From the NCBI GenBank assembly GCA_913057205.1, contig CAJXNO010000028.1, forward strand, positions 1-35,582: DNA of 35,582 bases, in the 5' to 3' direction. Positions 1-35,582 of the stretch are shown here, one piece after another. A model generated the notes under the pieces. That model did not search any database. It was not told the DNA's origin and was given only the letters and a program-made list of their open reading frames with translations. Position 1 is the first letter of the stretch. Each line of letters opens with the position of its first letter. Source of the DNA: an uncultured Flavobacteriales bacterium. GTDB lineage: Bacteria; Bacteroidota; Bacteroidia; Flavobacteriales_G; Salibacteraceae. The translations under genes and the position numbers were made by a program.

Positions 1-679
1 CTAGCGGGATGAGGTTTGTAACGTTGTTGATCACCTTGCCGGTCAACTCCTCTTCCGTTTTGATGATGATCCACTCACCTTGGCAAAGGTTGAAGGGCAG
101 CCAGTTGAAGAAGGGGTTTTCTACCGCAAACGGACCCTCACAGAAGATGATCAAGTCGTACTGCTTCCCATGGTAGTGAACGCTTTGGTCTTCTCGAAGC
201 TGCAGTTCATGGTAATCCAAGCGCGCATCGATCAATTGGTCTTTGGTTTCCAGATCAGCCAAGTAGGCGTCTTGCAGGAGGCTGCAGTCGACCATACCGG
301 CTTGCTTCACCGGTCCGTAGCCATCCTTGATCGGTGCCATGTAGTGAGGATGCTGCTCTTCTTCCCGAATCCGTTTTCCCCAGAGCGATGCATAGTCTTC
401 GCTCGGAATGCGTTTCTCGAACGTGATGGGGTGTTTCAATGAAATGTTAAGCCGCGCTTCTAGGCCCTTAAAAAAGCCGTGCATTTCAGGAAGCAATTCA
501 TCCACCATCCAACTCAAATTCAGTCGACGAAAAACCACCGGATTGAACATCCCAGTGGCAATTCCTGTGCTCGAATTTTGGGTACGATCACATAGCAGAT
601 CGAAAGCAATGCCGCGCGCTATAAGTTCCTCAGCTACGGTGATTCCAGCCAACCCGCCTCCGATGATCAATGCCTGCAT
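1..679 (-). CDS. FAD-dependent oxidoreductase (DAO-like), C-terminus cut by window edge
   Basis: Reading the minus strand from an ATG at 679 gives 226 open codons with no stop before the window edge, so only the N-terminal part is present. The start MQALIIGGGLAGITVAEEL contains the Rossmann GxGxxG motif (Gly7, Gly9, Gly12) that binds the ADP part of FAD. Around residues 40-50 is TGMFNPVVFRR, resembling the NP-x-x-x-RR segment of Bacteroidota oxidoreductases of the D-amino-acid-oxidase fold. Family knowledge: such enzymes oxidise amines or amino acids, but the substrate cannot be told here. It is divergent from the T9SS cargo gene, and 83 bases separate the two starts. I found no convincing promoter for it. 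Confidence is high for an FAD-binding protein and low for any specific reaction. Confidence 0.85.
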   Translation of the reverse strand, partial: MQALIIGGGLAGITVAEELIARGIAFDLLCDRTQNSSTGIATGMFNPVVFRRLNLSWMVDELLPEMHGFFKGLEARLNISLKHPITFEKRIPSEDYASLWGKRIREEEQHPHYMAPIKDGYGPVKQAGMVDCSLLQDAYLADLETKDQLIDARLDYHELQLREDQSVHYHGKQYDLIIFCEGPFAVENPFFNWLPFNLCQGEWIIIKTEEELTGKVINNVTNLIPL

Positions 680-762
680 GCTACGAAGGTCTGCAAACTT
701 TTTTGGTTTCCTAGACAACTATTTTTTTGGCGAATGCATCTCTTTTATCAAATCACTTACGG

Positions 763-3700
763 ATGAAAAAGCTACTAATTCTCGGATTATTTATGTGTGG
801 TCTCCTGGGTTTACAAAAGGAGGCGAAAGCGACCCATATCATGGGGATGAACATCAACTACGAGCACATCAACGCGGATTCATTTTGGGTCTACCTCGAC
901 TTCTGGGAGTACTGCGGTGGTTCTGCATTTAATGGGCAAGCAACTTGGGCAGCTAGTGGTGGCTATGCTGGGTATAGAATCCATTGTATGCAAACGGAAA
1001 CCTCTTCCCCTTTTATCATCGCTCCGCTGGATACAATAGTCGACGTATCGCCGATCTGTGATTCCTTATCTGCTACATTGAACTCTTGTATCGCTGGCTG
1101 GCAAACAGGGCTCTTGGGTATTCGTTGGTATAAGTACAAGCACTTGCTGGTGATAAGCGACCACATGCCATCTTCATCCTGTTCTGAGTTTGTTTTGTTC
1201 TACGGCACTGGGGCAAGGAATACGGGAGTGAATTATGTCAACCAACCTGGCATCGCAGCTTACACTACAATCAGAGCAAATACCTACCCCAACAATAGTT
1301 CACCGCGGTTCACGACGAATAAGCCCATTCCATTTTTCTGCAATGGTCAGAGCGTAACGTACAATTGGGGTGTAGTAGAGCAGGATGGTGATAGTCTTTA
1401 TTGGGAATTGGATACTGCACTTACCAATACGTTCAATTTTGTAACCTGGCCCAATTATATTGACTACGCTAGTATCACTACGCCTCCTATTACCTTTTCA
1501 GGTGAAGAACCGATGGATGGGGTTCAGATTGATCATGCAACGGGAGAATTGACATTCACTGCCTTTAAACCAGGGGGATTGGTCGCGGCGAACTACGCCA
1601 TTGCGGTCAAAGTGTCTGAATACAATCCGCAAAGCGGCGAATTGATCAGTACCACCCAGCGAGATGTGCAGTTCATCGTAACGGACTCGTGTAACAACAA
1701 TGCACCACAACAAGATACCAATGGGGTGTTGAACTTCAGCGGTACCGGAGCGCAGACGGGTCCTAACCTCATTGATGTGTGCGTCGGTCAGAGTTTCTCT
1801 TTCCAGGTGGCCGTGTTTGACTTGGATACAGCAGGTAACTTCTCCAACGACAGCCTGAACATTACCTGTAACATCGACTCGGTGCTCCCAGGTGCAACTT
1901 GGACCACCTTGGGTACGAACCCAGATACGGTAACCATTTCATGGACGGCCGTTCCAGTGAACCAGACCTTTGTTCCGTTCAACATTACGGTAGAAGATGA
2001 CTTCTGTCCGGTCACGGGCTTCAACATCTTCAACTACATCATTCGGATCTCTCCGCGAACTTTCTTAGGTCCGGATACAGCGATCTGTAGCTTGGATACC
2101 ATCCAACTGGATGCCAACGGGGGCGACACCTTCAACTGGTCGGTGCTCTACGGAGACCCGATACAGGTGGGAACGAACTTCGGATGCGTGCAGTGCAAGG
2201 ATCCGTGGATCCATCCAAGCCAGACCACGGCCTACGTAGTGGAAAGTAACTTGAACGAGACTTGCGGTAACAAGGATACCATCGTAGTGGAGGTATTCAA
2301 CCAGTTCCCCGTAGAGATGGAGCCGATCAACGGCGGTACAGTCGACACGGTGGTCTACTGTTCAACCGATGGACTAGACACCTTAGTGGCACAGACGCCC
2401 GGTGGAACCTATCTGGGTCCGGGTATAGTGAACACCACCGCAGGGGTCTTTGCGCCAGACATATTGGATCCAGGCTTTGGTAGGGACTCAACGATCACGG
2501 TGACTTACGTTCTGGAAGGCGTGTGTGCGAACACCTCCGAGCTGAACATCCGCGTGAAGGGGCAACCAGATGCACGGGTATTGACGCAGGGTCCGTTCTG
2601 TAAGAACAGCACAAGCGAACAGCTGGAAGGATACACTCCTGGTGGAACATGGTCAGGACCGAACACCACGAGCAGTGGTATCTTCGATCCAAGTGCCTAC
2701 GCGAACACCGCACCGGATACGGTCATGATCTTACATACGGTAGATGACAGCGGCTGCGTCTTCACCGACTCAGCGCAGTTCAGGATCATCAATGAGTACA
2801 ACTCAGACATCGACAGTCTACCGAAGATCTGTCAAGGAGAAGAAGTATCGATCCGCTTGAACGACTATGAAGCCGATCCGTTCGGAACATGGAGTGGGGA
2901 GAACGTGGAGGAAGACCCGAACCAAACCGGTGTATTCTTTTTCAATTCTGACAATGTAAAAGCAGGAACCTATGACATCACGTATTCCATAGAGGGTGAA
3001 TGCGGAACAGAGACCACCGAGCAACTAATTGTGAGTCTGTTACCAGATGCAACGATCTACGGCGCAGACAGCGTGTACTGCGACAACATTGTAGACAGCG
3101 TATTACTAGAGACCGAGCGTCCGGATGGTCGCTGGGGAGGCACCTTGCCTTCGCTGCACGACGGATACTTCATCCCAAGCACCATGGGTGAAGGGCTTTA
3201 CACGATCACCTATGAGTTGTATGACACGGTAACCACGTGCTACAACAAGAATGAAGTGGAGGTACGCATTGCTCGTACGCCTGTTCGTCCGAAGTTGGAC
3301 GGTGGCGGCCCATACTGCCAGGGAGATAACTGGTGGGTGCGCGGCGATGGACTGTTGAGCAACACCTATAAGTGGTACAGCTGGGATGGTACCTTCCGCG
3401 AGGAGAACACAGACAGCGTACTTACCATAGCAGACATGGAGCTGCTGGGTGCAGGTAACCCGTTTGAGTATGGTGAGTTGGTAGACATGCCAACCACGAT
3501 CTTCGGAACCCAAGTGAGCGAGTATGGTTGCGAGAGCGCTTACTCCAAGCTGGAAGTGATCGTGAAGCCATCACCGAACGCCTTGTTCGTGATCGATTCT
3601 ACGCAGAGTGATGTAGAGCGGGCGATAGATGGTGCCTTGACAGGAACTGCACCGTTCACGGCAACGTACTTAAACTTGAGCGGTCCTGATAGCTTCAGCT

Positions 3701-4155
3701 TGACCTACACGTGGGACTTCGGAGGCTACAGTCAGATCTTTGATGAGACGGGAGACCCGATCACCGAGACGATCCCAGAGATCGGAAGCTATCCGGTACA
3801 GTTGATCGCAGACAATGGTCAGTGTACCGATACCCACACGGTGATCGTACGCATCGATCGCATCACGAACTTCTTCGTGCCAAACGTCTTCACACCGAAC
3901 GGCGACAACAACAACGACTTGTTCGAGTGGGACATCGAGGGCATAGATGAGTTCCGTATGACGGTGTATAACCGCTGGGGTAAGAAGGTCTTTGAGACCG
4001 AAGACTTGAACACCTTCTGGGATGGTCGTAGACAGAACGACGGAGCAGAATGCGAGTCGGGAACGTACTTCTACGTGATCACCGGAAAGGAGCAAACCTT
4101 GGATGCGGAACCCGTAGAGTGGCGAGGCGATGTAACGCTGATCCGCGAAGATTAA
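763..4155 (+). CDS. Large secreted protein with 80-residue Ig-like repeats and T9SS type B (gliding motility-associated) C-terminal domain
   Basis: This 1130-residue protein starts at the ATG at 763; an upstream in-frame TTG at 727 would place 12 polar residues before the signal peptide and is rejected. Residues 1-23 are a signal peptide (MKKLLILGLFMCGLLG, cleavage near AKA/T), followed by THIMGMNINYE, a start I associate with large Bacteroidota surface proteins. A DGDSLYWEL segment near residue 215 resembles a motif common in them. From about residue 540 come four modules of about 80 residues, each with an N-terminal Cys, a G-T-W/Y-x-G-P-like core and a second Cys. A PKD-like segment (residues ~950-1035) precedes the C-terminal domain (1037-1130; FVPNVFTPNGDNNNDLFEW, then YNRWGKKVFE). 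Family knowledge: this domain directs export by the type IX system to the cell surface. The role of this protein is unknown; adhesion is an inference. A terminator follows. Confidence 0.93.
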   Translation: MKKLLILGLFMCGLLGLQKEAKATHIMGMNINYEHINADSFWVYLDFWEYCGGSAFNGQATWAASGGYAGYRIHCMQTETSSPFIIAPLDTIVDVSPICDSLSATLNSCIAGWQTGLLGIRWYKYKHLLVISDHMPSSSCSEFVLFYGTGARNTGVNYVNQPGIAAYTTIRANTYPNNSSPRFTTNKPIPFFCNGQSVTYNWGVVEQDGDSLYWELDTALTNTFNFVTWPNYIDYASITTPPITFSGEEPMDGVQIDHATGELTFTAFKPGGLVAANYAIAVKVSEYNPQSGELISTTQRDVQFIVTDSCNNNAPQQDTNGVLNFSGTGAQTGPNLIDVCVGQSFSFQVAVFDLDTAGNFSNDSLNITCNIDSVLPGATWTTLGTNPDTVTISWTAVPVNQTFVPFNITVEDDFCPVTGFNIFNYIIRISPRTFLGPDTAICSLDTIQLDANGGDTFNWSVLYGDPIQVGTNFGCVQCKDPWIHPSQTTAYVVESNLNETCGNKDTIVVEVFNQFPVEMEPINGGTVDTVVYCSTDGLDTLVAQTPGGTYLGPGIVNTTAGVFAPDILDPGFGRDSTITVTYVLEGVCANTSELNIRVKGQPDARVLTQGPFCKNSTSEQLEGYTPGGTWSGPNTTSSGIFDPSAYANTAPDTVMILHTVDDSGCVFTDSAQFRIINEYNSDIDSLPKICQGEEVSIRLNDYEADPFGTWSGENVEEDPNQTGVFFFNSDNVKAGTYDITYSIEGECGTETTEQLIVSLLPDATIYGADSVYCDNIVDSVLLETERPDGRWGGTLPSLHDGYFIPSTMGEGLYTITYELYDTVTTCYNKNEVEVRIARTPVRPKLDGGGPYCQGDNWWVRGDGLLSNTYKWYSWDGTFREENTDSVLTIADMELLGAGNPFEYGELVDMPTTIFGTQVSEYGCESAYSKLEVIVKPSPNALFVIDSTQSDVERAIDGALTGTAPFTATYLNLSGPDSFSLTYTWDFGGYSQIFDETGDPITETIPEIGSYPVQLIADNGQCTDTHTVIVRIDRITNFFVPNVFTPNGDNNNDLFEWDIEGIDEFRMTVYNRWGKKVFETEDLNTFWDGRRQNDGAECESGTYFYVITGKEQTLDAEPVEWRGDVTLIRED

Positions 4156-4175
4156 TTAGAACAGTAATAATGACG

Positions 4176-4209
4176 GAAGCCTCCTGAGATTCAGGGGGCT
4201 TTCTTTTTT
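4176..4209 (+). terminator. Rho-independent terminator after the T9SS cargo gene
   Basis: A 10-bp stem (AGCCTCCTGA with TCAGGGGGCT, one G-U wobble) spans 4178-4187 and 4191-4200 with a 3-base loop. It is followed by TTCTTTTTT. It begins about 20 bases after the stop codon at 4155 and ends before the next promoter. Confidence 0.85.
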
Positions 4210-4222
4210 CTGCCATGTTGCC

Positions 4223-4250
4223 TTGATAAGTGATGAAGCGGTTAAGTTTG
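4223..4250 (+). promoter_or_regulatory. Bacteroidota-type promoter for the sugar kinase operon
   Basis: The -7 element TAAGTTTG (4243-4250) matches TAnnTTTG exactly. A TTG lies 17 bases upstream (4223-4225) and another 22 bases upstream (4218-4220), both within a plausible -33 range. The GTG start at 4255 is only four bases after the -7 element, so the mRNA is probably leaderless or nearly so. Confidence 0.6.
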
Positions 4251-4254
4251 CAGC

Positions 4255-5109
4255 GTGATATGTGTAGCAGATAGCGGGTCAACCAAGACGGATTGGGTAT
4301 TTGCGCAACCAGGCGGAAAGAAGGAGGATTGGTTGCGCTTCAGCAGCCAAGGCTTGAATCCCTTTTACGTTTCAACCCAAGAGGTTGCACAGACCATCGA
4401 GAAAGCGATTCCATTGGAGATCCGTGAGCAGACCACGCATGTTTATTTCTATGGTGCCGGATGCAGCAGTCCAGACCGAAACCAGGTTTTGGTGAAAGGT
4501 ATTGAACCGAAGTTCAAAACAGCGAAGGTTGAAGTAGATCATGACCTACTTGCCGCAGCAAGAGCAAGCTGTCAGAACGAAAACGGAGTAGTTAGCATCT
4601 TAGGAACAGGTTCAAACTCCTGTAAGTACAACGGCCGGGAGATCGTAGACAACGTTGACAATCTTGGGTTTTTATTAGGCGATGAAGGAAGTGGCGCAGA
4701 CATTGGAAGAGCCTTAGTGAAGGCCAGGTGTTACCGCGAAATGCCTGCAGATATCCAAGCCCGCTTCGATGAACAGTTCGATTGGGATCGCGAGAAAATG
4801 CTTCAGCAGGTATACCACCGTCCCATGCCCAACCGATACATGGCCTCGTTTGCTCCCTTTTGTGGAGAGCATATCCACGAACCCTTCATTCAAGGATTGG
4901 TAAAAAGCGTAATGCTTGAGTTTATAGATCGGCATTTATTGAAATACGATGTGCCCGATTGGGAGCATCACTTCATCGGGTCCATTGCAGCACACTTTGA
5001 GGGCGAATTAAAGGTTGTTATGAAGAAACGAGGCCTAAAGCTTGGAAAGATCATTAAACATCCTGTTCATTCGCTGTTGAATTTCCATTTGGAACAGCAT
5101 GCGCTTTGA
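4255..5109 (+). CDS. BadF/BadG/BcrA/BcrD-type ATPase, N-acetylglucosamine kinase-like
   Basis: This 284-residue protein has the ASKHA sugar-kinase fold. Residues 6-14 (DSGSTKTDW) form phosphate loop 1, LGTGSNS (116-122) the second phosphate loop, and GDEGSGADIG (142-151) the adenosine/catalytic segment. Family knowledge: Bacteroidota proteins of this type are annotated as N-acetylglucosamine kinases that phosphorylate cell-wall or environmental aminosugars using ATP in the cytoplasm. The exact sugar is an inference. The start is GTG at 4255; the nearby ATG at 4260 is out of frame and hits a stop at once, and only the GTG start leaves the ISGST-like N-terminus complete. It overlaps the NUDIX gene by 11 bases, which indicates translational coupling. 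Confidence 0.85.
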   Translation: MICVADSGSTKTDWVFAQPGGKKEDWLRFSSQGLNPFYVSTQEVAQTIEKAIPLEIREQTTHVYFYGAGCSSPDRNQVLVKGIEPKFKTAKVEVDHDLLAAARASCQNENGVVSILGTGSNSCKYNGREIVDNVDNLGFLLGDEGSGADIGRALVKARCYREMPADIQARFDEQFDWDREKMLQQVYHRPMPNRYMASFAPFCGEHIHEPFIQGLVKSVMLEFIDRHLLKYDVPDWEHHFIGSIAAHFEGELKVVMKKRGLKLGKIIKHPVHSLLNFHLEQHAL

Positions 5110-5737
5110 TTTTTTGGAGCAACATCTTGAAGTATTTGAGGGACTGCCGCTACCGGGTGTAGAGGCACATGATGCCATTTTGCCTGAGGTGGCTCGTCAG
5201 CGCAAGCAGGCGCTCAAGCAAGACCCCAACCCGAAGATCAGTGCGGTGGCAGCAACTATTTTTCCGAAGAATGGCGATGCAACCATTTTGTTGATTGAAC
5301 GGCAGCCTTATGATGGGGTACACAGTAATCAAGTGGGTTTCCCAGGCGGAAAAGTAGAGGAGGGAGATCTTGACCTGAAGTATACCGCGTTGCGCGAGAT
5401 GCATGAAGAAGTGGGTATCGATCGTAGCCTTCCGAAGCATGTTCGCTCGCTTTCACAACTTTACATTCCGCCGAGTCGTTTTTTGGTTAACCCATTTGTG
5501 TTTACCTTGGATGAGCTTCCACCCTTGATAAAAGATGAACGAGAAGTGAAAACGATCTTGGAGTTGCCGGTGCATCACTTACTTGATGATGCAAGCATTG
5601 AGGTCGGGAAGATCAAAACGAATTACGGCGTCTCTATTCGAACCCCATATTTTGTGTTCGAAGGGTTCAAGATATGGGGCGCTACAGCGATGATGTTAAG
5701 TGAATTGAGACAACTACTAAAGCATATGCAGGCATGA
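5099..5737 (+). CDS. CoA pyrophosphatase-type NUDIX hydrolase
   Basis: This 212-residue protein carries a NUDIX box at residues ~82-107, with TALREMHEEVGID at its core. Just before it is VHSNQVGFPGGK, the extended (S)xxQVxFPGG signature of the CoA-pyrophosphatase (NudL/PCD1) branch. As in that branch, the box is one residue longer between GG and RE than the general pattern. Family knowledge: these enzymes hydrolyse CoA or oxidised CoA to phosphopantetheine and 3',5'-ADP using a divalent metal. The start at 5099 overlaps the kinase gene by 11 bases, and its TGA overlaps the next ATG in an ATGA junction, so three genes appear to be one operon. Substrate preference cannot be read from the sequence. 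Confidence 0.88.
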   Translation: MRFDFLEQHLEVFEGLPLPGVEAHDAILPEVARQRKQALKQDPNPKISAVAATIFPKNGDATILLIERQPYDGVHSNQVGFPGGKVEEGDLDLKYTALREMHEEVGIDRSLPKHVRSLSQLYIPPSRFLVNPFVFTLDELPPLIKDEREVKTILELPVHHLLDDASIEVGKIKTNYGVSIRTPYFVFEGFKIWGATAMMLSELRQLLKHMQA

Positions 5738-6561
5738 TGAGAGGGATAGTGATGATGGTTTTATGGTTAGGGATGGTTCAAAACGTATTTGCTCAACCGC
5801 CCTTGAGTAAGCGTTTGCAAAAAGAGAAGGCCGAGTTCGAAGCTTTGATCGCAAGAGAGGCGAAATATGATTCCTTGGTTGCAGCTGCAGATGAAGCGTT
5901 CATCCAAAAGGACTATCTGCTTGCACGCATGACCTATGAGGATGCAATTCCTTTCAACGATGAAAAAGCTCAATGGCTTCAATCGAAAGTGAATGACCTT
6001 GATATTCTGATGGCGAAGAATGCAGCACGTGAGGTAGACTCCATCATGGTAAGCCTTTCACCGAAGGAAGTGCAACAACTCCGTTCTGAGGATAAACCCG
6101 TGGTAATTGAAGGGCGATCGATTGAGGCGCCTTTGCCTTTGCCAGAGCGTGAAGTAGCTCAGGATACCGTTGAAGAGAAGGTCGCCAAGGAAGAACCTGT
6201 TCAGGTAAAGCAGAAAGCCACCATTCAGGCAGCGCCTGTGCAAGCATCTGCGCCAGAAGTTAAGGAACCCGTGAAGCAAGCCTCCGTAAAGCCAAGTCCG
6301 AGTTCGAAGGTTGAAAAGGTCAAGGTCAAAGAAGACTTTTCGTCCTACGATAACGGCATCACTGAAGAGACCTTCAATTTGCAAAACCATACGGTCTTAC
6401 GGATCGTGGTAAAGGAAGGCATCGACGTGATGGTCTTCAAGAAAGTGAAGCACAATTGGGGCGGCGAGTTCTATTTTTTGGATGACGTAGCGACCACCAA
6501 AAGATATTGGGACGATCAAGTGGCTACATACCGCGACAAATACGGAACCGAAGGAAATTGA
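5734..6561 (+). CDS. Exported protein with TPR-like N-terminus and conserved Bacteroidota C-terminal domain, function unknown
   Basis: The protein has 275 residues. Residues 1-20 form a signal peptide (VMMVLWLGMVQNVFA, cleavage before QPPL), so it is probably periplasmic or outer-membrane associated. Residues ~45-90 contain a TPR-like helical pair (ADEAFIQKDYLLARMTYEDA). Residues ~125-205 are a Glu/Lys/Val/Pro/Ala-rich linker, probably unstructured. The C-terminal ~70 residues start at YDNGITEETFN and include VFKKVKHNWGGEFYF. I recall similar tails at the ends of other Bacteroidota TPR-like or gliding-associated proteins, but assign no function. ATGA overlap with the NUDIX gene suggests co-transcription. 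A second ATG immediately follows the first, so the start could be 5734 or 5737. No terminator-like stem is seen after it. Confidence 0.8.
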   Translation: MMRGIVMMVLWLGMVQNVFAQPPLSKRLQKEKAEFEALIAREAKYDSLVAAADEAFIQKDYLLARMTYEDAIPFNDEKAQWLQSKVNDLDILMAKNAAREVDSIMVSLSPKEVQQLRSEDKPVVIEGRSIEAPLPLPEREVAQDTVEEKVAKEEPVQVKQKATIQAAPVQASAPEVKEPVKQASVKPSPSSKVEKVKVKEDFSSYDNGITEETFNLQNHTVLRIVVKEGIDVMVFKKVKHNWGGEFYFLDDVATTKRYWDDQVATYRDKYGTEGN

Positions 6562-6565
6562 ATAG

Positions 6566-7978
<1,413 letters not shown>

Positions 7979-7996
7979 TAATGAACAAAGCAGTGG

Positions 7997-8025
7997 AAAA
8001 GCAGTCTTAACGACTGCTTTTTCAT
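7997..8025 (+). terminator. Rho-independent terminator after gdhA
   Basis: AAAAGCAGTC (7997-8006) and GACTGCTTTT (8012-8021) form a perfect 10-bp stem around a 5-base loop. The T-run continues for one base past the stem. It separates gdhA from kbl by sequence. Confidence 0.75.
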
Positions 8026-8045
8026 TTCAATAAAACGCTAATCGT

Positions 8046-9242
8046 ATGTACGGAAACCTACAACAGCAATTACAAGACGAACTGAAGCAGATTGAGGCGG
8101 ATGGCCTTTACAAAAAGGAGCGCATCATTACTTCTGTTCAAGGCGCTTCAATCAAGATCAGCACTGGACAGGAAGTGCTGAACTTCTGTTCAAACAATTA
8201 CCTCGGTCTTTCATCTCACCCTAAGGTAGTGCAGGCGGCAAAAGACGCCCTCGATAGCCATGGCTTCGGTATGTCGAGTGTGCGCTTCATTTGCGGTACA
8301 CAAGACATCCATAAGGAGCTTGAGCAGAAGATCGCTGATTTCTTGGGTACGGAAGATACCATCCTCTATGCCGCGGCATTTGACGCGAATGGTGGGGTGT
8401 TTGAGCCATTGCTCGGTCCAGAAGACGCAATCATCTCTGACTCCTTGAACCACGCGAGTATCATCGATGGTGTTCGTTTGTGCAAGGCGAAGCGCTTCCG
8501 GTACAACAACAACGACATGGCGGATCTTGAGACGCAACTCAAGGCAGCGAATGAAGCCGGTGCACGCAACAAGATCATCGTGACCGATGGTGTATTCTCA
8601 ATGGACGGCTACGTAGCGCAGTTGGATAAGATCTGTGACCTCGCGGAGCAGTATGATGCTTTGGTGATGGTAGACGAATGTCACGCAACCGGATTCATCG
8701 GTAAGACGGGTAGAGGTACTCATGAGCTCAATGGCGTAATGGGTCGAATTGACATCATTACAGGTACACTAGGTAAAGCACTTGGTGGTGCTATGGGAGG
8801 TTTTACCTCTGGTAGAAAGGAGATCATTGACATGCTGCGCCAGCGCTCACGTCCATACCTCTTCAGCAACTCATTGGCGCCGAGCATCGTTGGTGCCTCC
8901 AATGCGGTCTTTGATCTGTTGAGTCAGACCACGGAGTTGCGCGATAAGCTAGAGTGGAATGTAAACTACTTCAAGGAACAGATCAAGTCCAAAGGCTTTG
9001 ACATCAAAGATGGCGACTCGGCCATTGTTCCTATTATGTTGTACGATGCTGCCCTTTCGCAGGAGTTTGCTGATCGTTTGTTAGAAGAAGGCATCTATGT
9101 GATCGGATTCTTCTATCCGGTGGTTCCGAAAGAGCAAGCCCGCATCCGCGTGCAGCTTTCCGCAGCCCATGAGAAGGAGCACTTAGACAAAGCGGTGGCA
9201 GCCTTCGAAAAAGTAGGTCGAGAATTGGGCGTATTGAAGTAA
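8046..9242 (+). CDS. kbl: Glycine C-acetyltransferase (2-amino-3-ketobutyrate CoA ligase)
   Basis: The protein has 398 residues, the family's usual length. It is a PLP enzyme of the alpha-oxoamine synthase group that cleaves 2-amino-3-ketobutyrate with CoA to glycine and acetyl-CoA, the second step of threonine degradation. Landmarks are [14 protein letters not shown] (46-59), [16 protein letters not shown] (71-86), [10 protein letters not shown] (210-219) and the PLP-lysine segment [10 protein letters not shown] with Lys244. The closeness to the well-known Kbl sequence throughout favours Kbl over the paralogous KBL-like synthases BioF or serine palmitoyltransferase. No threonine dehydrogenase gene lies beside it in this window. 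The start is only ~20 bases after the gdhA terminator and no clear promoter is visible between them. Confidence 0.93.
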
Positions 9243-9275
9243 ATATCTCTTGGGATAAAAACTTTTTGTAACTGT

Positions 9276-9305
9276 TTGATGCAGTTAAAAATAGTTCTAT
9301 CTTTG
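9276..9305 (+). promoter_or_regulatory. Consensus Bacteroidota promoter for rplM-rpsI
   Basis: TTG at 9276-9278, a spacer of exactly 19 bases, and TATCTTTG at 9298-9305 give a full match to the -33/-7 consensus of the phylum. This is the best promoter in the window and fits high expression of ribosomal protein genes. Transcription should start near 9309-9312, giving a leader of about 30 bases. Confidence 0.85.
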
Positions 9306-9338
9306 CGCCCCTTTTTGAGGGAATAAAACGTAGGAATT

Positions 9339-9794
9339 GTGAGTCATTTGAGCTATAAGACCATTTCAGCCAACAGCGAAACTGCAGATAAGCAGTGGGT
9401 AGTTGTTGACGCTAAAGGCCAAACACTAGGCCGTTTCGCTTCTCATGTTGCATACCTTTTACGAGGTAAGCACAAGCCAAACTTTACCCCACACGTAGAT
9501 TGTGGTGACAACGTCATCGTGATCAACGCAGAACAGGTGGAGTTGTCTGGTGCTAAGCTTGAAACAAAGGAGCGTCTATGGCACACAGGCTTCCCAGGTG
9601 GTCAGCGCAGCAGAACGGCTGAGGAGACCTTGCAACGTAAGCCACAAGATCTCGTGGAGTACGCGGTGAAGGGAATGCTTCCAAAGAATCGTTTAGGACG
9701 CCAGATGTTCCGCAACCTATATGTGTACGTAGGAGCTGAGCATCCACACGAGGCACAACAACCGAAGACCATTGATATCAACGCAATAAAGTAA
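9339..9794 (+). CDS. rplM: 50S ribosomal protein L13
   Basis: At 151 residues this matches bacterial L13. QWVVVDAKGQTLGRFASHVA (residues ~19-38), KPNFTPHVDCGDNVIVINA and GMLPKNRLGRQMFRNLYVY are its signatures. It is an early-assembling protein of the large subunit. The start is a GTG at 9339; it yields MSHLSYKT, closely resembling the N-terminus of flavobacterial L13 proteins, and no in-frame ATG lies near. It is followed by rpsI after a single intervening base, the common L13-S9 pair. It has a strong promoter upstream. Confidence 0.96.
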   Translation: MSHLSYKTISANSETADKQWVVVDAKGQTLGRFASHVAYLLRGKHKPNFTPHVDCGDNVIVINAEQVELSGAKLETKERLWHTGFPGGQRSRTAEETLQRKPQDLVEYAVKGMLPKNRLGRQMFRNLYVYVGAEHPHEAQQPKTIDINAIK

Positions 9795-9795
9795 G

Positions 9796-10182
9796 ATGGA
9801 CGTAATTAATGCATTAGGACGTCGCAAGACAAGTATCGCCCGAGTTTACATCAGCAAGGGTAAAGGTAAAGTGACCATCAACGATCGCGACTCTAAGGAG
9901 TACGTGAACACGGAGTTTCTTCACAACAAGATCATGCACCCATTCGCAGTTACCGAAACAGACGGTAAGTACGATGTGAAGGTGAATGTGAGCGGTGGTG
10001 GAATCAACGGCCAAGTGGATGCGATCGCATTAGGCATCTCTCGAGCGTTGGTAAAGGAAAATGCAGAATACAAGCCAGCTTTGAAAGCAGAAGGTTTGAT
10101 GACGCGTGATCCAAGAATGGTGGAACGTAAGAAGCCAGGTCAGAAGAAGGCTCGTAAGCGTTTCCAATTCAGCAAGCGTTAA
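9796..10182 (+). CDS. rpsI: 30S ribosomal protein S9
   Basis: This 128-residue protein has the S9 features: ALGRRKTSIARVYISKGKG near the N-terminus, FAVTETDGKYDVKVNVSGGG in the middle, and the conserved basic tail (MTRDPRMVERKKPGQKKARK, then RFQFSKR). The C-terminal SKR reaches the tRNA in the P site. It starts one base after the rplM stop and is surely co-transcribed. A 91-base gap containing a perfect hairpin separates it from rpsB. Confidence 0.97.
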   Translation: MDVINALGRRKTSIARVYISKGKGKVTINDRDSKEYVNTEFLHNKIMHPFAVTETDGKYDVKVNVSGGGINGQVDAIALGISRALVKENAEYKPALKAEGLMTRDPRMVERKKPGQKKARKRFQFSKR

Positions 10183-10213
10183 TTCATTTTATATACGAAC
10201 TGTTTAGAATCTA

Positions 10214-10250
10214 AATCAGCGGGACTTCAAAATGGAACTACCCGCTGATT
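10214..10250 (+). promoter_or_regulatory. Hairpin in the rpsI-rpsB gap, candidate S2 leader element
   Basis: AATCAGCGGG (10214-10223) and CCCGCTGATT (10241-10250) form a perfect 10-bp stem around a 17-base loop, in which TTC and GAA can pair further. No T-run follows, so it is not a standard terminator. It lies 23 bases before the rpsB ATG. A ribosomal-protein autoregulatory site or an RNA processing site is possible; both are inference. Confidence 0.5.
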
Positions 10251-10273
10251 GCATTTATTAAAAGAAGGTAAAC

Positions 10274-11041
10274 ATGGCAAGAACAAGCTACAATGATCTG
10301 CTCGAAGCTGGCGTACACTTTGGGCACTTGAAAAGAAAGTGGAATCCAAGCATGGCTCCGTACATCTTCATGGAGCGTAACGGGATCCACGTAATCGACC
10401 TGCACAAGACGGCAGCGAAAGTTGAAGAAGCAGCAGCTGCACTCAAGCAGATTGCGAAGTCAGGAAAGAAAATCCTTTTCGTATCCACCAAGAAGCAAGC
10501 TCGTGAGTCGATCGAGTCACGCGTGAAAGACATTAACATGCCTTTCGTAACCGAGCGTTGGCCAGGTGGAATGCTGACCAACTTCGTAACCATCCGTAAG
10601 GCGATCCGCAAAATGTCTTCCATCGACAAGATGAAGACCGACGGAACGTTCGATACCATGTCTAAGCGTGAGCGTCTTCAGGTGAACCGTCAGCGTGAGA
10701 AGTTGGAGAAGGACTTCGGTTCTATCGCAGACTTGACCCGTCTTCCTGCAGCCTTGTTCATCGTTGATATCAACAAAGAGCACATTGCCGTGCGTGAGGC
10801 ACGTAAGCTGAACATCCCAACTTTTGCGATCGTAGATACCAACTCTGACCCATCAGCTGTTGACTTCCCGATCCCTGGGAATGATGATGCTTCAAAGTCG
10901 ATCGATAAAATCCTAGAGATCGTTACAGACGCGATCAAAGAAGGATTGGCAGAGCGCAAGAACGACCGCGATAAGGCGAAGGACGAGAAAGAAGGCAACG
11001 AAGAGGTAGCTTCTAAGGAAGAAGTTGCATCGGAAGAATAA
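10274..11041 (+). CDS. rpsB: 30S ribosomal protein S2
   Basis: At 255 residues it carries [20 protein letters not shown] near the N-terminus, [20 protein letters not shown], and the segment [20 protein letters not shown]. These are characteristic of S2, which binds the small-subunit body with S1. The C-terminal ~30 residues are a Lys/Glu/Asp-rich tail beyond the conserved core, a variable feature of the family. The ATG at 10274 is preceded by AAGAAGG, one of the few recognisable Shine-Dalgarno sequences in this window. It is followed by tsf after 41 bases, the classic rpsB-tsf pair. Confidence 0.97.
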
Positions 11042-11082
11042 GCATTCGAATCCAGTTTATATAACGTTTCAAAAACAAGACT

Positions 11083-11916
11083 ATGTCAAAGATTACAGCA
11101 GCCGATGTGAACAAGCTTCGTCAGATGACGGGAAGTGGAATGATGGACTGCAAGAAGGCTTTGGTTGAAGCAGAAGGTGACTTCGACAAAGCGATCGAGA
11201 TCCTTCGTAAGAAGGGACAGAAGGTAGCTGCGAAGCGTGGCGACCGTGACGCTACTGAAGGTTTGGTTGTTGCCAAGACCGCTGATGGAGGAAACAAGGG
11301 AGTGATCGCAGTATTGAGCTGTGAGACCGACTTCGTTGCGAAGAACGCTGAGTTCAACGATACCATCAACAACTTCGTGGATATCGCATTGAAGACCGGA
11401 GCGTCTTCAGCAGAGGAGTTGAAAAACCAGCAACTTGAAGGTGGCATCACCATCGGTGAGAAGATCACTGAGATGATCGGTAAGATCGGTGAGAAGATTG
11501 ATTTGAGCCAGTTTGCTGTGGTAGAAGGTGACACCGTAGTAGCTTACAACCACCCAGGTAACCAAGTGGCATCTATCGTGAGCTTGAATAAAGCAGGTGA
11601 TAAGGTTTCTGAAGCAGGACGCGATGTTGCTATGCAGATCGCTGCAATGAACCCGGTTGCTTTGGACCAAGACAGCGTTCCACAAGATGTGATCGATAAA
11701 GAGATCGAGATCGGTAAAGACCTTGCTCGTCAGGAAGGTAAGCCAGAAGAGATGCTCGAGAAGATCGCAATGGGTAAGTTGAACAAATTCTTCAAGGAGA
11801 ATACCTTGTTGAACCAAGCATACATCAAAGACAACAAAAAGTCCATTCAACAAATGTTGAAAGAGATCGACGGTGAGTTGACCGTTAAGGACTTCAAGCG
11901 GTTCTCTTTGAGTTAA
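11083..11916 (+). CDS. tsf: Translation elongation factor Ts
   Basis: The protein has 277 residues. The N-terminal UBA-like domain (residues 1-55; VNKLRQMTGSGMMDCKKAL) and the CETDFVAKNAEF segment near residue 84 that engages EF-Tu are both clear. It acts as the guanine-nucleotide exchange factor for EF-Tu in the cytoplasm. The EF-Ts dimerisation region follows, ending KDFKRFSLS. A GAAA-loop terminator begins 18 bases after the stop, closing the rpsB-tsf unit. Confidence 0.97.
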   Translation: MSKITAADVNKLRQMTGSGMMDCKKALVEAEGDFDKAIEILRKKGQKVAAKRGDRDATEGLVVAKTADGGNKGVIAVLSCETDFVAKNAEFNDTINNFVDIALKTGASSAEELKNQQLEGGITIGEKITEMIGKIGEKIDLSQFAVVEGDTVVAYNHPGNQVASIVSLNKAGDKVSEAGRDVAMQIAAMNPVALDQDSVPQDVIDKEIEIGKDLARQEGKPEEMLEKIAMGKLNKFFKENTLLNQAYIKDNKKSIQQMLKEIDGELTVKDFKRFSLS

Positions 11917-11934
11917 TTGATAGCATTTACAAGG

Positions 11935-11964
11935 AAGAGCGATGGAAACATCGCTCTTTTTTTT
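11935..11964 (+). terminator. Rho-independent terminator after tsf
   Basis: AAGAGCGATG (11935-11944) and CATCGCTCTT (11949-11958) form a perfect 10-bp stem capped by a GAAA tetraloop, followed by six more T residues. It is the strongest simple terminator on the left half of the window. Confidence 0.92.
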
Positions 11965-11976
11965 GTCCAAAAATTC

Positions 11977-11997
11977 AGGTTCAGTCCATCTGAGCCT
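11977..11997. other. Small inverted repeat upstream of pyrH
   Basis: AGGTTCAG and CTGAGCCT can pair over 8 bp (one G-U) around TCCAT. It lies between the tsf terminator and the pyrH -7 element. No T-run follows on the plus strand, and on the minus strand there is no gene to terminate. The role is unknown. Confidence 0.3.
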
Positions 11998-12020
11998 ATA
12001 CAGGGTCACAGAATTTCAAA

Positions 12021-12028
12021 TAAGTTTG
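12021..12028 (+). promoter_or_regulatory. -7 promoter element abutting pyrH
   Basis: TAAGTTTG matches TAnnTTTG exactly and ends four bases before the pyrH ATG. No TTG occurs at the expected -33 position. If used, the mRNA would start at or within a few bases of the start codon. Confidence 0.5.
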
Positions 12029-12032
12029 CCGC

Positions 12033-12749
12033 ATGGCTGAGCATAAGTACAAACGGGTTCTTCTAAAACTGAGTGGTGAAGCCCTCATGGGGGAACAGCA
12101 ATATGGCATCGATAATGCGCGTCTCATGCAATACGGGCACGAGATCAAAGCTATTGCAGATATGGGCATTGAAGTAGCGGTGGTTATCGGTGGAGGAAAC
12201 ATTTTCAGAGGCATTCAAGCCGATGGATCCATGATCGATCGCGTTCAAGGTGATCACATGGGGATGCTTGCAACCGTGATCAACAGCCTTTCCTTGCAAT
12301 CAGCACTGGAATCACTTGGACTCAAAACACGCTTACAGACTGCCATCAAGATGGAGCAGATTGCTGAGCCCTTCATTCGAAGAAAGGCGGTGCGCCACTT
12401 GGAGAAAGGACGTGTGGTGATCTTTGGTGCGGGTACGGGCAATCCATACTTTACCACAGATACAGCTGCTTCCTTGCGCGCCATCGAGATCGAGGCGGAT
12501 GTGATCTTGAAAGGAACCCGTGTGGATGGCATCTATTCTGCAGACCCAGAGAAGGATGAGAACGCCGTGAAATTCGACAACCTGTCCTTCACGGAAGTGA
12601 TCTCCAAGAATTTGAACGTGATGGATATGACGGCTTTCACCTTATGTCGAGAGAACAACGTGCCGATCATCGTATTCGATATGAACACGCCGGGGAACTT
12701 GTCTCGGGTAGTGATGGGTGAACAAGTGGGAACCTTGGTAGAAGTTTAG
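12033..12749 (+). CDS. pyrH: UMP kinase
   Basis: At 238 residues it is normal for bacterial UMP kinase of the amino-acid-kinase fold, which makes UDP from UMP and ATP for all pyrimidine nucleotides. [10 protein letters not shown] (11-20) and [11 protein letters not shown] form the phosphate-binding loops. [19 protein letters not shown] and [15 protein letters not shown] are further signatures. The ATG at 12033 follows four bases after a perfect -7 element, so a Shine-Dalgarno leader is unlikely. frr follows after 42 bases. Confidence 0.97.
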
Positions 12750-12764
12750 AAGCGGGACGCGTAT

Positions 12765-12772
12765 TACATTTG
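12765..12772 (+). promoter_or_regulatory. -7 promoter element for frr
   Basis: TACATTTG matches TAnnTTTG and lies 19 bases before the frr ATG. The -33 position reads TTT or AGT rather than TTG, so this is a partial promoter call. frr may also be read from pyrH. Confidence 0.4.
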
Positions 12773-12791
12773 AAGCACAATAATTAGAGCG

Positions 12792-13352
12792 ATGGAAGAG
12801 ATCAACATGGTATTGGAAATGGCCGAAGACGGAATGAAGTCCTCGATCGATCACCTGATTAAAGAATTGTCAAAGATCCGCGCTGGTAAAGCACATCCAA
12901 GCATGCTGGACGGAATCATGGTGGACTATTACGGTTCGCAAACACCCTTGAACCAGGTGTCAAACGTCAATACGCCGGATGCACGAACGATCTCCATCCA
13001 ACCTTGGGAAAAAGCCATGTTGGAGCCCATCGAAAAGGCGATCATGATGGCTAATTTAGGGCTGAATCCACAGAACAATGGTGAGTTGATCATGATCAAC
13101 GTTCCACCGCTCACAGAGGAGCGCAGAAAGAACTTGGTGAAGCAAACCAAGACGGAAGGAGAACATGCACGTGTGTCAATCCGTAATGCGCGTAAGGAGG
13201 CCAACGATGAGATCAAGAAGCTTCAGAAAGAAGCAATCTCTGATGACCTCGCCAAAGATGCGGAAGACAAGGTTCAAAAGCTGACCGACAAGTACACCCA
13301 GTCTGTTGAAGACCTCTTAGCGAAGAAGGAAAAGGATATCATGACCGTTTAA
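12792..13352 (+). CDS. frr: Ribosome recycling factor
   Basis: This 186-residue protein matches RRF over its length: LIKELSKIRAGKAHPSMLDG, VDYYGSQTPLNQVSNVNTPD, ISIQPWEKAMLEPIEKAI and the helical end PPLTEERRKNLVKQTK. With EF-G it splits post-termination ribosomes. The three-helix bundle plus inserted beta domain is implied by the pattern. pyrH-frr adjacency is widely conserved. The stop lies five bases from the stop of the convergent radical SAM gene, with no terminator between them. Confidence 0.97.
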   Translation: MEEINMVLEMAEDGMKSSIDHLIKELSKIRAGKAHPSMLDGIMVDYYGSQTPLNQVSNVNTPDARTISIQPWEKAMLEPIEKAIMMANLGLNPQNNGELIMINVPPLTEERRKNLVKQTKTEGEHARVSIRNARKEANDEIKKLQKEAISDDLAKDAEDKVQKLTDKYTQSVEDLLAKKEKDIMTV

Positions 13353-13357
13353 TCGGC

Positions 13358-14395
13358 TCAAACCTGCGTTCCTTCCGAGCAGTTTCTGCACATCTCTACT
13401 TCACTTCTTGATCGTAAGATCTGCTTTCTAAAGTTGTCGTATTCGGCACTTTTCCAGATCGATTTGAACGGTACCTCGCCTGCATTGCCCATGGTGTGGT
13501 GGGCATCCTTATCGAAGCAACAGGGCACCACCTGGCCATCCCATGTGATCACCGCTCCTGACCACATGCGCCAGCAGTGATCGTCCAGTGGATTCTTGAT
13601 CTCCCACTTGCCTTCTGCCGTCTGACGATACCTGGAGTATTCATTCTTGGTCGGGATCAATGGACTCCCGTTCTCATAGTCGTAGATCTGGGCCGTTTTC
13701 AGCTTCACTTCATCTACCCCCAGCTCTTTGCCGAGCTGTTTAACCTCGTCTATTTGATGCTCATTCGGACGTACCACCAGGAATTGGAAGATCACATGCG
13801 GGGTAGCTGATCCGAGTTCTTTCTTCCACTTCAAGATGTTCTTTGTTCCCTCGATGACCTTGGAGAGGTCGCCTTCTTTTCGGTAGCTTTCATAGGTTCC
13901 TTGTTCCGTACCGTCAATGCTGATGATGAGCTGATCTAAACCGGAAGCAACGGTTCGCTTGGCGCGTTGATCGTCAAGGAAGTGTGCATTGGTGCTGGTA
14001 GAGGTGAAGATGCCAGCTGCGTCAGCCGTTTTTACGAGATCAAAGAACTGCGGGTGCAGGTAGGGTTCGCCTTGGAAGTAGAAATTGATGTAGGTGCAAT
14101 AGTCCTTCACGTCCGCTAAGATCTTTTCCAACAGATCCACTGAAAGTCGGCCAGTAGGACGTGTGAAGGATCGGAGTCCGCTCGGACATTCCGGACACCT
14201 CAGATTACAAGCCGTGGTGGGTTCAATCGATAAGGAGATCGGGTAGCCCCAATGGCGCTGCATGGAAGTGTACTTGCTCACGTAATAGCTCAACAAGGTG
14301 GCTAAGGCGTTCCATGTTTTCCTCAGGTTCCAATGCCGAAGCATTTGTATGCCGTTCCGAAGCGTCATTCGGGCCCAAAAATAATGTTTGAACAC
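13358..14395 (-). CDS. Radical SAM protein with C-terminal SPASM domain, substrate unknown
   Basis: The protein has 345 residues from a GTG start at 14395; an ATG nine codons in (14368) is the alternative. The radical SAM cluster motif CNLRCPEC (Cys63, Cys67, Cys70) follows SIEPTTA. FYFQGEPYLHP corresponds to the GGEP-like motif. The C-terminus has further cysteines (HCWRMW, VVPCCFDKD, MCRNCSEG) typical of a SPASM or twitch domain holding auxiliary Fe-S clusters. Family knowledge: SPASM proteins modify peptides, proteins or small molecules. No small precursor-peptide gene lies adjacent, so a RiPP role is not supported. The residues before the motif are basic and aromatic. It is convergent with frr and divergent from the MMPL exporter. 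Confidence 0.88.
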   Translation of the reverse strand: MFKHYFWARMTLRNGIQMLRHWNLRKTWNALATLLSYYVSKYTSMQRHWGYPISLSIEPTTACNLRCPECPSGLRSFTRPTGRLSVDLLEKILADVKDYCTYINFYFQGEPYLHPQFFDLVKTADAAGIFTSTSTNAHFLDDQRAKRTVASGLDQLIISIDGTEQGTYESYRKEGDLSKVIEGTKNILKWKKELGSATPHVIFQFLVVRPNEHQIDEVKQLGKELGVDEVKLKTAQIYDYENGSPLIPTKNEYSRYRQTAEGKWEIKNPLDDHCWRMWSGAVITWDGQVVPCCFDKDAHHTMGNAGEVPFKSIWKSAEYDNFRKQILRSRSEVEMCRNCSEGTQV

Positions 14396-14396
14396 G

Positions 14397-14427
14397 TTGC
14401 CTTTCGGGGGCTATTCTTGTAACTTCG
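14397..14427 (+). promoter_or_regulatory. Probable promoter of the exporter-rfbA-prenyl synthetase operon
   Basis: TTG at 14397-14399, a 20-base spacer and TAACTTCG at 14420-14427 (one mismatch to TAnnTTTG). The ATG is 23 bases downstream. Confidence 0.5.
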
Positions 14428-14450
14428 ACCGCTTTGAAAACTAGCACGTA

Positions 14451-17072
14451 ATGTGGGCTAGAATCGCCCGATCCATAATACGCTACAGGCTCCTGATCAT
14501 CGGCATCATCGTCGTTTTCACCGCTGCCATGCTTTACCAAGCTACGGGGGTTAGGCTGGCGTATGGGCTGCCGCAAATGCTGCCAGATGATTCACCTACA
14601 ATCCTAGCTTGGGAGGAGTTTCAAGATCAATTCAGAGAGGAGTCTACCGTTTTTGCCATCGGTATAGAGAAGGACCTCTTTCATGATGTTGAGCTATTCA
14701 ACGAGTGGTATAAGCTTGGTAGATCGCTCACCAAGATCGAAGGGGTAGATACGGTTCTATCCATTGGAAGTGCCTTTGATATCAAGAAAGACACCGCCAA
14801 CAAACGCTTCCTAATTGATCCCATTGTAAAGGGGCCCGTGGCATCACAGGCGGAGCTAGATAAACTTCGAGAGAAGTATGAGTCGCTGCCGTTTTACCGA
14901 GGATTGCTCTATAACGCAGAGAACAACTACAGCCTCATGGCGATCTCGATGGACAATGATCGCTTCAACTCCACAGAGCGCTCGGAGTTCTTTGGGGGCA
15001 TCTTAGAGATGGTTCAGACCTTCGAAGAGGAGAACAACGTAGATATCCAGTACTCGGGAATGCCGTACATCCGCGAGAACCTTGGCGCCCTCATTAAGAA
15101 GGAACTGGGCATGCTCCTCGTGCTCACCGTACTCATTACCATCACCGTTCTCCTGATCTTCTTCCGGTCGATCAAGCCTGTGCTCATCTCGCTGACGGTG
15201 GTGGGATTAGGAGTGATTTGGTCGCTTGGGGTTCTCAATACGCTCGGATATGAAATCACCATCCTAACCAGCTTGATCTCTCCTTTGGTGATCGTGATCG
15301 GTATTCCGAATTGCATCTACCTGATCAATAAGTTCCACTCGGAACTGAACCTACACGGTAATAAGGCCAAAGCATTGGTTCGTGTAGTATCCCGCATTGG
15401 CAGCGCTACCTTCATGACCAACGCTACCACGGCTACAGGTTTCCTGACCTTCATTTTCACCGAGAGCATTTTGTTGGTGGAGTTTGGAATCGTGGCCTTT
15501 ATTTCCATCATGTCGCTTTTCTTGCTTTCGATCCTGGTCATCACCATCACTTACAGCTTCCTACCTCCTCCGAATGAGAAGAAAACCGGTCACCTAGAAA
15601 AGTCATGGGTCTTGAACCTCGTAAGCTGGTTTATTCATCTGGTGAGCTTCAAACGTCCCCTCGTTTATGGGATCACCGTGCTCGTGGTCGCCCTGTCGGT
15701 CGTGGGTATGGTTCAGGTGCAAACAACGGGTAACATCGTTGATGACCTTCCAGATAACCACACCACCGTAGAAGACCTTTATTGGTTTGAACAGAACTTT
15801 GGAGGGGTAGTCCCCTTTGAGATCCAGATCGACACAAAAAAACCTCGACAGGTCTTGAAGTCGAGTGTGCTTAAAGGGATCGATGAAACGCAACGTTTGT
15901 TTGAAGAAGACGATTCCTTTTCGAAGAGCATCTCTATCGCAGATGCCTTGAAGTTTGTAAAACAGGCTTTTTACAATGGCAATCCAGAGCGGTATGAACT
16001 GATCTCAAGCCGGGAACGGGCGTTCTTCAAGGACTATATCGACAACGCCAATGCAGATCAAGGTCTGCTGAACACCTACTTGGACAGTACGCAGCGCTAC
16101 GCGAGGATTAGTCTGCAGGTGGCTGATGTTGGAACCATTGAGATGGATAGTTTGCTGGCCTACTACTACCCGAAGGTGGATGAGATTTTTAATCCGAAGA
16201 AAGAGAAGCAAGATTCCTTGTTGAAGGTCATTGAAGCAAAGCAAGAGCCTGCCTTCATCGACTCCGTTTCGCGCTACATTCTGAGCAGAAATTCATCGGC
16301 CAAGCGCAGCTTCCTAAAGATGATTGGTGATAGCACGGATCAGTCCGTGAGCGATATCGACAGCGTCAACTTTGCTGGCAACCCGACAGCCATGGCACAC
16401 TTGAAAGAGGCCCTCGAAGCCAACTACATCGATGTCACGATCACAGGTCCATCGATCACCTTTCTCGAGGGGACAAACTACCTCGTTCGCAACCTTTTCA
16501 TCAGCTTGAGCATTGCGATCTTCATCGTCGCTATGTTGATGGCGATCGTATTCAGTTCACTGCGAATGATCATTGTTTCAGTGGTCACCAACCTGATTCC
16601 GCTGCTGTTTACGGCAGCCATCATGGGCTACTTTGGCATCAACATCAAACCTTCAACCATCTTGGTTTTCAGCGTGGCCTTTGGTATCTCTGTGGATGAT
16701 ACCATTCACTACCTGGCTAAGTACCGCCAAGAGTTGCGCTTGACGAATTTTGATATCGGTCGATCCGTGAAGCTTGCCCTTAAGGAAACCGGAGTGAGTA
16801 TGGTGTATACGTCCATCATCCTGTTCTTCGGGTTTGGCGTGTTTGCTTTCTCAGATTTTGGTGGAACGAGGGCTTTGGGTATTTTGGTGTCGCTCACCTT
16901 GATGGTGGCGATGTTCGCTAACCTGATCTTGCTTCCGTCCTTCCTGATGACCTTGGAGAAGAGCATGTTGACACGCTGGTTCCAAGAGCCGCTTTTGACC
17001 TTGCTCGATGAGGAGGAAGACCTGGAGTTAGACGAGCTGGATTTCAAGAACGGAGAAAACGAAAGCACATGA
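14451..17072 (+). CDS. RND/MMPL-family exporter
   Basis: The protein has 873 residues in two homologous halves. TM1 lies near residues 11-29, a periplasmic loop runs to ~215, and five helices fall in ~219-370, with another at ~402-422. A second loop runs to ~685 and a second helix group ends near 850. [19 protein letters not shown] in the second half contains the conserved acidic pair typical of MMPL proteins, thought to relay protons. Family knowledge: these inner-membrane pumps move lipids, hopanoids or other hydrophobic molecules using the proton gradient. The substrate is not shown here. Its stop overlaps the rfbA start (ATGA), followed by a prenyl synthetase, which hints at a lipid-linked or isoprenoid cargo. 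The C-terminus is acidic and cytoplasmic ([12 protein letters not shown]). Confidence 0.9.
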
Positions 17073-17935
17073 AAGGAATCATCCTCGCCGGCGGCGCCGG
17101 AACACGACTTCACCCTTTGACATTCGCTTCCAGCAAGCAGATGCTACCCGTTTACGATAAACCGATGATCTATTATCCGCTGTCTATCTTGATGATGGCT
17201 GGCATCCGTGAGATCTTGATCATTTCTACACCCGTAGATCTTCCAAACTTTGAACGTCTTTTAGGTGATGGATCCAGCTTGGGTTGCACCTTCGAGTATG
17301 CCGTACAGGAGGAACCTAACGGCCTGGCCCAGGCCTTCGTGATCGGAAAGTCCTTCATCGGGAATGATAGTGTTGCCTTGATCCTTGGGGATAACATATT
17401 CTTCGGACACGGCATTCATAAGCTGCTTCAATCGGCGTTTGATCCCAAAGGGGGTATTGTATTTGCCTACCATGTTACCGATCCTGAGCGCTACGGCGTG
17501 GTGGAGTTCGACGATGACTTTCAGGCCTTATCCTTGGAAGAAAAACCAAAGGTGCCTAAGTCGAATTATGCGGTACCCGGATTGTACTTCTACGATAACC
17601 GTGTGGTCAAGATCGCCGAAGAATTGGAGCCAAGTGCCCGCGGGGAGTATGAGATCACCGATGTAAACAAGAAGTACCTCGAAATGCAGGAATTGGAGGT
17701 GCGCGTGATGGGTAGGGGATATGCTTGGTTGGATACGGGTACTTTCCCTTCGCTGATGCAAGCCGGACAATTCGTTCAAGTGATCGAAGAGCGACAGGGC
17801 TTGAAGGTAGGCTGCATCGAGGAAGTAGCGTATCGGATGAACTTTATCGACGCAGGTCAGTTAAAGAAGCTTGCAGAACCGTTGCTGAAAAGCGGCTACG
17901 GTGAATACCTGCTAAAATTGATCAAGGATAAATGA
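17069..17935 (+). CDS. rfbA: Glucose-1-phosphate thymidylyltransferase
   Basis: This 288-residue nucleotidyltransferase couples glucose-1-phosphate to dTTP, the first step to dTDP-sugars such as dTDP-rhamnose. The N-terminal [10 protein letters not shown] (8-17) binds the nucleotide. [46 protein letters not shown] and [11 protein letters not shown] follow in the usual order. It fits the long RmlA/RfbA group. rfbB, rfbC and rfbD are not in this window, so the later steps are encoded elsewhere. Its start overlaps the exporter stop (ATGA) and its stop overlaps the prenyl synthetase start, so the three are translationally coupled. Confidence 0.94.
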
Positions 17936-18900
17936 CCGAGTACTTACTTCAACTCCGAAAGGAAGTTGAATCCCACATCGACCACCTCGCACTTCCCAAG
18001 GAACCAGCGAACCTTTACGAGCCGATGCACTACCTCCTCGGTCTGGGAGGGAAGCGCATACGTCCGATCTTAACCTTAATGGCCGCTGAACTGATGGGTG
18101 CAAAGCCCCTTGAAGCCATGCCGCAAGCGTTGGCGGTGGAGATATTTCATAACTTCACCCTTATGCACGACGACATCATGGACAGCGCGGATGTGCGTCG
18201 GGGCTTACCCACCGTCCACAAAAAATGGGACCATAACATCGCCTTGCTCAGTGGTGATGGCATGTTGGTGATCGCTTACCAATACTTGATTCAGGCAGAT
18301 GCGTCGTTGCTTGGTCCATTGGCCAAAGAATTTAATACCACAGCGTTAGAAGTGTGTGAGGGGCAGCAGCTCGACATGGACTATGCCCTTCGTGATGATG
18401 TTTCGGAGGAAGCATACATGGCCATGATCCGCCTTAAAACGGCTGTTCTGCTTGGAGGAGCCATGAAGCTCGGTGCCATCGTTGCGGGTGCTTCAGAAGC
18501 ACAGCAGGAGGAATTGGATCGTTTCGCGGTGAACTTAGGCCTTGCCTTTCAGATCAGAGATGATTACTTGGATGCCTTTGGTTCAGAAGCCTTCGGAAAG
18601 AAGATCGGTGGCGATATCCTTGAGGGTAAGCGCACCTGGTTGACCATACGCGCCTTTGAAAAGGCAAATGACGAGCAGCGGCAAGCGCTAACCCATGCCT
18701 ACCAGCAGCTTGAGGGTGATGAGCGCATTTCAGAGGTCTTGCGCTTATACGAAGAATTGGATATCCGGATCGAAGCGGATCAGAAGATCAAGCAGTTTTC
18801 TTCGATCTCTACAGAAGCGCTTCAAAAAGTAAACGGGAAACCCGAGATCCTGCGAGAATTGGAAGCCTTGGTAGATTACCTGATGGGCCGAGACCAATAG
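17932..18900 (+). CDS. Polyprenyl synthetase (trans-isoprenyl diphosphate synthase)
   Basis: The protein has 322 residues. [10 protein letters not shown] (38-47) and the aspartate-rich motifs DDIMD (80-84) and DDYLD (within [12 protein letters not shown]) bind Mg-diphosphate. The first motif has no two-residue insertion, unlike typical bacterial FPP synthases, and Phe75 lies five residues before it. By analogy with type I GGPP synthases this suggests a short-to-medium product such as GGPP; that is inference. Family knowledge: the product feeds quinones, carotenoids or other isoprenoids. The ATGA overlap with rfbA gives coupling. The gene ends eight bases from the convergent epimerase gene, and no terminator is visible. 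Confidence 0.9.
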
Positions 18901-18908
18901 ATTTAGCG

Positions 18909-19820
18909 CTAATCCTCGTCGCTGTAAATCTGCATCAAGGCAGAGTTCAGTGTGGGATAGTCAAAAAAGAAGCCTGTCTTCTGAATCTTTTCTGAGGACA
19001 ATGGAACACCTTTCAAGACAAGGTCTGCCTTTTCACCAAACATCAAGCGAATGATGAATTCTGGAACGTTGGGTAAGAACATCGGTTTCTCCATGACATC
19101 CGCGAGGATCTGCATGAAGTCTTGGTTCTTGGTTGGGTCGGGTCCAACAGCATTGTAGACACCGTCAAGTTTTTCTTCCAGTACATGTTGAAAGATACGG
19201 CACACATCGGTCTTGTGGATCCAAGACATGTACTGTTCCCCTTTGCCTAATCCAGCAGCGGCATAATATTTCACAGGCAGTGAGATCTCCTTCAGGGCGC
19301 CTTCTCCCTTTGCCAAAACCAGTCCGATCCGGATCTTAGAAACGTGCTTCGCTACATTGTTGAACTCATCGGCAGAAGCTTCCCAAAGCTTACACACCTC
19401 TGCCAAGAAGCCGTCTCCTAGTTCACTCTCTTCGTTGTGAACCTTATCGCTCACGATCAGCGGATACCAGCCTATGGCTGAGGCGGAGATGAAATGGTCA
19501 AGTTCAATGCTCTGTTCTTCACAGGTTTTCAGTAACAGGCGTGCAGATGCAACACGGCTATCGATGATCTCTTGCCTGCGCTTATCGGTCCAAGGCTTAT
19601 CGGCGATGCCCGCTCCAGCGAGGTGGATAATGGCGTTGACGCCGACCAGGGCCTGCGGATCCATGGTGCCGGCCTTCACATCCCATTGGTAGGTAGGAAT
19701 TCCCTTAACACCGCTGGAAGAGCGCGAAGTGTGCACCACCTCGTGTTCGTTCGCAAGCAGCATTTCTGTGAGGCGTTGTCCAATCGCTCCTGTTCCTCCT
19801 GTGATTAATACTTTCGCCAT
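18909..19820 (-). CDS. TIGR01777-type epimerase/SDR family protein (YfcH-like)
   Basis: This 303-residue protein belongs to the extended short-chain dehydrogenase group. LITGGTGAIGQRL (5-17) is the NAD(P)-binding glycine motif. NAIIHLAGAGIADKPWTDKR is the hallmark of the TIGR01777/YfcH family, and FISASAIGWYP carries the catalytic-type Ser/Tyr. A C-terminal DUF1731-like tail follows. The reaction of the family is not established. The start ATG at 19820 is only seven bases after a TATTTTTG element on the minus strand, suggesting an almost leaderless mRNA. It is divergent from the 128-residue orphan gene. Confidence 0.9.
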   Translation of the reverse strand: MAKVLITGGTGAIGQRLTEMLLANEHEVVHTSRSSSGVKGIPTYQWDVKAGTMDPQALVGVNAIIHLAGAGIADKPWTDKRRQEIIDSRVASARLLLKTCEEQSIELDHFISASAIGWYPLIVSDKVHNEESELGDGFLAEVCKLWEASADEFNNVAKHVSKIRIGLVLAKGEGALKEISLPVKYYAAAGLGKGEQYMSWIHKTDVCRIFQHVLEEKLDGVYNAVGPDPTKNQDFMQILADVMEKPMFLPNVPEFIIRLMFGEKADLVLKGVPLSSEKIQKTGFFFDYPTLNSALMQIYSDED

Positions 19821-19827
19821 GAGGCAT

Positions 19828-19835
19828 CAAAAATA
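19828..19835 (-). promoter_or_regulatory. -7 promoter element for the TIGR01777 gene
   Basis: On the minus strand TATTTTTG matches TAnnTTTG and ends seven bases before the start codon. No TTG lies at a suitable distance upstream. Confidence 0.4.
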
Positions 19836-19852
19836 TAATCTAGCCTGCAGTA

Positions 19853-20239
19853 ATGGCATCAAATACCATTAAATACGAGGAGTTCGAGCGATACCTGCAA
19901 CAATTCGACTGGCTTCAAGCTACCATCAACCAGTTTTTGAAGGATGCTCGGATGGCTGGTTTGGATGCGCCAAACCTTGACCCTGCGCAAGGTGCCGCAC
20001 TGGTGATCGAAGCCACAACTGCATGGGTCGACGACTTGAAAGGTGATCATTTAGGGTTTCAAAGTTTCAATTACCGGGTCGACCTGCCATCCAGCGTAGA
20101 GCCGATGAACATGGCCACTAGCGAGGTGGCAACTTTATATCTCTTTAGATGTTTCCAAAAGGTATGGCTGAGGAAGCGCTTTTCGGAAGGCCCTTCGAAA
20201 GATGAGGAGGAAATCCGCCAAAAGCACTTAAAACCTTAG
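19853..20239 (+). CDS. Hypothetical protein, 128 residues, upstream of sucA
   Basis: I do not recognise this protein. It is open from ATG 19853 to TAG 20239 with codon use like its neighbours. It has no signal peptide or membrane segment and is probably a soluble, largely helical protein. Residues ~3-35 (EEFERYLQQFDWLQATINQF) look amphipathic helical, and residues ~52-70 may form another helix. The last ~20 residues are charged (SEGPSKDEEEIRQKHLKP). It is divergent from the TIGR01777 gene and 30 bases upstream of sucA; its stop codon lies inside the putative sucA -7 element. No link to 2-oxoglutarate dehydrogenase is shown. The reverse strand has no competing gene. Confidence 0.65.
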   Translation: MASNTIKYEEFERYLQQFDWLQATINQFLKDARMAGLDAPNLDPAQGAALVIEATTAWVDDLKGDHLGFQSFNYRVDLPSSVEPMNMATSEVATLYLFRCFQKVWLRKRFSEGPSKDEEEIRQKHLKP

Positions 20240-20244
20240 ATTTG
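20237..20244 (+). promoter_or_regulatory. -7 promoter element for sucA-sucB
   Basis: TAGATTTG matches TAnnTTTG and overlaps the stop codon of the upstream orphan gene. The sucA ATG is 24 bases downstream. No TTG is present at the ideal -33 position. Confidence 0.45.
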
Positions 20245-20268
20245 CCAACCCAATACTCGAGTGAATCG

Positions 20269-22974
20269 ATGGATAAATTTTCATACCTCGGAAACGGCGA
20301 TGTAAACGCAGTTGAAGAGATATACTTACAGTACAAGAACAACCCTGATTCGGTAGAGGAAGGCTGGAAGAAGTTTTTTCAGGGTTTTGACTTTTTTCAA
20401 GCAAATTATGGCGAAACGGCGGTTTCAGAAAGCACGCTGAAGGAGTTCAGGGTGATCGATCTGATCAATGCCTACCGTTCACGTGGACACCTGTTCACCA
20501 AAACGAATCCCGTTCGTGAACGTCGGAAGTACTCGCCAACGCTCGACCTGGATAACTTTGAGCTCTCTGATGCTGACCTTCAAACGACCTTCAATGCGGG
20601 CGTAGAACTGGGTATTGGTCCGGCTAAGCTCGAGACCATCATCGATCACCTGAAGACCACCTATTGCAACTCCATTGGCATCGAGTACATGTATATCCGC
20701 GACGCGGAAGAGCTGGAGTGGATCAAGAAACGCGTGGAAGCAGAGAAGAACCTACCCAAGTTTTCAAACGATACCAAAAAGACCATTCTTCGTAAGCTGA
20801 ACGAAGCCGTGGTATTCGAAAGCTTCTTGCACAAGAAGTTCGTTGGGCAGAAACGCTTTTCTCTTGAAGGCGGTGAATCGCTGATTCCTGCGCTAGACGT
20901 GGTGGCTGAATACGGAGCAGTACAAGGAGTGGAGGAGATCGTGATCGGAATGGCCCATCGAGGTCGATTGAATGTCTTGGCCAATATTCTCAAGAAGACC
21001 TATGCCGATATCTTCAGTGAATTTGAAGGTAAAGAGTACGAAGACAACCTCTTCGACGGGGATGTGAAATACCACCTCGGCTACTCGTCAGAGGTGAAGA
21101 CGGAGATCGGTACCAAGCTTCAGCTTACCTTGGCGCCGAATCCATCACACTTGGAAGCGGTTGATCCCGTGGTGGAAGGAATCGTTCGATCCAAGATCGA
21201 TACCTACCTGAAAGACGAGAATAAAATCATTCCGATCCTGATCCATGGTGATGCCTCCATCGCCGGACAAGGCGTGGTTTATGAAGTGGTGCAAATGGCA
21301 CAGCTTGATGGCTATCGAACCGGCGGTACCATTCACGTGGTCATCAATAACCAGATCGGATTTACAACGAATTACTTGGATGCTCGTTCGAGCACGTATT
21401 GCACTGACGTGGGCAAGGTGACCTTATCGCCTGTTTTCCACATCAACGGGGACGACCCAGAAGCAGTTGCTCACGCTATGAAGATGGCTGTAGAGTACCG
21501 CCAACGCTTCCATAAGGATGTCTTCATCGACCTACTGTGCTACCGAAAGTATGGGCACAATGAAGGGGATGAGCCTCGCTTCACGCAGCCAACCCTATAC
21601 CAAGCCATCGCGAAACACAAGAATCCTAAGCAGATCTACGTAGAACGACTGATCGAAGAGGGGGTGCTAACCGATGCAGAAGCAAAAGAAATCGAGAATG
21701 CCTTCAATGAGCACCTACAGAACAGGTTGAACGAAGCGAAGGAAATCAGTACAGCGCACATTTCCAATTTCTTAGAAGCTTCCTGGCAAGGAATTGAAAA
21801 GTCAGGCGAAGATTCATTCAAGAGCTCACCGGATACTTCCGTTTCGAAAGAGGAATTGATGGAGTTAGCCAAACTGATGACGACGCTCCCAGAAGACAAG
21901 CCTTTCTTTAAGAAGGTGGTGAAGCTGATGGACGATCGCAAGAAAATGCTGAAGGAGGACCGACTAGACTGGGCGATGGGCGAGCTTTTGGCCTACGCAA
22001 GCCTGCTCGATGAGGCCTATCCAGTGCGCATCAGCGGTCAAGATGTGGAACGCGGTACCTTCTCACACCGCCATGCGGTTTTGACCCTTGAAGACAGTAA
22101 AGAAGAGTATGTGCCATTGAAGCACTTGTCTGACCTGCAGGGAGATTTTTCCATTTACAACAGCTTGCTTTCGGAGTATGGTGTGCTTGGCTTCGAGTAT
22201 GGCTATGCTATGGCGAACCCTTACGCACTTGTAATCTGGGAGGCACAGTTCGGCGATTTTTACAACGGTGCACAGATCATCGTTGACCAATTCCTGACGG
22301 CTGCGGAAGATAAGTGGGCGTGTATGAACGGATTGGTCATGCTGTTGCCTCATGGCTACGAAGGCCAGGGTGCAGAACACTCCAGCGCCCGTTTAGAGCG
22401 CTTCTTGTCGCAGTGTGCAGAAGATAATATCCAGGTGGTGAACTGTACTTCTCCAGCGAACTTCTTCCACGTGTTGCGGAGACAAGTGAAGTGGTCGTTC
22501 AGAAAGCCGTTGGTGGTCTTTACACCGAAGAGCCTCCTGCGTCATCCGAAATGCACATCATCCATCAATGATCTCGCTAAAGGCAAGTTCCAAGAGGTGG
22601 TAGATGATGCTACAGCAGACAAGAAGAAAGTAAAGCGCGTTGCACTCTGTTCAGGAAAGATCTACTACGATTTACTTGCCGCTCGAGAGGAGCGCGTACG
22701 TGAAGAAGATACGGCTTTGGTACGCGTAGAGCAACTCTATCCTTTCCCGAAAGACCAGTTGAACAAGATCGTTGCTTCTTACGGAAAGGATGCGGAGATC
22801 TGCTGGGTGCAGGAAGAACCGGAGAACATGGGAGCATGGAATTTCCTTTTGCGGGTATGGCCAGAGCAGAAGCTCACAGGCATTGCCCGTCACGAGAGCG
22901 GTAGTCCAGCGAGTGGCTCGATGAAGCGCTTCCAGCAAAGACAAAATACGATTATTGAAACCTTTTTTTCATAA
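20269..22974 (+). CDS. sucA: 2-oxoglutarate dehydrogenase E1 component
   Basis: The protein has 901 residues from the ATG at 20269 (MDKFSYLGNGDVNAVEEIY); an in-frame TTG nine codons upstream overlaps the promoter and is rejected. It is the thiamine-diphosphate decarboxylase of the 2-oxoglutarate dehydrogenase complex, making succinyl-CoA in the TCA cycle with SucB and E3. Landmarks are the short N-terminal helix that contacts E2, MAHRGRLNVL (~228-237), PSHLEAVDPVVEG, HGDASIAGQG (~326), NQIGFTTN (~361) and the ThDP-binding HINGDDPEAV (~391). C-terminal landmarks are SGQDVERGTFSHRHAVL and EGQGAEHSSARLERFLS. The length is normal for the family. sucB follows after 15 bases, in the same operon. 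The E3 gene (lpd) is not in this window. Confidence 0.97.
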   Translation: MDKFSYLGNGDVNAVEEIYLQYKNNPDSVEEGWKKFFQGFDFFQANYGETAVSESTLKEFRVIDLINAYRSRGHLFTKTNPVRERRKYSPTLDLDNFELSDADLQTTFNAGVELGIGPAKLETIIDHLKTTYCNSIGIEYMYIRDAEELEWIKKRVEAEKNLPKFSNDTKKTILRKLNEAVVFESFLHKKFVGQKRFSLEGGESLIPALDVVAEYGAVQGVEEIVIGMAHRGRLNVLANILKKTYADIFSEFEGKEYEDNLFDGDVKYHLGYSSEVKTEIGTKLQLTLAPNPSHLEAVDPVVEGIVRSKIDTYLKDENKIIPILIHGDASIAGQGVVYEVVQMAQLDGYRTGGTIHVVINNQIGFTTNYLDARSSTYCTDVGKVTLSPVFHINGDDPEAVAHAMKMAVEYRQRFHKDVFIDLLCYRKYGHNEGDEPRFTQPTLYQAIAKHKNPKQIYVERLIEEGVLTDAEAKEIENAFNEHLQNRLNEAKEISTAHISNFLEASWQGIEKSGEDSFKSSPDTSVSKEELMELAKLMTTLPEDKPFFKKVVKLMDDRKKMLKEDRLDWAMGELLAYASLLDEAYPVRISGQDVERGTFSHRHAVLTLEDSKEEYVPLKHLSDLQGDFSIYNSLLSEYGVLGFEYGYAMANPYALVIWEAQFGDFYNGAQIIVDQFLTAAEDKWACMNGLVMLLPHGYEGQGAEHSSARLERFLSQCAEDNIQVVNCTSPANFFHVLRRQVKWSFRKPLVVFTPKSLLRHPKCTSSINDLAKGKFQEVVDDATADKKKVKRVALCSGKIYYDLLAAREERVREEDTALVRVEQLYPFPKDQLNKIVASYGKDAEICWVQEEPENMGAWNFLLRVWPEQKLTGIARHESGSPASGSMKRFQQRQNTIIETFFS

Positions 22975-22989
22975 GCAAAGCGATCAACC

Positions 22990-24246
22990 ATGGCTGAAAT
23001 TGTAGAAATGAAGATGCCCAGTCCGGGCGAATCGATAACTGAGGTTGAGGTAGCTCAGCTGCTTGTAGAGAGCGGAGACGTAGTAGATCTTGACCAGCCG
23101 ATCGCAGAGATCGATAGTGATAAGGCTACCCTTGAGCTGAATGCGGAGGTGGCTGGAAAGATCGAGTTCCTGATCGAAGAAGGCGATACCATCGAGGTTG
23201 GACAGGTCGTTTGTAAGATCGATACCTCGGTGAAACCAGAGCCAAAGGCGAAGGAAGAACCTAAGAAAGAAGATGCAGCTCCGAAGAAGGAGGAGGCTGA
23301 AGCAAAGAAAGAGAACGCTCCAGAGAAAAGTGTTTCCGTAGATAACAGCAAGGCGAAGGCAACCCCTGTTGCTAAGGCAATGATGGACGACAAAGGCGTT
23401 TCTGCTGACAAGGTCAAAGGGTCGGGTCAAGGTGGCAAGATAACCAAGCACGATGTTGAAGTTTATCTGGCTGGTGGTTTCGATACGGCATCTGAGCTTT
23501 CTGGCTGGGGCGGTACGCGCGATGAGCGTAGAGAGAAAATGAGCACCCTGCGTCGTAAGGTTGCCGAGCGACTCGTTTCCGTGAAAAACGAAACGGCCAT
23601 GTTGACCACCTTTAATGAGGTAGACATGAGCTTCGTGATGGATTTACGCAAGAAGTACAAGGATGCCTTCAAAGAGAAGCATGGTGTAAGCCTTGGCTTC
23701 ATGAGTTTCTTTACCAAGGCGGTGACAGAAGCGCTTCGCTTGTATCCTGCAGTGAACGCATACATCGATGGTAAAGACATGGTGTTCCATGACTATGCAG
23801 ACATCGGGATTGCGGTGAGCTCACCAAAGGGCTTGATGGTCCCTGTTGTGCGTAATGCTGAACAAATGGCATTGCACGAGATCGAGTCGGAGATCAAGCG
23901 TTTGGCCATCAAGGCACGCGAAGGTAAATTGAGCATCAATGAGATGACCGGAGGAACCTTCACCATTACCAACGGTGGCGTATTCGGCTCTATGTTGAGT
24001 ACACCGATCATCAATCCACCTCAGAGCGCGATCCTCGGTATGCACAACATCGTTGAGCGTCCGATCGCAGTGAACGGCGAGGTAGTGATCCGTCCGGTGA
24101 TGTACGTGGCGCTGTCTTATGACCACCGCATCATCGATGGTAAGGAGTCTGTAAGCTTCCTCTACAAAGTGAAAGAGATGATCGAGAATCCTTCTTGGAT
24201 GCTATTCGGTGGTAAGGAGCCGGAACAAGTGCTCCTCGGACTGTAA
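22990..24246 (+). CDS. sucB: 2-oxoglutarate dehydrogenase E2 (dihydrolipoyllysine succinyltransferase)
   Basis: The protein has 418 residues with the full E2 layout. A single lipoyl domain (1-75) carries the lipoylated Lys45 in [12 protein letters not shown] Lys/Glu/Pro/Ala-rich linker (~76-117) is followed by the E3/E1-binding domain (~118-155, [14 protein letters not shown]) and the catalytic domain (~185-418). The catalytic motif [10 protein letters not shown] places His379 and Asp383. It transfers the succinyl group from lipoamide to CoA and forms the core of the complex. The lipoyl motif and sucA adjacency favour the 2-oxoglutarate over the pyruvate complex. A perfect terminator lies 22 bases after the stop. 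Confidence 0.96.
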
Positions 24247-24268
24247 CGCATGCGATCACTAGAAATAG

Positions 24269-24298
24269 AAAAGCCTCAGGATATCCTGAGGCTTTTTT
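24269..24298. terminator. Strong terminator after sucB, possibly bidirectional
   Basis: AAAAGCCTCAGG (24269-24280) and CCTGAGGCTTTT (24285-24296) form a perfect 12-bp stem around ATAT, with two further T residues. On the minus strand the same stem ends in TTTT, so it may also end the convergent nfu transcript, whose stop is at 24323. Confidence 0.92.
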
Positions 24299-24322
24299 CA
24301 TGCGTTCAATTTGAAAGAGGTA

Positions 24323-24931
24323 TCAGAGCTCTTCAGCCACCACTTCCTTCACCTCAGGTAGCATACGGTCGAAAAGTGCCTTGATACCAGCTTTTAGCGT
24401 GACGCTGCTGCTCGGACATCCAGAGCATGCTCCTTTCAATACTACGTTCAGCCTGCCTTCCTCAAAGGACTTGAAGTGAATAGCACCACCGTCGCCTTCT
24501 ACGGCCGGACGGATGTACTCATCCAAGATCTCAACGATGCGCTCTTCGATCGGGGTATCTGCTTTTGCGTGGTCGGTTATGCCCGTATCTTGGGTCTCAC
24601 CGTTCTTTGCTTGCTCAACAGTGCCATTGAATAAGGGTTGACCTGCATTGAGGTAATTGCTGATGTACTCGCGCAATTCCAGCATCACATCGTCCCACTC
24701 GATACCTTCCATCTTGGTAAGGGTGATGAAGTTCTGCGTGATGAAGATCTTTTGAATGAACGGAAAGCTGAACAAGCGTTGCGCGAATGGGGCGTTGGCC
24801 GACTCCGCTTCGCTGTTGAATTCGTACACCGCACCGTCTTCTACGAGAACACGATTGGCAACGAATTTCATGGTTGCAGGGTTGGGTGTGACCTCTGCAT
24901 AGATCATATAGGGAAGTGTCTTTTCACTCAT
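24323..24931 (-). CDS. NifU/Nfu-type Fe-S cluster carrier
   Basis: The protein has 202 residues in two domains. The N-terminal Nfu_N domain (~10-95) includes YAEVTPNPATMKFVANR and FPFIQKIFITQNFITLTK. After a ~35-residue hydrophilic linker comes a NifU-like domain (~128-202) with RPAVEGDGGAIHF and the cluster-binding GACSGCPSSS (Cys169 and Cys172). A pair of such monomers holds one 4Fe-4S cluster between them and delivers it to client enzymes; radical SAM and TCA enzymes are typical clients. It is divergent from the gamma carbonic anhydrase gene and 70 bases lie between the starts. Confidence 0.93.
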   Translation of the reverse strand: MSEKTLPYMIYAEVTPNPATMKFVANRVLVEDGAVYEFNSEAESANAPFAQRLFSFPFIQKIFITQNFITLTKMEGIEWDDVMLELREYISNYLNAGQPLFNGTVEQAKNGETQDTGITDHAKADTPIEERIVEILDEYIRPAVEGDGGAIHFKSFEEGRLNVVLKGACSGCPSSSVTLKAGIKALFDRMLPEVKEVVAEEL

Positions 24932-24951
24932 AATGCATGTTTTTCAAGGTA

Positions 24952-24982
24952 CGAAGTTAGAATCCAAACAGCACTACCTTCG
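24952..24982. promoter_or_regulatory. Divergent -7-like elements between nfu and the carbonic anhydrase gene
   Basis: The plus strand carries TACCTTCG (24975-24982, 19 bases before the ATG at 25002). The minus strand carries TAACTTCG (24952-24959, 20 bases before the nfu ATG). Both match TAnnTTTG with TTCG in place of TTTG, and neither has a clean TTG at -33. The symmetric placement supports them weakly. Confidence 0.35.
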
Positions 24983-25001
24983 TATGGTTTAACGATCAAT
25001 T

Positions 25002-25529
25002 ATGGCAACAATTTTACCGGTTGAAGGAAAGTCGCCTGTGTTTGGTGAATCCTGTTTTGTAGCACCGAATGCAACCATCGTAGGCGATGTGATCTGTGGG
25101 AACGAATGCTCGTTTTGGTTCAACGCAGTGGTCAGGGGAGATGTAAATACGATCCGCATGGGTCATCGTGTAAATGTTCAAGATGGTGCGGTCATCCACT
25201 GCACCTATGAGAAGACCCAAACGATCATGGGAAACAATGTATCGATCGGTCACAATGCGATCATCCATGGATGTGAGATTCACGACAATGTGCTGGTAGG
25301 GATGGGTGCGATAGTGATGGATAACGCTGTCATCGAAGAGAATGCCATCATTGCTGCAGGTGCAGTGGTGCTGGAAGGAACGCATGTGAAAGCAGGCGAG
25401 CTGTATGCAGGCGTGCCAGCCAAGTTCAGAAAGCTCGTTTCAAAGGAGCTGAGAGAAGGAGAGATCGAGCGTATTGCGCGCAACTACGTCAAGTACGCTG
25501 CTTGGTTCGATTCAGACCTCAAGCGTTAG
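25002..25529 (+). CDS. Gamma-class carbonic anhydrase family protein (left-handed beta-helix)
   Basis: At 175 residues it shows the repeated hexapeptide pattern of a left-handed parallel beta helix, then a C-terminal helix (KELREGEIERIARNYVKYA). Candidate zinc ligands His66 (GAVIHCTYE), His84 and His89 (SIGHNAIIHG) have the spacing of the gamma carbonic anhydrase Cam. Family knowledge: the YrdA/CaiE/PaaY branch often shows weak or no carbonic anhydrase activity, so the activity is uncertain. It acts as a trimer. Its stop overlaps the convergent murI stop by four bases, and no terminator stands between them. Confidence 0.9.
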   Translation: MATILPVEGKSPVFGESCFVAPNATIVGDVICGNECSFWFNAVVRGDVNTIRMGHRVNVQDGAVIHCTYEKTQTIMGNNVSIGHNAIIHGCEIHDNVLVGMGAIVMDNAVIEENAIIAAGAVVLEGTHVKAGELYAGVPAKFRKLVSKELREGEIERIARNYVKYAAWFDSDLKR

Positions 25530-26311
25530 AAATTCAAATGCTGCGCTTCATTGGGCGGTGCATCCAAGCGTTGTAAAAAAGAGGAAAGCACCTCCACATT
25601 GGTATTGGTATAGAACCGCAGTTGAGCTGTTCCTTCATCGTTCAAGAGGTTACGCTCCTGCAATAGTTTAGCCGTTCTGCGGGCCACAGGTGCACCGGAG
25701 TCGATGATCTGGATAGAGCTAGGAACAATGGCTTTGATCTCTTCGATCAGGAATGGGTAATGCGAACAGCCGAGTACAATACTATCCACACCAGCTGCTA
25801 CCATAGGTTCAAGGTAACGCTTAAGCAAATCGCGCGCTTCAGATAGCTTGCCGGATTCAATGATGGGGACCAAGCCTGCTCCAACCCGTTCAATGATCTC
25901 GATTTCCTCGCGATAAGGGGCTGAGGTAGAAAGGAAGAGTTCACTGGTCAAGGTACCACGCGTAGCCAGCACCCCGATCTTCCCAGAGCGCGTGGCAATG
26001 GCTGCTGGCTTAGTAGCCGGTTCAATACCAACGAATGGAATGCTGTAATGAGAACGAAGGGTGTCGATGGCGTTCGTGGTGGCGGTGTTGCATGCTACCA
26101 CGATCAATTTGCACCCTTCTTCCACAAGAACCTCGGTGTTCTTTACACTAAGCCGAATGATCTCGTCCTTAGGGCGTTCACCGTAAGGGGCATGTTTGCT
26201 ATCCGCAAGGTATATGCTCGATTCCTGCGGAAGCAAACGGTTGATCTCTCTCCATATCGACAAACCTCCAACGCCGGAGTCAAAAATGCCGATAGGAGCA
26301 TCTTTATTCAT
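25526..26311 (-). CDS. murI: Glutamate racemase
   Basis: This 261-residue protein converts L- to D-glutamate for peptidoglycan. IGIFDSGVGGLSIWREI (7-23) and YLADSKHAPYGERP (34-47) form the substrate site. The two catalytic cysteines are in VVACNTATTNA (Cys74) and VLGCSHYPFL (Cys182). It is the last gene of the right-hand minus-strand envelope cluster, 27 bases after the second ompH. Its tail overlaps the convergent carbonic anhydrase gene by four bases. Confidence 0.97.
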   Translation of the reverse strand: MNKDAPIGIFDSGVGGLSIWREINRLLPQESSIYLADSKHAPYGERPKDEIIRLSVKNTEVLVEEGCKLIVVACNTATTNAIDTLRSHYSIPFVGIEPATKPAAIATRSGKIGVLATRGTLTSELFLSTSAPYREEIEIIERVGAGLVPIIESGKLSEARDLLKRYLEPMVAAGVDSIVLGCSHYPFLIEEIKAIVPSSIQIIDSGAPVARRTAKLLQERNLLNDEGTAQLRFYTNTNVEVLSSFLQRLDAPPNEAQHLNF

Positions 26312-26338
26312 GGTGGGCTTTAAGCCGGAGTCGACGGC

Positions 26339-26851
26339 TTATTCCGTAATGCCCAACTCAGCTTTCACCAAGTTGAGGATATCGTCTGATTCAGGCTGAT
26401 ACAACAAGGAGCCTGCACTGCGATCGAATACGTAAGTGAAGCCATTGTCTTGGGCCACCTTCTCGATTGCTGCACGTGCCTTATCAAGGATAGGCTGATA
26501 CACCTCTGCTTCTTTCTTCCCGAGCGATTGCTGTGCATTCTGTTGAAATGCTTGGATACGCTGCTCAAGGTTCTGGATCTCTTCTGCTTTGGTTTGTGCG
26601 ATGATGTCAGACATCACAGCCTCGTTTGCACGATAATCTTGGATCTTGCTTTCCCATTCCTTAGACATTGCACCCAGTTGAGTTTCTAACTGCTTAGCGA
26701 ACTCCTCAAGCTTCTTGTCGGCTTCCTTTTTCTCTGGCATCATTTCAAGCAATTCCTGAGAATCGATGTGCGCTAATTTTTGCGCTGTCTGGGCCTTCAA
26801 CGTGCCGAATGAAAGCACCACGGCTAGTACAGAAACAAGTAGATATCTCAT
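26339..26851 (-). CDS. OmpH/Skp-family periplasmic chaperone (second copy)
   Basis: The protein has 170 residues from the ATG at 26851, where a clean signal peptide begins (MRYLLVSVLAVVLSFGTLKA, then Q). An upstream in-frame start would add 16 residues and hide the signal, so it is rejected. Mature residues ~45-135 are a long charged coiled coil, the tentacles of Skp, around a short beta core. HIDSQELLEMMPEKKEADKK resembles the OmpH start. Family knowledge: Skp trimers hold unfolded outer-membrane proteins for the BAM complex. It lies directly after a related copy and close to bamA. Confidence 0.88.
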   Translation of the reverse strand: MRYLLVSVLAVVLSFGTLKAQTAQKLAHIDSQELLEMMPEKKEADKKLEEFAKQLETQLGAMSKEWESKIQDYRANEAVMSDIIAQTKAEEIQNLEQRIQAFQQNAQQSLGKKEAEVYQPILDKARAAIEKVAQDNGFTYVFDRSAGSLLYQPESDDILNLVKAELGITE

Positions 26852-26885
26852 GACGATTTTATTTAGTGCAAATAAAAGGGATAAA

Positions 26886-27416
26886 TTATTCTGTATCACC
26901 AGTGAAACCTAATCGTTGTAAGATTTCATCACTTTGGTCATACTTTGGGTTGGCATAGATGATCGCAGAACTAGAAGCTGCCTTATCAAAGATGACGGCA
27001 TAACTGCGTTGCTCTGCCATTTTACGTACGGCTTCAAACACCTCTTCTTGGATCGGTTTGATCAGCTCTTGTCGAAGCTTGAACAGGTCTCCATCCACGC
27101 CGAATTTTTGGCGTTGGAAGTCCTTCGCTTCTTTCTCTTTCGCAATGATTTCTTCTTCCTTGCGCTTCTTCATATCAGGGGTCAACAAGACCTGCTCAGC
27201 CTTGTATGCCGTATACATCTTCTCAATCTCCTCGTATCGAGCCTCGATTTGCTTTTGCCATTTCTCGGCTTGTGCATCGAGTTCGGTCTTGGCCTCTTGG
27301 TAGGCGGGAATCTGCTCCAGGATGAAATCGGTGTCGATGAAGGCATATCGCTGTGCAAATAGCGGGGTGCTCATCAGCAGAACAAAGAGGGTTGAAAGTG
27401 TCAGTAATCGTTTCAT
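26886..27416 (-). CDS. OmpH/Skp-family periplasmic chaperone (first copy)
   Basis: The protein has 176 residues with a signal peptide (MKRLLTLSTLFVLLMSTPLF, then AQ). The mature protein starts RYAFIDTDFILEQIPAYQEA, the typical OmpH N-terminus. It continues into a Lys/Glu-rich coiled coil (~40-120) and ends with RSYAVIFDKAASSSAIIYAN, the closing beta strands of the body. It is followed 34 bases later by the second copy; the two are clearly diverged, so duplication is old. It lies 15 bases after bamA, the complex it serves. Confidence 0.92.
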   Translation of the reverse strand: MKRLLTLSTLFVLLMSTPLFAQRYAFIDTDFILEQIPAYQEAKTELDAQAEKWQKQIEARYEEIEKMYTAYKAEQVLLTPDMKKRKEEEIIAKEKEAKDFQRQKFGVDGDLFKLRQELIKPIQEEVFEAVRKMAEQRSYAVIFDKAASSSAIIYANPKYDQSDEILQRLGFTGDTE

Positions 27417-27431
27417 GTTGTGCGTGTTTCT

Positions 27432-30116
27432 TTACAGGTCTCCAAATTGCATGCCCAAAGTGAAATGGAAGCGTGAACGCTGTGCATCAAAAGGTGGGAA
27501 GCCTTCTCTGCCATCGCGATCATCAAGGCGGTAACCCCAGTCAACACCGAGCATACCGAACATTGGAAGGAAGCTCCGTACACCCAGTCCAGCAGAACGG
27601 TAAACATCAAATGGGTTGAATCCGTCAAAATCTGCCCAGCTGTTACCCGCTTCGGTGAATGCCAAACCATAGATGGTCGCATTTGGGTTCAGGCTGAATG
27701 GATACCTCAATTCTGCGGTATACTTCGAGATCAAGGTTGCTCCGAGCGTTGGTGAAAGGTTGGATCCCGCATAACCACGCAAGGAGATGATCTCTCGAGA
27801 GTCTAGCTGGTTGTTGATGTTGGAGAATGGATCACCACCCAGGTAGAAGCGTTCGAATGGCACCATTCCCACGTCGCGGTTGTAGAAGCCGAGCGCTCCA
27901 AAGCCCACCTTGGTGTAAAGCACAAACTTATCGAACAGCTTGTTGTAGAAGGCTGCGGTGAATTTGGTCTTGTGGTACTCCAGCCAACGGAAGCGTTGTG
28001 CAGCGTCAAGACCACTGTAGTCTTTGTTGTTGAACACACTGAACGGAGGCGTGAATTGGAATGAAAGTGAAAGTTCTGACCCCAGGGTAGGGAAGATCTG
28101 CTGATCAATCGAGCTTCTGTTCAAACGCAATCGGCCGAAAAGGTTATACGCTTGACCTGTCTGGAAGAAGAACTGGCGCTGGTTCTGCAGGGTATACTGC
28201 TGGAAGCTCACCTCCAACATCCCCGTGAAGTAGTCATCCGGAATGGTCAAACGAGAACCAATCTGTGCGGAAACACCACGTCGCTCGAAGTAGGAGCGAT
28301 CAACGTTGTACACCTGAAGCGGACGTTCCACACCCCAGAATGCTCGGGTGAGGGTATCGCTGTTGGATGGAATGTACTTTCTGGATGCATCCGAGAAGAA
28401 CGAGTAAAAACTACTCAGAGTCAAGCTCACCGGCTTTCTACCACCCAGCCAAGGCTCCGTAAAGGAAACGTTGAAGGCTTGGAATTGTCGACCATTCGTG
28501 TTGAACTGAATGCTCAGTTGCTGCCCATCTCCCGAAGGAAGCGGACCGTTCCACTCCTTTGGCTTAAACAGGTGCTTCGTAGAGAAGTTGTTGAACTGAA
28601 CCCCTACGGTCGCAACAAGGATACGTCCACCGTAACCACCTTGTAAGGTCAACTGATCATTCGGCTTCTCTTCCACGATGTAATCGATGTCAACCGTTCC
28701 CGTCTGTGGATCGGGTGTTGGGATGACGTTCATCTTCTCCGGATCAAAGAACCCAAGTACGGAGAGCTCGCGTTGTGAGCGGATGATGTCTGCTCTACTG
28801 AATAACTGTCCAGGCTTGGTACGGATCTCACGTAGGATCACGTAGTCGTTTGTCTTCGTGTTACCCGCCACACCGATCTTGTTGATCCGTGCTTGCTCGC
28901 CCTCATACATGCGCACCTCCAGATCGATCGAATCTCTACCTACCAAGATCTCAACCGGATCAAGTTGGAAGAAGAGGTAGCCATTGTCCATGTAAAGCGA
29001 GGTAACATCACCCCCGTTTGGATCCATGTAAAGCCGCGCCTCCAATTTTACGGGATCGTAGACGTCTCCGGCTTTGATGCCCAAGGTGTTGGTTAACTGC
29101 TCAGAAGGGTACTTTGTGTTACCGATCCATTCGATATCTCGGAAGTAATAGCGGTAACCTTCTGAAACCTTCATCTTTAGGTTCACGCGATCCTTTTCTA
29201 CATCGTAAACGGTATCAAACAGTACCCGTGCATCACGGAACCCCTTTTGATTATACTTGGCGATAAGGATCTCTTTGTCTTCCTCCCAATTCTCATCCAG
29301 GTACTTCGAGGTTTTGAATATGGTCAGTTTGATGTGGTCAAAGAGGTAATTCCTGAGGGTGTAAGGCACCTGTTGTCGGTCGTGGAGCAGGTTGTCTGCC
29401 AATGTTCTCGCGAGGGTGTCGAGGTGTTGGAAAGGTCGGAAGCGGCTCTTTTCCTTGGTTTCTTTTAGGCTTCTTCTGATCTGATAATCGCTGAAGAAGT
29501 CGTTGCCCTCGATCTCGATCTTCTTGATCTTCACCTTTTTGCCCTTGTCAACAGCGATGGTCATAAAGATGTGGTTCTTAAAGATACTGTCGTTCTCTTC
29601 GATCACCTTCACATCTACCGAACGGAAACCTTTTTCCTCGTAGTACTTGCGCACCTTGTTTCGAGTGGAGATGACGAGGTTCTCCGTTACGATCTTCTCC
29701 TTGTAAAGGTTGATCTCCTCTCGGAGGTCATCGGCTTCGGATCGGGTCACTCCTTCAAAGCGGAAGCGTGAGAGGCGAGGACGTTCTTCGATCTTGAGCA
29801 CCAAGAAGATCTTCTTGCCCTCGATGCGTTGCACCAGGAGCTGGATATCAGAGAACAGGTCTTGTTTCCAAAGTTTTTTGAGGGCATCGGCGGTCTCTTC
29901 ACCCGGGATCTCGATCTTATCTCCCACCGCTAGGCCACTCAATAGCCGGATCGCACCTTCATCTAGGTTGTCAGCTCCTTCTACGGTTAGGCCAGCGATT
30001 TCATAGGTGCGCGGTGCGCTATAGGAGAAGTTGTCAGAACTGATGCGCACCTGTGCATGAAGCGAAGCAGAAGCAAGCAGCGCGAATAGGAATGTGATAC
30101 GGATAAGGTGCCTCAT
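27432..30116 (-). CDS. bamA: Outer membrane protein assembly factor BamA
   Basis: The 894-residue protein has a signal peptide (LIRITFLFALLASASLHA, then Q) followed by about five POTRA domains (~35-430; the first opens YEIAGLTVEGADNLD). A 16-stranded Omp85 barrel (~440-894) ends in the outer-membrane-type C-terminus FHFTLGMQFGDL. GGDPFSNINNQLDSREIISL with RGYAGSNLSP contains the conserved RGY-type element near the barrel's inner loop. It folds beta-barrel proteins into the outer membrane. It is larger than E. coli BamA (~810), as is usual in this phylum. It lies eight bases downstream of uppS and upstream of the two ompH genes. Confidence 0.95.
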   Translation of the reverse strand: MRHLIRITFLFALLASASLHAQVRISSDNFSYSAPRTYEIAGLTVEGADNLDEGAIRLLSGLAVGDKIEIPGEETADALKKLWKQDLFSDIQLLVQRIEGKKIFLVLKIEERPRLSRFRFEGVTRSEADDLREEINLYKEKIVTENLVISTRNKVRKYYEEKGFRSVDVKVIEENDSIFKNHIFMTIAVDKGKKVKIKKIEIEGNDFFSDYQIRRSLKETKEKSRFRPFQHLDTLARTLADNLLHDRQQVPYTLRNYLFDHIKLTIFKTSKYLDENWEEDKEILIAKYNQKGFRDARVLFDTVYDVEKDRVNLKMKVSEGYRYYFRDIEWIGNTKYPSEQLTNTLGIKAGDVYDPVKLEARLYMDPNGGDVTSLYMDNGYLFFQLDPVEILVGRDSIDLEVRMYEGEQARINKIGVAGNTKTNDYVILREIRTKPGQLFSRADIIRSQRELSVLGFFDPEKMNVIPTPDPQTGTVDIDYIVEEKPNDQLTLQGGYGGRILVATVGVQFNNFSTKHLFKPKEWNGPLPSGDGQQLSIQFNTNGRQFQAFNVSFTEPWLGGRKPVSLTLSSFYSFFSDASRKYIPSNSDTLTRAFWGVERPLQVYNVDRSYFERRGVSAQIGSRLTIPDDYFTGMLEVSFQQYTLQNQRQFFFQTGQAYNLFGRLRLNRSSIDQQIFPTLGSELSLSFQFTPPFSVFNNKDYSGLDAAQRFRWLEYHKTKFTAAFYNKLFDKFVLYTKVGFGALGFYNRDVGMVPFERFYLGGDPFSNINNQLDSREIISLRGYAGSNLSPTLGATLISKYTAELRYPFSLNPNATIYGLAFTEAGNSWADFDGFNPFDVYRSAGLGVRSFLPMFGMLGVDWGYRLDDRDGREGFPPFDAQRSRFHFTLGMQFGDL

Positions 30117-30124
30117 TTAGATTC

Positions 30125-30868
30125 TCAAAGCTTTACCTGTTCACTGGTCATACCAAATCTTCGCTCACGCGATTGATAGTCGATCACCGCTTGGATCAGG
30201 TCTTTTCCCCTGAAGTCTGGCCACAGGATGGGTAGAAAGTACAACTCCGCGTAGGCCAATTGCCAAAGCAGAAAGTTGCTGATGCGCATTTCACCGCTGG
30301 TACGAATCATCAATTCAGGGTCTGGAGTGCCGTGTGTCGACAGGTATGAACTGAAAAGTGATTCATTTATTGCGTCTGGGTCGAGTTGTTCGTCTTTTAC
30401 TTGAGCAGCGATGCGTTTGGTGGCTTCCATGATCTCCCACCGCGATGAATAGCTCAAGGCGAGAATGACGTCCATTTTATTGTTTTGGCTCGTCTTTGCA
30501 ATTCCTTTATCGAGCTCTCTGCGCGTGGCAGAAGGCAAGGAATCTACATCTCCGATAGCCCGCAATCGAATGTTGTTGTCCATCAGGGTCTTGATCTCCT
30601 TGTTGATGGTGGAAACCAGAAGTTCCATCAATGCATTTACCTCACGCTTCGGACGTTTCCAATTCTCTGTTGAGAAGGCATAAAGCGTTAGGTATTTTAC
30701 ACCGATTTCCGCCGCCGTTTCAGTGGTGTTGCGCACCGCTTCAAGCGCATTCCGATGGCCGAAGATCCGGGCTTTACCCTTTCCCTTCGCCCACCTACCG
30801 TTGCCATCCATGATGATGGCAATATGCTCCGGTACATTGTCTCTATTTAGCTCTGGTGGAAGTTCCAT
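30125..30868 (-). CDS. uppS: Isoprenyl transferase (undecaprenyl diphosphate synthase)
   Basis: This 247-residue cis-prenyltransferase makes the C55 lipid carrier for peptidoglycan and surface glycans. The start MELPPELNRDNVPEHIAII precedes the catalytic DGNGRWAKGKGK. YLTLYAFSTENWKRP and the C-terminal PDPELMIRTSGEMRISNFLL with QLAYAELYF are the usual signatures. The ATG at 30868 lies seven bases after the T-run of a terminator-like hairpin. uppS-bamA adjacency is conserved in the phylum. It is eight bases upstream of bamA. Confidence 0.97.
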   Translation of the reverse strand: MELPPELNRDNVPEHIAIIMDGNGRWAKGKGKARIFGHRNALEAVRNTTETAAEIGVKYLTLYAFSTENWKRPKREVNALMELLVSTINKEIKTLMDNNIRLRAIGDVDSLPSATRRELDKGIAKTSQNNKMDVILALSYSSRWEIMEATKRIAAQVKDEQLDPDAINESLFSSYLSTHGTPDPELMIRTSGEMRISNFLLWQLAYAELYFLPILWPDFRGKDLIQAVIDYQSRERRFGMTSEQVKL

Positions 30869-30875
30869 CGGCGTG

Positions 30876-30909
30876 AAAAAAAATTGTCCCGAACATACCC
30901 CCGAGACAA
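30876..30909 (-). terminator. Terminator or attenuator between the PorG-like pair and uppS
   Basis: On the minus strand TTGTCTCG and CGGGACAA pair over 8 bp (one G-U) around a 10-base loop, followed by eight T residues. It lies 17 bases after the PorG-like stop at 30926 and ends seven bases before the uppS ATG. A TATGTTCG element sits in the loop region and could serve as a -7 box for uppS. Confidence 0.7.
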
Positions 30910-30925
30910 GTGGTTGCGAAGGTAA

Positions 30926-31738
30926 TTAAATCCGAAGATGCTTACACGAACCCTTTTTAGGTCCCAAACGAATGGAAAGGGTAGCCACAGCAAAGGAAAA
31001 CCAATCGGTGCTCAGCTCATTGCCGCGTTGGGTTCCCCAATTGGTGCCGTCGGGTCCTGCTTGCTCCAAACTGCGGTCGCTCAAATCTTCTGCGAGCCCC
31101 TCTAACGATCCGGCTTCTGGGTAGAAACCGCTCACATCATCCAAGTAGTCGGTAAAGGTGCGTCTTAAGCCCCAATCCGCACTGAATAGGATGCGGTCTG
31201 AAATGGCCAGCTTGAATCCAAATCCAAATGGAATGGCTACGTTAACCTTGGAGTACTCTCGTCCTTCCGTAGCATTCGGTTGAAGCTCGAAGATGCTGTT
31301 CTCCACTTCTGTACTTGGATTGAAGTAAAAGCCGCTAAGTCCGATGAAGGAGTATGGAGAGAAGCAATACTTGTCTACCAAAGCGTCCCATGGCAGAAAA
31401 TTGAATTCGATCGTATTGCTAAATTCGATGATCGGACTCGTGAAGTTTAGGTTCCGGTTCCTTCTAAAGCTGGTGTTCGCGAAAACGTCATTGGCACCAA
31501 CCTCGCCATAATTAAACTGCCAGCGCAGCGCGAAGCGCTGGTTGAGGTTCCTGCGCAAACTCAAACCGAAAGCACGATTCATGTAGTTCCTACCGAAGTG
31601 AACGTAAGGATTCAGGTCTCCGTTATACCAAGAGGTACCTCCGCTAACACCCAACTCAAAATCGGTCTGACCCGACTTTTGGGCGTGCAGAACTTGAGTT
31701 CCAAAAAGGAGCGCACATATGAGCAAGGCACGTTGCAT
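30926..31738 (-). CDS. PorG-like (DUF6089) outer-membrane protein, copy 2
   Basis: The protein has 270 residues from the ATG at 31738, which gives a standard signal peptide (QRALLICALLFGTQVLHA, then Q). An ATG at 31777, just after the previous stop (TAAG-ATG), adds 13 residues and is a real alternative. The mature protein alternates polar and hydrophobic residues like a small beta barrel. FTDYLDDVSGFYPEAG is the family's hallmark, also in copy 1 as FTDYMDDVSGRYFDPV. Family knowledge: proteins of this type next to uppS and bamA include P. gingivalis PorG, an outer-membrane protein associated with the T9SS PorK/PorN ring. The role here is inferred from that. Confidence 0.82.
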   Translation of the reverse strand: MQRALLICALLFGTQVLHAQKSGQTDFELGVSGGTSWYNGDLNPYVHFGRNYMNRAFGLSLRRNLNQRFALRWQFNYGEVGANDVFANTSFRRNRNLNFTSPIIEFSNTIEFNFLPWDALVDKYCFSPYSFIGLSGFYFNPSTEVENSIFELQPNATEGREYSKVNVAIPFGFGFKLAISDRILFSADWGLRRTFTDYLDDVSGFYPEAGSLEGLAEDLSDRSLEQAGPDGTNWGTQRGNELSTDWFSFAVATLSIRLGPKKGSCKHLRI

Positions 31739-31778
31739 GTGAGAGAGAAACGAAAGAAGGAGAGAATTAGTTTGCATC

Positions 31779-32771
31779 TTAGAACTTCGGACGGTTCGTC
31801 TTACGAGAAGTGAACTTGTAGTTGAAGGCAAGCACTGCAAACATGTAAGCGTCGTTGGTTGTGGCATCACCACGTTGCTCGCGGATTGTCCATGGTTGTG
31901 ATCCGCCAGCCAAAAATTCGACACCGTCATCTTTTTCTACGGGAATGGCAGGGTTAGAAAAGAAAAGTGCAGCATCTCCGGTGGTGCCGCCCAAGCCGCT
32001 ATTGGCATCTGCAATGGCAACTGGATCGAAGTATCGACCGCTTACGTCATCCATATAATCTGTGAAGGTCAAGTGGAAACCATATTCAAAGGAGATGTAA
32101 ATGTTCTGGTTCACACTGTACTTAGCACCGATACCACAAGGTAGCGCCATGGTGATCCGACTATAGGGGTCAGGACCTGTTACGGTTACGGGTGCACCCG
32201 TGAGTGGATCGGTCAATGTGGTCGTCAATCCTTGTCCTTCCGTCTTCAAGGCATGCAGGTTGTACCATTGGCCATTATACTGTCCATGTGGATTGAACCA
32301 CACGCCCGCTAAACCACCAAAGACATAGGCACTCATACCGCTTCCTAGCGCACCGCGAATACCACGAACGCGATAGCGGTTGTTGGTCTTTTCGCGGATG
32401 AAGAACACTTCACCAACGGCAGAAAGCTCCACCAAAGGAGAGCGGAACGAGAGGTTTCGGCTGCGTCGGTGAGGATAACCGGAGAATTCATCGGAACCGT
32501 AAATGCGTGCGTAGGTCAATCCACCCCGCAAGCTCACGATTTCATTCAGTTTGTATCGGTAACCACCTGAAAAGGCAAAGCGCATAGACTTTGCGTCAAA
32601 GTCGAGACAAAGGTCTTGTGCCTCTTGGTTTCCACCACCCAACTCGCCAAGGAAGTTGGTTGCGCCAACACCTCCCCAAGCCTCATGCCTGTAACGCTTC
32701 CAGCGCTGTCCGTGCGCAACCGAAGAGGCCAGTGTAGCTGTGATTAAAACAAGTACGAGGTTTAGTCGCAT
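31779..32771 (-). CDS. PorG-like (DUF6089) outer-membrane protein, copy 1
   Basis: The protein has 330 residues from the ATG at 32771, where the signal peptide starts (RLNLVLVLITATLASSVAHG, then Q). The longer reading from 32858 overlaps the nadK 3' end and buries the signal, so it is rejected. It shares with copy 2 the order: N-terminal strand pair, R-R-S/N-R-N-L-x-F segment (RRSRNLSFRSPLVELS against RRNRNLNFTSPIIEFS), and the FTDYxDDVSG motif. It is 60 residues longer, with extra loop sequence (LTDPLTGAPVTVTGPDPYS). Family knowledge places such proteins with type IX secretion. It has its own promoter upstream. Confidence 0.83.
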   Translation of the reverse strand: MRLNLVLVLITATLASSVAHGQRWKRYRHEAWGGVGATNFLGELGGGNQEAQDLCLDFDAKSMRFAFSGGYRYKLNEIVSLRGGLTYARIYGSDEFSGYPHRRSRNLSFRSPLVELSAVGEVFFIREKTNNRYRVRGIRGALGSGMSAYVFGGLAGVWFNPHGQYNGQWYNLHALKTEGQGLTTTLTDPLTGAPVTVTGPDPYSRITMALPCGIGAKYSVNQNIYISFEYGFHLTFTDYMDDVSGRYFDPVAIADANSGLGGTTGDAALFFSNPAIPVEKDDGVEFLAGGSQPWTIREQRGDATTNDAYMFAVLAFNYKFTSRKTNRPKF

Positions 32772-32794
32772 GAAATTCCTTTTCTCAATTGCTG

Positions 32795-32824
32795 TAAATA
32801 TAATTGTTTGGGTGCCCTGCTCAA
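32795..32824 (-). promoter_or_regulatory. Promoter for the PorG-like pair
   Basis: On the minus strand TTG (32824-32822), a spacer of exactly 19 bases, then TATATTTA (32802-32795), one mismatch from TAnnTTTG at the last base. The start codon at 32771 is 23 bases further. It falls between nadK and copy 1, so the pair can be expressed apart from nadK. Confidence 0.6.
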
Positions 32825-32833
32825 TGCAAAGGT

Positions 32834-33718
32834 CTAATTGCGTCTGTCGTACCCCCAATGAAGCTTGTGTCTCAATGTTTTTAGGAAACTGTGATTCTTA
32901 AGGCGAACCAGATTGATTTCAAAATCGTTTTTCATAACGTTCACTACACAGTCTTTTTCAATGCTGGTGGAACGGGAGTCAAGTGACATCAATAGATTCT
33001 CACTGCGGGCTTCCATTTTCAAGGTGATCACACTCTGATCTGAAACAAGAACAGGCCGAACCGTCAAATTGTGTGTGGCAACGGGGGTAATGATGAAATT
33101 CGAAGAGCTTGGTAAGATGATTGGCCCGCCGCAACTCAGCGAATATGCGGTAGATCCGGTAGGAGTTGCGATGATCAATCCATCGGCCCAATACGTGTTC
33201 AGAAACTTCCCATCCACGTAAACATGCACCACAATCATCGATTGCGTATCCTTCTTGTGGATCGTGAGTTCATTCAATGCGAAGTTGTCGCGTCCGAAAA
33301 GCTCATCTTCTGTTTCCGCTTTGAGAACCGATCGGGTATCGATCATGTAGGCTCCTTTGAAGATTTGCTCCAATGCGGGTTCCATCTGGTCCAGGTTAAT
33401 GCTCGATAGAAAACCAAGTCTGCCGGTGTTCAGTCCAAGGATGGGCAACTTACTATCGCGCACAAAAGTGGTGGTATCAAGCATGGTACCGTCTCCTCCT
33501 ATCGACAACATAACGTCGTATTCCTTTGGTTGAAAGCTATCGCGTTCAAAGCTTCCGAACTGCTCGGACAATTGAATTCCCTTCTGTTTCAAGGTTTTCG
33601 CAAAGGGGGCGTAGATGTCTACCTTTCCCTTGCGCTCTTCCAGTAGTTTGAAGAACTCTTGGATGCGTTCGTTGTACTCGTTGCCGAATGAGCGTCCGTA
33701 GATCGCAAGTTGCTTCAT
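32834..33718 (-). CDS. nadK: NAD kinase
   Basis: This 294-residue protein phosphorylates NAD to NADP. GGDGTMLDTTTFV (74-86) holds the catalytic Asp. GLNTGRLGFLS and the substrate loop NELTIHKKD follow, then GLIIATPTGSTAYSLSCGGP. It starts three bases after the Omp85 stop, so it is translated with that gene. nadK beside a CBS-domain protein and uppS-bamA is a recurrent flavobacterial arrangement. Confidence 0.97.
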   Translation of the reverse strand: MKQLAIYGRSFGNEYNERIQEFFKLLEERKGKVDIYAPFAKTLKQKGIQLSEQFGSFERDSFQPKEYDVMLSIGGDGTMLDTTTFVRDSKLPILGLNTGRLGFLSSINLDQMEPALEQIFKGAYMIDTRSVLKAETEDELFGRDNFALNELTIHKKDTQSMIVVHVYVDGKFLNTYWADGLIIATPTGSTAYSLSCGGPIILPSSSNFIITPVATHNLTVRPVLVSDQSVITLKMEARSENLLMSLDSRSTSIEKDCVVNVMKNDFEINLVRLKNHSFLKTLRHKLHWGYDRRN

Positions 33719-33721
33719 GTA

Positions 33722-35113
33722 TCAGATGGGGTTTTTGAAGTGGATATATAAGCCAGGCTGGCCTTGTTTGTTGATCGCTCCTTCAAAGCGAACCACAACG
33801 TCGTAGTAGGTAACGAAGTCGAGTCCGAGTCCAGCAGCATATTGTAGGTCATTCGCAAGCGGATTCACATTCTCGTTGATGCGATCAATCACGTATCCCG
33901 CATCAGCGAAGACATTCAAAAATACGGAATAGTGGAACTTGTCGAATTTCTTGGCCATACCCGAGTTGAGGTCTACGGTACGCTTCTTCAAAAGGTTGTA
34001 TTTCAGGTTGCTTTTCCACAAAGCATAATGCTGCCCATCGATCACATACAGCTCATAACCTCTGATGAATGCACTGCCATAGCCAAGTCCACGCTGAAAG
34101 TAGTACGGAGTCTCGTTGTCGTTGATGAGTGTAACCTTGGTTTTCAAGCCCTGGGCAGCATACCAACGTCCACCCAATTGATGGTGGGTATTGAAGGTGG
34201 TAGCGAGACTGGTCAGGAAGACATCGTTGTCATGGATCAGTCCAAGCCCGTCTTGGTCTAAGGTAGCATCGATCACGTAGCCGGTTAATGGATATCCAAT
34301 GTTGTCGCGTTTCTCACGTTTGAAACCATAGCTCAGGTGCACATACTGCGATTGGTTTCTTTCTGGCGGCAAGTAGTCAGCAGCATATGTGTTCACGGTA
34401 TCATCGATGATCACAGTGTGTAAACCCATATTCAGGCGGTGCCGATTGTAGAAGCGTGGTCTGTACTCCAATCGGGTGTTCACTACGATCTCCTCCTGAA
34501 TGAAGCGATCGTCTTTGAAAAACAAGCGCTCGTTGTCACGCGACCCGTAGTTGACCTCTCTGTTGTTGGCATAGAACACTTGAAAGCCAGCACCCAATGT
34601 GCGTTTCTTGTTCAGTCCCGGAATCTGATAGCTCAACCCGATCTTTCGGGTCCAACCGTATTGAAAATTCAAGGATACGATCTCGCGTCGACCTCTGAAG
34701 TTGAGGTCTTGGACGTAAAAGCCATAGTTGATCCGCTCGAAATCTTTGTTCTGCCACCAACTGTTTAGGTTCGTTTCTGCCAATGAAAAAACCACACCTG
34801 GCCATACGTACCATCGTTCACGTACCGTGAAATCCCACAGCACTGTAGTATTGTCAATGATCGTATAGTTTGCTTCAACGAAGTTGAATAAGGTGGTCTG
34901 TGTTAAGGTCTCAAGGGCCTTTTGCTTATAGCTTTCCAGATCAGCCACTGGCATCGTATCACCCACTTGAAAGGGGATCTCTCGGAGGATTACATGTTCT
35001 CGTGTACGTTCATGCCCGATTATGATGATGTTAGAAACTCGTAATGCTTCTTGTGCGCCAGCCGCTCCGAATAGCAGTGCAAATAAGGCCAGCATACACA
35101 GAGACCGGAGCAT
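33722..35113 (-). CDS. Small Omp85/BamA-TamA-family outer-membrane protein with one POTRA domain
   Basis: The protein has 463 residues with a signal peptide (CMLALFALLFGAAG, then AQ). One POTRA domain spans ~22-97 (VSNIIIIGHERTREHVILRE, ending LWDFTVRERWYVWP). A beta barrel of ~360 residues follows, with QRGLGYGSAFIRGYELYVID containing the RGYE element of Omp85 barrels and a C-terminal GLYIHFKNPI. Family knowledge: single-POTRA Omp85 proteins act in outer-membrane insertion or as autotransporter-like pores; the client is unknown. It lies nine bases after the CBS protein gene and three before nadK. It is distinct from the canonical BamA nearby. Confidence 0.88.
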   Translation of the reverse strand: MLRSLCMLALFALLFGAAGAQEALRVSNIIIIGHERTREHVILREIPFQVGDTMPVADLESYKQKALETLTQTTLFNFVEANYTIIDNTTVLWDFTVRERWYVWPGVVFSLAETNLNSWWQNKDFERINYGFYVQDLNFRGRREIVSLNFQYGWTRKIGLSYQIPGLNKKRTLGAGFQVFYANNREVNYGSRDNERLFFKDDRFIQEEIVVNTRLEYRPRFYNRHRLNMGLHTVIIDDTVNTYAADYLPPERNQSQYVHLSYGFKREKRDNIGYPLTGYVIDATLDQDGLGLIHDNDVFLTSLATTFNTHHQLGGRWYAAQGLKTKVTLINDNETPYYFQRGLGYGSAFIRGYELYVIDGQHYALWKSNLKYNLLKKRTVDLNSGMAKKFDKFHYSVFLNVFADAGYVIDRINENVNPLANDLQYAAGLGLDFVTYYDVVVRFEGAINKQGQPGLYIHFKNPI

Positions 35114-35122
35114 GGGCCGAAC

Positions 35123-35582
35123 TTAAATATTCAGGTAGTTCATGAACGAATCAAAGCGGTCGCGCAAATCATCATTATAATCATCACTCTGCTCATAAAA
35201 AGTGATGGTGTACTCATGCCGCTGAAGCGCCGCAAGGATGGATCGGATGTCAACCGTATTCACCTTGATGGTGAGGTGAATCTTGGTGCTGTCTTCATGG
35301 GAGGTGATGAAGCTTCCAAGGATCTTGGTATCGTTCTCTTCGATGATGCGGGCAATGGCCTCAAGGGAATAATCATTCTGGTTCAACTCCAACACAATGA
35401 CCCCGCCTGGGTTGTTGGCGACGGGCATGTCAGCGATGATTTGCATCAATTGAGCAATCGAGATCGAGCCCTTGTAGTTCTCTTGTGCATCCAACACCGG
35501 TACAATGGTCAGTTTTTGATCGTTCACCACCTTCACCACCTCGAAGATGTGTTGGTTTTGAGTAACGAATGCTGGATTCAAG
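35123..35582 (-). CDS. CBS-domain protein with ACT-like C-terminus, N-terminus cut by window edge
   Basis: The last 153 codons of a gene running off the right edge are present. The frame stays open to the edge, and the first in-frame TTG there is not a credible start, so it is partial. Residues ~5-45 (HIFEVVKVVNDQKLTIVPVL, then GSISIAQLMQII) look like the second half of a CBS pair. GGVIVLELNQNDYSLEAIARI and the following strands look like an ACT-type ligand-binding domain. It ends DRFDSFMNYLNI, close to flavobacterial CBS proteins I recall from this position. Family knowledge: CBS pairs bind adenosine nucleotides. No catalytic domain is visible, so it may be a sensor. It is the first gene of the cluster inside the window. 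Confidence 0.85.
   Translation of the reverse strand, partial: LNPAFVTQNQHIFEVVKVVNDQKLTIVPVLDAQENYKGSISIAQLMQIIADMPVANNPGGVIVLELNQNDYSLEAIARIIEENDTKILGSFITSHEDSTKIHLTIKVNTVDIRSILAALQRHEYTITFYEQSDDYNDDLRDRFDSFMNYLNI

Follow-up and report, generated by a model that had tools for sequence, protein, structure and literature searches.

Introduction

PorG of F. johnsoniae (Fjoh_1692) carries a tail Cys-Xaa-Cys motif that was found experimentally to be disulfide-bonded to Cys343 of GldK, and the single tail cysteine of P. gingivalis PorG (PG0189) is needed for T9SS function (PMC12635249, cited here from excerpts, as are the other papers below). The same 2025 study reports disulfide-independent contacts of PorG beside its covalent bond to the moving track, and SprB export suffers more when PorG itself is lost than when its cysteines are (PMC12635249). 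SprF, the adhesin carrier of F. johnsoniae, is likewise disulfide-bonded to GldK and is a track client via its tail cysteine (PMC12635249). For P. gingivalis PorG, the four PorK/PorN cross-links listed in PMC4980022 are all at Lys125, within SEFNFLPYSDGYKYLGTAR. An excerpt of the review PMC5445135 gives one PorG-type protein each for three species. A literature search for DUF6089 found no paper, a search for PorG together with paralogs found no second PorG in titles or abstract openings among the matches listed, and the main text of PMC12635249 contains no word beginning with paralog.

Here, we describe a DUF6089 barrel encoded directly beside porG. It keeps the barrel, enlarges the contact turn and lacks the cysteine, and so offers a natural experiment for telling the two activities of PorG apart. 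No description of its subfamily was found in these searches of titles, abstract openings and main text.

A pair of DUF6089 genes between nadK and uppS

The window, by which we mean the whole stretch of 35,582 nucleotides that was analysed, has the minus-strand gene order CBS-domain gene, POTRA-barrel gene, nadK, gene A, gene B, uppS, bamA, two OmpH-like genes and murI. Gene A (31779..32771, minus strand, as are all genes of this order) encodes a DUF6089 outer-membrane barrel of 330 aa whose tail, TSRKTNRPKF, is free of cysteine, and gene B (30926..31738) encodes a protein of 270 aa with a single tail cysteine in GPKKGSCKHLRI. Upstream the array is flanked by nadK (32834..33718) and downstream by uppS (30125..30868), each an open reading frame whose place is conserved among relatives; from recognition and conserved order we take these two, murI and the CBS-domain gene to be what their names say. 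The assignment of bamA (27432..30116) comes from BamA-like POTRA repeats found in a domain scan and from conserved order. Two OmpH/Skp-like genes follow at 26339..27416 (27416-26886 and 26899-26339), the first of which, the sole one scanned, matches OmpH with 119 bits. The POTRA-barrel gene (35113-33722, 463 aa, one POTRA match) adjoins nadK in many relatives too. Elsewhere in the window, positions 727-4155 encode a 1142-aa protein in which a domain scan found PKD-like domains and a CHU_C/T9SS type B sorting domain, and which is likely a T9SS cargo encoded in the same window as A and B.

The original prediction had described two adjoining PorG-like genes, 60 residues different in length and sharing an R-R-x-R-N-L-x-F segment and an FTDYxDDVSG motif, and all of this is borne out. 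Both genes lie between nadK and uppS-bamA and both products match Pfam DUF6089 (A with 30 bits, B with 83 bits, cut-off 23); the lengths are 330 and 270 aa, counting B from MQRALL; and the shared segments read RRSRNLSF and FTDYMDDVSG in A, RRNRNLNF and FTDYLDDVSG in B. The two proteins are 29% identical (BLASTP, E 4e-26). The start of B was taken at 31738 (MQRALL) rather than at a longer ATG start at 31777 because the signal peptide, judged by eye only, begins there. The version with the long start, P0002, supplies the residue numbers used below for the tail of B (Cys278 and the strand end at 271).

Gene B is PorG

B scores 149 bits against the NCBIfam PorG equivalog model (NF052316) and passes its cut-off of 130. 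An AlphaFold2 model shows an 8-stranded barrel (pLDDT 83.8, pTM 0.79), the last strand of which ends at residue 271 (P0002 numbering) and is followed by a 12-residue tail on the presumed periplasmic side. The tail cysteine, Cys278 in P0002 numbering, is invariant in 17/17 aligned sequences. The genome of the window contains one GldK above cut-off (601 bits), and its Cys315, the equivalent of F. johnsoniae Cys343 and residue 345 in the GldK of G104, a genome of the F. johnsoniae-like group, is kept in 21/21 aligned GldK proteins. A second GldK cysteine (287 in G104) is present in 15/21 of them and absent from the GldK of this genome. By every computational test run, namely the model cut-off, the tail cysteine and the matching GldK cysteine, B is PorG. 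It resembles PG0189 and Fjoh_1692 in passing the cut-off, in its eight strands and in its nadK-uppS place; with the P. gingivalis protein it shares the single tail cysteine, whereas F. johnsoniae PorG has Cys-Xaa-Cys (PMC12635249).

By analogy with SprF, B should likewise be a client of the GldK track via its tail cysteine. Neither A nor B was matched to SprF in family scans; SprF belongs to another family (PorP/SprF type).

Gene A lacks the tail cysteine and falls below the PorG cut-off

The product of gene A shares with PorG the fold, the core motifs and the place in the gene order, and differs in falling under the model cut-off (99 bits against 130), in having no tail cysteine, in a long basic turn T2 (REKTNNRYRVRGIRG), in a basic mature N-terminus (QRWKRYR) and in a tail that ends in F. 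The original prediction was right in calling the two genes a PorG-family pair; it did not note their chief difference, that B has a tail cysteine and A has none. The AlphaFold2 model of A is an 8-stranded barrel of the DUF6089 family (pLDDT 81.3, pTM 0.78) whose last strand ends at residue 320, leaving a 10-residue tail on the presumed periplasmic side. In a structure search the nearest folds of both models were OmpA, OprF, OmpX, Ail and OmpW, and the likeness of A and B to such 8-stranded barrels of OmpA, OmpX or OmpW type is one of general fold only, with 7-13% identity among the 50 matches listed. Sequence searches of solved structures with A and B returned nothing relevant and no solved PorG.

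A profile named A1 was built from 17 A sequences. All 17 members match the PorG model at E <= 0.001, and the A-type copies of two relatives, G019 (134.9 bits) and G033 (133.2), barely pass its cut-off of 130. With 99 bits for the A of this window and 133-135 in those two genomes, A copies fall on both sides of the PorG cut-off, and annotators should be aware that some cysteine-less A copies are likely to be called PorG. The NCBIfam model THC0290_0291, weakly matched by 4/17 A members, was considered as a clue to A and set aside, as the excerpt of PMC5682007 holds one uninformative table line on it.

Two-gene arrays are widespread and split by the tail cysteine

We searched 100 relatives and obtained 94 loci, the window included, each being the region of the best PorG hit and mostly lying between nadK and uppS (both genes were seen in 60/94 loci); six relatives dropped out for want of a match (G065, G072), for a contig end (G086) or for having no listed place (G047, G063, G080). 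At least two DUF6089 frames were found in 60/94 loci, one of these 60 (G040) being a single broken gene. The arrangement is therefore not peculiar to the genome of the window, which answers the question raised with the original prediction of whether two-copy loci are common, and PorG family, T9SS neighbourhood and two copies all find support.

In 60/60 multi-gene loci the last, uppS-side copy has the tail cysteine. One cysteine-less copy followed by one with cysteine is the arrangement in 45/60 (G040, G054 and G097 included), and two cysteine-less frames precede the cysteine copy in 7/60, where the frames of G003 are one broken gene and those of G076 are both short. The remaining copies are not always cysteine-less, since in 8/60 every copy has a tail cysteine. 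For three tails (G035, G037, G064) the cysteine lies further in than the short scoring window, and that of G041 is cut by the contig. A cysteine-less copy before a cysteine copy occurs in 16/46 families, or in 13 if we leave aside f3, where the gene is broken, together with f16 and f51, whose cysteine-less copies fall outside the A clade. Within the genus the A-B pair is present in 13/13 genomes; two of the 13 A copies are broken, G003 by an internal stop and G007 by lack of the last strand, so that the latter counts as cysteine-less only because it ends before that strand. A may be dispensable, or these breaks may be assembly faults.

Furthermore, each copy was typed by the higher of its A1 and A2 profile scores, which gave 156 A-type and 148 B-type copies; the score gap exceeded 40 bits in 155 and 136 of them, respectively, and the typing thus does not hinge on the cysteine column alone. 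Among copies with a complete C-terminal end, 151/153 A-type have no tail cysteine and 143/145 B-type have one (within the last 30 residues in 141, further in within a longer tail in 2), the two cysteine-less B-type copies being those of G054 and G097; as the sequences are related, neither these counts nor the others given here are independent events. A cysteine does occur in the last 30 residues of 8/153 A-type copies, by eye in or before the last strand in six and in the tail in two (L174, L179). The A-type C-terminus is Phe in 125/153. The two exceptional A-type copies, L174 and L179, are from Bacteroidales and have tails of the form ..NICSFQY; a regained cysteine or the ancestral state are both possible.

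The uppS-side or only copy has one cysteine in 73/75 loci of the genomes outside the list of genomes without A, the other two (G030, G041) being cut by contig ends and a cut array (G031) being counted in. The same holds for 18/19 loci of genomes without A. A rule linking loss of A to a second PorG cysteine was considered and rejected: 9/10 tails of group f56 have two cysteines, but 18/19 loci of A-less genomes have one.

The A/B split is older than the family

In a quick tree of 127 copies, computed with the tail columns excluded, 35 cysteine-less copies fall into one group of 37 rows (SH-aLRT 91, below star level), and the same group holds two unlinked paralogs of the genome of the window. 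The cysteine-less copies of G054 and G097 (arrays L095 and L133) fall among cysteine-bearing relatives, which suggests that these nadK-side copies, placed outside the A clade, lost the thiol in a second, parallel event. A tree of 45 rows chosen from the quick tree, again without tail columns, separates 20 A from 25 B on one branch with support 100/99. An A+B clade constrained at the family level was rejected by 102 log units (AU p 1.6e-6, 22 rows), and one constrained to the genus and its nearest genus by 116 log units (AU p 5.4e-5, 7 rows). As the tree splits A from B and both constrained clades are rejected, the pair predates the family on these phylogenies, and distant families of the class contain A as well as B copies. 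The local duplication that had been proposed for this locus does not survive these analyses (support 100/99, AU p 1.6e-6 and 5.4e-5), since A and B are not nearest relatives; a phylogeny in which the two copies do not group together, named beforehand as the outcome that would speak against it, is what we obtained.

A is common in the class and also occurs away from porG

With the A1 profile, strong relatives were found outside the array in genomes with a lone porG. The copies fetched from 20 genomes with A away from porG are all A-like by score (20/20) and have basic tails ending in RSKF, SVPSF, LPSF, KIIF and the like, with one exception (G027, SFQN). A match at E <= 1e-80 was found in 179/392 evenly drawn class genomes of at least 90% completeness, at a threshold set from the 100 relatives (best recognised cysteine copy at a porG locus 1.4e-71, G060) that takes A-like paralogs, L137 among them, for A and leaves out some array copies (G068, 3e-75). 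Carriers named among the best 80 of 579 include MAGs of Flavobacteriales, Bacteroidales and Crocinitomicaceae as well as Brumimicrobium salinarum. The genome of the window itself holds further cysteine-less A-like paralogs, L137:3063-4247 and L136:2927-3859, which score 288 and 214 bits against the A profile, and therefore A is not a single dedicated partner; hits scoring like these two recur in the genus. A distant DUF6089-like barrel of the same genome (L139:1571-3754, contig C8) is joined to weakly scored thrombospondin-3-like repeats and SPOR domains. A SPOR domain binds peptidoglycan, and the product is perhaps an outer-membrane-to-peptidoglycan anchor.

Group f56 gave no A1 match at 1e-30 in 16/16 genomes, all 16 of which have GldK. 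In ten of these we inspected the PorG locus; each has a single, short PorG between nadK and uppS, with an open frame of 227-245 aa and, in 9/10, two tail cysteines, and from this size and tail f56 looks like the Flavobacteriaceae with F. johnsoniae. A is thus common in the class and was not found in the lineage resembling the one behind the track model.

Several further routes to a function were followed and abandoned. GldK is present in 380/396 genomes, and the 16/396 without it are too few for co-occurrence to inform on a tie between A and T9SS: four A-bearing genomes (G098, G261, G370, G392) gave no GldK hit at 1e-60, all of them drafts and G098 with GldJ, and four others (G072, G111, G169, G276) gave no GldK, no PorG and no A match at 1e-30, a number that carries little weight. 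GldJ is matched in 98/100 relatives, over its cut-off in only 43, and lineages with weak GldJ are also without A, so that for a tie between A and gliding ancestry and function are inseparable. For 66 loci with A outside the array (the 20 fetched and 46 of the 80 named) we clustered the neighbours that A genes have in common and, inspecting these by eye, recognised no T9SS gene and no hint of function. With bamA nearby, we also asked whether A could belong to the BAM complex of Bacteroidota, and nothing in the excerpts of PMC12611786 fits it; these name BamA, D, G, H, M and P, report no T9SS component among the co-purifying proteins and assign the porG of the bamA locus to T9SS (PMC12611786). 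GldK acidity was examined as a correlate of A and discarded, as its charge is -4 to -26 in 12 A-bearing genomes and +7 to -23 in 9 without A and the two ranges overlap.

The periplasmic face of A and its possible docking on the GldK/GldN track

Charge was mapped on the models for 155 A-type and 136 B-type copies, 1 A-type and 12 B-type copies with a smaller score gap being excluded. The net charge of the periplasmic segments has a median of +13 in A (5-95%: 8 to 21; n 155) and +4 in B (-1 to 9; n 136), while that of the outer loops differs little (A -7, B -5). Turn T2 has 20 aa and a median charge of +4 in A against 12 aa and 0 in B, and follows the pattern KExxGxRYRxRGVRG in A. When conservation was compared segment by segment in representatives (88 A, 95 B), the N-terminus ranked first in A, with 2.50 bits, and last in B, with 0.77. 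The conserved basic elements of A are this N-terminus (QRWKxxR), the enlarged T2 and a K/R-rich tail that mostly ends in Phe (..PKF, ..SKF). By eye, the cross-linked SEFNFLPYSDGYKYLGTAR of PG0189 matches EFNFLPWDALVDKY of B, which is its T2 turn. As the PG0189 cross-links lie in the equivalent of this turn, A has an enlarged and strongly basic form of the PorK/PorN contact turn.

Therefore, given this enlarged basic T2 and the conserved adjacency to porG, non-covalent docking is our best guess from the sequences as to how A would touch the GldK/GldN track and what it would do there. We propose two anciently diverged barrels, of which B is PorG, disulfide-linked to GldK, and A docks non-covalently on the same track, and give this proposal an even chance of being correct. 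The tail cysteine of B would form a disulfide with GldK Cys315, by which PorG would be carried along on the moving GldK/GldN track and transmit force to the type IX translocon. A would dock on GldK/GldN without a covalent bond, by turn T2 and its two ends, and would supply the disulfide-independent contact that PorG alone would supply where A is missing. The job of A probably differs from that of PorG. A further reading, in which A is a second kind of track client that rides on or guides GldK/GldN by electrostatic contact alone, a thiol-free counterpart of PorG able to slip, we consider rather unlikely; if this track-client reading were true, an outer-membrane part would be missing from the machine as published.

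The chief rival to docking is that A plays no role in T9SS and serves the envelope in another way, for example as a structural barrel whose basic periplasmic face binds peptidoglycan or lipid head groups, its adjacency to porG being a matter of history. This is a possibility to be taken seriously, if on balance a doubtful one. It would fit the varied neighbours of A genes outside the array, where no T9SS gene was recognised by eye, the SPOR-fused distant relative in the same genome (L139) and the T9SS-bearing f56, in which no A was found, and the basic segments could equally well bind peptidoglycan, lipid or something else. However, A and porG have stayed adjacent across distant families, PorG makes its PorK/PorN contact through the very turn that is enlarged in A, and G072, G111, G169 and G276 are without GldK, PorG and A alike, although these are too few to weigh much.

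An A-B hetero-oligomer, in which B gives the covalent link and A a contact surface, adapts the hetero-complex of the original prediction and seems improbable. The two models have the same fold and the spacing is operon-like, with 5-66 nt between the stop of A and the longest B frame in 29/39 two-gene arrays (the gene of G040, counted among the 29, is broken; in the remaining ten arrays the frames overlap, abut or are separated by 95-120 nt), but A is encoded away from porG in the 20 fetched genomes and f56 has PorG without A. That the two copies serve separate secretion machines, as the original prediction had also considered, is very unlikely: six DUF6089-like open frames (8 match pieces) are present in the genome, but only one GldK above cut-off. 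Recent local duplication giving redundant copies is virtually excluded, the trees and AU tests refuting it despite the adjacency, common fold and common motifs of A and B.

Transcription signals around the A-B array

Docking aside, the array was described in the original prediction as bracketed by its own promoter and terminator, of which the promoter is conserved and the T run of the terminator is so only in part. A putative promoter of A lies at 32795..32824 on the minus strand, with TTG (32824-32822), N19 and TATATTTA (32802-32795). The window contains 10 promoter-like sites against 7.7 expected and 7 terminator-like sites against 7.1, and sites at such near-chance numbers are not informative alone. 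TAnnTTTG is the flavobacterial sigma-A -7 consensus (PMC9723704). It is found 28-31 nt behind the nadK stop in 12/13 genus genomes, the thirteenth being that of the window with 7/8 letters, and within 160 nt in 28/32 family genomes (genus included), whereas among random stretches of 160 nt taken from these loci 7.6% contain such a box.

A second -7-like box, TACCTTCG (30917..30924, minus strand), stands directly behind the stop codon of B. In 13/13 genus genomes a box TAnnTT[TC]G begins 0-2 nt behind this stop codon, that is, 3-5 nt from its first base, and one is found within 63 nt in 31/34 family genomes, against a background of 4.4%. The box at 30924-30917 is a probable promoter of uppS. 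A terminator-like hairpin with a T8 run lies between B and uppS at 30876..30909 on the minus strand (hairpin 30909-30884, T8 30883-30876), and a run of 6 or more T is kept at its place in 8/13 genus genomes. The second box is upstream of the hairpin, which can end A-B transcripts but would also form part of the leader of uppS transcripts, so that the bracketing of the pair is incomplete. Within the stretch 30924-30876, the hairpin and T run could thus serve to attenuate uppS-bamA from its leader and not be a plain terminator.
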